From Candidatus Poribacteria bacterium (lineage in GTDB: Bacteria; Poribacteria; WGA-4E; WGA-3G), in the NCBI GenBank assembly GCA_009839745.1, contig VXPE01000041.1, forward strand, positions 27,677 to 91,676: 64,000 nt of DNA. Direction: 5' to 3'. The notes beneath the pieces are model-generated. The model ran no database searches, had not been told where the DNA came from, and saw only the letters and a list, made by a program, of their open reading frames with translations. Both the position numbers and the translations under genes were made by a program. How positions within the stretch are numbered: the stretch's first letter is position 1; every line of letters begins with the position of its first letter. Shown in pieces: positions 1 through 64,000 of the stretch.

Positions 1-1
1 G

Positions 2-568
2 ATTAGAGAAGATATCCGTTCACTGCGTGCGTTTTCTTCTCAAAGGAATTCCTTATCAGAAGCCGATGTAGTTCTCCTTCACGCGGATCCCGGAACTGCA
101 ATAACAGACTTCACCCAACTTCGAAAATCCCAAATCGAAAAGCAAAGGCTTGAAATATCAAAGCAAGTTGACATCCTATCACAACGGGAAGATAATTGGG
201 ATGGACGCGGCTCACAAAAACCAACCGATTTAACCCTAGCTCACGCGAACGAGGTTATGGGAACATTGTTAGATTCTGTCATTTCTGCTGGGTATCACTG
301 GGATACTCCGTCTATCTCCAGCGATGGAGATGGCAATGTAACCGCAGCATGGTACAAAAACGAACGGCAATTACACCTTCAAATCGGAGAACATGAGGCG
401 GAGTACTTCAGAGTTTGGGGCACGAACATTGATACAGAAATGGACGTAGATTTTCTAAAACCTGAACATTATCTACCGCTTTGGGAATGGTTAGTTTATG
501 GTCTGCCATTCCGATCAGACATCGGTGCGACACTTCATCTATATCCAGCGATGGAGGCAACAATATAA
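2..568 (+). CDS. Partial NWDG-type conserved hypothetical protein
   Basis: The frame is open from the first bases of the window, so the N-terminus lies outside it. Visible features are a charged helical stretch followed by a D-N-W-D-G-R-G motif around bases 197-217, and then a beta-rich part with DGDGN-TAAWYKNERQLH. I recognise this layout (NWDGxG, then P-x-I-S-x-DGDGN-x-x-x-W) from small uncharacterised bacterial proteins often followed by a second unknown gene, as here, but know no assigned function. The C-terminus is abnormal. After KPEHYLPLWEWLVYGL the frame runs into a second, decayed copy of its own 3' part, so the last 20 or so residues are probably not native. A native end would resemble PLWKWLIDE. 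Confidence 0.6.
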   Translation: MREDIRSLRAFSSQRNSLSEADVVLLHADPGTAITDFTQLRKSQIEKQRLEISKQVDILSQREDNWDGRGSQKPTDLTLAHANEVMGTLLDSVISAGYHWDTPSISSDGDGNVTAAWYKNERQLHLQIGEHEAEYFRVWGTNIDTEMDVDFLKPEHYLPLWEWLVYGLPFRSDIGATLHLYPAMEATI

Positions 569-650
569 TCGCTGCATGGTATAAAGACGAACGACAATTA
601 CACTAACCTGAACATTATCTACCGCTTTGGAAATGGTTAATTGATGAATA
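524..650 (+). pseudogene. Decayed duplicate of the upstream gene's 3' part
   Basis: Read in a different frame from the preceding gene, this stretch encodes CDTSSISSDGGNNIIAAWYK and then DERQLH, which matches WDTPSISSDGDGNVTAAWYK followed by NERQLH about 240 bases earlier. A stop follows, then PEHYLPLWKWLIDE and a stop, matching the upstream KPEHYLPLWEWL. The part between (about 25 codons in the upstream copy) is deleted. It is a remnant of a tandem duplication or of recombination between paralogues. Confidence 0.7.
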
Positions 651-1105
651 GCAGAGAGCCCGTGCAAGATAATGAAAAACTCTATCGAAACGTGCGAGGC
701 AAATTGGAAGATAACGAATATTCTATTCAGGACGGAAAACTTAGGATTGAGTACCACGCCTTTTGGGATAGTTCTAAAAAACCGTCTGTAGATAGAGCGA
801 AGTTAAAAGGTTGCGATCCTACTTCGGCTCTATTATCTAAGACGAATGGGATTGTTAGCGTTAAAGCGAGTGATGTCCGCGCGATAGGGGCTGTAAAAAC
901 AAGACATCAGAATGAAGTGATAGCTGATCATGCTGTAGATGTTATCCCTGATCCGACGGACGAAAATCCCGCTCATGCTATAATTGTTGTAAAGCCCGAA
1001 TTCTTTGATTCAAAGAGCAAGCAGAGAAATGCATTTAAACTACTACAAATCGCACTTGCTGAACTTGCTACTAAAAACGGATGGACTTTAGAACCGAGCC
1101 CATAA
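644..1105 (+). CDS. Conserved hypothetical protein, partner of the NWDG gene
   Basis: A 153-residue soluble protein of unknown function. Conserved-looking parts are LYRNVRGKLE near the N-terminus and AFWDSSKKPSVDRAKL in the first third. The C-terminal half contains HAVDVIPDPTDENPAHAIIV, an Asp/His-rich stretch. I recall proteins of this type (LYR start, then AF-x-D-x-x-KPSVDRA) next to NWDG-type genes, which suggests a two-gene module, possibly toxin-antitoxin-like, but no function is established. The ATG at 644 lies just before the end of the decayed duplicate, and a GTG at 662 is an alternative start. The stop codon is inside the 8-bp target duplication of the following MITE-like element. 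Confidence 0.6.
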   Translation: MNSREPVQDNEKLYRNVRGKLEDNEYSIQDGKLRIEYHAFWDSSKKPSVDRAKLKGCDPTSALLSKTNGIVSVKASDVRAIGAVKTRHQNEVIADHAVDVIPDPTDENPAHAIIVVKPEFFDSKSKQRNAFKLLQIALAELATKNGWTLEPSP

Positions 1106-1328
1106 TAACGCCTTGTGCTAATTGACCATGTGTTTTGTTAAATTTCACAGTCGTTGGGGTCTCGTTGTAAATTCGACCTTGATTTCATTTCCTCTTTGTT
1201 CTCATATAGAAACCTTGGTTTAAAAATAGGGGAATATGAACCGAAACTGTCAAATTACAAATGGCAAAGAGTTAACACTGTGAAATCTAAATCTACAGAA
1301 AGTTAATTAGCACAAGCCGTCATAATAA
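1101..1328. mobile_element. MITE-like element with terminal inverted repeats and TSD
   Basis: The 335-base gap after the preceding gene holds a 212-base unit (1109-1320). It begins CGCCTTGTGCTAATT and ends AATTAGCACAAGCCG, an inverted repeat with one mismatch that continues imperfectly inward for about 48 bases (both arms contain an ATTTCACAGT-like block). The unit is flanked on both sides by the same 8 bases, CATAATAA (1101-1108 and 1321-1328), as expected of a target-site duplication. No transposase frame is inside. The element landed exactly on the stop codon of the upstream gene without changing its reading frame. From 1329 to 1440 I see nothing else. Confidence 0.75.
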
Positions 1329-1440
1329 TAGGCGTAGAGAATTTCTCGGACATCCTCCTAAAGCGAAATTATATGAACTTTACAGAACTGTGAAACGTTG
1401 AATTCGACAATTTTAACATTTCTACTGGATAATCCACTAA

Positions 1441-1818
1441 TTATGGCATATCTCTTGGTTCTGATTTCAGTGCTTTTAGGATCGCGTCTACGTGTTCATC
1501 GGGAATTTGATCCAAGTTGGCAAATTTGCCCATGTTTTCACTAAGCATATTGGAAAAGCCTGCGGGGTTGGCAAATCCAGAATATTCGGGAGATCTGCCA
1601 CTATCAGTCACATAGTTCCCAGAGGAGCCTAAATACAATTCACTAACCTTTTCCATAAGGGGATGTCTCGAATTTACGAAGCCTTTGTTACAAACTTCAA
1701 AGCAATCTGTGAGAATTGAAGATAAGATTGGGGTAATATTTGGGTTACCGAAATTATCTAAATCAATTTGATCTGAATTCATAAATAATTTTACTACGTT
1801 GTGTTTACATTCCATCAT
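1441..1818 (-). CDS. Small hypothetical protein, possibly a detached C-terminus
   Basis: A 125-residue frame with no family I recognise. It contains GFANPAGFSNMLSENMGKFA and ends in a helix LDQIPDEHVDAILKALK, the kind of C-terminal helix seen in phage-type and abortive-infection-type proteins. It follows the 202-residue gene by about 65 bases on the same strand. It could be a separate small gene or the frameshifted C-terminal part of that gene. ATG 1818 is used here, with a TTG one codon upstream. Confidence 0.45.
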   Translation of the reverse strand: MMECKHNVVKLFMNSDQIDLDNFGNPNITPILSSILTDCFEVCNKGFVNSRHPLMEKVSELYLGSSGNYVTDSGRSPEYSGFANPAGFSNMLSENMGKFANLDQIPDEHVDAILKALKSEPRDMP

Positions 1819-1883
1819 CAAAATCGTCCGGAAGTCAGTGCCTATCAGAATTTACGTCTATAGATCAAATGGATATTGCAGAA

Positions 1884-2492
1884 CTATGGAAGCCTTGCCA
1901 TGACTGGATCCGGAGCCACAATGTAAACACTACCTAGGCAGAGTTGGCGATAAGTGAGTTCCTCAAGATAATTTAAAAGACGGTGATATGTATCTATATC
2001 AAAATCTGAATCGAAATGGACATTCTCAGTTAAATTCGCCATAAATTTTATCTTGGGTTCTTCTGTTGTTTCCATTACTTTTTTCAAGGTGGATTCCACG
2101 ACTTCATCTATCTTGGATCGATCCGTAGGAGTTTTCTCAAAGACCCCATCCTCACGGTATTTTTCACCATTTGCCAATCTTTGAGCAATACCTTCCGCCG
2201 CTTGTTTTCCCCATTGAAACAGTCTTGCAGATTGCCTTTCACTCATCAATGGTGTAATAAATCTTTCTAAACCCCACTGAGTAATTACCGGAGCAACTGC
2301 TGCGGATATCCCAGTAAGATCCCCAATAGAGGCTGCCACGAGAGCACCGGATATTTGGTGAATAATCTGACTTATGGGAAATTCTTTTGCTTCTTCTTCT
2401 TGTTTAACAAGATTCATTTCGGTATCTGCCTTTACTATAGACTTTGTGCCTGCTGATGGGACACGGAAATTTGGTATGTGTGCTATAAACAT
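1884..2492 (-). CDS. Hypothetical protein, Abi-alpha/DUF4393-like layout
   Basis: A 202-residue protein. An Ala/Gly-rich hydrophobic segment (around residues 45-70, ALVAASIGDLTGISAAVAPV) is followed by long charged helices with QSARLFQWGKQAAEGIAQRL and EEPKIKFMANLTENVHFD. Its end is LLNYLEELTYRQLCLGSVYI, then a stop. The pattern of a membrane-proximal segment, a helical region and a LTYRQL block resembles DUF4393/Abi-alpha-type proteins, but I could not confirm the family. Such proteins are usually longer, which is why the next gene downstream may be its broken C-terminus. It sits with restriction-type genes, so a defence role is plausible but inferred. Confidence 0.5.
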   Translation of the reverse strand: MFIAHIPNFRVPSAGTKSIVKADTEMNLVKQEEEAKEFPISQIIHQISGALVAASIGDLTGISAAVAPVITQWGLERFITPLMSERQSARLFQWGKQAAEGIAQRLANGEKYREDGVFEKTPTDRSKIDEVVESTLKKVMETTEEPKIKFMANLTENVHFDSDFDIDTYHRLLNYLEELTYRQLCLGSVYIVAPDPVMARLP

Positions 2493-2538
2493 TCGTTCAA
2501 CCGAAGTGTGGGAATTAGCGTGCTACCGTGAGTAACGG

Positions 2539-3363
2539 CTAACGGCCGCGAAACCACGAAGTAATACTTAAGACTGATCCAATGATACCGAGTACTAATC
2601 CAATGATACCGAGTAGGGCAAAAAACCAATTTTCTTTTGTCCTTTCCATAACAAACGCAAAATAATTACCATAGATTCCCGTTAGTTTGGCGTTAGTTTT
2701 GAGCGTGGTGTCAACAGCTCGATCTGCGATGTATGAGATGATACCAACCTTGCAAAGGGTTGATTGATGTAGTTTTACATATTCGCTATTCTCAAACGCT
2801 TTAGCTTCGTCTGGTCCTTTGAGGAAGTTAGGGTGAGTGAGAGAATTTTTTTCGACCAAATTTTCAAGACGTGGGTGTTCAATGTAATCATGTCCGTACA
2901 GCCGATACAACAACAAAGACAAATCACAACGGCATGATTCATGAATTTCAAAGGGTTTACCACCGAGCACTTTGTAGCGGTGTTCCAATGCTGCGAAACC
3001 GTAGTTAATGTCTCGCATGTTCCAGTGCAGCCACGTATCATTCTTATGTTTTTCCGCGTAATCATAGAACTCTTTAATCATTTTCTTTTCTAGTTCATCG
3101 TAATGTACGTTAATGCTTTCAATTGGGAGTTTTTTATTACGCTCGGCAATTTGGTGAATTGAAAAGGACCCCGTTTGACCTGTTGCTAAATTTCGGACAG
3201 CAATTGACGTGATTCGTGGAGACGTTCCGTCAAGCCGATTATAGAAACTTTCACACGAATAGTGAATGACGACAACGTTATTACGATCCTTGTTAATCTC
3301 GGTTAGTTGCTTTTTAGCCTCACGGCGGCGGCGTAACCTTTCAGACGCTTTGCTCATAGGCAT
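2539..3363 (-). CDS. Conserved HYSCESF/LHWNM protein with C-terminal TM segment
   Basis: 274 residues. A basic N-terminus (1-25) is followed by a soluble domain with very distinctive motifs: HYSCESF (34-40), SIAVRNLATGQTGSFSIH (53-70), WLHWNMRDINYGF (111-123), EHRYKVLGGKP (127-137), CDLSLLLYRLYG (146-157) and KAFENSEYVKLHQSTL (188-203). The C-terminus (246-267) is one long hydrophobic stretch, so the protein is probably tail-anchored. I recognise the motif set from uncharacterised proteins of scattered distribution. The acidic residues in CESF, RDINYGF and CDLS could form an RNase H-like active site, but that is a guess. It lies directly downstream of the nuclease-methylase on the same strand, with an 87-base gap. 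Confidence 0.65.
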   Translation of the reverse strand: MPMSKASERLRRRREAKKQLTEINKDRNNVVVIHYSCESFYNRLDGTSPRITSIAVRNLATGQTGSFSIHQIAERNKKLPIESINVHYDELEKKMIKEFYDYAEKHKNDTWLHWNMRDINYGFAALEHRYKVLGGKPFEIHESCRCDLSLLLYRLYGHDYIEHPRLENLVEKNSLTHPNFLKGPDEAKAFENSEYVKLHQSTLCKVGIISYIADRAVDTTLKTNAKLTGIYGNYFAFVMERTKENWFFALLGIIGLVLGIIGSVLSITSWFRGR

Positions 3364-3450
3364 TTTGCCTCGGGTTTACTTGTGGTGGATAGTGAAACAT
3401 GAAACAGATTCTTACTATTTCCTACTTGGGTTTCTGCAAGTATCGCGGCC

Positions 3451-6408
3451 TTACTCATCAAGGTACCAACTCGGAAACGGAATACCCTTCAGTTTCAGTT
3501 TCGCCAATTCCGCGTCAAGGTCACACTTAGACTTCTTCCCTCCGTGGATACTCGGTTCAGCACAGAGCATTTCACGCAAGGTCTGCATGGCTGTGAGAAT
3601 ACCGAGACTCTTGATACCAAGCACCTCTGTTAACAAATCTGTATCCAATTCGTGCCGGACAGGGTCATGGTCACACTCGTTGACAGGTAGCATCCGCTTA
3701 TACTTCAACCGCTCAAAGAGAACATCAGCATTCGCTAACTGTTTATTAGAGAGGGTGTGCACATCCAGTGTTGGGAGGGTCTCTAATGTCTGCTGACGCA
3801 GCGTCCCCCGTCCCATATCCTGCTTACTGCTGTGTAACCAGTGACAGAAAAAGCCTAACGTCGAATTACACCACAGGGTCCACGCAACTTCGTGCCGCGG
3901 ATCTTTGAGCAAAACATTTATCATCGAACGGACACCGATGGAAGGGTCCTCAGTGAAGGAAGATATAATTGAGTTTGCGGTGAATCTCAGATTAATATGA
4001 TAATGCGTTTTGCTGAAACAGTCTAAGACTCGCTTAACCATAGCATTCTCATTTGAACGGGGTATCGCTTTATAGTCTGGTGCAGCAATCATGGAGCGTT
4101 GTAAAGGCGCGTCAACTTTCCATAACGCATCGTAGCCATCGCTATTGGGTTCACAGCCTTCTACCATGATAAATGGACCGTCCTTTTCTCTGTAAGAATC
4201 AGCAGATCCAACTTTTGCGATGTCCTGTACTTGACAGATGTCAATAGGGATAGGTTCTCTTTCCATAGGAAGATGTAGTTTTCCAACAGTAAGTTTGTGT
4301 CCACTCTGTAGCAATGCCATTGATCGCGTCCGTGTTGCAACCCATGCGACACCATCCTTGATAGGACAGTCTAACATCTGTCCACTGTTCGTGTCTCCTA
4401 TGGGGATAGTACCACCACCATTGGGAGCATCTTCGAGTTTTCGCGTGCTGCTGCTTCGGGATATCTGATTTGCGACTTCCATGGCTTCGAGAGTGCTTTG
4501 AGGTCTTTGTTTCAAACAGACGAATGTGCCTCGCCCTGTATCATCTCTTACTCCCTTCGTCGCTACAACAATGCATTCCGCCTTCTCTGTGTCAGCGGAG
4601 AACGCACAATCGGTAGCACCAGTTTGTGCCATAGTTATCACAACGACGTTGTGATATTCGGTTGCCCACATATCTCTAATTCCTTGTGTAATGGGGGACC
4701 TCAGCACCGTTAATAGTAGGATAAACCCCATGGTGCCGCCGTGCTTAAGTTTCTTGTCCGCTACGTCAACGAAATTAGGCGCGAAATCAGTAGTTGCTTT
4801 GGTTACTCTCCTATCTTTAGACTTCAGCGTCGCCTGCATCATTTTTTGGTCTTCTTCGGGACGTTCAATTCCTTGAAATGTAGACTTCGGGGTTCCAGTG
4901 TTGCTGTCTGCCCCAGGCCGCGTAAAAGGTGGGTTCTGTATGACAATGTCAAAGTCTCCGTGCTGGAAGGCTTGTTGGAGTTTAACTATCCTCTTTTCCT
5001 CACCACCGATTTGTTCTGCATCGGTGTCAAATAGTGACACATCATCGAGTAATTCCAATGAACCGATTGCATAACTACCGCCATCCATAAGTCCGTAAGG
5101 CGCTGTGAGGATACGCGTATCAGTAAGTTTAATATCCGCATGCGTGCTTGCGAGGGCTGCTGCCGTTAAATGTGTAGCATTCGGCATAATGTCTGCACCG
5201 CCGATGTTATTCTCCAACATTTCCTGATGAATATCTCTGCCATTTCCACCTTGCTGTTCGTATAGCGATAAAATGCGTTGGTATACACCGTTGAGAAGCG
5301 CACCAGTTCCACAGGCAAAGTCCGCCACTTTCGGAAGTTTACCTTTAGGCAGTTCAGGCATCACAAGGGTTGATAACAGTGTCGCGCTCTCTGGCAACGT
5401 GTAGTTCGCCTTGACGTATTTCCTATCAGTGATTAATTTTTGGAAAACTATGCCAGCGAGTTCGTGAATCTGCGCGATGCCGGTGTCAATGAGGTCCTTG
5501 GCTGCCTCACATAGGAGTTTCAAAATATGTTTAACCAGTCTGTCGTCCGTTGCAAGTGCCTTAACGAGCTCGCGGGCATCTTCAAAGATGGGACGGTAGT
5601 TGACCTTGAGGATAATATTCCAGTCCGCGATAACATCGGCGTAATCAATTGTAGGTAGGAGTTGACGGAGTGAGCGGACGGATGTCATTTCTGCTTTGCC
5701 TGCGAGGGAGCTTTGGAAAACGAAGGCATCGGTAATAATCAGTGCCGCCATGCGGAGGGTTTGTGTATTGAGTTCTTCTTCGTCATTTTCATCCTTAGAG
5801 AAAACTTCTTGGTGCAGAATCGTCTCAATTTTCATCCCGATGGCACGGTGTTCAGTGATAGCGTTTTCAAATAGATGGGCTGCTCTGTTGATACCAAGTT
5901 CCATATCCTCCGCTGCTTGTTCCAGTTGAGAATTGGGTATTGCACCAACGTGAAGCGCGTTGGCGATGTCTCCCACGGTCCCAGTTGTCCACCCGTTTTC
6001 TGGAAAGTGTCCAACCGTATCTCCAAGAGTACTGACGAGTTTGTACTGTAAGTCATCCGCCTCATGGAGTGATGGAGTGATGTCCCGTCCTGGCATCGTC
6101 TTAAAACGGTCAGGGTATAGGATTGCCATAACGTTGTTGAGGGTTTTCGCTGAGGTATAGTATTCCGCTTCCAACTCGTGAACAAGTCTGGTTTCTGCCT
6201 GTTTAATGAGGTTTCTGGCGTTGGTAGTGGTAGCGAATTTGGCTTCAATACCGATGGGTTCTCTACCGCGTTCAATCACAATGGCATCGAGTTCGCTGTT
6301 GCCTTTGATGAAGGCATGAACAGCTGTTTCGACTTCCCATCCATGGCGCATGTTTCGTAGGATGTTAACCAGGTGATTTGTAATCGTCGTTTCGTGTTGA
6401 TTCGGCAT
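3451..6408 (-). CDS. Single-chain restriction nuclease-methyltransferase (type IIG-like)
   Basis: 985 residues. The N-terminus carries a PD-(D/E)xK-type nuclease signature: D41 in SELDAIV, then E55-A-K57 in PIGIEAKF. A long helical linker follows, then an N6-adenine methylase core with the SAM motif DFACGTG (363-369) and the catalytic motif NPPF (492-495). The C-terminal third would be the target-recognition part. One polypeptide with nuclease, modification and specificity is the type IIG plan, and it may act without a separate R or S subunit. The start ATG at 6408 has AAGGA nearby (spacing about 7). It is followed on the same strand by the HYSCESF protein and two small genes, which may form one defence cluster. 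Confidence 0.8.
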   Translation of the reverse strand: MPNQHETTITNHLVNILRNMRHGWEVETAVHAFIKGNSELDAIVIERGREPIGIEAKFATTTNARNLIKQAETRLVHELEAEYYTSAKTLNNVMAILYPDRFKTMPGRDITPSLHEADDLQYKLVSTLGDTVGHFPENGWTTGTVGDIANALHVGAIPNSQLEQAAEDMELGINRAAHLFENAITEHRAIGMKIETILHQEVFSKDENDEEELNTQTLRMAALIITDAFVFQSSLAGKAEMTSVRSLRQLLPTIDYADVIADWNIILKVNYRPIFEDARELVKALATDDRLVKHILKLLCEAAKDLIDTGIAQIHELAGIVFQKLITDRKYVKANYTLPESATLLSTLVMPELPKGKLPKVADFACGTGALLNGVYQRILSLYEQQGGNGRDIHQEMLENNIGGADIMPNATHLTAAALASTHADIKLTDTRILTAPYGLMDGGSYAIGSLELLDDVSLFDTDAEQIGGEEKRIVKLQQAFQHGDFDIVIQNPPFTRPGADSNTGTPKSTFQGIERPEEDQKMMQATLKSKDRRVTKATTDFAPNFVDVADKKLKHGGTMGFILLLTVLRSPITQGIRDMWATEYHNVVVITMAQTGATDCAFSADTEKAECIVVATKGVRDDTGRGTFVCLKQRPQSTLEAMEVANQISRSSSTRKLEDAPNGGGTIPIGDTNSGQMLDCPIKDGVAWVATRTRSMALLQSGHKLTVGKLHLPMEREPIPIDICQVQDIAKVGSADSYREKDGPFIMVEGCEPNSDGYDALWKVDAPLQRSMIAAPDYKAIPRSNENAMVKRVLDCFSKTHYHINLRFTANSIISSFTEDPSIGVRSMINVLLKDPRHEVAWTLWCNSTLGFFCHWLHSSKQDMGRGTLRQQTLETLPTLDVHTLSNKQLANADVLFERLKYKRMLPVNECDHDPVRHELDTDLLTEVLGIKSLGILTAMQTLREMLCAEPSIHGGKKSKCDLDAELAKLKLKGIPFPSWYLDE

Positions 6409-6589
6409 AATGTTTCCTTAGGATTGCTTTCGAGGGGTGTGGATCAGATGCGGTTAAGAAAGAGAACCTACCACAGGCATGATGGGGATATTTTTTTATA
6501 GAAACGCTATCGCTATGGGACTAAAGTAATTAACCTTGGGACTGGCCGACGTTACAAATCCTACCAACGGGAAAAGGACATATATAACA

Positions 6590-6964
6590 CTACCAAATTT
6601 TCACAAGAGTAGCAACGATTTGCAAAACCTGAATAACAGTTTCGTCTGGCATGTCCCCTGCGTACCGCGCGCGTCTTTCCCACCAATCAAGACTTTTGAT
6701 ATGATCTGCTTGGATGACTCCGTCAAGCTCAATAATTTGGGTGAGGTCCTTGCTACGAATTTCTACTTCTGGTGGGATCGGAACATCAAGGTCTGCACGG
6801 TAGGGCTTCCGGCTGGTCGTGATTGGACACATAATTGCCAACCACAATCTACGATTATAGATTTCTTCAGAGAGGACAAGAGCCGGACGCTCTTTTGCTT
6901 GCTCGTGTCCAACGTGGGGTTCAAAGTCAATCCACACGATATCACCGTGTCGTGGAACGTACAT
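6590..6964 (-). CDS. MazF/PemK-family toxin
   Basis: About 124 residues with the family's N-terminal signature GDIVWIDFEPHVGHEQAKERPALVLS, split here as GDIVWIDF, GHEQAKERPALV. It also has the CPITTSRKPY segment typical of the ribosome-independent mRNA interferase fold. It likely cuts single-stranded RNA and is held in check by the gene just upstream. No ATG directly follows the antitoxin. A TTG at 6979 overlaps the antitoxin stop and the ATG at 6964 is used here. GGAGG inside the antitoxin's last codons could serve either, so translation is probably coupled. Catalytic-type Arg in KERP and Thr/Ser in ITTS are present. Confidence 0.85.
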   Translation of the reverse strand: MYVPRHGDIVWIDFEPHVGHEQAKERPALVLSEEIYNRRLWLAIMCPITTSRKPYRADLDVPIPPEVEIRSKDLTQIIELDGVIQADHIKSLDWWERRARYAGDMPDETVIQVLQIVATLVKIW

Positions 6965-6972
6965 AATGGCGT

Positions 6973-7212
6973 TTACCAAACCTCCCTACCCACTAGTGGT
7001 CCGGTGTCTGTCTCTTCCGAAAGGCCAGGTTTTCGGGATTCAACTTTGGGTTCTGGGATCTTGGCTAAAAGTTCTTCTATTGTATAATTCGGACGCGGTA
7101 TAGGTCTACGCCTTTCTTTGCTACGAGGTGTTATCCCGGTCTTTTTACCGCGCAATTTGGATGCTGGAACTTTGGCAGAAAGTTTCTCTGGTGCAAGATC
7201 TGTTTTTTTCAT
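6973..7212 (-). CDS. MazE-like antitoxin lacking a clear AbrB domain
   Basis: 79 residues. The C-terminal half has the toxin-binding signature of MazE-type antitoxins: YTIEELLAKIP, then a short linker, then TDTGPLVGREVW at the very end. The N-terminal half is a Lys/Arg/Pro-rich stretch (about 40 residues) rather than the usual swapped-hairpin AbrB DNA-binding domain. How it represses its own promoter is therefore unclear. It overlaps or abuts the toxin gene, the usual antitoxin-first order. A GGGGGG purine-rich RBS lies 8 bases before the ATG. Confidence 0.75.
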   Translation of the reverse strand: MKKTDLAPEKLSAKVPASKLRGKKTGITPRSKERRRPIPRPNYTIEELLAKIPEPKVESRKPGLSEETDTGPLVGREVW

Positions 7213-7269
7213 AACATAGCCCCCCTTCGGGAAAGAGATTTAAAATAAAATAGATAGAACATCGGAGAA

Positions 7270-7298
7270 ATTATAGCACAAATAGAACAGTTATTCAA
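7270..7298 (-). promoter_or_regulatory. Sigma70-type promoter of the MazEF-like pair
   Basis: On the minus strand TTGAAT (7293-7298), a 17-base spacer and TATAAT (7270-7275) lie about 60 bases before the antitoxin start. This is a near-consensus promoter. Confidence 0.7.
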
Positions 7299-7324
7299 AC
7301 GAAATGAGTTCGGTATAGGGCTAT

Positions 7325-8164
7325 TTATACCGAATAAAATTCCGCAGCGTTTCCATAGAAGAGCCTATTTCTCTCCGCGTCCGACGCGTCCGCCACGGTA
7401 CCTAAGAGTGTCGCGACCCATTCCTGATATGTCGCCGCTAAGGTGCACACGGGCCAATCGCTCCCGAACATCAGCCGTTCATAACCGAAAGCCTCCACGA
7501 GATGTTGGATATACGGCTTCAGTTCCTCACGCGTCCAGTCCTCACTTGCAGTCGTCACAATCCCCGATACCTTGCAGTGAACGTTCTCGAAGGCGGCGAG
7601 TTCGTTGATGTGTGTCGCCCATGGCTCGAATTGCCCGCCCTTTATGTCGGGTCCCCCGCAGTGGTTAAGAGCATGCCGAACGTCCGGTGTTACCTTGACG
7701 AGTTCGATTGCCGCCGGAAGTTGTGCATGATTCGCACAGAGTTCAAAGGAGAGATCGAATTTCGTCAGCAATTTCACGCCGTTAATCAGCTCAGGCATGG
7801 CGTAGAACTGCGGATCGGGATGATGCCACGCCATGCGCCGCACGCCTACAACAAGCCCGAATCCTGTGAGTTGTTCGAGAATCGCCTCGGCGTTCGGTTT
7901 TTCAAGCGGTGCCGCTGCCGCTATCGCGCCAATCATTCCATCTGTCTCGGATATGTGTGTGAGCCACTCGACCTCCTTGACAACATCCGTTTCAGCGGGG
8001 TCGCCTTCAACGTGTACCGACCTGACGACGTTAAGGTCCCCAATCGCCTCGCGGTAATCTTCTGCCGTGTATCGTTTTCCCAATAGATCGAACCCTTCTA
8101 ACCAAGGGTATTCCAAATTAGAGGTATCCCAAAAGTGTTGGTGGGTATCTATTATTTTAAACAT
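7325..8164 (-). CDS. Amidohydrolase, L-fuconolactonase-like (COG3618)
   Basis: 279 residues, the normal length for Amidohydro_2 lactonases. The metal-binding motif DTHQHFWD is at residues 6-13 (H8, H10), YPWL follows as in fuconolactonases, and FGSDWPVC near residue 240 carries the catalytic Asp. These TIM-barrel enzymes hydrolyse sugar lactones such as L-fucono- or rhamnono-lactone in the cytoplasm. The exact substrate cannot be read from the sequence. GAGGAG lies 6 bases before the ATG. It stands alone on the minus strand and is not in an obvious sugar operon. Confidence 0.85.
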   Translation of the reverse strand: MFKIIDTHQHFWDTSNLEYPWLEGFDLLGKRYTAEDYREAIGDLNVVRSVHVEGDPAETDVVKEVEWLTHISETDGMIGAIAAAAPLEKPNAEAILEQLTGFGLVVGVRRMAWHHPDPQFYAMPELINGVKLLTKFDLSFELCANHAQLPAAIELVKVTPDVRHALNHCGGPDIKGGQFEPWATHINELAAFENVHCKVSGIVTTASEDWTREELKPYIQHLVEAFGYERLMFGSDWPVCTLAATYQEWVATLLGTVADASDAERNRLFYGNAAEFYSV

Positions 8165-8191
8165 CTATCACTCCTCGTCTATAAACATGTC

Positions 8192-8204
8192 GCCCCGCTG
8201 GGGC
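8192..8204. repeat. Short GC hairpin repeat
   Basis: GCCCC-GCT-GGGGC followed by TTTATAGG lies in the 363-base gap upstream of the Zn protease. The rest of the gap before 8283 shows nothing else. Confidence 0.4.
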
Positions 8205-8282
8205 TTTATAGGTGAAAATGATTTGAATTTCGTCAAGATATTCTGTATAATTACTTAACCTAACAGATATGCATTAAAATCA

Positions 8283-8518
8283 GACCGCAAGCCTGCAACA
8301 GCGGCGCAGGCGGATTTGAGAAAAGCATGTGAAAGAGAAGCCCCACGTTGTTTCTCCGCAAGGTAAAATTAAAAATCCGCAAGGTAAAATTAAAACTATC
8401 GAACCACAAGCCTGCAACAGCGGCGCAGGCGGATTTGAGAAAGGCACGTGAAAGATAAGACTCACGTTGTTTCTCCGCAAGGTAAAATTAAAAATCCGCA
8501 AGGTAAGATTAAAAAGAG
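8283..8518 (+). repeat. Two tandem copies of the leader repeat (119-base period)
   Basis: The unit contains a hairpin AGCCTGC-AACAGCGGC-GCAGGC (first at about 8290, again at about 8409), then GGATTTGAGAAA, CACGTTGTTTCTCCGCAAGG, and two A-rich tails of the form CCGCAAGGTAAAATTAAAA in tandem. The second copy repeats the whole unit with few changes and ends right at the RBS of the next gene. The same unit recurs upstream of many other genes in the window. Confidence 0.85.
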
Positions 8519-8527
8519 GTGTTTATT

Positions 8528-9223
8528 ATGTTTTTGGGTTTCTTTGATCCACTCTATTTCGTATTCCTCGCACCGGGACTGGCACTGTCCCTCTACGCCA
8601 CGTTTCGCACAAAATCGACATTCTCAAAATATTCACAAGTCGGATCGCGTAAGGGATTGACAGGCGCGCAAGCCGCCGATCTGATGCTGAAACGGCACGG
8701 TGTTAGCGGCGTCCGAATCGAACGCTCAAGTGGATGGTTAAGTGACCACTATGATCCGGGCGAGAAAGCACTCAGGTTATCCGATGACGTCTATTCAAGT
8801 CAATCGCTTTCCGCAATAGGGGTTGCCTGCCATGAAGCCGGACATGCGATGCAGGATGCACACGGCTATGCAATGCTGAACCTACGGACCGCCCTCGTCC
8901 CAGCGACGAACTTTAGTTCGATGGCCTCTTATATTCTGATAATGGTCGGTTTCTTTATTCAACCCTTCCTGCTGTTCGGTGTTGGATTTTTTGCAGTAGG
9001 AGTCGTCTTTTCGTTAATAACACTTCCCGTTGAATGGGATGCCAGTAAGCGAGCCAAAGTCGCAATGGCAGAAGCAGGCATGCTCACGCAAGAAGAGAAC
9101 CAGCACGCCAGTAAAGTGCTCAACGCGGCATTTTTGACGTATCTCGCAGCGGCAGTGACGAGTCTCCTTACACTGCTCTACTACCTATTCCGATTGGGAC
9201 TGTTGGGTGGCAGTGACGAATAA
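8528..9223 (+). CDS. Membrane zinc metallopeptidase, YugP family
   Basis: 231 residues of the Zn_peptidase_2 family (PF04298). An N-terminal membrane segment (about 5-25) precedes the active site CHEAGHAMQ (HExxH at 102-106), and two or three hydrophobic segments follow in the C-terminal half. The enzyme would degrade membrane or secreted proteins, with its substrate unknown. A GTG nine bases upstream is possible, but AGAGGTG sits six bases before the ATG at 8528, which decides the start. Its 5' leader is the second tandem copy of the dispersed leader repeat. Confidence 0.88.
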   Translation: MFLGFFDPLYFVFLAPGLALSLYATFRTKSTFSKYSQVGSRKGLTGAQAADLMLKRHGVSGVRIERSSGWLSDHYDPGEKALRLSDDVYSSQSLSAIGVACHEAGHAMQDAHGYAMLNLRTALVPATNFSSMASYILIMVGFFIQPFLLFGVGFFAVGVVFSLITLPVEWDASKRAKVAMAEAGMLTQEENQHASKVLNAAFLTYLAAAVTSLLTLLYYLFRLGLLGGSDE

Positions 9224-9280
9224 TTATATTGATGGCGCAGCGTGAAGCCGCGCCTATTGATGTTACCGTGAATTATCACT

Positions 9281-9709
9281 TTAAGACTTACTATCAATGT
9301 CCACACCGGGCCACTGGTCGTCCTGCTCGGTAATATCGACGACGATACCATCCGGGTCTTCTATTTTGAAGGCTTCTGAAGGCAATTCGTCCGAATTTGG
9401 GTCGTAAGGTTTGTCACCCCCTAATCCTTCCCATGTGATTGTGAAACCGAGGTCCTCACACCGCTGCGCCGCTTCTCGCAGGTTCGGAACACGAACCCCG
9501 ATGTGGAGGTAGTCTAACATCCCGCCGACATGTTTTGGACGATCCGGACCGCTGTGTTGAAACACGCGGAAGTTGTGATAACCGTCCGTAAGATCATAAC
9601 ATCCATTCATCGTTGAGAAGACCCGCAATCCGAGCGCATCGCGCCAGAAGCGAATGCTTTTTTCCAAATCGGTCGTGCGAACGCCGATGTGTACAAGTGT
9701 CGTTGACAT
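9281..9709 (-). CDS. VOC-family glyoxalase/dioxygenase-like protein
   Basis: 142 residues with the beta-alpha-beta-beta-beta pattern of the vicinal oxygen chelate fold. It starts VHIGVRTTDLEKSIRFWRDA, with H7 as a likely metal ligand. The second half has LHIGVRVPNLREAAQRCEDL and DPDGIVVDITEQ, with the terminal Glu ligand in ITEQ. The substrate is unknown. It lies 46 bases downstream of a phytanoyl-CoA dioxygenase-like gene on the same strand, so the two may be cotranscribed. Confidence 0.85.
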   Translation of the reverse strand: MSTTLVHIGVRTTDLEKSIRFWRDALGLRVFSTMNGCYDLTDGYHNFRVFQHSGPDRPKHVGGMLDYLHIGVRVPNLREAAQRCEDLGFTITWEGLGGDKPYDPNSDELPSEAFKIEDPDGIVVDITEQDDQWPGVDIDSKS

Positions 9710-9755
9710 AAAAGATTTCCTTTTCTGTTACGGCATAGGGAGTATGCCTACTACT

Positions 9756-10547
9756 TTAAATCCAGACAGTCGGTTCCCGGTTTTCTGCTCGGTGTTCATA
9801 GAGCAATTTGACATCGTCCGGTAACTTATCGAACGTTTCGCCCGGAATCGTGGCGGTATTCGCACCAAAGAGTTCTAAATTCAGCCACCACGGCGCGTAT
9901 CTGACGACGACTGCAGTCCGCTTCCCAGCACTCGGATTTTCTGCATTGGAATGCCAAATCCGGCTGTCCATGATGAGCACACTGCCGGCGCTGCCAACGG
10001 CTTGCATCTCCCCGTCAAGTGGATTCCGGTCACCGATGTTGTCTTCTTTGCCTCTGGGGTTCCGGAGGTCCACATGCGTTTTGGGAACAATCCAGGTCCC
10101 GCCGTTTTCCGTTGTGAACTCGGAAAGCATCCAGAGGGTAGTGATACCGATGACAGCACTCGGAAACGGTTGCGGAATGTGCCACTTCTGGTTCAGATCA
10201 TACGGAAAATCGGAGTGGTATGCACGCACCAATTCGTAATGTGGGGGACGGATCTTATACTCAGTCTGCGAAATACGCACTTGCGGTCCGAGGAGCTGTT
10301 GGATAGTGGTGAGGAGCCGTTCGTTCGCAAGGTGTGCGGCGAACTTCGGCATGAAACTGATGACATTGCGTCCCCAGACACCATGTTCTTTTCTAAATTC
10401 ATTATAGTCCGATTCAGAGGTTTCGACCTCTTCACGGACCTCACCAACCACATCGGGGGGTATAACGTTCTCTAAGACGCACCAGCCCTCTTCTCGCAGT
10501 TGTGTAACGTGGGGTTCAATTGTTGCTAATAGATTATCGGTTTCCAT
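9756..10547 (-). CDS. Phytanoyl-CoA dioxygenase (PhyH) family protein
   Basis: 263 residues, Fe(II)/2-oxoglutarate oxygenase of the PhyH family. The facial triad appears as YHSDFPYD (HxD) and the distal His in SRIWHSNAENPSAGKRTAV, whose Arg would bind 2-oxoglutarate. GTWIVPKTHVD is the usual loop before the second metal site. The substrate cannot be told, since this family is expanded in poribacteria-like genomes and mostly uncharacterised. The start METDNLL is chosen because AAAGGAGGT lies 5 bases upstream. The longer frame to 10592 has no such RBS. Confidence 0.87.
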   Translation of the reverse strand: METDNLLATIEPHVTQLREEGWCVLENVIPPDVVGEVREEVETSESDYNEFRKEHGVWGRNVISFMPKFAAHLANERLLTTIQQLLGPQVRISQTEYKIRPPHYELVRAYHSDFPYDLNQKWHIPQPFPSAVIGITTLWMLSEFTTENGGTWIVPKTHVDLRNPRGKEDNIGDRNPLDGEMQAVGSAGSVLIMDSRIWHSNAENPSAGKRTAVVVRYAPWWLNLELFGANTATIPGETFDKLPDDVKLLYEHRAENREPTVWI

Positions 10548-10672
10548 TGATACCTCCTTTTTGGCGCGGCGACACCGATGTGCCGCTTGCAAAAACGCCG
10601 CGAATTCTCTAACAGCGTCGCGACTTAACCGAAAACCTGCTTGTAATGGAAAGCAGTCCAGTAGCCCATAAA

Positions 10673-11089
10673 TTAAAAGCCTGTTTCTCGCTCGCGGTTG
10701 TAACCGACTGCTGTCTTGATAAGCGGTGCGAGCCGCATCACTTTACCAAGAGAGCCGATGACACCGATCTCGCGTGTTGTTATCGCTCCCATAACGTTGA
10801 GTTCGCCTGTCCAAAATTTGTAGGCGGTGTCACCTGTCATAGTGAGTTCAACGTCTGGAGCAGTGTCGGCACAGGTGCCGCGGGCAAGGGTATATTCGCC
10901 ATTTGCTGCCGTTAGGATCATCTTGCAATCGGGCATGCTGTAGTTGAATTGGACGTTCACCGTCAACGACTTCAGTGCCTCTTGCGCTTCCGGTAGCGTG
11001 GCAATTTCTTCAAACAGTTCACTGATGTAACTATAGAGTTGATCGGGTGTTTCAAATATAGCCATAGTTTGCGGTATAGCATACTCCAT
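10673..11089 (-). CDS. SCP2-like sterol-carrier domain protein
   Basis: About 138 residues. The pattern is an amphipathic N-terminal helix (FETPDQLYSYISELFEEI), a beta-sheet with CKMILTAANGEYTLARG, and PDVELTMTGDTAYKFWTGEL followed by MGAITTREIGVIGSLGKVMRLAPLI. This is the SCP2 lipid-binding fold and its typical size as a stand-alone protein. It probably carries a hydrophobic ligand in the cytoplasm. The frame is open further upstream to 11284, but that part is Arg-rich and overlaps the divergent ogt-like gene, so the ATG at 11089 is preferred. No strong RBS is seen, and an ATG at 11065 is also possible. Confidence 0.7.
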   Translation of the reverse strand: MEYAIPQTMAIFETPDQLYSYISELFEEIATLPEAQEALKSLTVNVQFNYSMPDCKMILTAANGEYTLARGTCADTAPDVELTMTGDTAYKFWTGELNVMGAITTREIGVIGSLGKVMRLAPLIKTAVGYNRERETGF

Positions 11090-11113
11090 AATAAATGGGA
11101 AGTCAAATAAAAA

Positions 11114-11701
11114 ATGAGAATAAATCCATTCAAACTGTTTCGTGAGGAAATCTCTAAGGAGATACCTTTTGATGCGCAAGCTTACAAAGATGCGCGAAAT
11201 TACTTCATCTCTCGGACTATCGCCTATGCGTCTCCGATGGGGTGTATGGGCATAGTCGCGGCGGATACGAGGAGTCTTTCGCATGTTTTCTTTACCGATG
11301 ATTTTCCCTTCGGTGAATCATCACCCATCCATAGTCAATATCCTGTACTCACTTATGCACAGGAGCTGCTCGACCAGTATTTCGCTGGTGAGCCACTCGA
11401 GTTTTCTGGGGTTCCGATCCGATTCAACTGGGGAACGGACTTTCAGAACCGGGTGTGGGAGACTATTCGTCAGATTCCTTATAGAGAAGTGCGGAGTTAC
11501 AAATGGATCGCAGAACAGGTAGGAAAACCGAAAGCAGTGCGTGCCATTGGAAACGCAGTCGGGGCGAATCCCGTATCAATTCTCATTCCGTGCCACCGTA
11601 TCGTTAGAAGTGATGGCACATTAGGGGGATACGGGGGCGGTCTGGAACGTAAACGTCGATTGTTAACACTTGAAGGTCATCCTATTGAGCAATTAAGGTG
11701 A
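11114..11701 (+). CDS. ogt: Methylated-DNA-protein-cysteine methyltransferase
   Basis: 195 residues. The C-terminal DNA-binding domain has VWETIRQIPYREVRSY (114-129), then RAIGNAVGANPVSILIPCHR with the acceptor Cys at 160, and GTLGGYGGGLERKRRLLTLE. The enzyme takes alkyl groups from O6-alkylguanine in a suicide reaction. It is divergent from the SCP2-like gene, with only a 24-base gap between the two start codons. The N-terminal third is longer than a minimal Ogt but lacks Ada's zinc site. Confidence 0.93.
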   Translation: MRINPFKLFREEISKEIPFDAQAYKDARNYFISRTIAYASPMGCMGIVAADTRSLSHVFFTDDFPFGESSPIHSQYPVLTYAQELLDQYFAGEPLEFSGVPIRFNWGTDFQNRVWETIRQIPYREVRSYKWIAEQVGKPKAVRAIGNAVGANPVSILIPCHRIVRSDGTLGGYGGGLERKRRLLTLEGHPIEQLR

Positions 11702-11737
11702 AGTTATTAAGAGGTTTTTGCTAACTCCAAGCCTATA

Positions 11738-11911
11738 GCCTGCAACAATACGCAGAATTCCCCCGGGGAAGCCCACACGGGCTTCATACCCGGGGAAGTC
11801 CATACGGACTTCATACCGTTGATTCTGATTCGCAAAAACACGCAGGCGGATTTGAGGAACGCACGTCCAAGTCCAAACGCGCGCTATTTCTCCGCAAGGA
11901 AAAATTAAAAT
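11738..11911 (+). repeat. Leader repeat copy with nested hairpins
   Basis: It starts TAGCCTGCAACAA like other copies, then is interrupted by nested hairpins (AAGCCC-ACAC-GGGCTT and AAGTCC-ATAC-GGACTT within a CCCGGGG frame). It resumes ACACGCAGGCGGATTTGAGG and ends TTTCTCCGCAAGGAAAAATT then AAAA, one base before the start codon of the next gene. It is the leader of the trans-sulfuration gene. Confidence 0.8.
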
Positions 11912-13117
11912 ATGACATCGCAAAAAAGTTTAGGTAAAGCCACCCAAGCCATCCATGCAGGTGAAGCACGGACATCCTCCACGCAAAAAACAGGGATGCC
12001 TCTGTTACCGCCTATCTATCAAAACAGTACATTCCGTTTCGCAACCGCCGCTGAGTGCGCCGAGGCATTCCAAGATGAAGAGAGTGGTTATGTCTATACG
12101 CGCTGGGGGAATCCAACACAAGAGGTGTTAGAGCAGAAACTCGCCGTCCTCGAAGCCGGTGAAGCCGCACTCGCTACCGCGTCAGGGATGGGAGCAGTCA
12201 GCACAGCACTCCTCACGGCTTTGGCGGAGGGTGGACATGTCGTCGCAATGGAGAACCTCTATTCCGCTACGTTCCAAATCCTCAATGAGGAGTTGCCGCG
12301 ATTCGGGATTGAGACTACGTTTGTTGATGCTACAGACCCTACGCAAATCGCGCACGCTATCCGAGCGGATACCAAGGTCCTTTATCTTGAAAGCCCAACA
12401 AATCCACTCCTAAAACTCGTTGATTTACAGGCAGCCGCCGAGATTGCAAAAGCACACGGTGTGATCTCAATGATTGACAATACATTCGCTACCCCGTGCG
12501 GTCAGCAGCCGATTACCTTTGGCATTGATGTCGTCGTTCACAGCATGACGAAGTACATGAGTGGTTCCGGGGCAGTTATTGCGGGCGCGATTATTGGACA
12601 AAAGGAATTCATCGTGCGTGCCAAGGAGGGGGCACTCCGCAACTTTGGAGCAGTTATTAGTCCGTTCAACGCATGGTTAACACTTCACGGGCTCACGACT
12701 CTACCGTTACGGTTTGCACGGCACAGTGAGAACGCCACACGTGTCGCAGCGTTTCTTGAGGCACATCCGGCAGCGGCATGGGTCCGCCATCCCAGTTTGC
12801 CGAATCACCCGCAACATGAACTCGCCAAACGCCAGATGGATGCGTTTGGTGGTATGATAACGTTGGAATTGAAAGGTGGACGCGCCGCGGGTGAACACCT
12901 CGTCGATCATCTCCAGCTCTGTTCGCTGGCAGTCAGTTTGGGCGACGTGCGCACCCTCATCTGTCATCCTGCATCAACGACGCATTCACATGTTCCCGCA
13001 GAGATCCGTCGGCAGACCGGCATCACGGATGGGTTAGTCAGAATCTCCATCGGTCTGGAAGATACCGAAGATATTATCGCCGATCTCGGACAGGCGTTAG
13101 AGACCTGTGCTCCTTAA
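11912..13117 (+). CDS. PLP-dependent trans-sulfuration enzyme (MetZ/MGL type)
   Basis: 401 residues, Cys/Met metabolism PLP-enzyme family. It contains TRWGNPTQ (63-70), SGMGA (91-95), DNTFATP (189-195), the PLP lysine in VVVHSMTKYMSGSG (K214) and HPASTTHSHVP near residue 355. The family members make homocysteine or cystathionine from activated homoserine, or split methionine. The HPASTTHS segment fits O-succinylhomoserine sulfhydrylase or methionine gamma-lyase equally, so I give no symbol. The leader is a copy of the dispersed repeat, and no other SD than its AAGGA is seen. Confidence 0.88.
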   Translation: MTSQKSLGKATQAIHAGEARTSSTQKTGMPLLPPIYQNSTFRFATAAECAEAFQDEESGYVYTRWGNPTQEVLEQKLAVLEAGEAALATASGMGAVSTALLTALAEGGHVVAMENLYSATFQILNEELPRFGIETTFVDATDPTQIAHAIRADTKVLYLESPTNPLLKLVDLQAAAEIAKAHGVISMIDNTFATPCGQQPITFGIDVVVHSMTKYMSGSGAVIAGAIIGQKEFIVRAKEGALRNFGAVISPFNAWLTLHGLTTLPLRFARHSENATRVAAFLEAHPAAAWVRHPSLPNHPQHELAKRQMDAFGGMITLELKGGRAAGEHLVDHLQLCSLAVSLGDVRTLICHPASTTHSHVPAEIRRQTGITDGLVRISIGLEDTEDIIADLGQALETCAP

Positions 13118-14335
13118 ATTTTGGATGTAATTCTCATTGATATTATTCGACGGATGGGTCGCCTCTTTGTGCGGTTCCGGGAATTCTGTGATCAACTTCT
13201 GGTATGCGTCTACTGCTGAATCCGCATCGCCACCGTCTTCATGGATTTTGCCTACCCAGTACTGTGCCTGCCGCCGGTTATCGTAATCGTAAGTGCTGTT
13301 GTCTGCGACCTTCTGATACGCGTCAATGGCACTCGCCATGTCGTTGTTGGCATAGGCAATTTGCCCGATATAAATCTGTGAGTTGGCGGCATTCTCATTG
13401 CGCGGGTACAAGTCAATGGCTTCCTCAAGTCGAGCGATGGCTTCGTCATATTTGCCAAGCCGCTCATACGCCCACCCCATATAAAAGTACGCATCCTGAC
13501 CCACTTTGGCATCTGGATAGAGATCTATGACTCTCTGGTAGCCGTCAATCGCCTCCTGATATTTCCCTTCCGCAAGGTAAGTTTGGGGAATGCCGAAACT
13601 CGCGAGCGGTGAAAGGTCGGGATCTCCGGAATCAACAACGTTTGTAAATTCCACGCGCGCGCTTTCATAATCCTGTTTCTTGATGTAAATTTCGCCGGTG
13701 ACGTATAGAATCTGGTAGAGCAGCGGACTGTCACTGAACGGCTCTCTGAGCGCATCAAACTGAGCAAGTGCGAGGTTCAATTCACCCTTTCCATAATAAC
13801 ACATCGCTTTATTAAACTCCGCCTGATCCGAGAGTTCACTGCCCGGGTATATCGCAGTTAATTGGTTATAAAGCGCGAGTGCCCGGTCATAGTAAGCATC
13901 TACGGATTCAAGCGTCCCTGTCTTTTTTAACTGCTCCGCGATCTGATAAGAGGCGAAAGCGATGGCATACATCGAATCGTCTGCCCACTCACTATCTGGA
14001 TAATTGTTGATAAGCCGACGAAAGAGTGCGAAAGCCTCTTCATCGGTGCGTGGAATCCGTGAAGCGAGTTGGTAGATAGCATCGTCTGCCCATAGACTGT
14101 CAGGATATTTGTCGAACACTTCGCGATATGCGGCTCGAACTTTGCGTAAACGGCTTTTGTCGGGTTCGTCAAGTGTGATTGGCGGATTGTCGAGTGCTTG
14201 TGCTGCTGTCCATGCTTTGTCGGCGTTGTCGTAGTAGTTTTCGTAACTCGTGTCGGTCCCCGTGATACGTCCGAGCCAAAACCCGAGGATGAGCGCGAGC
14301 ACAACGCAAATTTCTGCAATTATGAATTTCTTCAT
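13097..14335 (-). CDS. Membrane-anchored TPR-repeat protein
   Basis: 412 residues. An N-terminal uncleaved-looking signal anchor (IIAEICVVLALILGFWLG) is followed by about ten tetratricopeptide-type repeats of 34-37 residues, such as YPDSEWADDSMYAIAFASYQ and YQEAIDGYQRVIDLYPDAKV. The layout resembles BamD/YbgF-type envelope scaffold proteins, but without a lipobox. It likely acts as a periplasmic assembly scaffold. The start MKKFII is chosen because AAGGAG lies 7 bases before it. Its 3' end overlaps the end of the convergent PLP enzyme gene by 21 bases. Confidence 0.78.
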   Translation of the reverse strand: MKKFIIAEICVVLALILGFWLGRITGTDTSYENYYDNADKAWTAAQALDNPPITLDEPDKSRLRKVRAAYREVFDKYPDSLWADDAIYQLASRIPRTDEEAFALFRRLINNYPDSEWADDSMYAIAFASYQIAEQLKKTGTLESVDAYYDRALALYNQLTAIYPGSELSDQAEFNKAMCYYGKGELNLALAQFDALREPFSDSPLLYQILYVTGEIYIKKQDYESARVEFTNVVDSGDPDLSPLASFGIPQTYLAEGKYQEAIDGYQRVIDLYPDAKVGQDAYFYMGWAYERLGKYDEAIARLEEAIDLYPRNENAANSQIYIGQIAYANNDMASAIDAYQKVADNSTYDYDNRRQAQYWVGKIHEDGGDADSAVDAYQKLITEFPEPHKEATHPSNNINENYIQNLRSTGL

Positions 14336-14368
14336 CTTTTTTCTCCTTGGCAAGTATTGGTTCAAACT

Positions 14369-14397
14369 ATACTAACAAGGTTGCTGAAATATGTCAA
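14369..14397 (-). promoter_or_regulatory. Sigma70-type promoter of the TPR gene
   Basis: On the minus strand TTGACA (14392-14397), a 17-base spacer and TAGTAT (14369-14374) lie about 35 bases before the TPR start. Confidence 0.7.
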
Positions 14398-14575
14398 GTG
14401 TAGTTTATAGTAGAAATCCTGGCGTATGCACTTAACTTTAGCAAATTCTGTGCCGATCTGACGGCATCAACTGGTGCGACACTTAGCCAAATATTGAAGG
14501 TGTACTGCACCAAATAGTGCATACCTTGTGTTCAATTGCACGGAATGGGGCAGATTGACAAAGCCTTTAATTTGC

Positions 14576-14604
14576 TTGACAACATAAGGACAGTTTGATA
14601 GAAT
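14576..14604 (+). promoter_or_regulatory. Sigma70-type promoter of the aap operon
   Basis: TTGACA (14576-14581), a 17-base spacer and TAGAAT (14599-14604) precede aapJ by about 150 bases, giving a long 5' leader. The remaining parts of the 421-base gap 14336-14756 hold the divergent TPR promoter and small hairpins, nothing more that I can name. Confidence 0.75.
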
Positions 14605-14715
14605 GTATGAAAGTATGACAATCGCTTTTCTGTTTGAAGAGAAGCATAAAAGAGATTTTAGTGAAATTGTGAGCAAATATAAAAAACGTTAATCAATCAA
14701 GGTATGTTGTTAAAC

Positions 14716-14734
14716 GATCCCTATAGTCGGGATC
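14716..14734 (+). promoter_or_regulatory. Hairpin in the aap leader
   Basis: GATCCC-TATAGTC-GGGATC, a perfect 6-bp stem, sits in the untranslated leader 9 bases before the AGAGAGG ribosome site. It could tune translation, but no effector-binding motif is seen. Confidence 0.5.
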
Positions 14735-14756
14735 ATATTGAAAAGAGAGGATTTCT

Positions 14757-15779
14757 GTGCGTAAATTATTGTTTCGTGTTTCCGCATTCGTTTTAGCGAT
14801 AGCATTGGTAGTCCCATTACTCGCCGAAGGTGAGGAGAGTATTCTGGATAAAGTTAAAAACAGAGGCAGACTGATATGTGGTGTGAATAAGGAATTGCCC
14901 GGTTTCGGTTTCCTCGGTCAAACTGGTGAATGGAAGGGGTTTGACGTAGATTACGGTCGGGCGATCGCTGCTGCCGTTCTGGGGGACCCGAATAAGGTTG
15001 AGTTCCGTCCCTTAAAGGCTGCTGAGCGTTTCCCCGCTCTCCAGACGGGCGAAATAGATGTGCTTATCCGCAACACCACTTGGACCCTGACTCGCGACAC
15101 TGATCTCGGTGCTGACTTCTGCCCACCGACCTTTTACGACGGCCAGGGTTTCATGCTCCGCAAGGAGCTGGGGATAACATCACTCGAGGAGCTGGCGGGA
15201 GCAACTGTCGGTGTCACTGCTGGCAGTACCACCGAGTTAAACCTCGCCGATACGACACGCGCCTTAGGAATTGAAGTTGAACCTGTTGTCTTTGAGGAGA
15301 CTGAAACGCTTTACCAAAGTTACGATCAGGGGCGTTGTGATGTAGTGACAAGCGACAAATCCCAATTAATCTCCCGTCGTCAATCCTTAAAAAACCCAGA
15401 TGACCATATTATTCTTGATGTAACCATTTCAAAAGAGCCTTTGGGACCCGTCACCGTCCATGGTGATAACAAATGGAATGATGTCGTGAGTTGGGTCGTT
15501 TATGCCACGTTCGCCGCCGAGGAACACGGTATTACGCAAGCCAACGTCAGCACCTTTAAAACAGAGAATCCCGAAATCAAACGGTTCTTGGGTTTAGATG
15601 GAAGTGGTGGTATGGGTGAAAAACTCGGGCTGTCAAAAGATTGGGCACGCCAAGCCATCGCTGCTGTTGGCAACTATGGCGAGATTTTTGACCGTAATCT
15701 GACACCGTTGGGTCTACCGCGTGGGGTTAATAAACCGTGGATGCAAGGCGGTTTACTCTATGCGATGCCGTTCCGTTAA
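14757..15779 (+). CDS. aapJ: General L-amino acid ABC transporter, binding protein
   Basis: 340 residues, normal for AapJ. A signal peptide (about 1-23) precedes the mature start GEESILDKVKNRGRLICGVN, typical of this family, and then GFDVDYGRAIAAAVLG. It is a periplasmic solute-binding protein for the AapJQMP polar amino-acid importer. The start is a GTG with AGAGAGG about 7 bases upstream. The start overlaps no other gene, and the operon promoter is about 150 bases away. The next gene begins 3 bases after its stop. Confidence 0.9.
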   Translation: MRKLLFRVSAFVLAIALVVPLLAEGEESILDKVKNRGRLICGVNKELPGFGFLGQTGEWKGFDVDYGRAIAAAVLGDPNKVEFRPLKAAERFPALQTGEIDVLIRNTTWTLTRDTDLGADFCPPTFYDGQGFMLRKELGITSLEELAGATVGVTAGSTTELNLADTTRALGIEVEPVVFEETETLYQSYDQGRCDVVTSDKSQLISRRQSLKNPDDHIILDVTISKEPLGPVTVHGDNKWNDVVSWVVYATFAAEEHGITQANVSTFKTENPEIKRFLGLDGSGGMGEKLGLSKDWARQAIAAVGNYGEIFDRNLTPLGLPRGVNKPWMQGGLLYAMPFR

Positions 15780-15781
15780 AG

Positions 15782-16966
15782 ATGGAAAATAATTTACCTA
15801 AAGGTGTATCGGGAAAAATCCCCTTCTGGCGAGATATCCGAGTTTTACGGGTCCTATTTCAAGTTATTTTTTTGCTCGGTGTGATCCTGTTGTTAGTCAT
15901 TCTTTACACGAACATGCTAAAGGGGCTCCGTGGGCTTGGGTTAACACTGAATCTCGATTTTCTTCAGGACGAAGCCGGGTTTGACATTTCGGAGGGTATT
16001 CCGTATGAACCTTCGGATGTGTATCTCAAAGCGTTCTGGGTTGGGATCCTGAATACCCTTAAAGTTAGCATCATCGGGATCGTCTGTGCGACACTGCTGG
16101 GACTCCTTTTCGGCATCGCTCGACTGTCGAGTAACTGGTTAATCCGAACGATAGCGACCGCTTATGTCGAATGCTTCCGGAACGTTCCGCTCCTACTTCA
16201 GATTCTGTTTTGGTACACTGCCGTAGTGGGTCAACTCCCCAGAGTTAGGGAGAGTATAGCACTATTCGGAGGCGTGTTCATTAACAACCGAGGGATATAC
16301 CTACCATCGCCTGAGCCTACCTCAGGTCTGAGAATTTGGCTCGGTTTTCTTGCCGCGGGTCTACTCTTGGCAGTGGTTCTCTATGTTGTGCGATGGCGGA
16401 AACTCCAACAGTTGGACCGCCCCGGTTTTCGCGCCAAGTGGGCACTGCCCGCCTTCCTTATCGTGGCACTTTGCGGATGGTTTCTCACACCGAGTAGACC
16501 GTTTACGTTGGATTTACCGGTGTTACAAGGTTTCAACTTCAGAGGGGGGATGCGCTTTTCACCAGAGTTTTCTGCCCTTTTAATTGCGCTTTCTGTGTAT
16601 ACAGGGGCTTTTATTGCCGAAATCGTGAGAAGCGGTATACAATCGGTCGTTAAGGGCCAACGGGAAGCAGCGAAAGCCATCGGTTTGAAGGAATCGCAGA
16701 CATTGCGGTTAATCGTCCTTCCCCAGTCTATTCCTATCATTGTGCCACCGCTGACAAGTCAGTACCTGAACCTCACGAAAAATTCAAGTTTGGCTGTCGC
16801 AATCGGTTTCCCCGATCTGGTTAGCGTCGGAAATACGATGATGACTCAAACGGGACAATCAATTCCCGTTTTTGCGATGATTATGGTGAGCTATCTGGTG
16901 ATGAGTTTGACGACATCAGCCGCCATGAATTGGTACAACCGTTGGATTACCCGAGTTGGTTTTTAA
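15782..16966 (+). CDS. aapQ: Amino acid ABC transporter permease AapQ
   Basis: 394 residues. The length (longer than 220-residue HisM-type permeases) and extra membrane segments fit AapQ. An N-terminal TM helix is followed by SDVYLKAFWVGILNTLKVSI, YVECFRNVPLLLQILFWY and a late TM set. The EAA loop that contacts the ATPase is GQREAAKAIGLKESQTLRLI. It forms the channel with AapM in the inner membrane. A GTG 45 bases upstream is in frame, but ATG 15782 gives the expected N-terminus. Its stop lies inside an inverted copy of the leader repeat. Confidence 0.9.
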   Translation: MENNLPKGVSGKIPFWRDIRVLRVLFQVIFLLGVILLLVILYTNMLKGLRGLGLTLNLDFLQDEAGFDISEGIPYEPSDVYLKAFWVGILNTLKVSIIGIVCATLLGLLFGIARLSSNWLIRTIATAYVECFRNVPLLLQILFWYTAVVGQLPRVRESIALFGGVFINNRGIYLPSPEPTSGLRIWLGFLAAGLLLAVVLYVVRWRKLQQLDRPGFRAKWALPAFLIVALCGWFLTPSRPFTLDLPVLQGFNFRGGMRFSPEFSALLIALSVYTGAFIAEIVRSGIQSVVKGQREAAKAIGLKESQTLRLIVLPQSIPIIVPPLTSQYLNLTKNSSLAVAIGFPDLVSVGNTMMTQTGQSIPVFAMIMVSYLVMSLTTSAAMNWYNRWITRVGF

Positions 16967-17050
16967 TTTTTCCTTGCGGTTCGGTCAGATAAGTTTCAAG
17001 TTTGACGTTCCTTTCCGTATATCCGTCCTCCATTACATTACGGACTACGG
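16964..17050 (-). repeat. Leader repeat copy, minus orientation
   Basis: Read on the minus strand it gives AGTCCGTAATGTAATGGAGG, then ACGGATATACGG, AAGGAACGTCAAAC, and ends CTGACCGAACCGCAAGGAAA then AATTAAAAA at the aapQ stop. It closely matches the leader of the ThuA gene at 61515-61612. Here it points at no start codon. Confidence 0.75.
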
Positions 17051-17070
17051 TTACGAAAATTAACTTAAGA

Positions 17071-17162
17071 TGGTAGCCTGCAACAACGGCACAGGCGGAT
17101 ATAAGGGTATACCTTTCAATAAACAGAAGACTGTCGTTAACGCTTTGCGAATAATTAAAAAT
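17071..17162 (+). repeat. Leader repeat copy upstream of aapM
   Basis: The hairpin TAGCCTGC-AACAACGGC-ACAGGCGG (17074-17099) is followed about 55 bases later by a decayed tail CGAATAATTAAAAAT that abuts the ATG at 17163. It faces the minus-strand copy just before it, head to head. Confidence 0.7.
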
Positions 17163-18326
17163 ATGCAAGAAATGAAGCCCCCAGCCCATACAAAAGGTCC
17201 CGCACGATGGATTAAGGATAACTTATTTAACACTTGGTACAACGTGCTTTTAAGTTGTTTGGCGTTTATCTGCCTCTTTTTTATTTTTAAGGCACTTTTG
17301 ACATGGGCTTTCACAGAAGCGAAGTGGGGTGTTATTCCGGCTAACCTTCAGCTCTTTGGTGTTGGGGCTTATCCACGGGAACAGATATGGCGCGTATGGA
17401 GTGTGATTTATATTTTATGCGTGCTTGTGGGTTTGAGTGCCGGGATATGGGGTGGCTTGGTTCTCCGATTTGCCATTGTGCTTGGGGGTATTTGGTTCAT
17501 TGGTGCGCTGCTCCCTTTTGAACTCTCGACGCGAGGGTGGTTTTTAGGCGCGGTCGCCATAACAGCAGCCTCTTTTTTTCTTGGACGTGGCAGAACAGGG
17601 TTACGCCCTTGGATTTTGGGGGGTTGGTTGCTCTCCTTCCCCTTGATAATGATAGTGTTACGCGGGTTCGGGGAGAATGGTGTTCTCACAAGCAATTGGG
17701 GTGGACTTCTATTGACCCTAATTTTAGCGGTTGTAGGTATCGTCGTCTCTTTTCCACTTGGTGTATTTTTAGCACTCTGCCGTCAGAGCAATCTTCCTGT
17801 TATCCGATGGGTTTCAACGGCTTATATTGAGATGGTTCGCGGTGTGCCGTTGATAACAATCCTATTCATGGGGAGTATCTTGATACCGATCTTCATGCCG
17901 GGTTTTGATATTAACCAGGTTTTACGGATGATGATCGGGATCACTTTCTTCTCTGCCGCCTACATGGCGGAGAACGTTCGTGGGGGGCTCCAAGGGATTC
18001 CGCGCGGACAACATGAGGCAGCACAAGCGATCGGACTTAACTACGCACAGACAATGCTGTTGATCGTCTTACCGCAAGCACTCCGATCGGTCATTCCAGC
18101 GATTGTTGGACAATTCATCGCGTTGTTTAAGGACACATCTTTGGTTGCTATCATCGGGCTTATTGACCTCTTAGGTGTCGCCAGAAGTGTTATCGCCAAC
18201 CCAGACTGGTTCGGACTGCAAGCCGAGGTCTATCTGTTCGCTGCAATTATCTATTTCGTTTTCAGTTATTCCATGTCCTACGGCAGCCAGGAAATTGAGG
18301 ACGCGCTCCGTGTTGGGGAAATTTAG
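17163..18326 (+). CDS. aapM: Amino acid ABC transporter permease AapM
   Basis: 387 residues, the size of AapM. Six to eight TM segments are visible, with STAYIEMVRGVPLITILFMG and the EAA loop GQHEAAQAIGLNYAQTMLLI that docks on AapP. It pairs with AapQ. The frame is open upstream to 17070, where it would encode a translated repeat hairpin (ACNNGTGGYKG). I therefore start at ATG 17163, right after the repeat tail, with another ATG three codons later. Confidence 0.9.
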   Translation: MQEMKPPAHTKGPARWIKDNLFNTWYNVLLSCLAFICLFFIFKALLTWAFTEAKWGVIPANLQLFGVGAYPREQIWRVWSVIYILCVLVGLSAGIWGGLVLRFAIVLGGIWFIGALLPFELSTRGWFLGAVAITAASFFLGRGRTGLRPWILGGWLLSFPLIMIVLRGFGENGVLTSNWGGLLLTLILAVVGIVVSFPLGVFLALCRQSNLPVIRWVSTAYIEMVRGVPLITILFMGSILIPIFMPGFDINQVLRMMIGITFFSAAYMAENVRGGLQGIPRGQHEAAQAIGLNYAQTMLLIVLPQALRSVIPAIVGQFIALFKDTSLVAIIGLIDLLGVARSVIANPDWFGLQAEVYLFAAIIYFVFSYSMSYGSQEIEDALRVGEI

Positions 18327-18375
18327 GAATAGGTGTCGGAAGCATGTCACTGCACCAACCTACTTCGTTTAATTC

Positions 18376-19188
18376 ATGACCGACCTGACCGAACCGCAAG
18401 GAAAAATTAAAAAGATGAAGACGCATCTGACGGAACCGCAAGGAAAAATTAAAAATCCTATTATTATCTGCGAGGATGTACACAAATGGTTTGACGATTT
18501 CCATGTCCTCAAGGGGATTACGACCTCGTTTGAAAAAGGCGAAAGGGCGGTGATATGTGGTCCCTCCGGCTCCGGGAAGTCAACATTCATCCGAACCTTA
18601 AATCGCTTGGAGGAACATCAGCGCGGCACAATTGTCGTTGATGGCGTTGAGCTCAGTGATGATCTCCGCAATATCAATCTCATCCGTCAGGAAGTCGGTA
18701 TGGTGTTCCAACAGTTCAATCTGTTTCCGCACCTGACGAACCTGCAGAATATCACCTTAGGTCCCATCCGAGTCAGGAAGATGACGAAAAGTGAAGCCGA
18801 AGAGATCGCTTTATCGCTCTTAGAACGGGTGGATATTGCGGATCAGGCGGATAAGTATCCCTCAGAAATTTCAGGTGGACAACAGCAGCGGGTCGCAATC
18901 GCACGGGCATTGGCGATGGAGCCTAAGATTATGCTTTTCGATGAACCGACAAGTGCCCTGGATCCGGAGATGATTACGGAAGTGTTGGATGTGATGCGTG
19001 AACTCGCACGTTCCGGCATGACGATGTTGGTTGTGACGCATGAAATGGGATTTGCACGTGAGGTCGCCGATCGGATCCTTTTCTTTGATGAGGGAGCAAT
19101 TGTGGAGGACGCGGCACCCGCAGATTTCTTTGATAACCCACAGCACGAACGCACGAAGCTTTTCATCTCGCAAACGCTACAACATTAG
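18376..19188 (+). CDS. aapP: Amino acid ABC transporter ATPase AapP with repeat-derived N-terminus
   Basis: 270 residues. Walker A is GPSGSGKST (62-70), the signature is [14 protein letters not shown], and Walker B is [13 protein letters not shown]. It powers AapQM. The first 27 residues are unusual: they contain TEPQGKIK twice, because two leader-repeat tails lie in frame inside the coding sequence. The family normally begins at the next part, [14 protein letters not shown]. No ATG, GTG or TTG occurs between the second repeat and that region, so translation must start at 18376 or at ATG 18415 and read through the repeat (or use a non-standard ATT). Confidence 0.9.
18385..18454 (+). repeat. 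Two leader-repeat tails inside the aapP N-terminus
   Basis: CTGACCGAACCGCAAGGAAA plus AATTAAAAA (18385-18413), and a second copy (18426-18454) with one change in the first block. Both are in the aapP frame and encode TEPQGKIK. Confidence 0.85.
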
Positions 19189-19290
19189 GGATATATTGAA
19201 ATAGGATACTTCCGCAGCATATTCGTTTATAGTAAAGTTTAGAATTAAAAAGACATTTTAACGCTCCGACATGCCTGCCTCACCTCGTAG

Positions 19291-19309
19291 GGGCGAGGTC
19301 CCCTCGCCC
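19291..19309. repeat. GGGCGAGG/CCTCGCCC hairpin
   Basis: A perfect 8-bp stem with a 3-base loop (GGGCGAGG-TCC-CCTCGCCC) lies in the gap between aapP and the DUF2283 gene. The same CGAGGT-CCTCGCCC core recurs inside a coding sequence at 31155-31180. It may also act as a transcription barrier between the convergent genes, although no U-tract follows. Confidence 0.55.
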
Positions 19310-19325
19310 GCTGTCAAATGTCCCA

Positions 19326-19700
19326 TTAATTATGGGTTTTACTATAATGTATTGCTTGTAGAAGTGTAATCGGGATTGTTTCGGAAATCGAAGGTGTATA
19401 CGATGAGAGCAAAAGCAGTTCATTACCCGGGGGACGTTGGAGAATCTCCAGCACAATCTCTTGCAGATCCTCGGGTAACTCCGCTAAGCCCGTGAGAGGA
19501 AAGCTCCGAGGTCCCATATCAGTCTTCTGAGCGAGTAGAGAGTATTCCAGAAAGGTCAACCCAACAGCCCTACGTTCTTGTTTATTGAACCGCAGTAAAA
19601 TGTGGGGAGTCAGTTCAATACCTGTTGCCTGTTCACCGGGGGCAAACGAAACGTAGAGTGTATCACTTACTTCATCGTAGTTAAAAATTGGTTGGGCCAT
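19326..19700 (-). CDS. DUF2283 domain protein
   Basis: 124 residues. The N-terminal half is DUF2283: YDEVSDTLYVSFAPGEQATG, ILLRFNKQERRAVGLTFLEY. This domain is a small beta-rich module often near toxin-antitoxin genes. The C-terminal half (LPEDLQEIVLEILQRPPGNE) is helical and not recognised. Its role is unknown. It is convergent with the aap operon. Confidence 0.75.
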   Translation of the reverse strand: MAQPIFNYDEVSDTLYVSFAPGEQATGIELTPHILLRFNKQERRAVGLTFLEYSLLAQKTDMGPRSFPLTGLAELPEDLQEIVLEILQRPPGNELLLLSSYTPSISETIPITLLQAIHYSKTHN

Positions 19701-19746
19701 ATATTTTCTCTTTACGTGTTAAAATACTAATCTCAGTCTGGTTTTT

Positions 19747-19775
19747 ATTATATCATACAAAATAAGTGAAAGCAA
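19747..19775 (-). promoter_or_regulatory. Likely promoter of the DUF2283 gene
   Basis: On the minus strand TTGCTT (19770-19775), a 17-base spacer and TATAAT (19747-19752) lie about 50 bases before the DUF2283 start. Confidence 0.55.
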
Positions 19776-19870
19776 AATATGATTTTTCAGAGGGTGAACG
19801 CGGCAGATTCTATAATTCAAAAGCCGTCTTTAATATCCTCAATTCTCACAAAAAAGAGATAGGACAAAAG

Positions 19871-20629
19871 ATGCGGTTGAATGGTAAAATAGCCATTGTC
19901 ACAGGAGCTGGACGCGGTATCGGCAGGGCGGTTGCGCTTCGGTTCGCCGAAGAGGGAGCGAAAGTCGTCGTTGACGACGTGAACGATGCCCTCGGCACAG
20001 AAACCGTCGCTGCTATAATCGATGCGGGTGGTGAAGCACTCTTCATTAATGCCGATGTCTCCGATGCTGCCGATGCGGAAAGTCTGGTTACGAGAACTGT
20101 TGACACCCACGGCACGGTTGATATTTTGGTGAACAACGCTATCTGCTCGACGGCTGATGTGCTGAACAACAACTGGGAAGCGAACTTAGCCGTCGCGCTT
20201 CAAGGCACCAGCCACTGTTCCAACGCTGTTATCCCCGTGATGCAAGCGGCTGGTGGCGGTAGCATCGTCAATATCGCTTCTGTCAACGGTCTCATCGGGT
20301 TACAGGCGATCCATGCGTATTCTGCTGCGAAAGGTGGCGTTATCGCTTTGACCCGCTCGATGGCAGTCGCACACGGTAAAGACAACATCCGTATCAACTG
20401 TATCTGTCCCGGAACGATTCAAACCGAAGTCTGGGAGCCGATGATGGAGCGGAACCCACAGATCTTGGACGAAATCACGCCCTGGTATCCGTTAGGACGG
20501 ATTGGACAACCGATTGATATCGCGAATGCCACGCTCTTCCTCGCCTCCGATGAAGCCAGTTTTGCAACAGGAGCGGTTTTCGTCATTGATGGTGGGTTGA
20601 CGGCAGGCAATCACCAATTTCCGATCTGA
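19871..20629 (+). CDS. Short-chain dehydrogenase/reductase
   Basis: 252 residues, classical SDR size. The NAD(P) site is TGAGRGIG (11-18), NNA is in LVNNAICS, and the catalytic residues are Ser in NIASVNG and Tyr/Lys in [27 protein letters not shown] and FVIDGGLT end the fold. The cofactor-binding Asp in DDVND suggests NAD rather than NADP. The substrate is unknown. ATG 19871 with AGGA 6 bases upstream is chosen, since the open frame upstream to 19766 is not family-like. Confidence 0.9.
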
Positions 20630-20696
20630 CGACTGATACTGCTAAAGTGTGGAAGTTGATTTATAGAAATGGTCTGTTTCTGCTTCCATTTTCACC

Positions 20697-20726
20697 TTGA
20701 AATTTGCCAACTATCAGGGGTATAAT
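20697..20726 (+). promoter_or_regulatory. Promoter of the PIN toxin pair
   Basis: TTGAAA (20697-20702), an 18-base spacer and TATAAT (20721-20726) lie about 115 bases before the antitoxin. The 212-base gap otherwise shows no feature that I can name. Confidence 0.6.
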
Positions 20727-20841
20727 AACCTGAATTCTATAGAAGGAACTATGTGTTTCTGCTACGCCATCTACGAAAGGAACACAGCAACTCTGTAGCG
20801 AACATCTGGAATAACAGAGAGAAGTCGAAAAGGAAATTAAA

Positions 20842-21099
20842 ATGGAATTGACTGTTAAATTGACAACCCAGCAGGTTATTGATTTTATCCGACAAATGCC
20901 CGGAGAGGAAAGGTTAGCGGTTGTTCTTGCGCTTGCAAAGGAGTCCCTGCCCGGACGCACTGAACGGATGAAGTCCCTTGAATCAAATGTCCAGAAAATC
21001 TGTGCTGAACGAGGATTAGATTGGAACACAATGACAGACGAGGAGCGCCAAGATTTCATCAACGATGTTGTCCATGAGGACCGTGAATGCGTCCAATAG
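20842..21099 (+). CDS. Putative antitoxin of the PIN pair
   Basis: 85 residues. It is small, charged and helical: TTQQVIDFIRQMPGEERLAV, then ALAKESLPGRTERMKSL, and TDEERQDFINDVVHEDRECV at the end. The C-terminal ERQDFINDVVHEDR-type helix is typical of antitoxins placed before COG1569 PIN toxins. No DNA-binding motif is obvious. A GGAAATTAAA stretch abuts the ATG and resembles the tail of the leader repeat. The next gene starts inside its last codons. Confidence 0.75.
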   Translation: MELTVKLTTQQVIDFIRQMPGEERLAVVLALAKESLPGRTERMKSLESNVQKICAERGLDWNTMTDEERQDFINDVVHEDRECVQ

Positions 21100-21452
21100 T
21101 AGTTTACGATACAAATATCCTGATATCGGGCATGATTTGGGGAGGCACTCCTTATGACTGTATTGCGCTTGCACAACGAAATAGAGTTGAAGCGGGAACC
21201 TGTGCTGAAATACTTGATGAATTTTCGGAAAAGTTAACGACCAAATTTAAGGCTTCTCCGTTGCAAACAGCGGAAATAGTGACTGAACTCCTCACTTTTC
21301 ATCAATCCATCAAAATTGTGAACCAACTTAAGGGTGTCACTGCGGATCCTGATGACGACAAGGTGATAGAATGTGCTGTTGTAGGCGGTGCGACTCACAT
21401 TGTTACGGGTGGTGATAGACCTCCGACTGATGAAGTTTGTGCTACACAATAG
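21087..21452 (+). CDS. PIN-domain toxin (COG1569), C-terminally frameshifted
   Basis: 121 residues of the putative-toxin PIN family (TIGR00305 type). VVYDTNILISGMIWGGTPYD at the N-terminus carries the first metal Asp, AEILDEF the Glu, and DPDDDKVIECAVVGGATHIV the C-terminal Asp cluster. These enzymes cut RNA. After VTGGDR the sequence leaves the family. Normally a helix and a strand follow, and the likely remainder can be seen in other frames (LRLMKFVLHN, then GVDIKEEIIL). The toxin is therefore probably truncated and may be inactive. It overlaps its antitoxin by 13 bases. Confidence 0.8.
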   Translation: MRPIVVYDTNILISGMIWGGTPYDCIALAQRNRVEAGTCAEILDEFSEKLTTKFKASPLQTAEIVTELLTFHQSIKIVNQLKGVTADPDDDKVIECAVVGGATHIVTGGDRPPTDEVCATQ

Positions 21453-21596
21453 GGTGTTGACATCAAAGAAGAGATAATCTTGACCATACTAACGTGAGTT
21501 TGATAAAAGTGGGATGTCGGGTTTCGCTATCGCTATTTAGACGAAAAAGGTCTTGAAAAAAGGCGTATTTTTCCAACTTTTCCAGTTTTTAGGTGT

Positions 21597-21655
21597 ATTT
21601 ACCGCTCTACCTAGAGGAAACACCCCAGCAAAAACACCTACAAATTTATTTTCAA
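21597..21655 (+). repeat. 58-base inverted repeat, left copy
   Basis: It reads TTTACCGCTCTACCTAGAGG, AAACACCCCAGCAAAAACAC and CTACAAATTTATTTTCAA. The copy at 23503-23561 is the same on the other strand with about six changes. It sits exactly at the point where the mod remnant begins. Confidence 0.8.
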
Positions 21656-22343
21656 ACTGGCGTTATCAGAGATATTGATAGAAATAGAGGGCGATGTGTA
21701 TCGGAAATCAAAACTGACGAATTTGTGGAACATTCCAAATGCCAGTTTGCATCTTGAAGGTGGCGTTGAGTTCAAAAATGGCAAAAAACCCGAAGTGTTG
21801 CTTAAAAAAATACTTAGTTTCGGCACGGTTGAAGGCGATCTGATTATGGATTTTCACGTTGGGAGCGGTACAGCCGCCGCGGTTGCTCATAAGATGGGCA
21901 GGCAGTATATAGGCATTGAACAGATGGATTACGTGAAAACCATCACAATAGAACGCTTAACAAAGGTGGTTGCTGGCGAGTCGAGCGGCATCTCCAGATC
22001 TGTCAACTGGCAAGGTGGAGGTGACTTCATTTATTGTGAATTAATGCCCTACAACCAAGTTTTCATGGAACGAATCCAATCAGCAAGATCAAGTGAAGAA
22101 CTTTTGGGCATCTATCGCGATATGTCAAAAGATTCCGTTCTGAATTGGTACATCAAACCTCAAAAACCCGAGGAGGCAGAATAACACTTTATCGCTATCA
22201 ACGACGCTGAGAAACAGAAACAACTGTTAGCGGAGCTGCTGGATAAGAACCAATTGTATGTCCATCTCTCGGAAATAGAGGACGAGACATTTGCGGTCAG
22301 TGAAGCAGATAAAGCATTAAACAGGGCATTTTATGCGGAATAA
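21656..22343 (+). pseudogene. Type III restriction methylase (mod) remnant
   Basis: The C-terminal half of a type III N6-adenine methylase. GGVEFKNGKKPEVLLKKILS and the SAM motif DFHVGSGT with GRQYIGIEQMDY are present. The catalytic DPPY part is missing, because the sequence starts right after the 58-base repeat. A TAA at 22182 interrupts the frame, but the same frame continues with AINDAEKQKQLLAELLDKNQ and SEIEDETFAVSEADKALNRA up to 22343, the ordinary Mod C-terminus. It is therefore truncated and has a premature stop, so it is inactive. Confidence 0.85.
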
Positions 22344-23175
22344 AAAAGTCGCAAAAGGAGCTCCTTCAATCCGTCACTATTTCGTAGATGAAGGCGGCGA
22401 TGGTATCTTATTTTCACGTAAAGGAGAAATTCGCGTTGGGACAGAGGGGTGTTCTCGGTTTTTTATACTCGGTCTACTTGATGTATCGGATCCGTCGGTA
22501 TTAAAGGAGCGTTTTGATGAACTGCGAGCCCGACTGATGCGTGATCCCTATTTCAGAGGTGTACCGTCTATGCAGCCGGACGAGCGAAAGACAGCAGTTG
22601 CATTCCACGCGAAAGATGATTTGCCTGAAGTCCGCAGGGATGTTTTTAGGATTTTACGTGACACTGAAGGATTACGTTTTTTCGCTGTCGTTGCTGACAA
22701 ATTGAGCGTCCTTGAATACGTACGCCAACGCAACAAACGAGAACCTGATTATGGTTATCATCCTAACGAACTTTACGACTATTTGGCAGAATGTTTGTTG
22801 AAGGAACGATTAGGTCAGCATAGCAGCTATAATATTATTTTTTCAAAACATGGGAAATCTGACAGGCTCGACGTTTTGCAGAACCTTGTTGAAACTGCAT
22901 CCGAACGACCATCACAACAACAGAATATCAGCACCGATTCTGTTCCGTATGTATCCGCTGCGACACCGACGGAACATGCAGGTTTGCAAGCAGTCGACTA
23001 TTTTGTTTGGGCACTACAGAGACTCTGTGAACGAGATGAGGAGCGATATCTGGCATATTTATGGAAGGCTTTTCGACTTATACACGATATTGATGATACA
23101 CGGGAAACCATTAATGGCATTTATTATACCCAAAGGAATCCTTTGACAGCGGAGACCTTAAGGTGGAGAAAATAA
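22333..23175 (+). CDS. DUF3800 domain protein
   Basis: 280 residues. YFVDEGGDG near residue 16 and HAGLQAVDYFVWALQRLCER near residue 220 are the two conserved acidic blocks of DUF3800, an RNase H-like fold suspected of nuclease activity. LIHDIDDTRE is near the end. The gene overlaps the last bases of the mod remnant and is intact, while restriction genes on both sides are broken. DUF3800 genes are often found with mobile or defence genes and with structured RNAs. Such an RNA-like element starts one base after its stop. Confidence 0.85.
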   Translation: MRNKKVAKGAPSIRHYFVDEGGDGILFSRKGEIRVGTEGCSRFFILGLLDVSDPSVLKERFDELRARLMRDPYFRGVPSMQPDERKTAVAFHAKDDLPEVRRDVFRILRDTEGLRFFAVVADKLSVLEYVRQRNKREPDYGYHPNELYDYLAECLLKERLGQHSSYNIIFSKHGKSDRLDVLQNLVETASERPSQQQNISTDSVPYVSAATPTEHAGLQAVDYFVWALQRLCERDEERYLAYLWKAFRLIHDIDDTRETINGIYYTQRNPLTAETLRWRK

Positions 23176-23176
23176 G

Positions 23177-23249
23177 AAGTCAGGGATATAGGATTGTACG
23201 AACCGCAGCCCGACAATCACGTGGCATGGAGCCATTTCGTCCCTGACTT
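23177..23249 (+). ncRNA. Three-way-junction RNA candidate, DUF3800-associated
   Basis: P1 is AAGTCAGGGA (23177-23186) with TCCCTGACTT (23240-23249), a perfect 10-bp stem. Inside it are P2, GATTGT/ACAATC with a 15-base loop (23192-23218), and P3, TGGC-ATGGA-GCCA (23222-23234). The layout fits the published observation that several candidate RNA structures (the DUF3800 motifs) lie next to DUF3800 genes. Which motif this is, and its function, I cannot say. It is not a plain terminator, since no U-run follows directly. Confidence 0.65.
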
Positions 23250-23388
23250 TCCAAAATTATAATACATTTAGTGCTAAATGTCAACATTTTTTTTAAAGAT
23301 TTAGTATCAGTAAGGAAATAAGGCGTTTTATGGCGATTCTTGATAAATCGTCCTACATTGAGACGGAAAAAGAAAGGTAGATCGAGAG

Positions 23389-23520
23389 ATGCTAATAGAC
23401 GAGTTTAAGGCAACATATACCTTGCGTTCCAAAGCCGTTCATACCGGAGAACTTCCGCAAACAGTCAAGATTAGGAAAGGTGAGTCTATTCCTAACGTGA
23501 ACTTGAAAATAAATTCGTAG
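23389..23520 (+). pseudogene. Short HEPN-like remnant
   Basis: A 43-codon frame starting MLIDEFKATYTLRSKAVHTG. RSKAVH fits the RNase-type R-x4-H motif of HEPN domains, and ELPQTVKIRKGESIPNVNLK follows. It is cut off where the right copy of the 58-base repeat begins, so it is probably the end of a broken gene. The family call is tentative. Confidence 0.35.
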
Positions 23521-23561
23521 GTGTTTTTGCTTGGGTATTTCCCCCAGGTAGAGCGGTAAAA
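23503..23561 (-). repeat. 58-base inverted repeat, right copy
   Basis: On the minus strand it gives TTTTACCGCTCTACCTGGGG, GAAATACCCAAGCAAAAACA and CCTACGAATTTATTTTCAA, matching the left copy at 21597-21655. It lies at the boundary of the res remnant. Confidence 0.8.
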
Positions 23562-24051
23562 CAACCGAAAAAACGCAACTAATCCGCGTGCTGATGAGAA
23601 TCACGAGGCCGAGCGTCTCGCGAAAGCCGAAGAATGGTTTGCTTTTAATGGTCTCTACGGCACCGGTGAAGAAAAAGCATTCGTGCAATTTCTACAGACA
23701 CATCTTGAGGAGCTACAAAAAACTTACGATGGTGTTTATCTCATCCGCAACGAGAGACATTTTTCCATCTATAATTTTTTTGATGGACAAGCCTTCCAAC
23801 CCGATTTTGTCCTCTTTTTGGGCAAGGAAAACGGTGAGACACTGAGTTACCAACTTTTTATTGAACCTAAAGGCGAGCACATTGAAGACTTTGACAGATG
23901 GAAAGAAGATTTTCTGAAAGAGATTGATACCGAACGTAAAAGTGAACTCATCATAGAGGATAAGCACTATCGCATTATCGGTTTACCGTTTTATCAGGAG
24001 AAAAACCAAAATCAATTCCGTGAAACTCTTGATGAAGTCCTACAATTATAA
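23560..24051 (+). pseudogene. Type III restriction enzyme (res) C-terminal remnant
   Basis: The open frame after the right repeat encodes ERLAKAEEWFAFNGLYGTGE, then VYLIRNERHFSIYNFFDGQA and FQPDFVLFL with QLFIEPKGEHIEDFDRWKED, which is the PD-(D/E)xK nuclease end of a type III Res subunit. The helicase part (about 700 residues) is absent. The piece runs to the normal Res C-terminus. A GTG at 23683 could still start a 122-residue product, but it would be without the translocase. Confidence 0.8.
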
Positions 24052-24076
24052 ACATCAAATTTACGAGGAACAGCCA

Positions 24077-24928
24077 ATGGTAACACAAGAGCAGGTCGAT
24101 TTTTTTCAGGAAAACGGCTACCTTAAATTTGGGAGCGTTTTAGATAGCGATGGCGTTGCAGCCATGCGCGCCGGGTTGGATGCGGTCATTGAATTAGAAC
24201 TTAATGAAGGCGACGATTCCTCACCGGAGTTCAAATACGGACACGACCGACGCGAGAACCGACTCAATCGGGGAAGCGGGCACCCGCGCGCGATTCATCA
24301 GTACATTAACATGTGGAAGCGGGATCCCCATTATGAGGCAGCTATTCATCACCCACTTATCGCTGGGACGGCACGCGCCCTGCTGAATACACCTGAGGTC
24401 CGGCTTTGGCACGATCAGGTGATTTCCAAACCCCCAGAGGATAACGGTCATTTCGCATTCCATCACGATTTTTTCTTTTGGCCCCTCAGCCCACCGAATA
24501 TTGTAAGCTGCTGGCTCGCGTTGGACGATGCAACGGTGGATAGTGGGTGCATGCACGTTATGCCGAAGAGCCACAAAGACGAACGCTTTTCCGTCGCAGC
24601 GAGGGCTGCAGCAAATGCAGCAGCAGCAAAGGCGCGCGAGGCAGGGCGAGAACCGCCGTCTGACCAGTGGGCAGAAAGACGGGAGTTGAGCATTGATCAC
24701 GGCATTCCGGTGGAACTGAAAGCCGGCGAATGCATGTTTCATCACTGTCTCAACTGGCACGGCACGCCGCCGAATGTTACGGAGCATCAACGCCGCGCCT
24801 TCGTCATGATTTTCATGGCACAAGAGGTTTGCTATAACAACGCGCAATCCCCGAACCACGTCCTCGTCCCGACAATCGAGGTCGCGGATGGTGAGCAGCT
24901 CGTCGGCGAAGCGTTTCCCGTCGCGTAA
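24077..24928 (+). CDS. Phytanoyl-CoA dioxygenase family protein
   Basis: 283 residues. QVDFFQENGYLKFGSVLD starts the PhyH fold. The iron site is FHHDFFFW (HxD) and HHCLNWHGTPPN (distal His), with RRAFVMIFM carrying the 2-oxoglutarate Arg. An Ala-rich helical insert (AARAAANAAAAKAREAG) lies between SHKDERFS and the second metal part. It is different in sequence from the dioxygenase at 9756. GAGGA lies about 7 bases before the chosen ATG, which follows MKLLMKSYNY-type residues of a longer frame. Confidence 0.88.
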   Translation: MVTQEQVDFFQENGYLKFGSVLDSDGVAAMRAGLDAVIELELNEGDDSSPEFKYGHDRRENRLNRGSGHPRAIHQYINMWKRDPHYEAAIHHPLIAGTARALLNTPEVRLWHDQVISKPPEDNGHFAFHHDFFFWPLSPPNIVSCWLALDDATVDSGCMHVMPKSHKDERFSVAARAAANAAAAKAREAGREPPSDQWAERRELSIDHGIPVELKAGECMFHHCLNWHGTPPNVTEHQRRAFVMIFMAQEVCYNNAQSPNHVLVPTIEVADGEQLVGEAFPVA

Positions 24929-24992
24929 CTGTACCTCTTTTATACTGTTCGTAGTAGCGCAATTCATTGCGCGTTCAAGTAGGGTTGATCCA

Positions 24993-26264
24993 ATGAAAAA
25001 TTCAACGTTTATTACAAGAGTTGTTCTAAAAAACTATAAAAGCATCGCCGCATGCGATGTCCAATTGGGACCTTTGACGTTCCTTGTAGGACGCAACGGT
25101 TCGGGTAAGAGCAATTTCCTTGATGCGTTGCGATTTGTTGCGGATGCGTTGAACTTATCACTTGACCATGCCATACGCGATCGCGGGGGTATCAATGATG
25201 TTCGCCGCCGTTCTCGTGGGCATCCAAACCATTTCAGCATTCGTCTTGAGTTCGCGCTGCCTGAAGGTTCAACGGGGTACTATGCCTTTCGTATTGCTTC
25301 TCGTCCGCTCGGAAATGGACATGACAGGGTACGAGGAGGTTACCGAGTTCAGACAGAAGAATGTAGAATTCAAAATGAGAAACGCCTCACCCCAGAGCAA
25401 TATTTTCGTATTGATGATGGGACTGTGGATACAAGTGTGAATGTAGCACCCGCTGCTGCATCCGATCGACTCTATTTGGTGAACGCTTCTGGATTGCCCG
25501 AATTTAGACCTGTTTATGATGCATTCTCTCGGATGGGGTTTTATAACCTCAATCCTGATATAATCCGTGATCTCCAAGCACCGGATCCTCGTGATGTGCT
25601 CCTTCGCGACGGGAGTAACCTTACGAGTGTCCTCACCCAACTTTCGCCCATTGTGAGAACAGACATTCAGGAGTATCTATCAGCGGTTGTCCCTGGTGTT
25701 CATGCGGTAGGTGTCAAAGATTTTGGAACGAGGGAGACCTTAGAGTTCAGGCAGAGCGTCACAGGGGACAAAAATCCATGGCGGTTTCGTGCAAATAATA
25801 TGTCCGATGGTACCCTCCGCGTGTTAGGAATTCTGGTAGCACTTTTTCAGGGAGATCAGGACGCACAGAAACGCGTGCCACTCGTCGGAATTGAGGAACC
25901 AGAGATCGCGCTTCATCCAGCTGCGGCAGGTGTTCTGCTTGATGGGCTTCGAGACGCTGCCTACAGAAAGCAGGTTATTGTGACCAGCCACAGTCCAGAC
26001 TTGCTTGAGGACAAGCACTTGGATGTAGAATCAATTCTTGCAGTTGAAGCACAGGATGGGAATACAGCAATCGCTCCTGTGGACGAAGTTGGAAGGTCTG
26101 TCGTGCGCGACAAACTGTTTACAATAGGGGAGCTGCTACGTGTAGATCAATTGCAACCGGATGCGGCATCCGTGGTTTCCGCTGAAAAAGCGAAACAACT
26201 CCGTTTGTTCGATTTTGAGAGAAGAAATTCTGGCAAAACGAAAAATAAGGAAAGACGCGGATGA
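24993..26264 (+). CDS. AAA ATPase, OLD/RecF-like (AAA_21)
   Basis: 423 residues. FITRVVLKNYKSIAACDVQL and Walker A GRNGSGKS (33-40) open the ATPase. DGTLRVLGILVALFQGD is the signature region, and GIEEPEIALHPAAAGVLLDG with VIVTSHSPDLLED is the Walker B and H-loop. It has the ABC-type ATPase plan of OLD and SMC-like proteins but no TOPRIM nuclease domain of its own. The next gene supplies a TOPRIM-like protein and overlaps it by the four bases ATGA, so the two should work together. The pair may be an anti-phage module. Confidence 0.85.
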   Translation: MKNSTFITRVVLKNYKSIAACDVQLGPLTFLVGRNGSGKSNFLDALRFVADALNLSLDHAIRDRGGINDVRRRSRGHPNHFSIRLEFALPEGSTGYYAFRIASRPLGNGHDRVRGGYRVQTEECRIQNEKRLTPEQYFRIDDGTVDTSVNVAPAAASDRLYLVNASGLPEFRPVYDAFSRMGFYNLNPDIIRDLQAPDPRDVLLRDGSNLTSVLTQLSPIVRTDIQEYLSAVVPGVHAVGVKDFGTRETLEFRQSVTGDKNPWRFRANNMSDGTLRVLGILVALFQGDQDAQKRVPLVGIEEPEIALHPAAAGVLLDGLRDAAYRKQVIVTSHSPDLLEDKHLDVESILAVEAQDGNTAIAPVDEVGRSVVRDKLFTIGELLRVDQLQPDAASVVSAEKAKQLRLFDFERRNSGKTKNKERRG

Positions 26265-26884
26265 CGGTCAAAATCGGTTGCATTGTCGAAGGACATGGGG
26301 ATGTAGTAGCTGTGCCACTACTGATTCGCCGCATCGCTGCAGAACTTCATCCAGACATGGGGATTGAAACGCCACGCCCGATTCGTGTTCATAGAAATCA
26401 GGTCATTCAAGCGGATAAGCTTGAGCAGAGGGTTGAATTAGCGGCTCGGAGGATTGGTGGACAAGGAGCTATACTTATTATCCTCGACGCTGATGATGAC
26501 TGTCCTGCACAGCTAGGCCCTGAACTGCTTAATCGGGCATCACAAGCCCGCAGCGATCTACCCATTGCCGTTGTGCTGGCAAAATATGAGTTTGAAGCGT
26601 GGTTTCTTGCAGCAGCCGAGTCACTTCGTGGACAAAGAGAGTTAAGAAACAATATCCAGGCTCCAAACGATCCGGAAACAATCCGTGGGGCAAAAGAATG
26701 GTTAAGTCGACAAATGGAAGGAACCAGAAGGTATAGCGAAAGGTTTGACCAGCCCGCGCTTGCAGCATTTTTTGATATGGAGCAGGCACGCCAAGCGGTT
26801 TCGTTCGACAAATGCTATCGGGACATCACGCGCCTCCTTAGCGAATTACGACAAGCAATGGAGGCAACCCATGAAAATGTGTAA
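26261..26884 (+). CDS. DUF4276 family protein, TOPRIM-like partner of the ATPase
   Basis: 207 residues. VKIGCIVEGHGDVVAVPLLI (EGHGD with the invariant Glu) and GAILIILDADDDCP (the DxD part of a TOPRIM fold) are the family's hallmarks, and VLAKYEFEAWFLAAAESLRG is its third block. It would act as the nuclease or effector of the ATPase. I did not find the partner elsewhere in the window. It is translationally coupled to the ATPase, and the sulfatase starts 15 bases after its end. Confidence 0.8.
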   Translation: MTVKIGCIVEGHGDVVAVPLLIRRIAAELHPDMGIETPRPIRVHRNQVIQADKLEQRVELAARRIGGQGAILIILDADDDCPAQLGPELLNRASQARSDLPIAVVLAKYEFEAWFLAAAESLRGQRELRNNIQAPNDPETIRGAKEWLSRQMEGTRRYSERFDQPALAAFFDMEQARQAVSFDKCYRDITRLLSELRQAMEATHENV

Positions 26885-26899
26885 GATGGAGGACCCACT

Positions 26900-28303
26900 A
26901 TGGAAAACAAGCCAAATGTCATCTTTGTTTTAACGGACGACCAAGGACCGTGGGCAGCGGGTTGTTGCGGCAACGATGAAGTCCGAACGCCTTATCTTGA
27001 CCAGTTAGCCGCAGAGGGAACCCGTTTTCCCAACTTCTTCTGCACAAGTCCCGTTTGCTCACCGGCACGCGCAAGTCTTATGACAGGTCGCATCCCGTCA
27101 GCACACGGTGTACACGACTGGATCCGTGACGGAAATATGCCACCAGATCCCGCCCAATACCTCGATGGATTGACCTGTTACACCGATGTGTTAGCCGACA
27201 ATGATTATACCGTCGGGTTGAGCGGCAAATGGCACCTTGGCGATAGTTTAACGCCCCAGCACGGGTTCAGCCACTGGTTCGCTTTGCTTACAGGCGGAAG
27301 CCAGTATAACGATGCAGATATGATCCGAGATGGACAAGTTGAAATGCAACCCGGCTACCTGACCGATGTCATCACTGACGATGCGTTGGACTTTATCTCG
27401 GCGAATCAGGAGGGACCGTTCTATCTCAGCGTCAACTATAACGCGCCGCATACGCCGTTTACGGGACACCCTCAAGACATTGTTGACTCCTATGACGATT
27501 GCCCCTTCAAAACATGTCCACAGGAGGCGTTGCACCCGTGGGCTGTCCAAGGTGCCGCTGTACACATGGGCAACCGCGAGTCGTTGAAAGGCTATTTCGC
27601 AGCGATTACCGCACTTGATTTGAACGTCGGACGTATTTTAGAACGGCTTGCCCAGTTAGGGATCCGTGAGAATACGCTCGTGGTCTTCAGTAGTGACAAC
27701 GGCTACTCGTGCGGACATCACGGATTCTGGCATAAAGGGAACGGAACATTCCCGCTAAATATGTATGAAAACTCTGTAAAAGTCCCCTTCATTATCAGTC
27801 AACCCGGCAGTATTCCGGAAGGTCGCACCAGCGAAGCGATGGTGAGCCAATACGACTTCATGCCGACACTCCTCGATTATCTTGGATGTCCCGATCCGAA
27901 CGACGATATGTCTCCGGGCAGAAGTTTTGTGCCCGCACTCTCTGGGGAAACAAACGACGCGAAAGATGAGATCGTCATCTACGATGAATACGGTCCCGTC
28001 CGCATGATCCGAACACAGGAGTGGAAGTATGTCCATAGGTATCCGTATGGTCCACATGAGTTGTATGACTTGGTAAACGACCCGGATGAACGGAAAAATC
28101 TAATAGATGACAAGTCTCAGAACGCTCGCATCACTGACATGAAACAACAGATGGGTGCATGGTTTCAGCGATACGTCTTACCGGAGTTAGATGGCGCGAG
28201 GTGCTCCGTTACTGGTGGTGGACAGGCAGCAAAAATTGAGGCGGGGCAGTGTGGTGAAGGTGCTTTCCATCCCAGATACGCCCCACCTCGACGGGGTGTG
28301 TAG
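26900..28303 (+). CDS. Sulfatase, C-S-P-A-R type
   Basis: 467 residues. NVIFVLTDDQGPWAAGC opens the alkaline-phosphatase-like fold with the metal Asp pair. C53 in SPVCSPARASLMTG is the residue converted to formylglycine. GKWHLG, FSSDNGYSCG and HHGFWHKGNGTFP complete the active site. The substrate is a sulfate ester, often of sulfated polysaccharide in marine bacteria, but it is unknown here. No signal peptide is seen. Its stop is one base before the next gene. Confidence 0.9.
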   Translation: MENKPNVIFVLTDDQGPWAAGCCGNDEVRTPYLDQLAAEGTRFPNFFCTSPVCSPARASLMTGRIPSAHGVHDWIRDGNMPPDPAQYLDGLTCYTDVLADNDYTVGLSGKWHLGDSLTPQHGFSHWFALLTGGSQYNDADMIRDGQVEMQPGYLTDVITDDALDFISANQEGPFYLSVNYNAPHTPFTGHPQDIVDSYDDCPFKTCPQEALHPWAVQGAAVHMGNRESLKGYFAAITALDLNVGRILERLAQLGIRENTLVVFSSDNGYSCGHHGFWHKGNGTFPLNMYENSVKVPFIISQPGSIPEGRTSEAMVSQYDFMPTLLDYLGCPDPNDDMSPGRSFVPALSGETNDAKDEIVIYDEYGPVRMIRTQEWKYVHRYPYGPHELYDLVNDPDERKNLIDDKSQNARITDMKQQMGAWFQRYVLPELDGARCSVTGGGQAAKIEAGQCGEGAFHPRYAPPRRGV

Positions 28304-28304
28304 A

Positions 28305-29150
28305 ATGACGAGAGCCTTTGCCCCCGGCAACATTTCGTGTGTTTTCAAGGTTATTCCGCACGCCGATGCAACCCGTATGCATTCGCTCGGTATGGGGTTC
28401 ACCGTTAAGGAGGGGATAGAAGTTACCGTCTCTGAGCACCGTGAAACAAATGTGTTGTTTAACGGACAAAGCATCGATTTTCCGACGGTCGGGGCTGTTG
28501 CGGATCGGCTAACCCAGGCGGCAGGCGCGGCAGGTGTGAAGGTAGACCTTACGTCTCCATTACCGCTCGGTTGCGGTTTTGGTCTCAGTGGTGCTGCTTC
28601 GCTCGCAACAGCCTACGCGCTCAATGAACTGCTCCATCTGGGTAAGGATATGGAGACCCTCGCGATGGTAGCACATGTCGCAGAGGTTGAAAATCGCACT
28701 GGATTGGGTGATGTCTGTTCACAATACCATGGGGGGTGCCTCGTCAAGTTAAAAGAAGGTGCCCCGTTGGTTGCCGATAGGTTACCCATAACGGAACAGC
28801 CTATCTATTACCGCTACTTCGGACCGATTCAGACCAGTGAGGTACTCGGAAACAGAGAACAAACAATCCGTATCAATCGCGCAGCCGATGCTGCATTGAG
28901 CGTTTTACAAACGCTTACCAGTGCTGAGCCTAATACCGAACTCTTTAACGCTTGTTTTAGGGTATCAAAGCGGTTTTCAGTGGAGAGCGGCTTGCTCAGT
29001 GATGCCCGTGTGATAGAGACAATCGAACAAATTGAGGCGGAGGGCGGTGTCGCTTCAATGATTATGTTAGGAAACGGTGTTTTCAGCACGCATCCATTTG
29101 AGGCAGCGGTGGAGACAAAACTTGTTCATAATCCAGCGCGTCTTGTATAG
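28305..29150 (+). CDS. GHMP kinase, archaeal pantoate-kinase-like (COG1829)
   Basis: 281 residues. AFAPGNISCVFKV at the start, LPLGCGFGLSGAASLATAYA as the ATP loop and NRTGLGDVCSQYHGG are the markers of the archaeal pantoate kinase group. That enzyme makes phosphopantoate for coenzyme A, with a synthetase as partner, and no such partner is in the window. In bacteria this family is unusual, so another substrate is possible. The start ATG lies one base after the sulfatase stop. A longer frame starting at 28191 would overlap the sulfatase and is rejected. Confidence 0.75.
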   Translation: MTRAFAPGNISCVFKVIPHADATRMHSLGMGFTVKEGIEVTVSEHRETNVLFNGQSIDFPTVGAVADRLTQAAGAAGVKVDLTSPLPLGCGFGLSGAASLATAYALNELLHLGKDMETLAMVAHVAEVENRTGLGDVCSQYHGGCLVKLKEGAPLVADRLPITEQPIYYRYFGPIQTSEVLGNREQTIRINRAADAALSVLQTLTSAEPNTELFNACFRVSKRFSVESGLLSDARVIETIEQIEAEGGVASMIMLGNGVFSTHPFEAAVETKLVHNPARLV

Positions 29151-29189
29151 CCGAATAGCCGTCGGAAACCGGAAAATTAAGCACAAAAA

Positions 29190-29278
29190 CGCAGCCTGCC
29201 ACAACGGCGCAGGCGACTCGAACGCGAAAACCCTAAAGTTACCCACATCGTTATTACTCCGCAAGGTAAAATTAAAAC
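29190..29278 (+). repeat. Leader repeat copy before the secreted GATase-like gene
   Basis: GCAGCCTGC-CACAACGGC-GCAGGCGAC hairpin, then CGTTATTACTCCGCAAGGTA and AAATTAAAAC directly before the ATG at 29279. Confidence 0.8.
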
Positions 29279-31243
29279 ATGGGAATTAAACATAGTATAA
29301 AAATCTTGGTTCTGACTTTTTTTGCGGCATCTATTGCTGTTAGTGCGGTAGAGATTGAGGATGTGACATTCGGATTCGGCGAGGGTTACAGAATAGGCAC
29401 GTGGGCACCTTTAACTGTAACTGTCTGGAATCAAGATGAAGGCACTGTGTTTAGGGGTGAGTTGGTTGTGGAAGTTCGGAACTTTTCTTCGGACATCCCT
29501 ATCGAACGTTACGCTACGTCCCTGCATCTTATTGGGCTCGAACGACAGCAGAAAAATTTCTATGTTTACTGCCCGAAAAACGCTACGCAACTCGTCATCC
29601 GACTTGTCCCCTCTACACCGTCCGAGACGGCAGGGGTACGCAGTCCGGCATCAGGTCTGGTGAAGGATGTACTGTTGCCAACACCCCTTGCCCGCCAAGA
29701 CTATTTTATGCTGGTATTGGCTCCGAGCGGCGACACGTTAAAACGATTTGTTGACAAGAAACAGTTGGCGGTTCCTGGAGACGCACAGGTGCATGTCAAG
29801 TACCTTCCGAATTCGAGGGCGTTGCCGCGCGACTGGATAGGCTACAATGCCGTTGATATACTCGTTGTGCGTGAGATTGGCTTAACCGCACGGCGTATCC
29901 TAAAAGCACAACAGACGGCGATGCTGGATTGGATACAGCGCGGTGGGACGCTTATTGTCTCCGGCGGTAGCAGTTTTAACTACCTACAAGACAGTTTTAT
30001 AGAACCCTTTCTTCCTGTCGAATTAAGGGGTATAAAGAAAACTGATAACTCTTCCGCCGACAGCCATTTTGAGTATATCCAATTTGCACCGAAAGCAGGC
30101 TGCGAGGTTTTAATTGGCACGGCGGAGCAAATTTATGTCGCAAAACGGAAATTTGGAGATGGACAGATTCTCTGTTTTGCGTTTGACTACAATGTTCCTC
30201 CCTTTGGTGTCCATTCCGAAGACAGTGTAGGAGGGGTTTCCAATTCTGATGACGCTCTCGCTGAAACGTTCTGGCACGGGTTACTGAGTCAGCACGGTAA
30301 ATCTCCGCGTCACCTCGCGGACCGATACGCGCTTGCCCTCCAACATGAAGCGGAAATTCATAAGTACTTTCTATCGGAGATGTCTACCCGGGTGCCGCTC
30401 ATTAAACTGTTGGCGATACTTCTGCCAATATACCTGCTGAGCTTTGGTGGGTTCTTGTTGTATTTCGGGAGGTCGAAGCAAAAATCACGCACGTATTGGA
30501 TAGGCGGAAGCCTCTTCGTTCTGCTTTCGGTAATTGCGGTTGCATCGGCGCAAACTGTCTGGTTTCCGAACACCGTCACAGCGGACAGGTTGTCAATTTT
30601 ATCGGTTTATCCTGAACGGCAGCGCACACACTTACTGAGTTATGTTTCCCTAAGAGCCGCATCGCGTGCCGAAACATCTATTGACCTTGCCCACGGAACA
30701 TTCGTGCGTCATCCAGGGGTTGAGGTGTCAAAGGGTGAATTCTTTGAAAAAATTGGGACATTGATTCAAGATTCACGCGTTCAACTGCAAGATTTATCGG
30801 TGGAGCCGTGGCATCCAACGACGTATGTGGAAGAGAAATTTTTGACGATGGATACCCAGAAACTTCCGCCCACCCTTGAAAACACGTGGCGTGTTGCGGG
30901 AAAAGAGATGATTTACTTAGGGAGCGTCTCACTAAGAGAAGCATCGGGGTTGGAAATCAATCCTACATTCGATCCTTCAATGGCGGGACTTCGGTTGCGA
31001 GTGACACCAAAAATGCCGCCTGATGAGGCGTTGGATGGTGCCCGAAAGACGTTTGCGCGAATCCTACAGCGAGATTACGTGCTGCGGTATCTGGAGACAG
31101 AGGCGAACCTGAATCCTCCACCCTACTTTATCGGGTGGGTTTCTCAGGAGTACGGACGAGGTAACCTCGCCCCTACGATAGCAGACGAGAATATTGACAC
31201 AAACGATGAAACCTTAGTAATTTTTCGTCCGGGTGCTTTTTAA
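29279..31243 (+). CDS. Secreted/membrane protein with GATase-like domain
   Basis: 654 residues. A signal peptide (about 1-22) is followed by a beta-rich region (GTWAPLTVTVWNQDEGTVFR), then a glutamine-amidotransferase-like part (AMLDWIQRGGTLIVSGGSSF), two TM helices (LLAILLPIYLLSFGGFLLYF and WIGGSLFVLLSVIAVASAQT) and a last beta domain. The plan resembles large membrane-associated proteins linked to gliding-type ABC systems. No catalytic triad was seen, so a binding role is likely. Near the C-terminus, YGRGNLAPT is the translation of a CGAGGT-CCTCGCCC repeat. Confidence 0.6.
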   Translation: MGIKHSIKILVLTFFAASIAVSAVEIEDVTFGFGEGYRIGTWAPLTVTVWNQDEGTVFRGELVVEVRNFSSDIPIERYATSLHLIGLERQQKNFYVYCPKNATQLVIRLVPSTPSETAGVRSPASGLVKDVLLPTPLARQDYFMLVLAPSGDTLKRFVDKKQLAVPGDAQVHVKYLPNSRALPRDWIGYNAVDILVVREIGLTARRILKAQQTAMLDWIQRGGTLIVSGGSSFNYLQDSFIEPFLPVELRGIKKTDNSSADSHFEYIQFAPKAGCEVLIGTAEQIYVAKRKFGDGQILCFAFDYNVPPFGVHSEDSVGGVSNSDDALAETFWHGLLSQHGKSPRHLADRYALALQHEAEIHKYFLSEMSTRVPLIKLLAILLPIYLLSFGGFLLYFGRSKQKSRTYWIGGSLFVLLSVIAVASAQTVWFPNTVTADRLSILSVYPERQRTHLLSYVSLRAASRAETSIDLAHGTFVRHPGVEVSKGEFFEKIGTLIQDSRVQLQDLSVEPWHPTTYVEEKFLTMDTQKLPPTLENTWRVAGKEMIYLGSVSLREASGLEINPTFDPSMAGLRLRVTPKMPPDEALDGARKTFARILQRDYVLRYLETEANLNPPPYFIGWVSQEYGRGNLAPTIADENIDTNDETLVIFRPGAF

Positions 31244-31251
31244 TTTGTGAA

Positions 31252-31291
31252 CTCAAGGAATAATTAAAAATCCGTAAGGTAAAATTAAAAA
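31252..31291 (+). repeat. Leader repeat tails before the sugar kinase
   Basis: Two decayed tails in tandem (CAAGGAATAATTAAAA and CCGTAAGGTAAAATTAAAA) end at the ATG of the sugar kinase. Confidence 0.75.
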
Positions 31292-32218
31292 ATGGATGTG
31301 CTATCGCTCGGCATTTATGTCGTTGATGTGTTGGGACGACCCATAGATGAGTTTCCTGAAAAGGGGAAATTAGTCCTCTTTGATGAACTCGAAATCCATA
31401 CAGGCGGCTGTGCGAACAACACGGCTATTGCGCTCACGCGCTTAGGTCTCTCTGCTGGCGCGATGGGTAAGGTTGGCACTGATGCGTTTGGCGACTTGAT
31501 TCTGCAAAAGCTCAGGGATAACGGGGTCGATACAGTGGGCATGCAACAGGATCCGGGTTCCAGCACTTCCTTTACGTTCGTCGCAGTTGCCTCCGATGGC
31601 GAACGAACTTTCTACCACTACATCGGTGCCAATGGCGAACTCTGTGAGGCAGACCTTGATTGGGAAGTTATCAAAAGTGCCAAAATTTTGCACATCGCTG
31701 GGGCACTCGTCATGCCACGTTTTGATGGCGCACCGATGGCGAACGTCCTTCAAAAAGCAAAAACTTTGGGAATAACCACCTCACTCGATACAGCGTATGA
31801 CGCCACAGGGAAGTGGATGGAGACACTCGAACCCTGCCTACCTTACGTGGATATGTTTATGCCAAGCATCGTCGAAGCGGAACATCTCACCGGTCTATCT
31901 GATGCTCGCGAAATCGCTCAATTTTTACGGCGTAGCTACGGTATCCACACAATTGCTATTAAAATGGGTGAAGACGGCAGTTACGTCTCCACGCCAGAGA
32001 GGGAGCATTTTGCGACAGCGTATCCGGTGACCGCTGTTGATGCAACAGGGGCAGGGGACGCTTACGTCGCCGGTTTCCTCGCGGGGACTCTCATGGGTTG
32101 GGACCTAAAAGCGACAGCGGAATTGGCTTCCGCAACCGGTGCCGCTTGTGTTACTGCCATCGGCACGACTGCCGGCATCCAAAATCTTGAAGAGACCCTG
32201 AAAATCTGTCAGGCGTGA
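31292..32218 (+). CDS. PfkB-family sugar kinase
   Basis: 308 residues. GGCANNTAIALTRLGL (38-53) is the first PfkB motif. DATGAGDAYVAGFLAG near residue 252 is the second, with the catalytic Asp and the anion hole. It phosphorylates a sugar or nucleoside with ATP, and the substrate is unknown. It lies after the secreted protein, with a repeat copy between, and 18 bases before the ABC ATPase. Confidence 0.9.
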   Translation: MDVLSLGIYVVDVLGRPIDEFPEKGKLVLFDELEIHTGGCANNTAIALTRLGLSAGAMGKVGTDAFGDLILQKLRDNGVDTVGMQQDPGSSTSFTFVAVASDGERTFYHYIGANGELCEADLDWEVIKSAKILHIAGALVMPRFDGAPMANVLQKAKTLGITTSLDTAYDATGKWMETLEPCLPYVDMFMPSIVEAEHLTGLSDAREIAQFLRRSYGIHTIAIKMGEDGSYVSTPEREHFATAYPVTAVDATGAGDAYVAGFLAGTLMGWDLKATAELASATGAACVTAIGTTAGIQNLEETLKICQA

Positions 32219-32236
32219 ATCCCACACAGAAAAAAT

Positions 32237-33202
32237 ATGAACAATACAGCAATTGTGCAAACGGAAAATCTATCCAAATGGTATGGCGAGGTAATGGGGG
32301 TAAACGATGTAACCCTCACAATTTATCCCGGAATAACTGGCTTGCTGGGTCCGAATGGGGCGGGAAAAACGAGTTTGATTAAGCTCATGACCGGGCAACT
32401 CAAACCCAACCAAGGCGAAGTCAGCGTGCTGAACCAGCCCGTATGGAATAACCCGGAACTCACGAGACGGGTCGGCTACTGCCCAGATATAGAATTGGCG
32501 TATCAATTCATGACGGGCTTTGAGTTTATCACTTTCTTTGCCACGTTGAGCGGGTCCGATAAATCAGAGGTTGAATCTCGGAGTCTACGCGTTCTTGAAA
32601 CAGTGGATATGCTACCCGCAAAGGATCGTCCTATCGCCTCTTATAGTAAGGGGATGCGGCAGCGTGTCAAACTTGCACAGGCGTTGGTCCATGACCCGGA
32701 ACTCCTTTTTCTTGACGAGCCGCTTACCGGCTTAGATCCGAATGGGAGACGACATGTTATTACGCTGCTACAGGAACTCGCTGCGCAGGAGATTAGCATC
32801 ATCGTTTCGAGCCATATCCTGTATGAGATTGAAGCGTTAACAGAAACGATCCTACTCATCCATCAAGGGCGTATTCTCGCAGAAGGCACCATCTCCGACA
32901 TCCGCGAACTCATTGACGAACACCCACACAAAGTCTATTTGAGCACAGATGAACCGCGCCGTTTGGCGCAGGTCTGCCTCCCGTTTGAGGATATTCTGAG
33001 CGTTACCTTTGTTGATGGCGATGGTCCTGTCAGTGAATCACAAGCAGAAAAAGAATCAGGCGATATTATCATAGAAACCGCCAAACCCGATGCATTCTAC
33101 GCACGGCTCCCTGAACTTCTCATCGAGAACGAATTGAATGTCTCCCAACTCTATTCACCTGATGATAACCTTTCCTCTGTGTTTAAATATCTCGTTGGGT
33201 AG
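32237..33202 (+). CDS. ABC-2-type transporter ATPase
   Basis: 321 residues. GLLGPNGAGKTSLIKLMTG is Walker A, YSKGMRQRVKLAQALVHDPE the signature and LLFLDEPLTGLDPNGRR Walker B. The C-terminal extension (residues 240-321) is typical of ABC-2-type and gliding-type systems. No membrane subunit follows: the next gene, tgt, is on the opposite strand. The partner permease must be elsewhere or lost. Confidence 0.9.
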   Translation: MNNTAIVQTENLSKWYGEVMGVNDVTLTIYPGITGLLGPNGAGKTSLIKLMTGQLKPNQGEVSVLNQPVWNNPELTRRVGYCPDIELAYQFMTGFEFITFFATLSGSDKSEVESRSLRVLETVDMLPAKDRPIASYSKGMRQRVKLAQALVHDPELLFLDEPLTGLDPNGRRHVITLLQELAAQEISIIVSSHILYEIEALTETILLIHQGRILAEGTISDIRELIDEHPHKVYLSTDEPRRLAQVCLPFEDILSVTFVDGDGPVSESQAEKESGDIIIETAKPDAFYARLPELLIENELNVSQLYSPDDNLSSVFKYLVG

Positions 33203-33230
33203 CCTATGCGATAGATTGTTATGCGCAAGC

Positions 33231-34590
<1,360 letters not shown>

Positions 34591-34594
34591 CCAG

Positions 34595-37189
34595 CTAATG
34601 AATAATTTTTACCTTGACGATAGGGCTATCCTGTTCAAAGGGTTTATCGTTAATCGTCACAGATCCTCGGAATCTAAACTCGTATGTCTCCGGCATTAAG
34701 GAGCTGAGAGCCTTGAGTGGGACTTTTGCCTCCGTCTCATCTGCCGGGATGGTCACCGCTTCCGTGGTGAAGCCTTTAGGGACATCAATCGGTGTCAACG
34801 TTATTTCATCTGTGAAGCTCCCTTGTCGGACAATCGTTAACGTCAAGATCGCTTCCTTTGTTTGCGAATCTTCGGCTTTTGCTGTTTCGGTGTCTGCTGT
34901 GAGTGCGACAGTTTCGACTTCAGACCCTGAAGTTTCCGTTGCTGGGAAGACAATGCTAAAGCGCAACGGCTCAACCGTGACAATAAAGGGTGCCTCGACG
35001 ATCGTCAAAGGGATAGCAGGGGTCGATTGTTTGACCGCCTCGCCATTGACAGTCGCCGTTCCGGTAACTGAAATATAACTGGTACCGGGTGTCGGCAGGA
35101 CGGAAAATTCCTCTCTCCGTTCAAAAGTCCCGGCTTTAACCGAAATCATTGCTTCTGTTTCGCCTTCTGCAAGAGTGACAGGTTTTTCGGTAACAGGATC
35201 AGGAAGTGCCGAAACGCGATTTGGAAGTCCTGATACCGATAACGCGATCGGACCGACGAAATCATCGCGTCGTGTTGCTGTCACATGAAGATCAACCGTC
35301 TTGTTGTGGATAGCACTTAAGCCTATCTCTGCGAGCGTCAGCGTGAATTCCGGTGCATCCATCACGGTAAGCAGGATTGGAGACGGCGTGGCAACGCGCT
35401 CTATCTGGCGACCTCCGACAGCACAAACCCCAACGATAGAGAGCGGCATGAGTCCAAGTGAAGCATCCGATGGAGCTGTTATCGTAAGCATTGCTCGCGC
35501 TTGGTCTGCGCCAACGATGGTCGGACTTACATCGAATGTTTTCGGAAGGTCTGGGCAAAGCAGGCGAATTGGACCATCAAATAAGTCAAGACGCGTAACA
35601 TCAACCTGCAATGTAACGCTGCTGCCTCTGCTGACGCGCGGGTTATCCAGAGCAGTCGGTTGATTCCGAAGGTCAAGCGCAACCACACTGAGTTCGCAGT
35701 CTGGTTCCAACGGGCGGATGTTTAATCGGTACGGGTAGGCTTCACCGCCTTGAGCGTTCAGATCTCGAATAGCGACAGAGTACTTTCCAGTTTCTTCAAA
35801 ATTCCAGTCAATACGGGCATCGGCAGTGATGCCGTCGTCGTTTATCATCAAGACCTGTTCTTTGCTGTCATCCCATGCCATTTCTTCCGAGGCTTGCTTG
35901 TGTTCGCCTTGGGGTTTTCCCGGTCCGTAAAGCGTGAGGAGGGCATCCAGTTTTGATGACAGTTTATTTGCCTCTACCTCAAAAACGAGGAGTTGCGGTT
36001 CTTCAATTTCAAACGAAAAATAGTCAACATCACCGGATTTGTCGATTTTCCCATTGAGTGTTATCGGTGTCGTTACGGCGTTCGCATTTCCCGTTGTGTT
36101 ATTCGGTTCAGTCTCCACCATCTCCCTCCAATTACCGATAGCAAACGGGTGTGAATTGGTAGCCAATCCAGAGGGTGTCTGGACCCGCAAGGATTGCTCG
36201 CCTGCCGGTGTTTCAGCACCTATTGAAACTTGTATGGATTCTACCATTTCAAGGTTCGCACCGGTGACAGTGACTGTATTCTCAGTGCTGCGTTGTCCAC
36301 CAAGCGGAAAGATCGTCTCAAGATAGGGTAATTCACCGATGCTCAAACGATAGGCGTATCCATCTCCGCCTTTGTAACGAATATCGCGGATGTGGAGCGT
36401 GTATTTCCCGGTTTCAAGTGCTGTGTAATCCAAAACGGAGTCAAAGGCGTTGCCAAGACCGCTGTTGGCGACCTCAGTCCCATTCGCATCTCGGAGAACG
36501 AGGTAGGAATCCAGCAACGAGCCGATTTGCTGTGCTGCCACTTCACAGATAAGTCGCGCTTCCTTTTTCAATTGAAAGGTGAAACTGTCTTCATCGTCGA
36601 TTGAAGCGATGGTGCCGTTCACGGTAACCGGCAGGGCGAGCCAGTCGGTTTCCATTGTAGACGCGGTTTCCGACTCCGATGCGGCTGTCTCTTCTTCAAT
36701 GATTTCTCGCAGATTTCCAACGACGAAGCTGCCTGCATTGGAAACACCATACGGCGTGACGGCGCGTATCTCTTGGATACCTAACGGTGCGTCGCTGGCA
36801 ATCGTCAGCAATGCGACCAACTGCGCGTCGCTCGGAATATTTCCAGAAACACCAACACCGTTGAAAACAACGGCGGCTTGCCCGGTTTTTTCTTTAATTT
36901 CCGCGGTGATACCTTTCCCACTGAACCACACCGCCGTTGCTGTGCCGAGATTTGTGCCTGTGAGTGTGACTTCTACACTGCGTCCCTGTTGACCGCCTTG
37001 AGGGAAGACAGCCGTCAAGGTCGGTTGAACCTGGGCGTATGCGAAACCAATCGTTAGGAGATAGATCGCTATGACGAGAAAGGACTTGCGTGGAAGGGTG
37101 GAAGGATGGAAAGATGCGTACCCAATCTTCCCGTCTTCCAATCTTCCATTCGAGCGTCTTCTATGTTTCCGAAATAGCGTATTCGGCAT
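34595..37189 (-). CDS. Secreted IPT/PPC-domain protein of the DUF1501 set
   Basis: 864 residues. A long N-terminal region precedes a signal-like helix (SFLVIAIYLLTIGFAYAQ). Then come IPT/TIG-type beta domains (LTAVFPQGGQQGRSVEVTLT), and twice a PPC-type domain (DEDSFTFQLKKEARLICEVA and DVDYFSFEIEEPQLLVFEVE). Long beta-rich repeats end the protein. Such proteins accompany DUF1501 and DUF1549/1553 genes in planctomycete-type bacteria, and this one leads the set on the minus strand. The leader GAGGTAATTAAAAATG is a short version of the dispersed repeat tail. The role is unknown, presumably envelope or substrate binding. Confidence 0.75.
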   Translation of the reverse strand: MPNTLFRKHRRRSNGRLEDGKIGYASFHPSTLPRKSFLVIAIYLLTIGFAYAQVQPTLTAVFPQGGQQGRSVEVTLTGTNLGTATAVWFSGKGITAEIKEKTGQAAVVFNGVGVSGNIPSDAQLVALLTIASDAPLGIQEIRAVTPYGVSNAGSFVVGNLREIIEEETAASESETASTMETDWLALPVTVNGTIASIDDEDSFTFQLKKEARLICEVAAQQIGSLLDSYLVLRDANGTEVANSGLGNAFDSVLDYTALETGKYTLHIRDIRYKGGDGYAYRLSIGELPYLETIFPLGGQRSTENTVTVTGANLEMVESIQVSIGAETPAGEQSLRVQTPSGLATNSHPFAIGNWREMVETEPNNTTGNANAVTTPITLNGKIDKSGDVDYFSFEIEEPQLLVFEVEANKLSSKLDALLTLYGPGKPQGEHKQASEEMAWDDSKEQVLMINDDGITADARIDWNFEETGKYSVAIRDLNAQGGEAYPYRLNIRPLEPDCELSVVALDLRNQPTALDNPRVSRGSSVTLQVDVTRLDLFDGPIRLLCPDLPKTFDVSPTIVGADQARAMLTITAPSDASLGLMPLSIVGVCAVGGRQIERVATPSPILLTVMDAPEFTLTLAEIGLSAIHNKTVDLHVTATRRDDFVGPIALSVSGLPNRVSALPDPVTEKPVTLAEGETEAMISVKAGTFERREEFSVLPTPGTSYISVTGTATVNGEAVKQSTPAIPLTIVEAPFIVTVEPLRFSIVFPATETSGSEVETVALTADTETAKAEDSQTKEAILTLTIVRQGSFTDEITLTPIDVPKGFTTEAVTIPADETEAKVPLKALSSLMPETYEFRFRGSVTINDKPFEQDSPIVKVKIIH

Positions 37190-37214
37190 TTTTAATTACC
37201 TCATGTTTGAAAAG

Positions 37215-37322
37215 TCAGCGGAAGAATAGGGGTCAGCAGGCAGCGGTCAGCCATCAGCAAAAAGGGTAGGTTCATCAAAAACCCTCTTCACTGATAGCTG
37301 ACAGCCAATGTCCTGATAATCA
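37215..37322. repeat. Related TAACTGAT-type intergenic repeat
   Basis: GGGTCAGCAGGCAGCGGTCA, then AAAACCCTCTTCACTGATAG and CTGACAGCC; a more distant member of the palindromic family between the two minus-strand genes. Confidence 0.45.
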
Positions 37323-37323
37323 G

Positions 37324-38769
37324 TTAAAAGATTCCAGCAATCGGTTCGCCTTTCACCAACTCACGTGGCTGATCCAAGTGGTTGTACACGATGGTGTGCG
37401 GGTCGATACCGAGTGTATGGTAGACCGTGGCGAGGATGTCTGTCGGATGCACCGGGTTCTCAAGTGGCGTTGAGCCTGTTGCATCGGATTTCCCGTAGAC
37501 CTGTCCACCTTGAACACCAGCCCCCGCAATCAGACCCGTGTAACAATAGGGCCAGTGATCGCGTCCATCAGGCGCGTTGCTGTTACCGGAGGTGCTAATA
37601 CCCATCCGCGGCGAGCGTCCGAATTCACCGATCGTTAAGACGAGTGTATCTTCCAACATACCGCGTTGATCCAAGTCTTCCAGGAGTGAGGAGACAGCAC
37701 TGTCTAACTTCGGACAGTGGAGGTTCTTCAACGGACCGAAGTTCGTTGCGTGCGTATCCCATGCCGTGGTATTCGGATCCCCGTTAGCAACAGAGGGCCA
37801 GTTCACCTGCACGAAACGGGTGCCTGCTTCCACCAAACGGCGAGCGAGGAGTGCGCTCTGTCCAAACGTGTGTCTACCGTATTTATCGCGCATCTCATCG
37901 GGCTCTTGAGACAAGTCGAACGCGTTGCGTGCCCGCTGCGACAGGATCAGATTATACGCCTTCTCATAATATTCGTTCAAGGCGTAGGAATCTGCGACCT
38001 TATCAATTTCGGGCATCCCTTTGTTAATCGTCTCAAGGAGGTTTTTCCGACGTTTCAAACGCACCGGCGGCACCTCTGGACGCAAACTCAAATCGTCGAG
38101 GTTAATCTCCTGATTCGGGTCTTGGAAGAGGAAATACGGATCGTATGCCCTACCAAGGAAACCAGCGTTTCCACCTTTACCGATGATGTTACTCTCTTGC
38201 ATCGGACGCGGAAGTTGGACTGCCGCGAGCATCGGTTCATCGGGTGGACGATAGTTTGCGATATGCGATGCGGCATTCGGATGGTCGGCTGGAGACGGCG
38301 GATCGAGCTGTCCCGAAGGCGCGACCTTGTCCGGCGTTTCACCGGTTACCATTTGATACATCGCAGCGGTATGGTTGAACAGTCCTGCCGGTGTGTAACT
38401 TACGGAACGGATCAGACAGGCTTTATCCATCTGTTGTGCCAAGCGCGGCATCGTTTCAGACAACTGGATTCCTGGCACGTTGGTCGGGATCGGATTGAAT
38501 TCACCGCGGATATTCGACGGCGCTTCCGGTTTCGGATCCCAGATGTCAAGGTGGCTCGGACCGCCTTGTAAGAAAAGAAGGATGACCGAGTTGGCTTTCC
38601 CCCATCCGTTGAGCGGCTTGGCGGGGTCAACCGCTGTATTCGCGTTGGCTTGGAGTGACAATACCTGTGGCAAACTAATGCCGAGCATCGCCGCACCACC
38701 GACACGTAGAAATTCACGACGTGAGAACCCGTCACATAAGCGTCCGGGTAGTTGTGGTAACGATAACAT
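37324..38769 (-). CDS. DUF1501 protein, Tat-exported
   Basis: 481 residues. A twin-arginine signal SRREFLRVGGAAMLGIS lies at residues 16-32. LLFLQGGPSHLDIWDPKPEA, TLVLTIGEFGRSPRMG and GRDHWPYCYTGLIAGAGVQG are the DUF1501 blocks, which place it in the alkaline-phosphatase-like (sulfatase) superfamily. The metal ligands (D in SHLDIWD, E in GEFGR, DH in GRDHW) are present. It is exported folded. Its gene lies between the PPC protein and the DUF1549/1553 protein, the usual planctomycete arrangement. Function is unknown, with a hydrolase of secreted substrates likely. Confidence 0.88.
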   Translation of the reverse strand: MLSLPQLPGRLCDGFSRREFLRVGGAAMLGISLPQVLSLQANANTAVDPAKPLNGWGKANSVILLFLQGGPSHLDIWDPKPEAPSNIRGEFNPIPTNVPGIQLSETMPRLAQQMDKACLIRSVSYTPAGLFNHTAAMYQMVTGETPDKVAPSGQLDPPSPADHPNAASHIANYRPPDEPMLAAVQLPRPMQESNIIGKGGNAGFLGRAYDPYFLFQDPNQEINLDDLSLRPEVPPVRLKRRKNLLETINKGMPEIDKVADSYALNEYYEKAYNLILSQRARNAFDLSQEPDEMRDKYGRHTFGQSALLARRLVEAGTRFVQVNWPSVANGDPNTTAWDTHATNFGPLKNLHCPKLDSAVSSLLEDLDQRGMLEDTLVLTIGEFGRSPRMGISTSGNSNAPDGRDHWPYCYTGLIAGAGVQGGQVYGKSDATGSTPLENPVHPTDILATVYHTLGIDPHTIVYNHLDQPRELVKGEPIAGIF

Positions 38770-38784
38770 CGATTGTTTCCTCCG

Positions 38785-38938
38785 TTATGGTTGTCGGTTG
38801 TCAGTACGGGTTGCTGACGCAACCCTTTCGGTTGTCGGTGAAGAGGTTCTATAACGGTTTACCGCTTTTTGAAGCCCTCAAAGTTTGAGGTAATTGTTAC
38901 AAACCTCTCTTAACTGATAGCCGAAAACTGATAACTAA
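38785..38938. repeat. TAACTGAT-type palindromic intergenic repeat
   Basis: GGTTGTCGGTTGTCAGTACG and GGTTGTCGGTGAAGAGGTTC on one side, and AACCTCTCTTAACTGATAGC then CGAAAACTGATAACTAAT on the other: the arms face each other around AAGCCCTCAAAGTTTGAGG. Confidence 0.6.
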
Positions 38939-41413
38939 TTAGCGATTGAATAAGAAAGCGGGGCTGTTAATGAGTGCCCACAACAAGTCTTGCGCACCTT
39001 CTTCCTTAGATTCGGCATTCGCAAGGTGCTCAATCGCTACTGCGTATTCGTTCTTCTCCGGTAACCGAGAAAGCGTTGCGAGATAGAGTTCCTCGACGAG
39101 AACTCGGTCATCATGATTCGTTTTGATGAGTTGTGCAATACGTCCTTCAGGATCAATGAGGGACTCTGCAACCGTCGGTCCATTAATAAGGTTCATTGCG
39201 TGTGCGAGGCTGACCTCGGTGGTCCGTTCACATTCACACGAAGTTTCGCGCTCAGGTCTGCCAAACAACTTCAAGAATCCGTCATCTTTGACCTTGCTGT
39301 CTGGCAACTGCACTGCCCGGAATTTTTTCGGCATCTCTTCAAACCGTGGTCGGCTTCCTGTCGCGATCCCAATCGCATCCAACAACTGTTCTGCCGTCAA
39401 ACGTCTGGCAGCTGCGTGCGAAAAGTTGATCGTATCCGCCTTGTTCCACTTATTCGTTGTGATGCTCTGTTGGTAGGTTCGGGAACGTGTGATTGTCTTC
39501 ATGATATGTTTCATGTCAAACCCGCTGTCCACGAAATCCTTTGTCAATGCGTCAAGCAATTCCGGGTTAGTGGGTGGATTACTTGTGCGGATATCGTCCA
39601 CAGGTTCGATGATTCCGCGTCCCATGAAGTAGCTCCAGATACGGTTCACACCTGCCCGAGCAAACATCGGATTCTCTTCATCGGTGAGCCACGCTGCAAG
39701 CATTTCGCGTTTGTCGTCTGTTTCCGCTGCGACTTCTCCGAACGGGACTGAGGGTTCAACCACCGCTAACGTCCGGGGGTGTTTTACAGGCTCTGGACTG
39801 TAATTGGCGTAGACGATCTCATCGCCGGGAAGTTGACCCGGTTTAACTTTAACATCCGCGAAGAACGCCCCGAATTCATAGTACTGGTTTTGCGTCCATT
39901 TTTCAAACGGATGGTCATGGCATTTGTTGCATGAGAATCGAACACCTAAGAAAAGTTGCGTCGTATTTTCCACTGCAGCCGTGTATTCACGGGAAACGCG
40001 GAAATAGTTCGCTGCGGGATTCGTGTAAGTGCTACCGGTTGCGGTAATCAGATCTCGCACAAACTCGTCATACGGACGATTCTCGGCAATGGCTTGATGG
40101 ATCCATTGCTGGAAGAGCCAGATCCCACGCTCACCGAGGAATTTACGGTTAGACTGCAACAGATCGCCCCATTTATGCGTCCAGTGGTCGATGAACTCTG
40201 AGGTCTCGGCGAGAGTATCGATGAGTTTTTCCCGTTTGACTTTAGAGGCTGTGGTATCGGTCAAGAAACTCCGCACCTGTGCTGGCGTCGGTGGGAGCCC
40301 TGTTAAATCGAAATAGATGCGTCGGACAAACTCTTCATCTGTGCAGAGTTCAGAAGGTAGGATTTTCATCCGCTTCAGTTTATTGTGAACGTGCGTATCA
40401 ATGTAGTTGTATTCAGCGGTTTTGACCCACTTGTAACCGCTCCTGTCGCCCATAACGATGATGCCGTTCGTGCTATAGGCACCTTCGTATCGGGTGAGGA
40501 TCGCTGTTTCGCCGCGGCGTTCTGCGGTTACCACACCGTTGTCTGTGACCTTCGCCACCTCATTGAGGCTGCTTGTGAATTTCGCTTCACGGGTGACATC
40601 CCGTGTTGTGCCGTCGGGATAGTGTGCGATCACTATGAGTTGTTGCTTCATACCCGGCATTGCGAGTTCAGCCGAATCTGGTATGACTTCTAACCTTTCG
40701 ACGCGTTTTGTGGTGTGAACGTCAGGAATAGCACCTTCCGCTATCCATTGATGGATAATTTCATAATCCCGATCTCCTGGAACGATGACCTGCCCACCTT
40801 TGTGCGGCACCTCCGATGTCGGTTTTAGCAACATCAGACTCTGTTCGGGAAATGCTCGGTTGAACCGCCGTCCGGATATGTCCTCAATCAAGAGTTCATA
40901 GTCGAAATCGGGGTCGTAGCCACGGAGTGAGAGTTTGAACCCATTTTTGCCCTTTGCTGCACCGTGACATGTGCCGTTATTACATCCAGCATGGCTCAAG
41001 AGCGGCATAACATCTCGCACGAAGCTGACAGGGGGTGCATCCATGCTTTTAACAGTCACGGGCAATTCAGTGCTGACCCCTTTAACCGTCACCTTAATTT
41101 TCGTTGTGCCAACCGCCATCGGGAAGATATAACCATCTTCATATACCTTCACCCCTGCGGTGGTGGGGGTCAGTGTGGCATAAGGTGTTACGTCTACATA
41201 CATGCCACTTTTCGTTTTTCCTGACACAAGCACCCGTCTACCGTCGCGTGCATGCTCCAATGTCAGTGACTCAGGATGAACTTTCAACGCTTGCACCGTT
41301 GGAACTTCTGCGCTCACAGGCTGCTCCATCTCACTCGCCGCTGTCAATTGGAACGCGAGACAGATGGAAAATGCAACAAGGAATGTTGTTACAAAGTTAA
41401 ACCTGGGTTTCAT
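38939..41413 (-). CDS. DUF1549/DUF1553 cytochrome-type protein with Big-2 domains
   Basis: 824 residues. A signal peptide (about 1-26) precedes an Ig-like Big_2 region (VTPYATLTPTTAGVKVYEDG), then CNNGTCHGAAKG, a heme-type CxxxxCH motif, a second Big_2 region, the DUF1549 (PSCyt2) block RRIYFDLTGLPPTPAQVRSF with CNKCHDHPFEKW (CxxCH), and the DUF1553 (PSD1) block AGVNRIWSYFMGRGI. It is part of the planctomycete-type set with the DUF1501 gene. It is probably a periplasmic electron-transfer or sugar-binding protein. The leader contains an AAGGTAAAATTAAAAAAGGA repeat tail. Confidence 0.88.
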   Translation of the reverse strand: MKPRFNFVTTFLVAFSICLAFQLTAASEMEQPVSAEVPTVQALKVHPESLTLEHARDGRRVLVSGKTKSGMYVDVTPYATLTPTTAGVKVYEDGYIFPMAVGTTKIKVTVKGVSTELPVTVKSMDAPPVSFVRDVMPLLSHAGCNNGTCHGAAKGKNGFKLSLRGYDPDFDYELLIEDISGRRFNRAFPEQSLMLLKPTSEVPHKGGQVIVPGDRDYEIIHQWIAEGAIPDVHTTKRVERLEVIPDSAELAMPGMKQQLIVIAHYPDGTTRDVTREAKFTSSLNEVAKVTDNGVVTAERRGETAILTRYEGAYSTNGIIVMGDRSGYKWVKTAEYNYIDTHVHNKLKRMKILPSELCTDEEFVRRIYFDLTGLPPTPAQVRSFLTDTTASKVKREKLIDTLAETSEFIDHWTHKWGDLLQSNRKFLGERGIWLFQQWIHQAIAENRPYDEFVRDLITATGSTYTNPAANYFRVSREYTAAVENTTQLFLGVRFSCNKCHDHPFEKWTQNQYYEFGAFFADVKVKPGQLPGDEIVYANYSPEPVKHPRTLAVVEPSVPFGEVAAETDDKREMLAAWLTDEENPMFARAGVNRIWSYFMGRGIIEPVDDIRTSNPPTNPELLDALTKDFVDSGFDMKHIMKTITRSRTYQQSITTNKWNKADTINFSHAAARRLTAEQLLDAIGIATGSRPRFEEMPKKFRAVQLPDSKVKDDGFLKLFGRPERETSCECERTTEVSLAHAMNLINGPTVAESLIDPEGRIAQLIKTNHDDRVLVEELYLATLSRLPEKNEYAVAIEHLANAESKEEGAQDLLWALINSPAFLFNR

Positions 41414-41467
41414 CTAATCTTCGGGCTGGAGCCCCTTGCCTTCAGGTAGGAGAGGAAGCCCGCCTCC

Positions 41468-41490
41468 TTTTTTAATTTTACCTTAAGTAA
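41468..41490 (-). repeat. Leader repeat tail, minus orientation
   Basis: On the minus strand TACTTAAGGTAAAATTAAAA precedes AAGGAGGCGGGCTTCC and the DUF1549 gene start at 41413. Confidence 0.6.
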
Positions 41491-41591
41491 AGTCAGTAAA
41501 GCGTTCTAAAATCTGTAAAGTTCGTAACTTCGCAACTTTCGCACACTTGCACACTTCGTAACTTTGAACTTTCGCCAACTTATTATCTGTT

Positions 41592-41616
41592 ACGCAAGCC
41601 GCGTGTGGGCTTGCGG
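41592..41616. repeat. CGCAAGCC hairpin, downstream copy
   Basis: CGCAAGCC-GCGTGTG-GGCTTGCG, a perfect 8-bp stem, 20 bases after the WD40 gene's end (minus strand). The same hairpin lies upstream of that gene at about 42606. Confidence 0.55.
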
Positions 41617-41635
41617 GACAATCTATGTTAATGAT

Positions 41636-42580
41636 TTACGTGATATCCCAAATAAGTACGGTGTGGTCGTCGCTGCCACTGGCGAGGACGCTCCCATCAG
41701 GAGAATACGCCACATTCCTAACACTCCCTGTATGTCCTGTGAGTGTTGCTTTAAGTGCTGCTGCCTCAACATCCCATAAACGAATCGTGTTGTCATTCCC
41801 ACCACTTGCGACGGTTTTGCCATCAGGTGCGTAAGCCACGCCCCAGACATAACCGGCATGTCCCGTCAGGGTCGTTATCAATTCCCTTGTATCTGTATTC
41901 CACAACCGAACCGTGCCGTCAATACTTCCGCTCGCAAGCACCGCTCCATCAGCGGAATAGGCAATCGAATCGACAATATGTGTATGCCCCTTGAGGGTTG
42001 CTTTGTGCCTTCCGGTCGTAGCGTCCCACAATTCCACTGTGTCGTCTCCAGTTCCAGCGGCGAGGGTGCTTCCATCTGGGGAATATTTAACACATCTGAT
42101 AGAGTCTGCGCGCCCTGTGAGTGTATTTTTAGCCGTTCCTGTGCTGGCATCCCATAACCGCACTGTCCCATCAGGACTTCCACTTGCGACGGTGGCACCA
42201 TCCGTGGAATATGCAACACTCCTAACAGCATCCGTATGTCCGATAAGCGTCGCTGTCGGAGCTCCAGTCGTCGCGTCCCATAAAACTACCGTGTTGTCTA
42301 TACTCCCGCTGGCAATCGCGCTGCCGTCAGGGGAATATGCGACACATCTGACGTATTCCTTGTGCTCAACGAGGAGGTTAAGTCCAAGACCGCTCTCCAC
42401 GTCATAGACCCAAACGCCGATGTCGCAGGCGACAGCGAGTTGCGTGCCATCTGCTGAAAATGCTATGTCTCCGGTTAGGTTTCCTTGATCCAGGCGTGCT
42501 TTGACCCCCTCCGGTAAATTCGATTGTGCGTCTGTTTGTGTTTTTAGAGTATCCAATGGTAGAGTATCCTTTTTAGGCAA
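41636..42580 (-). CDS. Seven-repeat WD40 protein
   Basis: 314 residues. Seven WD40 repeats of about 42 residues follow a 40-residue start. Typical units are YSPDGSAIASGSIDNTVVLW and GHTDAVRSVAYSTDGATVAS, and the last ends SDDHTVLIWDIT. It forms one propeller and should serve as an interaction scaffold. There is no signal peptide. No ATG start is present: a TTG at 42580 or a TTG at 42556 (with AAGGA 9 bases upstream) are the candidates. A pair of identical CGCAAGCC hairpins brackets the gene. Confidence 0.85.
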   Translation of the reverse strand: MPKKDTLPLDTLKTQTDAQSNLPEGVKARLDQGNLTGDIAFSADGTQLAVACDIGVWVYDVESGLGLNLLVEHKEYVRCVAYSPDGSAIASGSIDNTVVLWDATTGAPTATLIGHTDAVRSVAYSTDGATVASGSPDGTVRLWDASTGTAKNTLTGRADSIRCVKYSPDGSTLAAGTGDDTVELWDATTGRHKATLKGHTHIVDSIAYSADGAVLASGSIDGTVRLWNTDTRELITTLTGHAGYVWGVAYAPDGKTVASGGNDNTIRLWDVEAAALKATLTGHTGSVRNVAYSPDGSVLASGSDDHTVLIWDIT

Positions 42581-42604
42581 TCAAACTAAAATTTGTTATT
42601 ATTG

Positions 42605-42632
42605 CTACGCAAGCCGCGTGTGGGCTTACGGG
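42605..42632. repeat. CGCAAGCC hairpin, upstream copy
   Basis: ACGCAAGCCGCGTGTGGGCT then TACGGG: the same unit as at 41592 with one stem mismatch, in the gap before the WD40 gene. Confidence 0.5.
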
Positions 42633-42676
42633 AAAATGTAGTAGATTTGCAAATGCTGATACAATGTGAATCACAG

Positions 42677-43531
42677 TTAATGGCTATTCTTCAATCGTCC
42701 CCACACAATTGGGAGCTTACCGCCAGCGGAAACCGCCGCGTATTCCGATTCACTTGCTAACCAATTAATGACGTTTTCTGTGAGTTTCTCCAGTTGTTCG
42801 ATATCCTCATTATTCTTGTGGTAGTTCGGCAGTCGCCAGTTCATATTGAATACCTTTCCGGCACCAGCCTCCCAATAGCCGAACGCTGCAATCCTGTCCT
42901 TGTAGTTGGTCCCCTGCTCCCAAGCGTGTGCGAGCGTCGTAAAATTCTCCCAAATCGTGTCGAAATAGTCACCACTGACTGGGTATCCGGTTGAATTGAC
43001 TTGAATCCAATCGTCAACTTTCGGTGTTTTTCCATCAACATTCTTCAGTCCGTCTACCAACCCGAGTTCCAGTGTCTCTTTGAGGACGATGATACCGACA
43101 TTGCTTCCATCGTTTTCAACGGGTCCAAATTTCCGTGGTTGCGCGTCTTCTAATCCCAACAGCGTAGCATACCGGATAGCCGCGCCCGTCAGCAGCACAG
43201 CACCGCCACTTTCAGCGTAATCTAAAAATGCATCAATTTCTGCGTTGGATAATCCGCCCGGATCGCTATCGCCATCATGCCACCAGATAACGCCGAACTG
43301 CTTGAATGTGGCACTCTGCAAGTCTGCTTTGGCGAGTTGTTTTGTTTTGAACGTCTTTTCAGCAAACGCCAATGCGGGTTCAGTAAAGTTGCCCTTATCA
43401 CCGAGACAGATAAACCCGACTTCCATGGCTGCGTTGCCAATACTCATACCACAAAGGAGAAGAAATGTCAAGCAAAATACCATTTGGCGAGACGTGTGAG
43501 CCAAATCTTGCCATTTAAAAATTCGTTCCAT
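42677..43531 (-). CDS. Secreted GATase-like protein with C-terminal GKLxxxWG motif
   Basis: 284 residues. A signal segment is at about 15-35 (MVFCLTFLLLCGMSIGNAAM). The central part is VIWWHDGDSDPGGLSNAEID then AFLDYAESGGAVLLTGAAIR, resembling class I glutamine-amidotransferase-like (DUF4960/ThuA-like) folds of secreted proteins. A NWRLPNY stretch and a terminal helix follow, and the end is GGKLPIVWGRLKNSH. That end matches the LamG protein at 56819 (RGKLATVWGKVKAER), although the two are otherwise unrelated. No catalytic Cys nest was seen. AAGGGG lies 5 bases before the ATG. Confidence 0.7.
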   Translation of the reverse strand: MERIFKWQDLAHTSRQMVFCLTFLLLCGMSIGNAAMEVGFICLGDKGNFTEPALAFAEKTFKTKQLAKADLQSATFKQFGVIWWHDGDSDPGGLSNAEIDAFLDYAESGGAVLLTGAAIRYATLLGLEDAQPRKFGPVENDGSNVGIIVLKETLELGLVDGLKNVDGKTPKVDDWIQVNSTGYPVSGDYFDTIWENFTTLAHAWEQGTNYKDRIAAFGYWEAGAGKVFNMNWRLPNYHKNNEDIEQLEKLTENVINWLASESEYAAVSAGGKLPIVWGRLKNSH

Positions 43532-43649
43532 GAGTACCCCTTGTATCTTTACACGAAAGTAGCGTGCGGAGGCTTATACCGACTGATAACATCCTCAAAG
43601 ATGGCGTTGGTGTTCGTATCAGGTTCCTTTTTCCTCTGATTTACGATAA

Positions 43650-43678
43650 ATAGTATCATGCAACAACGTTTTTGTCAA
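43650..43678 (-). promoter_or_regulatory. Sigma70-type promoter of the secreted GATase-like gene
   Basis: On the minus strand TTGACA (43673-43678), a 17-base spacer and TACTAT (43650-43655), about 110 bases before the start. Confidence 0.65.
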
Positions 43679-43704
43679 GGTTTTTGGCGTAGAACGCGTG
43701 GATA

Positions 43705-44502
43705 CTATCCCGATACAGACAGACATGATCCATTATGGCACTCACGAAGCCTTTTATTCCCCGCTTTCACGAAACTCGGTTCAATCTCAAACCCAATGAA
43801 ATTCCGCTGATGCCGCTGACACACCACAGGACAAGTGCCGACACCCGCAAAGGGATCCAGAACCAAATCCCCCGGTGATGAACTCGCCAATACGATCCGT
43901 TCAATGAGTCTCTCCGGTTTTTGGATTGTATTAAGGGCTTTCCTGCTCACCAATTCCTTGGATTTATAAGTTAATTGCTTTATATCGCCCCAGACATCGC
44001 CGGGATTCTTTCCTTTCGGATTGTATTTCGTCTTGCCAAATTTGCCGTTCGTTACCGATGGCACATTTTCGCACCGACTCCGATGCGCTAACTCAACAAG
44101 TTGCGAGACTCTGATAGCGTCCAAGTTGTAGCACCGCGGCTTTTTGCCCTTGATGAAGTAGCAGATAATGTCGTAGTTATTCGTGTAACTGATGCGTCCC
44201 TGTGCGAGCCGACTCGGTTGATACCATACGATTTTTGAACGCAGATTTAAGTATTCTCGATAGTCGATGAAGTCAATACAATCCGGTTTCCCAAACAGAT
44301 AGAGCGCGCCTCCAGCCTTCAGTTTCGGCGCGAAATTTTGGATAAGCGTGAGATTAAATTCCTGAATTGAGGAAATCTCGTCCCACGAATTCCCTGTTAT
44401 GCCATACGGTCCATCGCACACAATCAGGTCCACCGAAGCGTCTTTAATCTCTTTCAGTAGATTAAACATATCGCCACAATGAATAGTGTTTCGCTCAAGC
44501 AT
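43705..44502 (-). CDS. Orphan N4/N6 DNA methyltransferase (beta class)
   Basis: 265 residues. Order: catalytic CDGPYGITGN near residue 30, then SAM motif DPFAGVGTCPVVCQRHQRNF near residue 220, which is the beta-class order. The catalytic motif is DGPY in place of the more usual DPPY. IQKPERLIERIVLASSSPGD links them. No restriction enzyme is adjacent, so it may be a solitary regulatory methylase or belong to the distant nuclease genes. Its target site is unknown. Confidence 0.85.
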   Translation of the reverse strand: MLERNTIHCGDMFNLLKEIKDASVDLIVCDGPYGITGNSWDEISSIQEFNLTLIQNFAPKLKAGGALYLFGKPDCIDFIDYREYLNLRSKIVWYQPSRLAQGRISYTNNYDIICYFIKGKKPRCYNLDAIRVSQLVELAHRSRCENVPSVTNGKFGKTKYNPKGKNPGDVWGDIKQLTYKSKELVSRKALNTIQKPERLIERIVLASSSPGDLVLDPFAGVGTCPVVCQRHQRNFIGFEIEPSFVKAGNKRLRECHNGSCLSVSG

Positions 44503-44627
44503 AATTCCGTTTTATCTCAATCTTTGCTAGCGTGGTATATCGAATTTCCAGTGACTATCCTGAGTCGAATGATAAACACTGCAAACGTGGTAATTGCAAC
44601 CCATTCCATCACAATTCCTTCAAGATT

Positions 44628-46076
44628 TCACATCGGTCCCACGCGCCGGGAGCCTCTGTCCATGGCGAGCATGGATGCATCAAAACTCTGTTTTAAGAGT
44701 TCAAATTTGACCCCCTGTTTTGCATCGACATGCCAGAGATTCTCAAACTCGTCCGGATCATTGACGAGGTCGTAGAGTTCACCCTCTTCGTGTCCGTGAT
44801 ACACGACTAATTTATAACGTTCATTTCGGTACATTGTTGCGAAAGTGTGATCGGGCAGATCCACAGCGTCGTAATACTCACATCGGACGAAATCCCGGTG
44901 ATGGTTCGGATCCGCTTCGCCTCGGAGCATCGGCAGGAGTGATCTGCCGTGCATCTCCTCGGGGACTGTTAAGCCTGCCAATTCCAAAAGCGTCGGTGCT
45001 TTGTCAACGAGTTCAACGAGTGCGTCACTCTTGAGTCCGCTCGCAAATTGCCTCTCCCATGAGAAAATCAGTGGCACTCTGACCAAACCCTCGTAAAACC
45101 GACATCCCTTTTGGATGAGTCCATGGTCGCCAAGTGTCTCTCCATGGTCACTTGTGAAAATGATGACGGTGTTTTCCCGTTGTCCTGTTTCATCAAGTGC
45201 TTCAAGGATCCTACCGAACTGCTCGTCAATCAGTTGGATCATGGCGTAGTAGGCAGCTACGAGTGTTTTGGCATCTCTTGCCCCGACCGCGTCTGCTTCT
45301 TGACGCGGGGTCTGGGGTAGAATTGGACTCCGAATGTCCAGTTCATCAGGTGTCCGCGCTTTGGATTGAAAATCGACTGCTTGTAGCCGGGTCTGCTGTT
45401 CCAGATCGCTGTTTTGGAAGAGTGGCTCTGGCATTTCCGCCGGATTATATTGTTCTCGATGTGTCTGTGGTGGATTGAACGGCGGATGCGGATCGTAGAT
45501 ATTGACACTCGCGAGCCACGGACAATCCCGATCTTCGCGAATGAATTCAATCGTCTTTTCCGCGCACCATGTCGTCTGATGCAACGCCGCTGGCACGCCT
45601 TCTGGGTTCCGGTTCAGTTCGCCTAAAATGTATCCCTTCGTGCGCACCCAATCGGCGTAGTCGTGTCCGTATTCCCAATCATCGCGTGGGGCGTGGCTGT
45701 ATTGCCAGTACCGGTAGCCGTCGTTTACGCGGGGTTCCACCCGGCGGTAAGCACTCGCAAGATGGAGTTTGCCAATCAATCCGCAATCATAGCCGATGTC
45801 TGCAAGCGTGCGCGTTACAAGGGGATACGCATTTGGAAAAAAATCGTTTCCGTTGCGGATCGCGTGTGTTGCGTTTGGATACATCCCCGTGAGAAAACTC
45901 GCTCGGCTCGGGGTACAGATAGGGCTTTGACAATACGCGTGCGTGAACGCGACCCCTTCCGCCACTAAATTGTCGATGTTCGGTGTGAACACATACGGAT
46001 TCCTTAATGCACCGATTGTATCGTAACGCTGTTGATCCGTGCAAACCCAGAGGATATTCGGCGTGTTAGCAGCCAT
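44628..46076 (-). CDS. Sulfatase, C-T-P-S-R type
   Basis: 482 residues. NILWVCTDQQRYDTIGAL opens the metal site, and C54 in SPICTPSRASFLTGMYPN is the formylglycine residue. HPPFNPP, FTSDHGETLGDHGL and GCRFYEGLVRVPL are the rest of the site. No signal peptide is seen. It is different from the sulfatase at 26900 and stands alone on the minus strand, downstream of the cytochrome-WD40 gene by about 75 bases. Confidence 0.9.
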   Translation of the reverse strand: MAANTPNILWVCTDQQRYDTIGALRNPYVFTPNIDNLVAEGVAFTHAYCQSPICTPSRASFLTGMYPNATHAIRNGNDFFPNAYPLVTRTLADIGYDCGLIGKLHLASAYRRVEPRVNDGYRYWQYSHAPRDDWEYGHDYADWVRTKGYILGELNRNPEGVPAALHQTTWCAEKTIEFIREDRDCPWLASVNIYDPHPPFNPPQTHREQYNPAEMPEPLFQNSDLEQQTRLQAVDFQSKARTPDELDIRSPILPQTPRQEADAVGARDAKTLVAAYYAMIQLIDEQFGRILEALDETGQRENTVIIFTSDHGETLGDHGLIQKGCRFYEGLVRVPLIFSWERQFASGLKSDALVELVDKAPTLLELAGLTVPEEMHGRSLLPMLRGEADPNHHRDFVRCEYYDAVDLPDHTFATMYRNERYKLVVYHGHEEGELYDLVNDPDEFENLWHVDAKQGVKFELLKQSFDASMLAMDRGSRRVGPM

Positions 46077-46150
46077 ATCAACCTTTGTGTATCTGCGGAT
46101 TAGAGAAAGAAACTCTTGATAAGGGCGGCAAGGGCGATGACAGTTGTGCC

Positions 46151-47749
46151 TTACTTAACCCTTGCACTAAATCCTGTGGCTTTCACGATGTCTGCGAGAT
46201 CGTCCGCAGTTGCAGTATTTTTTCGGACTTTAATAACGGCTTGATCGGGGAGAGTGACTTCAACGCTAATAACGCTTTGATGTTGTGTAAGTGCATCCTG
46301 CACTTTGGCGACGCAAGCCGCTCACGTCATGCCTGTCACTACCAGAGCGACATCCTGACTTCCCGCGGGTTCGATCGGGACAGACATAAAGGCATTCAGG
46401 AGTTTACCGGTAGCGGTATCAAATATCCGAATCTTTCCATCAAAGCCGCCTGTAGCGAGCTGCGTGCCATCCGGATGAAACGAGACAGCGAAAACACCAA
46501 CTGTATCGCCTTGCATGCTTGCTAAACGCGTTCCGGCTTCTGTGTTATAGACACGCGCTTCACCACCTGTACTACCAGTAGCTAACCGACTGCCATCTGC
46601 CGAAAACGCGACCCCTTCAATCGTACCTGATTGTGCTTCATACGCTTGGATGAGATTGAAATCTGTGTTACCTACATCTCTCCGTATTTCACGAAAGATT
46701 TTATAGAGTCGTGGAATCCGGTCTTCACCGCCATTTAGAACCCAATCTTCAGTCGGGTGCCGGGCAATAGTGTTGATTTCTCCGTAACCTTTGTTACTGG
46801 AGTTGATATCGTCAACGAAAGAACCTGTGTCTACCTCAACCAACTTGAGGGCGGTATCCCGCCCCGCACTCACGAAATGGGAACCATCGGTAGAGAAAAT
46901 CGTGCCGAAAACCCAGTCACTGTGGTTGTCGAACTTAATCAGTTCTTTCTCGTCTTCAACGGACAGAACGCGGACCGTCTGATCCGAACATCCGAAGGCG
47001 ACGCGACTGGCATCTGGTGAGAAGGAGAGACCGTACACGGTGTCATAGCTGGAACGTATCGCTTTGATGAGCGTATTTGTTGCGGTATCCCATAGTTGCA
47101 CTTCGCCGAATTGTGCGGGGGAGCCGCCTGCCATGCCTAAGATCTTTCCGTCTGCCGTATACGTCAGCGATTCTATACGATGCGCTTTGCCTACGAGTCT
47201 CGCTTTGAGTTCAAAGTTCGTTGTGTCATATAACAAAATTTCGCGGAACCCGGACACCGCGAGGGTGCCACCATCAGGCGAGTATGCCAGCGCGGTAACC
47301 ACGGGCGGCACTGTGTAAGTCGGATAGTTTCCCTCACCCATATCGTCGACTTCAGTGGGTGTGTCGTCCGGCGCGCCTTCAAGAATCCAGCGTCGGAATA
47401 ATTCGACCTCTTCGGTTGAGAGGGGTTCCATGTTTTGGGGCATTGCCGGTTCATCGCCGGAGATGAGTTCGATAAGGAGACTTTCATCCGGTTTTCCAGG
47501 GACAATTGCATTCCCCGCCATTCCACCCTGCTTGAGATCTGCGTAGGTTGTCACAATCAAATCGCCGTTCGGATCGCCGGGGTGATGGCATCCTTGACAA
47601 CTCCGTTTGAGAAGTGGGACAATTTGGGAATGGTAACTGATGGCTGAATCTGTCGCGTGCTGGTCTGCCGTTACATACGGGCTTAATGCTACAAAACAGA
47701 GCAGATACACCCCTAAATGAATCATAAACCTTGATCGCGATGCTTTCAT
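46151..47749 (-). CDS. Cytochrome-WD40-HMA protein with in-frame UGA at Sec position
   Basis: 532 codons counting the UGA. A signal peptide (about 1-28) is followed by the planctomycete cytochrome domain with CQGCHHPG (CxxCH heme site), then about six WD40-type repeats, and an HMA heavy-metal domain. The frame up to the TGA (46322-46324) ends in ALVVTGMT. After the TGA the same frame runs AACVAKVQDALTQHQSVISV, then EVTLPDQAVIKVRKNTATAD and DIVKATGFSARVK, a complete beta-alpha-beta-beta-alpha-beta HMA fold. The TGA thus replaces the first Cys of GMTCAAC and is probably selenocysteine at residue 476. The conventional reading would end at 46322 with a truncated HMA. The alternative is a nonsense mutation. 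Confidence 0.8.
46289..46305 (-). promoter_or_regulatory. Candidate bacterial SECIS element
   Basis: Read on the minus strand: AAGTGCA-GGA-TGCACTT, a perfect 7-bp stem with a 3-base loop whose first two bases are G. The loop starts 23 bases after the TGA. The published bacterial SECIS pattern asks for a 4-16 bp stem, a 3-14 base loop with a G among the first two, and 16-37 bases between UGA and loop. All three are met. Confidence 0.75.
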
Positions 47750-47833
47750 ATTTGTTAAAAACCCTCCCTCTCATTACACCATTTCGGTAAACTTCACCCA
47801 AGATAGCACAGTTGACACGCTTTTAATTTAATA

Positions 47834-47863
47834 ATTATATCACAATTTCGTAATGGAATTCAA
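47834..47863 (-). promoter_or_regulatory. Promoter of the cytochrome-WD40-HMA gene
   Basis: On the minus strand TTGAAT (47858-47863), an 18-base spacer and TATAAT (47834-47839), about 85 bases before the start. Confidence 0.6.
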
Positions 47864-47890
47864 GAAAAATGTTATGCAGAACATTTCACG

Positions 47891-47919
47891 TTGACATCTG
47901 TCAAAAAATACGATATACT
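47891..47919 (+). promoter_or_regulatory. YceI promoter with TGACA-TC-TGTCA operator
   Basis: TTGACA (47891-47896), a 17-base spacer and TATACT (47914-47919). The -35 box and the next bases form TGACATCTGTCA, an inverted repeat that recurs at the same place in the promoter at 56729. Confidence 0.75.
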
Positions 47920-47992
47920 GATTTTGCCGAATACACGGCAATATACTCTTAACAAAACTTAACTATCAACTGAATCAAGGAGATTTTTCTCA

Positions 47993-48607
47993 ATGAAAAT
48001 TCGCTCAGGACGCCCCCGACAAATTCCCTATGCTGCTGGTGTTATTTTAGCCTTACTTATCATCGGCTTCACTGGAAATATACAACTCACAAATGCCGCA
48101 GATACATACGAAATTGATGCAGCACATTCGATGATAATTTTTCGCGCAAAACACAGCGGTGTTAGTTACAATTATGGCAGATTCAACGAATTCACCGGCA
48201 AGATCACGATGGACGCGGACGTGTCCAACAACATGGTAGAATTTGAAGTCAAGGCAGCGAGCGTTGATACTGGCAACGAAAAACGAGATCAGCATCTCAG
48301 AAGTTCCGACTTCTTTAGTGCGAAGCAGTTTCCCGTTATTACCTTCAAAAGCACGAAAGTCAGTGCGAAAGAGGGGAAAGAGGATGTGTTGGAGGTCACA
48401 GGCGACCTCGAACTGCACGGTGTTAAAAAATCGGTCACGGTGGACGTTGAAATTACAGGGCGAGGTCAAGGCAGACAGGGTGAATCCCTGATCGGCTTTG
48501 AGAGCACCTTTACGATTCAGCGGAGCGAATTCGGTATGACTTACGGGATGGGATCCGTCAGCGACGACATCCGAATCACCGTCAGTATTGAAGCCGCGCA
48601 AAAGTAG
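47993..48607 (+). CDS. YceI-family periplasmic protein
   Basis: 204 residues. A signal segment (IPYAAGVILALLIIGFTGN) is followed by the YceI lipocalin-like domain: YEIDAAHSMIIFRAKHSGVS, VDTGNEKRDQHLRSSDFFSA and GDLELHGVKKSVTVDVEITG. YceI proteins bind isoprenoid-type lipids in the periplasm. AAGGAGA lies 10 bases before the ATG. It has its own promoter with the palindromic operator and is divergent from the cytochrome-WD40-HMA gene. Confidence 0.93.
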   Translation: MKIRSGRPRQIPYAAGVILALLIIGFTGNIQLTNAADTYEIDAAHSMIIFRAKHSGVSYNYGRFNEFTGKITMDADVSNNMVEFEVKAASVDTGNEKRDQHLRSSDFFSAKQFPVITFKSTKVSAKEGKEDVLEVTGDLELHGVKKSVTVDVEITGRGQGRQGESLIGFESTFTIQRSEFGMTYGMGSVSDDIRITVSIEAAQK

Positions 48608-48645
48608 TTTTTTAGTAATTCGCAAGGCGTTGAATGAACGGAATA

Positions 48646-48678
48646 GGACATCAATGCGTCTTAAATGCATTGATGTCC
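48646..48678. repeat. Perfect 12-bp inverted repeat
   Basis: GGACATCAATGC-GTCTTAAAT-GCATTGATGTCC, between YceI and the membrane protein. It has no U-tract, so it looks like an operator or an RNA hairpin rather than a terminator, and it overlaps the possible upstream starts of the next gene. Confidence 0.65.
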
Positions 48679-49611
48679 CAAAACACACAGAGGATATTGG
48701 CGGTGTTAATATTCAAACAACTGATCCTCGGTTTACTGCTACCGGCTGTTGTCACCGGCGGGATTCTTGTGTTCGCAAGGTCTTTGGTCTCTAAAGAAGA
48801 TGGAGATGGCACTATAGGCGGAACCGGTATATCCTCCGGGTGCCGCATCGCCGTCGCGTTGGGTGCTGGATACATCGTTGGCTATATCGGTTTGGAAGGC
48901 TTGCCGCCCTTCCCGCCGCGTGAGGGTGTCCAGTGGCTTCCCTATTTCGCTGTACTTGGGGGGATCCTTGGATGTTTTTGGCATCTTTCGCTTTGGGGAC
49001 GCGTGTGCGTCCAAGTCGTGCTGTCGATTGCTATACCACGGTTGCTTCTGAACTCAGCATTTAAGTATACATGGGGACCCCTTGAAGGGATCGTCTGGTG
49101 GGTATGTCTCGCCGCTGTAATTTTTATCTTTTGGCATCTGGTCCAGCAGAGTTTTACGCGCTTACCGACAAGTGCTGCCCGTTCCTTTGTATATTTTGGG
49201 ATTTCTGGTGGAACTGCTTTAATCCTCGCGGTCTCCGGGACGCTGCGATTAGCGCAACACGGCGGTATTCTCTTAGCACTTTTCGCCGTGAGTTGGATTA
49301 TGGTGCTTGTTCTACAACGGCGTCCCAGTAGCTGGGACCTCTTTCCATCCGGTGCGTCCCCCGTCGTGACACTCCTTCTTGCAGGTATCTGGATGAACGG
49401 TTATTTTTTTGAGGAGGTGCCAGCGGCAAGTGCTGTGCTGTTAGCGATCTCACTCTTTTTCGCACCCATCGGGCGGATAGCGGTCGTTCAGAGACTTGGT
49501 GCATGGCGTTCTACCCTTGTCCAGATAGCAGCGATAGCGTTACCCGTTCTTATTGCGATTGGTATCGCTATCGCACGCTCCGGCTTATTTGGGGACAGCA
49601 GCGGTTATTAA
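48673..49611 (+). CDS. Polytopic membrane protein, unknown
   Basis: About 312 residues with eight or so predicted TM helices (for example LILGLLLPAVVTGGILVFAR, LAAVIFIFWHLVQQS and AVLLAISLFFAPIG). I recognise no family. The start is uncertain: ATG 48673, in the right arm of the inverted repeat, is used. An upstream ATG at 48634 and a GTG at 48703 with GAGG nearby are alternatives. It follows YceI closely (about 65 bases) on the same strand. Confidence 0.65.
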   Translation: MSQNTQRILAVLIFKQLILGLLLPAVVTGGILVFARSLVSKEDGDGTIGGTGISSGCRIAVALGAGYIVGYIGLEGLPPFPPREGVQWLPYFAVLGGILGCFWHLSLWGRVCVQVVLSIAIPRLLLNSAFKYTWGPLEGIVWWVCLAAVIFIFWHLVQQSFTRLPTSAARSFVYFGISGGTALILAVSGTLRLAQHGGILLALFAVSWIMVLVLQRRPSSWDLFPSGASPVVTLLLAGIWMNGYFFEEVPAASAVLLAISLFFAPIGRIAVVQRLGAWRSTLVQIAAIALPVLIAIGIAIARSGLFGDSSGY

Positions 49612-49702
49612 TTAATGATGAACAAAAGGTTGAAGGCATTTGCCTAAATATCTTAATGTGAGCTCGGCTTAATGTGGAAAGAACAAACAATCGGAGGGAA
49701 AA

Positions 49703-52700
49703 ATGAGTTTGGCACGTAATCTAACCCGTTTTGGCGTGTTGTATGCGTTAAAACTCGCTGTTAATAGTTTTGTCATGCCACTGCTGCTTGGCATCTTGTT
49801 CGTTTTTAACGGTTGTGTAAAGATGGAGGCAACCCGAAAGGCGGATTGGGAGACACACTTCACGGATCTGCACTTCGTCAATCACAAACAGGGATGGGTT
49901 GTCGGGGAAAAAGGGCTAATTATTCATACAATGGATGGCGGAAAAACGTGGAAGCAACAAGAAGTTGACACAACAGGCGTTGGATATCGCATACCCGATG
50001 CCTCCTTAGACTTCAAGGCGGTCTACTTTACGAACGCAAACAATGGTTGGGCGGTTGGCGATGAAGGGTTAGTTGCGGTAACTGACGATGGCGGTAAACA
50101 CTGGACGCTGCAACGAAGCGGCACCTCGGCGATGCTCCTTGATGTGTATTTCGCCAATTCAAAAGAGGGGTGGATCGTTGGAGAAGATTCGGATGTCCTC
50201 TATACCAAGAACGGCGGAAAAGCGTGGAAACGGTTCGAGTACGTCAGCGAATTTATGCTCAACGGGGTCTGGTTCGTTAGCGATTCCACAGGATGGGTCG
50301 TCGGCACTCACGATAGAATTCTTCATACCAAAACCGGGGGCGAATCGTGGCGAGAGCAGAGTAACCGCTTTGCAGGTGAACGCGACCGAATGATCAACGA
50401 CAATAAACAGGTCTTCTTCGTCAGCGATAACGAGGGCTGGATTGTCGGCAGTGACGGCTCTATCTTCCACACAGCGAACGCTGGGGTCAATTGGCAACGC
50501 CAAGATAGTCGGATTCCACTCATTAATGGACACGTCCGAGATACCATCAACAGTATCCATTTCACAGATGAAAATTACGGGATCGCCGTAGCAGATGTCG
50601 GCTTTATTACGCGGACCGAGGACGGTGGCGACAACTGGCAATTGATGGACAGTGGCACCGAAAACAATTTGACTGGCATCCAGTTTACGACACCTACAGA
50701 GGCATGGGCGATTGGGTGGTACGGCACTATTTTACACACGACGGATGCCGGGGCGACATGGGAGATGACCAGTGGAACGACTGCGAATGATCTACAGAAT
50801 GTCCAATTTACGAATGCAAATCGCGCCATTGCAGTCGGTAGGCGCGGGACTATGGCGATGAGCGAGGATGGCGGACAAACTTGGAACGAAATTGAAACGG
50901 ATATCTGGGACGGCATCTGGAACATTTATTTCGCAACGGACAAGCACGGCTGGGCTGTCGGTGAACGTGGACTCATCGTCCACACAAGTGATGGCGGCAC
51001 GAACTGGGAACGCCAGCGCGGGCCTTCTGCCTTTACACTCCGGTCTGTCCACTTCATTAGTCCTCAAGTCGGTTGGGCTGTCGGGGATCTCGGGAGTATC
51101 ATACACACAATTGATGGCGGCACAACGTGGCTTTCACAAACCGCCACGGGCGATTTTCTCTCCTTGATGCTAAAGGGTGTATTTTTTCTTGATGAAAAGA
51201 AAGGGTGGGCTATCGGATGGCCCGGGGTCTGCCTCACGACGGAAGATGGCGGGCTGACATGGAACCAGCAGGCGACTGGGACCTTCAATGAACTCTATGC
51301 CGTTTACTTCGCGGATGAAAACACCGGCTGGATTGTCGGACAGTTTGGCGAAATTCTACATACGACAAACGGCGGAGAGCGGTGGAACTTCCAACGCAGC
51401 GGCACGCAAGCAAACCTAAATAAACTCTATTTTGCGGGTACACAACACGGATTAATCGTGGGTGATGACGGTGTGATGCTCACCACTGTCAACGGCGGCA
51501 AAAAGTGGGAAGTGCAAGAGAGCGGCACCGATAACGACCTCTACGGACTCGCACTCTCACCCGACGGTGTCGTGGCTGTCGGTAAGGGTGGAATTGCGAT
51601 GCGTTACTCTATTGAAGAGGCGGAATTGCCAGCAAAATTGCCACCTGTCGCCGAAGAACCAGAAATTATCACGGCTGAAGAGGAAATCCCTGTTGAACCC
51701 GTTGCCTATCATTGGGACATTATTCGTCAAGCAACGTGGCGAACGAACTTTGCCGATACGTATTTTGTGGATGCACAGAACGGATGGGCAGTCGGTTCTG
51801 GGGGCGCAATCGCACATACCACAGACGGCGGCAAGACATGGCTGCCACAACACAGCGGTGTCAGTGAAAACCTACGCCAGGTCGAATTTTCTGATGAAAA
51901 ACACGGACGAATCCTTGGGACTGGTATTTTACTTCAGACCGAAAATGGGGGTGAAACGTGGCGACCGATTCTTCAGGCAACCAAGCAGAACCTACCACGC
52001 GTTAGCACAATGCATTTCCTAAATGCCAATGAAGGTTGGCTCGGAGGAACGATCGGGCAATTCGTGCATACCGCGGATGGCGGCAAAACATGGAAAATCC
52101 AGAAGACCGGAACCACACTGGCAAACATCACCGACATACACTTTATCAACAGTCAGGTAGGGTGGGCAGTCACACCGCAACGCCGAGATGGCGGGTTTAT
52201 TCTCCATACTGTTGATGGTGGCGATTATTGGAAAATTCAGGCGAAGACAAATCAAGCGGGTGTTGCTGTCCACTTTGCTGATGAAAACCGAGGGTGGGTG
52301 GTTCTCGGCAACGGCAATTCTTTGTTGACTGAGGACGGTGGTGAAACATGGAGATTGCAGACCACGACCCGAAGCACACGCGGAAACCTGCGAGGCATCA
52401 CCTTCCACTCACATACCAACGCTTGGGGACTCGGTGGTGGCGGCGTGTATATCACCGAAGACCAAGGGATCACTTGGAAACTTGTGTCTGTTGATACAGG
52501 AGATGATGCAGACGATAATATGTTCGCTATGGAAGAATCCAACGAAGAATTCAACCCGTTTTTACTCGGAGAATCCGAGCCAGAGATGGAGGAAACAGAA
52601 GAAGTGGAGGAAGAGGGAGCAGAGGGACCGACGTTACAATACGATGAAACCCCGGAGGAAATCCAAAATCGACTTCGGGCGCAGCGGCAACGCCCCGGAC

Positions 52701-53842
52701 GTTTCGCCCCTGAAGGTGAACTTCCGCCTAACGCTGAACAAGCGACGCCACCCACAGTGCAGCGGCAGCAGCAACCACCCCCACCACCGCCAGAGCCGCG
52801 AGGACGCCGCGGACGCGGTGCCCGCCGCATCGCCAGCGTATACTTCTTGGACGCAGCACACGCCTGGGCTGTCGGAAGTGGCGGCAGTATCTACCACACC
52901 GCAGACGGTGGAGATACATGGGAACGCCAACTCGGTGAACAGCAGCGCAATGACTTCCGAGAGGTCCTCTTTTACGATGACAAAAACGGTTGGATAGCCG
53001 GGGACAGCGGCGTGCTATTGGAAACCCAAGACGGTGGACAGACATGGGAGACACTCCGAAGTCGGACGCGCCAGCGCCTCATCGGTGTTCACTTTGCGAG
53101 TCTCGAACCTGAAAAATGGGGATGGGCAATGCAACGCGACGGAACCGTCCTCTATACGACAGATGGCGTGGCGTGGACGGCAGGGGATACGCCTGAGCAA
53201 CCGCCTTTCATGGAAGGCGACTCACCCGGGACGTTCTCACTGAACGATGTGGATTTCGGCAAGTTTTCTGAAGGGTGGGCTGTCGGGCGACTCGGATACA
53301 TCATCCATAACAAAGATGGTGGTCCCACGTGGACAACTCAGCGCACCACTGCAAACGACACACTCATGGATGTGGATATGAAATTCGCACCCCTGGGGTG
53401 GGCTGTCGGGAAAAGCGGGGTGACCCAACGTACCATCAACGGTGGTGAGTATTGGCGGCTGCACGAAACGAAGATTAATTACGATCTCAATGCGGTTTCA
53501 TTTGTTGCGAAGCGGACAGGCTGGGCGGCTGGTGAAGCGGGGATCGTCCTCAAGACGACGGATGGTGGTTTTAATTGGAGTCCCAAATCAACGGGTGTCA
53601 ACAAAACACTTCACGGTATCATCGCGCTCTCTGAGAAGGAGGTCTACGCGGTCGGCGAAGAAGGGATCATCATCCGTTCAACCGATGGCGGTGAAACGTG
53701 GGAGCAGGAGCACACCGATATCGACAACAACCTCTATGTCATCACCCGTTCCAAAGATGGTAAATCGTTATGGGTTGTTGGGCAGTGGGGCGTTGTCCTC
53801 CGTCGCAAATTAGAGACCCCCGTGCGGATGTCAATGCGATAA
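49703..53842 (+). CDS. Giant YCF48-like (BNR/Asp-box) propeller lipoprotein
   Basis: 1379 residues. The lipobox-like FVFNGC near residue 37 suggests a lipoprotein. The rest is about 25 YCF48-type beta-propeller blades, each with a W-A-V-G turn and an Asp box such as HTMDGGKTW, TDDGGKHWTL and HTTDAGATWEM. They form two or three propellers. Between the second and last propeller lies an acidic and proline-rich linker (about residues 935-1035, with EETEEVEEEG and QQQPPPPPPEPRGRR). YCF48 is a photosystem II assembly factor in plants, but this fold is general and here is probably an envelope scaffold. GGAGGG lies 4 bases before ATG 49703. Confidence 0.85.
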   Translation: MSLARNLTRFGVLYALKLAVNSFVMPLLLGILFVFNGCVKMEATRKADWETHFTDLHFVNHKQGWVVGEKGLIIHTMDGGKTWKQQEVDTTGVGYRIPDASLDFKAVYFTNANNGWAVGDEGLVAVTDDGGKHWTLQRSGTSAMLLDVYFANSKEGWIVGEDSDVLYTKNGGKAWKRFEYVSEFMLNGVWFVSDSTGWVVGTHDRILHTKTGGESWREQSNRFAGERDRMINDNKQVFFVSDNEGWIVGSDGSIFHTANAGVNWQRQDSRIPLINGHVRDTINSIHFTDENYGIAVADVGFITRTEDGGDNWQLMDSGTENNLTGIQFTTPTEAWAIGWYGTILHTTDAGATWEMTSGTTANDLQNVQFTNANRAIAVGRRGTMAMSEDGGQTWNEIETDIWDGIWNIYFATDKHGWAVGERGLIVHTSDGGTNWERQRGPSAFTLRSVHFISPQVGWAVGDLGSIIHTIDGGTTWLSQTATGDFLSLMLKGVFFLDEKKGWAIGWPGVCLTTEDGGLTWNQQATGTFNELYAVYFADENTGWIVGQFGEILHTTNGGERWNFQRSGTQANLNKLYFAGTQHGLIVGDDGVMLTTVNGGKKWEVQESGTDNDLYGLALSPDGVVAVGKGGIAMRYSIEEAELPAKLPPVAEEPEIITAEEEIPVEPVAYHWDIIRQATWRTNFADTYFVDAQNGWAVGSGGAIAHTTDGGKTWLPQHSGVSENLRQVEFSDEKHGRILGTGILLQTENGGETWRPILQATKQNLPRVSTMHFLNANEGWLGGTIGQFVHTADGGKTWKIQKTGTTLANITDIHFINSQVGWAVTPQRRDGGFILHTVDGGDYWKIQAKTNQAGVAVHFADENRGWVVLGNGNSLLTEDGGETWRLQTTTRSTRGNLRGITFHSHTNAWGLGGGGVYITEDQGITWKLVSVDTGDDADDNMFAMEESNEEFNPFLLGESEPEMEETEEVEEEGAEGPTLQYDETPEEIQNRLRAQRQRPGRFAPEGELPPNAEQATPPTVQRQQQPPPPPPEPRGRRGRGARRIASVYFLDAAHAWAVGSGGSIYHTADGGDTWERQLGEQQRNDFREVLFYDDKNGWIAGDSGVLLETQDGGQTWETLRSRTRQRLIGVHFASLEPEKWGWAMQRDGTVLYTTDGVAWTAGDTPEQPPFMEGDSPGTFSLNDVDFGKFSEGWAVGRLGYIIHNKDGGPTWTTQRTTANDTLMDVDMKFAPLGWAVGKSGVTQRTINGGEYWRLHETKINYDLNAVSFVAKRTGWAAGEAGIVLKTTDGGFNWSPKSTGVNKTLHGIIALSEKEVYAVGEEGIIIRSTDGGETWEQEHTDIDNNLYVITRSKDGKSLWVVGQWGVVLRRKLETPVRMSMR

Positions 53843-53881
53843 CATGGAGGCGTTCATGTCGTCTATTGCAACAAGAACGTA

Positions 53882-53898
53882 AAGGAAAATTAAAAAGA
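53882..53898 (+). repeat. Leader repeat tail before the VWA gene
   Basis: AAGGAAAATTAAAAAGA abuts the ATG at 53899. The hairpin half of the unit is missing here. Confidence 0.6.
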
Positions 53899-54873
53899 AT
53901 GAAATCGAAATCCAGTAAAGCATTACTTATTTCTGTCCTATTGCACCTCGGTGCTGGGGTGCTCGGATTCTTTTTCTGGTTCAGCACCCAGCCGCAGCGA
54001 AATGCGGATGCCATCAACGCCCTGTTCGTCATTGAGGAAAAGCCGAAAGTCAGACGCGTGACACCTCCGAAACGCACGCAAGTCAGGCATAGAAGAACGC
54101 GGGATGTCAGCCAACCCCGCCTGAAAATCCTCACGAGCAATCAACCCGCCAGCACTCGGGGCGTTGTCTCCGCAGCCGAACCCGCACCTTTCCAACCCTT
54201 CGACTCGCAGGATGTCGGTGAGCCGATCGGTCCCACTGCAACCAATGTCGAATTTGACAATACGCCACGTGTTCAAAGGGTTATCGAACGTCCCTTCAAA
54301 AAAGAGAAGAAAGCCAAAGCACGTTTTAAGAGTCGGTTGGTGCGGTTCATTGAGGCACAGGAAGGACCGCAGCGTATTGTCTACTGTGTTGATCTATCTA
54401 CGAGTATGCAAAACCTTCCGCCGCGGAAACTCAAGCGGATTATAGATCTCATGCGGAATTCGCTAACATTCCTTGAACCCCACGACAGTTTCAACATCAT
54501 GGCGTTTAGCACGGAACTCATTGTCTACCGAGACGGATTTGTTCCGGTAACAGAACAGACGGTTGCCACAGCGTCAAACTATCTCGCCGACATTCACGCC
54601 CAAATCCACACAAAAGGGACCGACCACGATATGCTATCGGCATTGACGGAGACCGCTAAAACCGCGCCAACCCTCGTTGTTCTCTTTAGCGACGGCATTC
54701 CGACCACGATTTCAGGACCGGATCTCACGCTTGTGGGTGAACATGCTGCAGGCAACGGTCGCATCTTCGCGATGGGCATCGGAATGGCACCGAATTTCCC
54801 GGGTGCTGTGATGTTGAAGCGACTCGCGAGCGTCAGTGAAGGCGATCTGTGGCTCGTTGATAGGGGTAGGTAA
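53899..54873 (+). CDS. VWA-domain membrane-anchored protein
   Basis: 324 residues. A signal anchor (ALLISVLLHLGAGVLGFFFW) at about 8-27 is followed by a basic Pro-rich stretch (VRRVTPPKRTQVRHRRTRDV), then a VWA fold with the MIDAS motif VDLSTSMQ and LVVLFSDGIPTT. It could work with the propeller protein in the envelope. The frame is open further upstream inside the propeller gene, but the ATG directly after the repeat tail is chosen because it gives a proper membrane anchor. Confidence 0.82.
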   Translation: MKSKSSKALLISVLLHLGAGVLGFFFWFSTQPQRNADAINALFVIEEKPKVRRVTPPKRTQVRHRRTRDVSQPRLKILTSNQPASTRGVVSAAEPAPFQPFDSQDVGEPIGPTATNVEFDNTPRVQRVIERPFKKEKKAKARFKSRLVRFIEAQEGPQRIVYCVDLSTSMQNLPPRKLKRIIDLMRNSLTFLEPHDSFNIMAFSTELIVYRDGFVPVTEQTVATASNYLADIHAQIHTKGTDHDMLSALTETAKTAPTLVVLFSDGIPTTISGPDLTLVGEHAAGNGRIFAMGIGMAPNFPGAVMLKRLASVSEGDLWLVDRGR

Positions 54874-54890
54874 CCGAAGCTCGTAACGAA

Positions 54891-56726
54891 GTGGAGGGGA
54901 TCTTGAGCGAAAACCGTCAAATTACAAACCACGTCCTGCCTCCGCAAGATAAAATTAAAACACGTGCCGAAGAGATTGCCGAAGGGCTCTATCCACATCA
55001 AATAGAGGGGGTCGCTTTCCTGCTCGGTCGCCGCCGGGCACTGCTCGCCGACGATATGGGGCTCGGTAAAACCCGGCAGTCCATCATCGCCATGGTTGAA
55101 GCAGAAGCCGAGGGTCCCTATCTCGTGATATGTCCCGCCTCTGTCAAACGGAATTGGGTACGTGAAATAGAATATGTGCTCCCCATGGCTGACCCCGTCA
55201 TTGTGGGTCCCGGTCCTCTCCCGTCAACCGACTTCCGAGATTGGGTGATCATCAACTATGAGATCCTTGGCAAACACCTTAAAACGCTGCTCGCGTTTGA
55301 ATGGAAAGGTATTGTCTTTGACGAAGCGCATTACTTAAAAAACCACCAGAGCCAACGCAGTCGGAACGCCGCGAAACTCGTCAAAGCACTTCAACGTCAA
55401 CCGATCGTCCACGCGTTAACGGGAACCCCGATGACGAACCGGCCTCGGGACCTTTTCCCTATTTTACAATTGGTGGATCACCCGCTTGGCAAGAGTTTTC
55501 TCAGTTTCGCCAAACGGTACTGCGATGCCTATCAGGGCGACTTCGGGTTAGTCGCAGATGGCGCGAGCAATATTGAGGAATTGACCGTCCAACTCCACGG
55601 TGTGATGCTGCGGCGCACCAAAAATGAGGTGTTGGATCTGCCCCCCAAAGTCCGGACGTGGTTGGACGTTGAGCTCCATCCTTACGCAATCCAGCATTTC
55701 AACAACGCCGTCCGCGAGTTCTTAACGCAGTTTGACGCACCGGAATCCGTTGGGACGCTTGAAGATGCGTCGGAAAATTCGGAACGCCGACAAGCGGTTG
55801 GCAGGTTAACGACAGCCCGTCGAAAACTCGCGTTCGCTAAGTGCCGACACACCATCAAGTTTGTCGAAAACGCCTTGGAACAAGGGGAGAAGGTCATTCT
55901 TTTCACGGCGTTCCTTAATACGCTGGAACGGTTCCACAAACATTTCGGTGACCGATCGGTTTTCGTCTCTGGGGAAGTTCCCACCGAGGCGCGGCAGGAC
56001 CGAGTGGATCAGTTTCAGAACGATGAAAACGTCAAACTTTTCATCGCCAATATGCACGTCGCGGGGGTCGGCATCAATCTGACCGCGGGTCGGCAAGTCG
56101 TCTTCAATGATTTAGATTGGGTGCCAGCGAACCATTGGCAGGCGGAGGATCGTGCCTATCGCATTGGACAGACAGGGACCGTTAACGTCACCTATATGAT
56201 CGCGCGCGGCACAGTAGACGAATTCGTGCAGACTGTGTTGGAGACGAAAGCCGCGTTGATGGATGCCCTTGTTGAAGGCACGGTGTTGATCCCCGGTGAC
56301 GAGAATGCGCGTCAACCGGATGTGCTCAGCGAACTCAAGCGGATGATGAATGCGCTCTCTGTGCATGCTGCGGCGGTCAAAGAACCGCAGTTGCTCACTG
56401 TTCTCCAACAAGCGAGCGATGCCTACTTTGAAGAGAACGCCTTGCATCTCGAAGAAGCCACGCGTGCGCAGTTGCGTCCCTATTCCGAAGAAGCCATCCG
56501 CACTTTAGCCCAAGTGCTGACGGGTCCCGAGCGCACCGTCTACCGCGCCGAAAGTTCTTCGCAAAAGGACAAATTTTATACGCTGGAAGTTGTCGGTGCA
56601 GATGTAACGTGTGATTGTCCGGGCTTCACGCACCGTGGCAGTTGCCGACACGTCCGTCCGCTGAAAGCTGCCCTCGTTGCAGGAAAGCCGTTGCCGAAAG
56701 GATATACGGAAGTTCCCCCCGAATAA
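54891..56726 (+). CDS. SNF2 helicase with C-terminal SWIM zinc finger
   Basis: 611 residues. LYPHQIEGVAFLLGRRRALL then DDMGLGKTRQSI is the Q-motif and Walker A (55-61), VFDEAHYLKN the DEAH box, LTGTPMTN motif III, and GINLTAG and AYRIGQTG motifs V and VI. The C-terminus is a SWIM finger, CDCPGFTHRGSCRHVRPLKA. It remodels protein-DNA complexes with ATP. The first about 24 residues contain PPQDKIKT, which is the translation of a leader-repeat tail lying in frame after the start (GTG 54891, or TTG 54903). No start codon between the repeat and the helicase domain was seen. Confidence 0.88.
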   Translation: MEGILSENRQITNHVLPPQDKIKTRAEEIAEGLYPHQIEGVAFLLGRRRALLADDMGLGKTRQSIIAMVEAEAEGPYLVICPASVKRNWVREIEYVLPMADPVIVGPGPLPSTDFRDWVIINYEILGKHLKTLLAFEWKGIVFDEAHYLKNHQSQRSRNAAKLVKALQRQPIVHALTGTPMTNRPRDLFPILQLVDHPLGKSFLSFAKRYCDAYQGDFGLVADGASNIEELTVQLHGVMLRRTKNEVLDLPPKVRTWLDVELHPYAIQHFNNAVREFLTQFDAPESVGTLEDASENSERRQAVGRLTTARRKLAFAKCRHTIKFVENALEQGEKVILFTAFLNTLERFHKHFGDRSVFVSGEVPTEARQDRVDQFQNDENVKLFIANMHVAGVGINLTAGRQVVFNDLDWVPANHWQAEDRAYRIGQTGTVNVTYMIARGTVDEFVQTVLETKAALMDALVEGTVLIPGDENARQPDVLSELKRMMNALSVHAAAVKEPQLLTVLQQASDAYFEENALHLEEATRAQLRPYSEEAIRTLAQVLTGPERTVYRAESSSQKDKFYTLEVVGADVTCDCPGFTHRGSCRHVRPLKAALVAGKPLPKGYTEVPPE

Positions 56727-56728
56727 AT

Positions 56729-56757
56729 TTGACATCTGTCAGAAAGTAAGGTATATT
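56729..56757 (+). promoter_or_regulatory. LamG promoter with the same palindromic operator
   Basis: TTGACA (56729-56734), a 17-base spacer and TATATT (56752-56757). TTGACATCTGTCA is identical to the YceI promoter at 47891, and the next bases (GAAAG) are similar. Confidence 0.75.
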
Positions 56758-56818
56758 TTACTACGAAGGAGCGGCGTAAGGTTATGAGAACCGAAACCAA
56801 CATAAGGAGGCCGGATAA

Positions 56819-57604
56819 ATGAAATGGATAATGATTGTATCTTTCGTGCTTTGTTGTCTCTTACCAATAGCAACGCGGGCAGAATTGCCTCTTGACGATC
56901 TTGTCCTCTATATGTCTTTTGACGATGTTCAAGGCAACAAAGTTATGGACGGTTCAGAACACGGAAACCATGGCACAATTATGAAGGCATCCCTTGCGAA
57001 GGGCAAAGGGAAATATGGCAACGCGATGGAATTCAAAGGCGGGGATAACCATGTCTTAATCAAGAGTTCTGATTCGCTCTCAATTAAGGACGAGGTCACG
57101 ATTGCCGCTTGGGTCAATTGGAACGATGCCCCTGGCAATGGTTGGTTGTGTATCATGGCAAACGGGATGCAAGGCGGACCCTGGGAAAACTATGGACTCT
57201 TTGTCAACCGCGGGAGTCGCTACTTCTACTTTACACTCTCTGCGGGCGGTGAAGGTGCCCATAAGGTGATGAATTCTGGTGCCGGTACGACGGAACCTGA
57301 GAAGTGGACACACTGTGTGTGTACCTATGACGGCAAGGATGCCAAAATCTATATTGATGGCGACCTGATAAATCAAGCACCGCATGGACTCAAATTGATT
57401 GCTGGAGAGGAAGATTTGAGACTCGGCCATCGCGGTGGAAGCGGACACTGGTATAACGGTTTGCTCGATGAAATCGCAGTGTTTTCAGTCGCTTTAGATG
57501 AAAATCAGGTTAAAGAAGCAAGCGGCAACATCGATGACGCACTTGATGTTGAAGTGCGCGGAAAATTGGCGACTGTCTGGGGTAAAGTAAAGGCGGAGCG
57601 GTAG
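56819..57604 (+). CDS. Secreted LamG/concanavalin-A-like protein with C-terminal GKLxxxWG motif
   Basis: 261 residues. A signal peptide (about 1-21) precedes a LamG-type domain: LVLYMSFDDVQGNKVMDGSE, GGDNHVLIKSSDSLSIKDEV and GLLDEIAVFSVALDENQVKE. It probably binds carbohydrate. The last residues are RGKLATVWGKVKAER, similar to the end of the protein at 42677 although the domains differ, and may be a sorting or anchoring tail. GGAGG-type RBS lies before ATG 56819. Its promoter carries the TGACATCTGTCA operator. Confidence 0.82.
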   Translation: MKWIMIVSFVLCCLLPIATRAELPLDDLVLYMSFDDVQGNKVMDGSEHGNHGTIMKASLAKGKGKYGNAMEFKGGDNHVLIKSSDSLSIKDEVTIAAWVNWNDAPGNGWLCIMANGMQGGPWENYGLFVNRGSRYFYFTLSAGGEGAHKVMNSGAGTTEPEKWTHCVCTYDGKDAKIYIDGDLINQAPHGLKLIAGEEDLRLGHRGGSGHWYNGLLDEIAVFSVALDENQVKEASGNIDDALDVEVRGKLATVWGKVKAER

Positions 57605-57636
57605 TTTGATACCGCAGGCGGTATCGTGTTTCTTGT

Positions 57637-58548
57637 ATGGCTGGAGTAAAAACAATTTCTAATTCAAGAAAAGGGCGTGATGGGGCACAACAGAGATTTC
57701 CGATGGGGTTTCTGCTCCATTTCGTCCTTGTTTTTTTCTACTATGCCTGCTCTGAGCAAGAAGCATCCAAGCCCCCTGAAGGCATGGTGCTGATTCCCGC
57801 GGGCACCTTTCAGATGGGAAGCACGACAGGAGATGTCGATGAGGTGCCGGTGCACACGGTGGAACTCGATGCGTTTTACATGGATCAGCATGAAGTAACG
57901 AACGCCGAATATCAGGTGTTTGTTGCCGCAACAGGGTACGCTGCCCCGCGAGGGATCGGTTATACGTCTGTCTACGAACTTCTCAAACAGGGTTACGAAC
58001 CGTGGGACGACCCGGATTTCAATCACCCAAATCAACCCGTTACAACCGTGACGTGGTTCGATGCGACTGCCTACTGTGAATGGATGGACAAACGGTTACC
58101 GACGGAAGCGGAATGGGAGAAAGCGGCGCGCGGCGGCTTGGAAGGCGCACGCTACCCTTGGGGTGATGCCGAACCGAATCACACAAGTGCCAACTTTGCT
58201 GACAGCCAAACGGAATTTGAGTGGCGGCGTGCCGATGTAAATGACGGATTCCTTTTTACCGCCCCTGTTGGAACGTTTCCGCCCAACCGTTACGGTTTGT
58301 ATGATATGGCGGGGAATGTCTGGGAATGGTGCGCGGACTGGTACAGTCCGACCTATTACAGCGACGTGCAAGGGACGGAAAGTCCGCTCCGGAATCCGAA
58401 GGGACCTGACACCGGTGAACGCCGTGTCCTACGGGGCGGAACATGGTACCGCGCTGCGCATACCATCCGCACTGCCGAACGCATCAGCGATTATCCGAGG
58501 AATAGTCTCAACGTTGTCGGATTTCGATGTGCCATGGATGTCCCATAA
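57637..58548 (+). CDS. SUMF1-domain lipoprotein, catalytic cysteines absent
   Basis: 303 residues. A lipobox (FYYAC) follows the hydrophobic LLHFVLVFFYYAC. The SUMF1/FGE-type fold is clear: LIPAGTFQMGSTTGDVDEVP, YMDQHEVTNAEYQVFVAATG, KRLPTEAEWEKAARGG, YGLYDMAGNVWEWCADWYSP and RVLRGGTWYRAAHTIRTAER. True formylglycine-generating enzymes have two Cys in the block after RGGSW, and here it is WYRAAHTIRTAE, so sulfatase activation is unlikely. It is probably a binding or scaffold protein. The start ATG 57637 or ATG 57703 are possible. Confidence 0.85.
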   Translation: MAGVKTISNSRKGRDGAQQRFPMGFLLHFVLVFFYYACSEQEASKPPEGMVLIPAGTFQMGSTTGDVDEVPVHTVELDAFYMDQHEVTNAEYQVFVAATGYAAPRGIGYTSVYELLKQGYEPWDDPDFNHPNQPVTTVTWFDATAYCEWMDKRLPTEAEWEKAARGGLEGARYPWGDAEPNHTSANFADSQTEFEWRRADVNDGFLFTAPVGTFPPNRYGLYDMAGNVWEWCADWYSPTYYSDVQGTESPLRNPKGPDTGERRVLRGGTWYRAAHTIRTAERISDYPRNSLNVVGFRCAMDVP

Positions 58549-58591
58549 ATCACGGGGTTTTTGTTTTCAGATATATAAATTGCAACTTTAC

Positions 58592-58621
58592 TTGACTTTT
58601 TGGCATAGAAACGGGTATAAT
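58592..58621 (+). promoter_or_regulatory. Promoter of the small-RNA-like unit
   Basis: TTGACT (58592-58597), an 18-base spacer and TATAAT (58616-58621), just after the SUMF1 gene. Confidence 0.65.
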
Positions 58622-58627
58622 TAAAAT

Positions 58628-58742
58628 ACCTCTTGGACAGAGGTTAAACCTACCCCGTCCTGAGGACGACGCTAATCTCCTCCATTTAATCAAGCTAAAA
58701 GGATGACGGGAGGGTATAGGGAACTCTCCCGTTATCTTTTTT
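58628..58742 (+). ncRNA. Candidate small RNA with exposed anti-SD stretch
   Basis: Between the promoter and a terminator there is no open frame of note. Hairpins are AGGT-TAA-ACCT (58641-58651) and CGTCC-TGA-GGACG (58656-58668), followed by a loose part GCTAATCTCCTCCATTTAAT that contains CTCCTCC (58677-58683), complementary to Shine-Dalgarno sequences. The start at about 58628 is inferred from the -10 box. No riboswitch class I know was recognised. Confidence 0.5.
58706..58742 (+). terminator. Rho-independent terminator of the small-RNA unit
   Basis: ACGGGAG (58706-58712) pairs with CTCCCGT (58726-58732), then TATCTTTTTT. A U-tract follows only on the plus strand. Confidence 0.75.
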
Positions 58743-58759
58743 CGTTTCCCCTGAGGCGG

Positions 58760-59710
58760 TTACAGATCGCTCCCACCGGAACTCGGCATACATACGTCCA
58801 AAACTTTCAGAGCCTTCGCATCAACAATCGCAATCGCAAGGGTCCCGCGACTGTGATTCGAGAAGGACACTACCCACGCAAACCCCTGAAAGGCGGGATA
58901 CGCGTGAACCGCGCGCTGTCCCGCTAAAACGGTTTTGACCCGCGTATCCGATTCTGCGCACCGAATGACAAGGTTTGCTTCTTCCTGAGAAGGGACCCGC
59001 TGCGTTTCCAGTAAATCCAGGATCTGTTTGCCTGCGTCTACTTCCGGGGGTAATGCGTTCGGATGCTGCTGTGCAAGGTTTCGGAGATGGGTCGCGTATT
59101 GACGATAGGCATCTCGGTGTTTTTCGTAGTCCGTGAGTCCGTAAGCGATTGGAATTCGCTGATACTGTGCGGCGCACATCTCCGCGGCATCGGCTTCAAG
59201 CCGCAAGACTTCGGCGTAATCTCCCTTCTGTTCTGCCAGTTCTCGCTGTTTCCTGAAGAAGGTTGGATAGATACCAAACTCGTAAAACCGATGCGGATAG
59301 CGCGGTAACCACGTTGCGATGAATTTCACGATTTTTTCGCGCTCGGCATTCATCACGGCAGAGGCATCGGGGTTACAATCCGCTTCCATAAATTTCTGCC
59401 ACGCGGCTTCGGCGCGAGTCAGGTGATATTGGTGGAGTTCCTGAATCTCACGCGCCTCTTTTTCGGCGCGTGCTACCCACTTCTCGTAGCCGTGTAGCGT
59501 ATAGTAGGCGTGTGCGATCTCGTTCATCGGAACAGAGATGCGCTTGAGACATTCCGCGGCGGCTTCGTGCCAGAGGGCACGTCTACCAAAATCGCCGGAT
59601 TGCGTGTAGCGGTCAATAAAGACCGCAGCGGTCGCCGTGCCTTCCCGAATTGCGATAGCGGGCTGCGCGGTTAAAAGCAGAATCGGAAGAATCAATAAGC
59701 CACGCATCAA
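58760..59710 (-). CDS. Secreted hypothetical helical protein
   Basis: 316 residues. A signal peptide (MMRGLLILPILLLTAQPAIA) is followed by long helices (ALWHEAAAECLKRISVPMNE, EKWVARAEKEAREIQELHQY) without a motif I recognise. The end (AFQGFAWVVSFSNHSRGTLA) is beta-like. It might be an envelope scaffold. It follows aldose epimerase on the same strand with a 24-base gap, so it may be cotranscribed. Confidence 0.6.
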   Translation of the reverse strand: MMRGLLILPILLLTAQPAIAIREGTATAAVFIDRYTQSGDFGRRALWHEAAAECLKRISVPMNEIAHAYYTLHGYEKWVARAEKEAREIQELHQYHLTRAEAAWQKFMEADCNPDASAVMNAEREKIVKFIATWLPRYPHRFYEFGIYPTFFRKQRELAEQKGDYAEVLRLEADAAEMCAAQYQRIPIAYGLTDYEKHRDAYRQYATHLRNLAQQHPNALPPEVDAGKQILDLLETQRVPSQEEANLVIRCAESDTRVKTVLAGQRAVHAYPAFQGFAWVVSFSNHSRGTLAIAIVDAKALKVLDVCMPSSGGSDL

Positions 59711-59734
59711 AACGTGTCCCTCGTTTGTGACGGG

Positions 59735-60730
59735 TTATTGTAGCATAAAGCGGACGGTTCCAGAGAAGGTTTCATCAGGTGCAAGCACAATCACGCCTGC
59801 TGGGATCCCCCGTGCCTCTAAATTGATAGCATCCGTTGGGCAGGTGTAAGGCTCAAAACAGATGGCATCCCTATCAGGCGGGGTATAGACAACAAGCTCC
59901 CTGAACTGTGCGTCCGATTCCATCACCATACCGTAGCCGGTATCTCTGTTTTCTATGCGGCATCGACTGAACCCCTCAACCCATTGAACGTCCGTGAAAA
60001 CATGGTCGAGTTTCAGTTTCGCGAACGGCTGCCCATTCCGGAGATCCAGCGTGTCAGCAACATCGTGCTGTGTCCCGGTTGGCACGAGAACCCCGTCCAA
60101 TTCCCAATACTTCGCAGCGGGGACGGTAATTACGGCTTCGGCTGCGTTCGCCTCGGTGCCGAGGTCTACACTAAAATAGGGATGGATACCGAACCCCATC
60201 GGCATGTTTCGAGCCCCCGTGTTCTCAATCGCAATCCCCATCGTTAGCACGGCATCTTTGAGCGTATAGGTAATCTCGATTCTAAAAGGGAACGGATACT
60301 GGCGACCGACATCGGGAAAATCTTGAGAATTAAGTGAACATACGAGTGTCGCGCCGTTTTCATCGGCGATATGGCTCTCGACCTGATACGGGAGATTCAA
60401 CAATAAGCCGTGGATCGTTGTAGGGGACTCCGGTGCTTTGTCGAACTGGTAGGTTTCTGCCTCAAATTGCCACGTGCCGTTGCGGATTCGGTTGGGAAAA
60501 GGAAATAGAATCGGATTGCCGTAAGCAGTCGGACGTTCCTCCAAGGTCGCGAGATCCGGCGGGGCATCTATCAGGTTCAACCACGTCTCCCCATCGGCGA
60601 CCCTGAAGGCGTAGCAGTTATTACCGAGTGCCGGGACGATCTCAGCGACAGCCTTTCCATCTTGCTGGATGTAGTAAACTTGAAAACTACTTACCGTTTC
60701 TACGGCTACTGAATACGTTGTATCCGCCAT
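59735..60730 (-). CDS. Aldose 1-epimerase-type protein
   Basis: 331 residues. The galactose mutarotase fold is shown by PALGNNCYAFRVADGETWLN, PFPNRIRNGTWQFEAETYQF, TIHGLLLNLPYQVESHIADE and GFGIHPYFS (with the catalytic His), and CFEPYTCPTDAIN near the end. It interconverts alpha and beta sugars. The start MADTTYSVAVETV at 60730 has GGAGAG 6 bases upstream. The longer frame to 60853 encodes a signal-like hydrophobic stretch (IATACAFFLLSTIPTNA), so a secreted form from an upstream start is also possible. Confidence 0.8.
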   Translation of the reverse strand: MADTTYSVAVETVSSFQVYYIQQDGKAVAEIVPALGNNCYAFRVADGETWLNLIDAPPDLATLEERPTAYGNPILFPFPNRIRNGTWQFEAETYQFDKAPESPTTIHGLLLNLPYQVESHIADENGATLVCSLNSQDFPDVGRQYPFPFRIEITYTLKDAVLTMGIAIENTGARNMPMGFGIHPYFSVDLGTEANAAEAVITVPAAKYWELDGVLVPTGTQHDVADTLDLRNGQPFAKLKLDHVFTDVQWVEGFSRCRIENRDTGYGMVMESDAQFRELVVYTPPDRDAICFEPYTCPTDAINLEARGIPAGVIVLAPDETFSGTVRFMLQ

Positions 60731-60902
60731 CGTTCTCTCTCCATCTGCGTTTGTGGGTATTGTTGAAAGTAAGAAAAAAGCACAAGCCGTTGCGATTTGA
60801 AGTGCCGGGTGCCATCTCCTCCTTCCAGATCGACGAAAAGAAAAAATTCTCATTGCTGATTAGCACCTCTCTTTTGCTTTACGGCACGGCGACGCGTGCC
60901 TG

Positions 60903-61514
60903 CTACTTTTGAGCACACCAGTGAATCCCACGCTTTAGTATTTCCCGGAAGCTCGGATTCGAAAAGGTAACATCATCGTGTCCACTCTGGAAACAGAAGA
61001 TGCGGGAATTGCCGTATTCACGCGCCCATCCCAATACATCCATACTGTTCGGATGATCGACTGTTAAGAGGATCGCACTATCATCACCGGCGGACTTCAT
61101 GGTATAGGTTTCGTCGCCCATTTCCCAGTCTGCGAGCCCTTCTGTGATGGGATGCGTTGTATCAGCGATTTGCACCTGCAACGTCTGCCGAGGATAGTAG
61201 CCGAAATCGCGTTCATGGATACCGCACATCTCAGAGTAGGCATCCCAGTCTGGGAACGCTAAGATGGCGTGATGCAGAATTACCATGCCCTGCCCACGTT
61301 CCGTTAAACCAAGAATCGCCTGCGCTTGTGCATCCGTTGGATAGGGACGGTGAAAGTTATAAAAGACGACGGTATCGTAGTCCTTTTGGCGTGGGTCGTC
61401 TACAAAATCGTCCAGATCTTCCCGGACGAATTGAATGCCTTCCATACTTTCAAATACTGCGTCAAATTGCTTTTCCTGAAATCCGTGTTCACCGGTTACG
61501 ACTGCGATTTTCAT
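60903..61514 (-). CDS. ThuA-like trehalose-utilisation family protein
   Basis: 203 residues. MKIAVVTGEHGFQEKQFDAV at the start, DTVVFYNFHRPYPTDAQAQA, GQGMVILHHAILAFPDWDAY and GNSRIFCFQSGHDDVTFSNP are the ThuA blocks (class I amidotransferase-like fold). It is probably a sugar-related enzyme of unknown reaction. Its leader is a full minus-strand copy of the dispersed repeat, and the tail directly abuts the start. Confidence 0.85.
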   Translation of the reverse strand: MKIAVVTGEHGFQEKQFDAVFESMEGIQFVREDLDDFVDDPRQKDYDTVVFYNFHRPYPTDAQAQAILGLTERGQGMVILHHAILAFPDWDAYSEMCGIHERDFGYYPRQTLQVQIADTTHPITEGLADWEMGDETYTMKSAGDDSAILLTVDHPNSMDVLGWAREYGNSRIFCFQSGHDDVTFSNPSFREILKRGIHWCAQK

Positions 61515-61612
61515 TTTTTAATTTTCCTTGCGGTTCGGTTCGGCGGATTTGGGGTTTAACGCTTCAGCCCGTATATCCGCCCTCCATTTCATTACGGGCT
61601 TGCAAACTTTGG
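61515..61612 (-). repeat. Leader repeat copy before the ThuA gene
   Basis: On the minus strand it reads AGCCCGTAATGAAATGGAGG, then GCGGATATACGG, GCTGAAGCGTTAAACCCCAA, and CCGAACCGCAAGGAAAATTA then AAAA right before the ATG at 61514. It closely matches the copy at 16964. Confidence 0.8.
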
Positions 61613-61652
61613 CATCATGAAAAAAGTCGAAAAGCCCACCGACAAGACCCGT

Positions 61653-62831
61653 CTAATCCGTAATTGCTTGATATGTCAGCACGCGAAATTGGGCGTGGAA
61701 CGGAGAAGCGCCGATCAACTGGGTCATCAGGATGCCGATTAAATCTTCCATAGGATCAATCCAAAATGTGGTACTTGCGAGTCCACCCCAACTGTAAGTG
61801 CCTTCAGAGCCGGGACCGTGCGTCTCAGCGACATCCATAACGACAGCAAACCCAAGCCCGAAACCGCATCCTGTTCTCTCAAGCGGTTGCCAATCGTCAG
61901 AGATATGATTGACCCTAATGAGTTCAACGGTTTTCCTGCCGAGCAGTCGAACACCATCGAGCTCACCCTCGTTGAGGAGCATTTGACAGAAGCGGAGGTA
62001 ATCCGCCGCGGTTGACTGCAGTCCGGCGCCGCCCGAATGGAAAAAACTCAGCGGTCCGCTGGAAACCGGAGCGTTCTCAAGCACCTGAATACCGCCGTCT
62101 TCCGAGGGTTCATACAACGTCATGTATCTATCAGCCTTTTCGTCCGGCACTGAGAAAGCGGTATCAACCATACCCAAAGGCTCCAAAATCTGGGTTTTCA
62201 GGAATTCCGCAAACGGCATTCCAGAGACGACCTCCACGAGGTAGCCGAGGACATCGGTAGACATCCCGTAATTCCATGCGGCACCTGGATTGTGCAAGAG
62301 CGGAATATTACCGAGTTCGTTTGCCATGTTTGCGAGGTCCCCTTGGTAGTAATTCGCGTCTCTATACCGCTGATGAATCGGGTGCTCCCCATCCCCGCCA
62401 TAGATAAGCCCGGAGGTGTGTGTGAGGAGATGCTTTACCGTCATTTCGGTTTCCGCGTCAACAATAGCCGCGCCACCCTCCGTGTAAACCTGCATGTCTT
62501 TGAAAGCGGGAATCAATTCAGAGACCGGGGTGCCGAGTTGGAAATGTCCTTCCTCGTAGAGCATCATCACCGCGATACTGGTAATCGGCTTCGTCATTGA
62601 ATAGATGCGTAAGATGGTATCAAATTCTATCGGTTTCGCAGTAGCAACATCCTGCATACCGAACTTCTCAAAATGGACGAGTCTCCCCTTACGCGCGATC
62701 ATCGTCAACGCCCCCGGGATTTTGCCATCGTCCACCCAGCGTTGCATCACTGGCGCGATGCGCTCCAAACGCGATGTGGACATGCCGACATCTTCAGGGA
62801 TGGCGCGCGGTAATCCTTCATACAATGTCAT
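61653..62831 (-). CDS. Serine beta-lactamase-like protein (class C/PBP fold)
   Basis: 392 residues. The nucleophile is S in YSMTKPITS (SxxK), with WNYGMSTDVLG as the second active-site element (YxS/N type) and GLASTTFWIDP in place of the KTG motif. Such proteins are often esterases or D-aminopeptidases rather than drug-resistance enzymes. No signal peptide is seen. It is followed upstream on the same strand by a closely related gene, with a repeat in the 80-base gap. Confidence 0.87.
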   Translation of the reverse strand: MTLYEGLPRAIPEDVGMSTSRLERIAPVMQRWVDDGKIPGALTMIARKGRLVHFEKFGMQDVATAKPIEFDTILRIYSMTKPITSIAVMMLYEEGHFQLGTPVSELIPAFKDMQVYTEGGAAIVDAETEMTVKHLLTHTSGLIYGGDGEHPIHQRYRDANYYQGDLANMANELGNIPLLHNPGAAWNYGMSTDVLGYLVEVVSGMPFAEFLKTQILEPLGMVDTAFSVPDEKADRYMTLYEPSEDGGIQVLENAPVSSGPLSFFHSGGAGLQSTAADYLRFCQMLLNEGELDGVRLLGRKTVELIRVNHISDDWQPLERTGCGFGLGFAVVMDVAETHGPGSEGTYSWGGLASTTFWIDPMEDLIGILMTQLIGASPFHAQFRVLTYQAITD

Positions 62832-62845
62832 TAAAAAACTCCTAT

Positions 62846-62912
62846 GAGATAGTTATCAGTTGTCAGTTAAAGAGATCCCGACGGATATTATATTCCTCTT
62901 AGGACAACCGCT
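62846..62912. repeat. Short copy of the TAACTGAT-type repeat
   Basis: GAGATAGTTATCAGTTGTCAG, then TTCCTCTTAGGACAACCGCT at the other side, in the gap between the two beta-lactamase-like genes. Confidence 0.45.
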
Positions 62913-64000
62913 AATCGGTGAGAGCCTGATAGGTTAGAACCCGGAATTGGGCGTGGAACGGAGAATCGGCACCGACCAATTGGGTCATGAAAATGCCGAT
63001 TAAATCTTCCACAGGATCGATCCAAAATGTAGTGCTTGCCATGCCGCCCCAACTGCAAGTGCCTACGGAACCGAGCGTGTGCGTTTCAGCGACATCCGTG
63101 ACGACGGAGAATCCGAGTCCGAAACCGACACCTGTCCGATCAGGGGCTAACCAATCGGGAGGCACATGATTCATCCTGATGAGTTCGGCGGTCTTTCGTC
63201 CGAGGAGCCGCTCGCCATCGAGTTCACCGTCGTTGAGCACCATTTGGCAGAACCGGAGATAATCCGGAGCGGTCGATTGTAGCCCGCCACCACCAGAGTG
63301 GAAAAAACTTAGGGGTCCGGTTGCAGCATGGACTTTCTCAATTGCCTGCAGCTCACCCTCTTCCCCGAATTCGTATACCTTTGAATATCGGTTAGCGTTC
63401 TCAACTCGCACTGAAAAACCGGTGTCATCCATACCTAAAGGCTCAAAAATACGAGTCTTCAAAAACGTTTCAAACGGCATACCCGAGACGATTCCGACAA
63501 GGTAGCCGAGTATATCAATAGCCATACCGTATTTCCAGGCGGTCCCGGGTTGATGAAGGAGCGGGATACCGCCGAGCTTGCTTACCATGTTGGCGAGGTC
63601 ACCGCCGTAGAGATCCGCGTCTTCATATCGCTGATCGATCGGATGGTCGTCCTTATTGCTGTCATAGATAAGCCCAGCGGTATGCGTGAGCAGGTGTTTG
63701 ATTGTCACCTCGCGGTCGGCATCCACAATCGCACTGCCATCTTCCGTGTAAACCTTCATATCTTTGAAAGCGGGAACAAACTCAGAAACAGGTGTGGTGA
63801 GTTGAAAATGTCCCTCTTCGTAGAGCATCATCACCGCGACACTGGTAATCGGCTTCGTCATAGAGTAGAGGCGGAAGATGGTATCAAATTCTACGGGTTT
63901 GGCGGCGGCGATATCCTGCATACCAAATTTTTCAAAATGGACGAGTTTGCCCTCACGCGCGATCATCGTCAATGCACACGGGATTTTTCCGTTGTCAACA
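62911..64000 (-). CDS. Second serine beta-lactamase-like protein, partial
   Basis: The frame continues past the window end, so the N-terminus is missing. The visible 360 or so residues are closely similar to the gene at 61653: YSMTKPITS, WKYGMAIDILG and GMASTTFWIDP are all shared, and LTYQALTD matches LTYQAITD at the end. It is a tandem duplicate with many changes in between. Confidence 0.87.
   Translation of the reverse strand, partial: VDNGKIPCALTMIAREGKLVHFEKFGMQDIAAAKPVEFDTIFRLYSMTKPITSVAVMMLYEEGHFQLTTPVSEFVPAFKDMKVYTEDGSAIVDADREVTIKHLLTHTAGLIYDSNKDDHPIDQRYEDADLYGGDLANMVSKLGGIPLLHQPGTAWKYGMAIDILGYLVGIVSGMPFETFLKTRIFEPLGMDDTGFSVRVENANRYSKVYEFGEEGELQAIEKVHAATGPLSFFHSGGGGLQSTAPDYLRFCQMVLNDGELDGERLLGRKTAELIRMNHVPPDWLAPDRTGVGFGLGFSVVTDVAETHTLGSVGTCSWGGMASTTFWIDPVEDLIGIFMTQLVGADSPFHAQFRVLTYQALTD

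What the first reader, a model, noticed from the sequence alone, without database searches (positions are those of the whole stretch)
23177..23249. Three-way-junction RNA directly after the DUF3800 gene
Seen: 10-bp closing stem AAGTCAGGGA/TCCCTGACTT with two inner hairpins, starting one base after the DUF3800 stop. Known: a published comparative screen described several conserved RNA structures associated with DUF3800 genes. Inference: a functional RNA that is substrate, guide or guard of the DUF3800 protein, possibly in a toxin-antitoxin or defence arrangement.
Basis: partly seen in the sequence, partly recalled or inferred. Interest (0 to 1): 0.8.

Follow-up and report, generated by a model that had tools for sequence, protein, structure and literature searches.

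The report
Small RNA guarding a DUF3800 nuclease
Next to a bacterial nuclease-like gene of unknown function lies a tiny RNA gene, read from the opposite DNA strand, that is conserved across several bacterial phyla and is also carried alone by phages, which suggests it is the safety catch of a toxin-like defence protein.

Summary
The RNA is encoded on the MINUS strand, convergent with the DUF3800 gene. A perfect sigma70 promoter (TTGACA-17-TATAAT, window 23284..23256) fires into it. It folds as a three-way junction with a UNCG-capped hairpin and ends at the DUF3800 stop codon (about 80 nt, 23249 to about 23170). Comparative support is strong: 71 homologous RNAs, 13 of 22 pairs changed on both sides, G-U allowed only on the minus strand. 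It matches no Rfam model. However, a member of the published family DUF3800-IX that I found has the same convergent geometry, so this is a new RNA family of a known kind. Every assessable DUF3800 gene of its clade, and of a more distant clade with a related RNA, carries the RNA. In contrast, 33 of 71 RNAs lack an intact DUF3800 neighbour. About 20 phage records carry the RNA; 19 have no DUF3800. The protein model resembles RNase HII, with a conserved DE motif. Best explanation (inferred, about 0.55): a constitutive RNA antitoxin or guard of an RNase-H-fold toxin, with phage copies acting as decoys. Toxicity, binding and transcription are untested.

The parts
22333..23175 (+). DUF3800 gene (280 aa), RNase-H-fold protein, convergent with the sRNA; its start overlaps the end of a type III methylase remnant
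   Evidence: PF12686 E 1.1e-10; dN/dS 0.13-0.20 against relatives; RNase HII as best solved-structure matches
23170..23249 (-). sRNA gene, predicted transcript about 80 nt from near 23249 to about 23170
   Evidence: R1 match 23171-23247 minus, 85.2 bits; fold
23256..23284 (-). sigma70 promoter TTGACA (23284-23279), 17-bp spacer, TATAAT (23261-23256)
   Evidence: 12/12 match; conserved in relatives
23240..23249 (-). P1 closing stem, 5' arm AAGTCAGGGA (RNA sense)
   Evidence: fold; covariation
23177..23186 (-). P1 closing stem, 3' arm TCCCTGACTT (RNA sense)
   Evidence: fold; covariation
23222..23234 (-). P2 hairpin TGGC-TCCAT-GCCA, the most conserved hairpin (core GAAA..CGGCTCCATGCCGTG in relatives)
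   Evidence: alignments A2, A5
23192..23218 (-). P3 hairpin capped by a UNCG tetraloop (UGCG, 23207-23204)
   Evidence: fold and alignment
23187..23191 (-). conserved junction strand CTATA between P3 and P1
   Evidence: nearly invariant in A2
23168..23176 (-). T-rich tract after P1 (CTTATTTTC), terminator-like, overlapping the DUF3800 stop codon
   Evidence: sequence; 69 of 71 relatives have P1 plus T-tract or a following terminator hairpin

Best explanation
The element is a stand-alone small RNA gene on the minus strand, convergent with DUF3800, expressed from its own strong sigma70 promoter and ending at its closing stem and U-tract at the DUF3800 stop codon. The RNA folds into a three-way junction whose junction strands (GAAA, CUAUA) and P2 hairpin are the most conserved parts. 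I infer that it binds the DUF3800 protein, an RNase-HII-like nuclease, and keeps it inactive, so that the pair works like an RNA-antitoxin/protein-toxin module (type III-like logic, different anatomy): shut-off of host transcription or degradation of host DNA by a phage would deplete the RNA and free the nuclease. Stand-alone copies in phages would be decoy antitoxins. Shown computationally: strand, structure, promoter, conservation, constant adjacency, asymmetry, phage copies. Inferred: transcription, binding, toxicity, activation, anti-phage role.
For: Conserved minus-strand promoter, structure and terminator. DUF3800 of this and the related clade is never seen without the RNA (30 distinct loci; 19 of 19 close and 20 of 20 distant in Anaerolineae), whereas 33 of 71 RNAs have a partial or no DUF3800: the asymmetry expected of toxin and antitoxin. 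Repeated internal deletions of DUF3800 leave the RNA unit intact. RNase-HII-like fold and invariant DE, D122, D222. RNA without DUF3800 in 19 of 20 phage records. Precedents: RCd22 RNA neutralises AbiF by binding it (PMC12373285); phage TE evolved a pseudo-ToxI (PMC5086642).
Against: No expression, binding or toxicity data. RNA-only loci are not significantly more decayed than paired ones, so the RNA may have a use of its own. Poribacteria genomes such as G053, G057 and G082 have the RNA but no DUF3800 of this clade. Many other DUF3800 genes show no antisense RNA promoter (26 of 30).
Confidence: 0.55

Rival explanations
1. The RNA is an obligate cofactor or scaffold that activates the DUF3800 nuclease (an RNP effector), rather than its inhibitor.
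For: DUF3800 never occurs without the RNA; conserved junction and hairpin look like a protein-binding core; DUF3800 proteins are accessory proteins of some Cas12a2 and VI-F loci (PMC10910872, PMC12669027).
Against: RNA-only loci and phages would then carry a useless cofactor; no guide-like variable segment.
Confidence: 0.2
2. The RNA is a cis-antisense regulator of the DUF3800 mRNA (type I toxin-antitoxin-like): the convergent transcript pairs with the mRNA 3' end.
For: Convergent genes that overlap at their 3' ends, by about 20 codons or more in relatives where the sRNA terminator lies inside DUF3800 codons.
Against: In the window the overlap is only the stop-codon region; structure and junction are conserved beyond complementarity needs; RNAs in RNA-only genomes and phages have no such mRNA to pair with.
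Confidence: 0.12
3. The RNA has a function unrelated to DUF3800 (for example a regulatory sRNA of defence islands or phages) and DUF3800 rides along with it.
For: 19 of 71 RNAs have no DUF3800 and are well conserved with good promoters; 19 of 20 phage records lack it; in Poribacteria it often follows a type III methylase gene.
Against: All assessable DUF3800 genes of two clades carry it, in many different gene contexts and phyla; several RNA-only loci keep DUF3800 remnants.
Confidence: 0.1
4. Only a transcription terminator or mRNA 3' structure of the DUF3800 gene, as a plain + strand hairpin.
For: It starts one base after the stop codon and has a long GC-rich stem.
Against: No T-run on the + side; minus-strand promoter conserved in 75% of 71 RNAs at 10/12 or better; G-U pairs on minus only; conserved junction letters.
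Confidence: 0.03

Closest known systems
Rfam DUF3800 motifs (DUF3800-I RF02969, DUF3800-IX RF02968 and siblings from the 2017 comparative screen; the other family numbers are from memory)
   Same: Structured sRNA beside DUF3800 genes. The DUF3800-IX member found in L277 lies 2 nt from the stop of a DUF3800 gene on the opposite strand: the same convergent geometry.
   Different: No Rfam model matches the window RNA or its relatives; different sequence and fold. Function of the published motifs is not established.
AbiF with ncRNA RCd22 (Rfam abiF motif RF03085)
   Same: One structured ncRNA with its own sigma promoter and intrinsic terminator paired with a toxic nuclease-fold protein; RCd22 neutralises AbiF in trans by direct binding (PMC12373285).
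   Different: RCd22 lies upstream on the same strand with two repeated motifs and AbiF is a HEPN protein; here the RNA is convergent, unrepeated, and the protein is RNase-H-like.
Type III toxin-antitoxin systems (ToxIN, CptIN, TenpIN)
   Same: RNA antitoxin logic; phages can evolve RNA mimics (pseudo-ToxI in phage TE, PMC5086642).
   Different: No tandem repeats, no upstream same-strand RNA with a leaky terminator, no ToxN-fold toxin.
Retron type VII (PADLOC model DUF3800_VII; assignment to retrons is from memory)
   Same: A DUF3800 domain as the effector of an RNA-containing defence system; the window protein matches DUF3800_VII at E 1.5e-11.
   Different: No reverse transcriptase was seen among the ORFs around the window locus; the RNA is not an msr-msd.

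Membership tests
Rfam DUF3800-I to -XI RNA motifs | Match to one of the covariance models at gathering score | tested here: not met
   No match in the window, and none of the DUF3800 families at lax thresholds in window or relatives
DUF3800-associated sRNAs (the wider kind) | Conserved structured RNA consistently beside DUF3800 genes | tested here: met
   Covariation and constant adjacency; same geometry as a DUF3800-IX member
Type III toxin-antitoxin system | Tandem-repeat RNA upstream of the toxin, same operon, with terminator between | tested here: not met
   Single RNA unit, convergent, downstream; two copies only in G029 and G063
Type III toxin-antitoxin system | RNA binds and neutralises the toxin protein | not testable with these tools
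   Needs binding and toxicity assays
Type I toxin-antitoxin system | Antisense RNA pairing with the toxin mRNA; small hydrophobic toxin | tested here: not met
   The protein is a 280-aa RNase-H-fold protein; RNAs persist without the mRNA; the convergent geometry itself is shared
DUF3800 protein family | Pfam PF12686 above gathering score | tested here: met
   42.8 bits against cut-off 21
RNase H superfamily | RNase H fold with acidic active-site residues | tested here: inconclusive
   Best solved matches are RNase HII (prob 0.91-1.00, E 1.1e-3 at best) from a model of pLDDT 68; invariant D19, E20, D122, D222
Retron type VII | Reverse transcriptase with msr-msd RNA | tested here: not met
   No RT seen among the ORFs around the window locus; relatives were not checked gene by gene
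RNA-guided nuclease (TnpB/IscB-like) | Variable guide segment beyond the conserved scaffold | tested here: not met
   RNA conserved end to end, terminator at P1

The most novel reading that the evidence does not exclude
A new class of RNA-controlled toxin/defence module: an RNase-HII-like DUF3800 nuclease held in check by a convergently encoded three-way-junction RNA, found in Poribacteria, Latescibacteria, Chloroflexota, a deltaproteobacterial MAG and a cyanobacterial plasmid, against which phages deploy stand-alone decoy copies of the same RNA (one possibly circularly permuted) as RNA anti-defence.
Probability: 0.35. Interest if true: 0.88.

Novelty: new variant of a known kind. Interest (0 to 1): 0.74.

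Why it matters
DUF3800-associated RNAs have been catalogued since a 2017 comparative screen without an explained function. The strand correction, the convergent geometry shared with a DUF3800-IX member, the one-way dependence (protein never without RNA, RNA often without protein) and the phage-borne copies turn them into a testable hypothesis: RNA guards of RNase-H-fold toxins, and phage decoys against them.

Tried and rejected
1) + strand RNA: rejected by G-U/A-C counts and promoter position. 2) Known Rfam motif: none in window or relatives. 3) Mobile element with ends at DUF3800/RNA: the 80-bp inverted repeat around the locus (21586-21665 / 23493-23572) is a dispersed repeat with 13 matches in the genome, not specific to it, and the RNA has only 1-3 copies per genome. 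4) Obligate part of the type III R-M system: many DUF3800-RNA loci sit in unrelated contexts and the window's R-M genes are fragments. 5) Degraded promoters at DUF3800-less loci as proof of relaxed selection: suggested by eye, not significant. 6) Universality for all DUF3800: rejected (4 of 30; L167/L168/L170 show none). 7) RF02969 search rang nowhere, including the control genomes, so it is uninformative. 8) The plasmid search by protein found a single distant match and the phage-record search none.

Full report
WHAT WAS CLAIMED. The arms and the gene are there. The + strand folds better than 200 shuffles (z -3.86), but the minus strand folds better still (-32.1 against -27.6 kcal/mol, z -4.15).

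STRAND. Homologs were found by protein search in Poribacteria genomes and in the GTDB contigs. All 30 distinct homologs with an assessable 3' end carry the element at or over the DUF3800 stop codon. Downstream on the minus strand lies a sigma70 promoter, 12/12 in the window: TTGACA-17-TATAAT. In 71 RNAs, 75% have at least 10/12 matches close upstream, against 1.3% in dinucleotide shuffles and 1.4% on the other side. On the minus reading, consensus pairs show 42 G-U and 2 A-C cells. The third hairpin is closed by UNCG tetraloops, and the closing stem is followed by T-tracts as in CCCTGGCTTTTTTA. In many Chloroflexota and Latescibacteria homologs a second terminator hairpin (AAAGCCGC..GCGGCTTTTTTT) lies inside the last DUF3800 codons. 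So this is a separate sRNA gene of about 80 nt, convergent with DUF3800.

STRUCTURE. Model R1 found 43 matches in 36 of 85 Poribacteria genomes, matches in 34 of 298 Anaerolineae genomes and in 5 of 64 genomes of the Latescibacterial phylum. On 71 RNAs (67 distinct) 98.2% of cells pair. Thirteen of 22 pairs have two-sided changes (59 cells, against 7.3 in shuffles and 5-18 when the partners are slid). This alignment was fitted to the model, so the counts lean towards it, but the MAFFT alignment A2 agrees. More distant DUF3800 proteins (about 150-290 bits to the clade model) carry a related RNA (P2 core GAAAGUCGGCUCCAUGCCGUGCG, then CCUAG) in the same place and strand. Its own MAFFT alignment gives 13 of 21 pairs with two-sided changes. 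R1 and R2 cross-match several members. None of the distant RNAs matches Rfam.

PROTEIN. The DUF3800 proteins share an invariant DE motif (D19-E20 in DEGGD), D122 and D222 and evolve under constraint (dN/dS 0.12-0.20). The AlphaFold2 model is moderate (pLDDT 68, pTM 0.74). The best solved matches are RNase HII structures (prob 0.91-1.00, E 1.1e-3 at best), which also carry a DE(AG) motif (from memory). Nuclease activity is therefore likely but unproven.

ASYMMETRY. Conditioned on the protein, the RNA is always there: 30 distinct loci, 19 of 19 close-clade proteins in Anaerolineae, and 20 of 20 distant ones (16 of these RNAs built model R2, most first seen by promoter and motif). Conditioned on the RNA, 38 of 71 have an intact DUF3800, 14 a partial one and 19 none. 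Several RNA-only loci keep remnants: aa 1-34 plus 256-286 in L063, and 7-90 plus 256-285 in L108. In Poribacteria the RNA may directly follow a type III methylase gene, as if DUF3800 had been cut out. The protein depends on the RNA and not the reverse, as expected for a toxin and its antitoxin. Against this, RNA-only loci are not measurably more decayed (p 0.52 for promoter, 0.09 for pairing), so the retained RNA may have a use, such as protection against incoming copies.

PHAGES. The P2 core occurs in IMG/VR contigs. Twenty records also match R1 or R2, the best with E 5e-16. Some of these are copies of one another (L216/L240/L247, L219/L245). By a stricter test, 7 of 42 distinct pattern matches have an uninterrupted P1 of at least 6 pairs plus CCTA/TCTA, with about 1 expected. 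Neighbours include terminase, portal, endolysin and integrase genes. Nineteen of the 20 records have no DUF3800 by Pfam model, though several are fragments. The exception (L201) has a divergent DUF3800 with the RNA convergent to it. One record (L203) looks circularly permuted, with P3 closing the molecule and P1 as a hairpin (single case). RNA-only phages fit decoy antitoxins, like the pseudo-ToxI of phage TE (PMC5086642).

RELATION TO KNOWN RNAS. A DUF3800-IX RNA (RF02968) found in L277 lies 2 nt from the stop of a DUF3800 gene on the other strand: the same geometry. In Poribacteria, unrelated DUF3800 clades (L166; L179/L183/L189; L164) also show antisense promoters of 10-11/12 and structured RNA at the stop, with different folds. 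This is not universal: among 30 high-scoring DUF3800 genes of Chloroflexota only 4 have such a promoter (0 in the sense control).

VERDICT. It is a new RNA family of a known kind. The most likely role is an RNA guard of an RNase-H-fold toxin; this step is inferred. AbiF and RCd22 (PMC12373285) show that such structured ncRNAs can neutralise a toxin in trans.

Noticed in passing
L203:5355-5410 (phage contig): Apparent circular permutation of the RNA: GGCAATC-CTATA-CTG(GTGA)CAG-GAAA-P2-GATTGCC, folding with P3 as the closing stem.
   Followed up: partly
L166, L179/L183/L189, L164, L182/L187/L188 (3' ends of DUF3800 genes): Unrelated DUF3800 clades in Poribacteria have different structured sequences at their stop codons on the opposite strand, the first three groups with antisense promoters of 10-11/12; the L182 group looks like duplicated RNA units of about 105 nt.
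   Followed up: partly
window 23256-23284 and relatives L010, L013, L015, L017: The promoter spacer holds a palindrome (ACATTTAGCACTAAATGT in the window, ACATTATACGTATAATGT in L013) that could be a repressor operator.
   Followed up: no
window 21675-22345 and 23683-24051: Remnants of a type III restriction-modification locus (methylase C-terminal part, frameshifted; Res C-terminal part by resemblance to L033) on either side of the DUF3800-sRNA pair.
   Followed up: partly
window 21586-21665 and 23493-23572: Two inverted copies (84%) of an 80-bp dispersed repeat, with 13 matches in the genome, flank the locus.
   Followed up: partly
window 24888-26264 and 26261-26884: AAA ATPase of HEC-01A type next to a DUF4276 protein: a likely ATPase-TOPRIM-like defence pair.
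   Followed up: no
window 20842-21099 and 21087-21452: Likely toxin-antitoxin pair: small protein followed by a PIN_3 domain protein.
   Followed up: no
L068:3-1475, L069:19-1482, L031:2029-3336: Unnamed protein family of about 440-490 aa (no Pfam or PADLOC match) with a C-terminal R-x4-H motif like HEPN, repeatedly beside the RNA in Poribacteria.
   Followed up: no
G029:C1:3820907-3821179 (L073), G063:C22:1183-1515: Two tandem copies of the RNA.
   Followed up: no
L205 (Annamia dubia plasmid AP025634.1): Cyanobacterial plasmid with a DUF3800 gene in two frames and two R2-type RNAs, one overlapping its 3' end.
   Followed up: partly

Follow-up and report, generated by a model that had tools for sequence, protein, structure and literature searches.

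The window (the whole 64,000-nucleotide stretch of DNA analysed) includes on its minus strand a cytochrome-WD40 open reading frame, whose first stop codon is TGA (46324-46322), with TAA (46153-46151) the next stop in frame (Table 1). Around the first of these, the minus strand reads GGC ATG ACG TGA GCG GCT TGC GTC GCC AAA GTG CAG GAT GCA CTT ACA. Readthrough would give a product of 532 aa with residue 476 coded by TGA, within GMT-U-AAC. A sequence-only reading of this DNA had proposed that the frame stays open beyond the TGA and completes an HMA domain, with TGA in place of the first Cys of GMTCxxC, and this is borne out by the sequence. Its extension of the protein by 57 codons holds if the TGA is counted but not for the residues past Sec, which number 56 (20 + 36); the '37 more' residues that it assigned to the C-terminal end are one too many. 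The gene is flanked by a sulfatase gene downstream and a YceI gene upstream, and these neighbours at the locus give no pointer to a metal operon or to function. Elsewhere in the window, a plus-strand ORF of 1379 aa (49703-53842) consists of repeated 'GWAVG..G.I.HT.DGG..W' units, which are YCF48/BNR-like by eye.

Table 1. Features of the predicted selenoprotein gene, in window positions.
Feature	Position	Strand	Details
Full gene of the predicted selenoprotein	46151..47749	minus	ATG 47749 to TAA 46153-46151; 532 aa, Sec476
N-terminal hydrophobic signal-peptide-like segment, residues 1-30	47660..47749	minus	MKASRSRFMIHLGVYLLCFVALSPYVTADQ, by inspection
PSCyt1 cytochrome c domain, residues 51-104, heme motif CQGCH 51-55	47438..47599	minus	PF07635 E 3.3e-10
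WD40 beta-propeller, ~residues 154-455	46385..47290	minus	PF00400 E 4.4e-31
HMA domain, residues 464-532	46154..46360	minus	PF00403 34.8 bits vs gathering cut-off 24.8
In-frame TGA as putative Sec476, GMT[U]xxC	46322..46324	minus	62 TGA vs 3 TGT/TGC in 65 homologues
Candidate bSECIS hairpin AAGTGCA-GGA-TGCACTT, 7 bp	46289..46305	minus	loop begins 23 nt past UGA

The domain make-up is supported by profile matches and by a predicted structure. The N-terminal segment forms a helix (residues 2-21) in the model, and the PSCyt1 match (40.9 bits vs a cut-off of 22) includes a CxxCH heme motif, of which C51, C54 and H55 are invariant in 25 homologues. The model's best PDB matches include seven-bladed propellers (7bie_A, TMt 0.92); the propeller dominates the matches in a fold search of the whole model, from which nothing was gained on the HMA domain. 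In the AlphaFold2 model, where Sec476 is represented by Cys and the cytochrome part and linkers are of lower certainty, the C-terminal domain has the order beta-alpha-beta-beta-alpha-beta (E464-472, H477-488, E493-499, E503-509, H515-524, E528-530; block pLDDT 84-93), and residue 476 sits directly ahead of helix 1. The position immediately before helix 1 is the usual place of a metal ligand in HMA domains. The GMxCxxC ligand pair corresponds to U476 and C479, the first position being that of Sec. The nearest solved HMA relatives by sequence are Cu-ATPase HMA domains, with copper chaperones (CopZ-type) and MerP lower on the list; a profile search detected no ATPase domain in this protein.

Candidatus Poribacteria is a mostly sponge-associated phylum. 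Full-length homologues were found in most of the 85 Poribacteria genomes searched; the nearest relative is 98% identical in this protein, and the closest named relatives are all Candidatus Poribacteria. In an alignment of 65 homologues that include HMA, taken from fetched loci, codon 476 is TGA in 62 and a Cys codon in three (two TGT, one TGC), and each of the 62 TGA-bearing homologous frames has a single TGA, at this same codon. The comparison at GMT[C/U] that had been suggested for this site thus gives Cys in 3/65. A sequencing or assembly error that turned TGC or TGT into TGA is hardly conceivable and was rejected, since this codon is TGA in 62 distinct homologous genes, nearly all from different MAGs, with four same-genus genomes being single-contig assemblies, and no points in favour of such an error were found; the misreading that the sequence-only reading had named as a danger is ruled out on the same grounds. 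One genome (G027) contains a second, partial TGA-bearing WD40-HMA end about 1 kb past the full gene (G027:C53:6470-7518, in L066), which is either a duplication or an assembly artefact.

The 56 codons after the TGA have a mean dN/dS of 0.155 in the 62 genes (0.129 without the stem codons), and the cytochrome-WD40 part upstream of the TGA has a dN/dS of 0.070. Synonymous divergence outside the stem is high (dS about 1.5-1.7), indicating that these genes are no near-copies. These values bear on the explanation that translation simply ends at the TGA and that the HMA sequence 3' of it is a decaying pseudogene remnant. Default bacterial gene calling would indeed stop at the TGA, and homologues of other phyla likewise finish near this point, but a dN/dS of 0.13-0.16 over 56 codons in 62 genes, with the frame open in all of them, is purifying selection of a kind that a stop followed by junk does not explain, and three homologues have Cys at exactly the TGA codon. 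The pseudogene explanation was therefore rejected as extremely improbable.

The hairpin downstream of the TGA has the geometry that had been claimed for it, starting 16 bases past the TGA with its loop at 23. The bacterial SECIS rule specifies a loop of 3-9 nt, an upper stem of 4-16 bp, a distance of 16-37 nt from the UGA, a G among the first two loop positions and an MFE <= -7.5 kcal/mol (PMC13188914). With its 3-nt GGA loop, 7 bp and spacing of 23 nt, the element lies within the published spacing, loop and stem ranges; its MFE varies with the stretch folded, from -6.4 kcal/mol for the 17-nt stem alone to -14.2 for a 36-nt element. Counting both strands, the window has 2,234 TGAs, of which 12 (0.5%) precede a comparable perfect hairpin of at least 7 bp; the GGN-triloop form of it follows this TGA only. 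Such a GGN-triloop stem arises in 0.16% of synonymous recodings of the stretch, and no other TGA in the window combines at least 80 open codons before it, at least 35 after it and such a hairpin of at least 6 bp. The fold energy of the region is unremarkable relative to shuffled sequences (z = -1.4; 16/200 shuffles fold equally well) and is therefore not used as evidence, the case resting on conservation.

Codons without synonymous variation are rare in the gene (9/518 scorable codons in 62 genes), and five of the nine are the consecutive stem-loop codons 482-486 (hypergeometric P 2.5e-9, a value that treats codons as independent), so that synonymous constraint is stronger at the hairpin than anywhere else in the gene. 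The stem codons GTG, CAG and GCA are each present in 62/62 genes, and the final loop base varies (GAT, GGT or GCT, for Asp, Gly or Ala). In the three Cys homologues the same stretch reads GTGCAAACTGCGCT, GTGCAGAGCGCGCT or GTGCAGAGTGCGAT, and the paired stem with a GGN loop is gone: in L086 a 6-bp stem persists with the loop AAC, which has no G in its first two positions, and in L087 the stem is of a different shape. The conservation check proposed for the stem thus finds it kept across relatives and altered or broken where Cys is encoded. At the outermost stem pair, two compensatory AGA/CTC cases, five G-U wobbles and six mismatches were seen; covariation is weak because the inner stem scarcely varies, and the argument is therefore placed on synonymous constraint.

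The genes for selenocysteine synthesis and insertion, for which a search had been advised, are all present: profile searches of the window's genome detected selA (600 bits), selB (346 bits, above cut-off) and selD (360 bits); the selD gene itself contains one in-frame TGA. A tRNA-Sec (anticodon TCA) lies ~110 bases downstream of selB, on the contig that carries both. Because the full gene set is present, the organism very probably makes selenocysteine. The in-frame TGA of selD (L011:about 1501-2424) lies within CAGUASK, suggesting that SelD itself is probably a selenoprotein. No match to selA was obtained in seven genomes with the TGA form (G061, G060, G077, G049, G027, G030 and G033); most of these are incomplete MAGs, G061 being rated 96% complete, and the missing selA probably reflects assembly gaps. 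Co-occurrence of SelA and SelB has been noted in sponge-symbiont bins (PMC5649159).

Five HMA matches are found in the window's genome, three of which contain TGA. Two of the three are small genes that lie side by side on contig C6 (L095:6105-6503 and 6610-6999), with signal- or lipoprotein-like N-termini and GMTUGAC motifs, and they share with the window gene the hairpin AARGTGCAGGATGCACT; unlike the window fusion, these stand-alone genes encode HMA only (129-132 aa). The Sec-HMA hairpin pattern occurs in 66/85 Poribacteria genomes, and a reversed control pattern in 0/85. Adjoining the contig C6 pair is a peroxiredoxin/TlpA-like gene (L095:about 9740-10366) with an in-frame TGA (TGTUGDC) and a 7-bp stem with a GGU loop, unrelated in sequence but of the same architecture, which is a probable further selenoprotein.

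Reassignment of UGA to Trp, or leaky suppression, would yield the identical frame, as any readthrough does. Against this, the alternative residue at the site in homologues is Cys and never Trp, and both the hairpin and the full Sec machinery are present. In addition, the gene of family f4 has its internal TGA with the hairpin and ends with a second TGA, beyond which the sequence is non-homologous, so that UGA would mean both Sec and stop within one gene; a hairpin-directed mechanism allows such a dual meaning. Decoding as Trp was rejected, and this class of explanation as a whole is very doubtful. Sec insertion at residue 476 of this PSCyt1-WD40-HMA fusion is, on the combined evidence of sequence, very likely: at that level readthrough, the exchange of Sec with Cys, constraint on the stem, domain make-up and the presence of the machinery are all evident, and the protein family appears to be a genuine new selenoprotein family.

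The origin of the fusion can be approached from its relatives. PSCyt1-WD40 proteins of Verrucomicrobia and Acidobacteria are 43-49% identical to the window protein over ~residues 32-460 but differ from it in having neither HMA nor Sec; they stop short of the HMA domain, as do some Poribacteria proteins of family f7. Given these relatives without HMA, the PSCyt1-WD40-HMA fusion looks confined to Poribacteria. In a tree of the cytochrome-WD40 part, f4 (Sec) is the first Poribacteria branch and f1 (Sec, including the window protein) forms a separate clade with good support; f3 (Cys) and f7 (no HMA) fall between these two, so that Sec lineages flank Cys lineages; some of the deeper forks are modestly supported (88/77, 94/89). 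A simple reading would be a single gain of Sec-HMA, followed by a change to Cys in f3 and a loss in f7. Independent gain of Sec on more than one occasion is possible.

Sec in HMA-type domains is already known from several systems, and MerP-like and UxxC ATPase selenoproteins are listed in surveys (PMC2398784, PMC13188914). NF041115 (UxxU_metal_bind, the 'putative mercuric reductase' UxxU of surveys) likewise has Sec in the metal-ligand motif of an HMA-type domain, but it is a small protein (a 74-position model) with two Sec, whereas the window protein has UxxC fused to PSCyt1-WD40 and scores 30.6 bits against this model, below the cut-off of 95. NF045683 (MerT/CopZ fusion-like heavy metal transport selenoprotein) shares Sec and a CopZ-like domain within a fusion, but the fusion is to MerT, and the window protein scores 15.2 bits vs a cut-off of 375. 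The cation-transporting ATPase E1-E2 selenoprotein shares UxxC in a metal-transport protein (PMC13188914, PMC2398784) but is a P-type ATPase. The proposal of a novel cytochrome-WD40-HMA fusion with Sec is thus correct as to the PSCyt1-WD40 fusion, which is new, but not as to Sec in HMA-type proteins.

A text search of PMC13188914 and PMC12013277 gave no WD40 or Poribacteria entry, and the PSCyt1-WD40-HMA(Sec) architecture is absent from the reviews searched. The literature searched, with subscription papers and public MAG annotation outside its scope, contains no report of a Poribacteria selenoproteome, only incidental mentions of Poribacteria together with selenocysteine, and no report of this protein. 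As far as can be told, the family is new, and so is the architecture in which this known kind of Sec site occurs.

The product would be an exported 532-residue protein with a signal peptide, a monoheme PSCyt1 domain, a WD40 propeller and a C-terminal Sec-HMA domain, in which the first metal-ligand Cys of HMA is replaced by selenocysteine (GMT-U-xx-C). SelB and tRNA-Sec would decode the UGA under the direction of the GGN-loop hairpin that closely follows it. In Poribacteria the Sec-HMA module, whose coding sequence includes the hairpin, would have been fused to a cytochrome-WD40 protein that elsewhere has no HMA, and Sec and Cys forms would have been swapped between lineages. A metal-binding role of Sec-HMA is probable; in its likely form, the Sec-Cys pair would capture a soft metal ion (Cu(I), Hg(II) or similar) in the periplasm or hand one over there. 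It is also conceivable, though rather unlikely, that Sec-HMA serves the heme domain in redox chemistry (as a selenenylsulfide) instead of binding metal, a role compatible with the selenoprotein reading: UxxC is a redox motif as well and a CxxCH heme site is present in the same protein, but the domain is of the HMA family and not of the thioredoxin fold, and the Cys that Sec replaces is a metal ligand. Any cooperation of Sec-HMA with heme is possible but unsupported.

A further role, improbable on present evidence, is that the UGA acts as a selenium-dependent domain switch, with one gene giving two functional products according to selenium status. With selenium or the SelB complex in short supply, translation would stop at residue 475 and release a near-complete cytochrome-WD40 protein, which would resemble the homologues that naturally lack HMA; with enough selenium, the protein would gain its Sec-HMA metal-binding domain. 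Sec sits just where an otherwise complete protein would end, which makes this a testable case of selenium-dependent domain addition.

For annotation, a standard gene caller would cut this family off at residue 475. With Sec insertion at 476 as the preferred reading, a selenoprotein family would be added in a phylum for which no selenoproteome report was found, and the family would be a case in which a Sec codon and a SECIS hairpin within the coding sequence have travelled with a domain onto an unrelated cytochrome-WD40 protein, and in which Sec has been exchanged with Cys between sister lineages.
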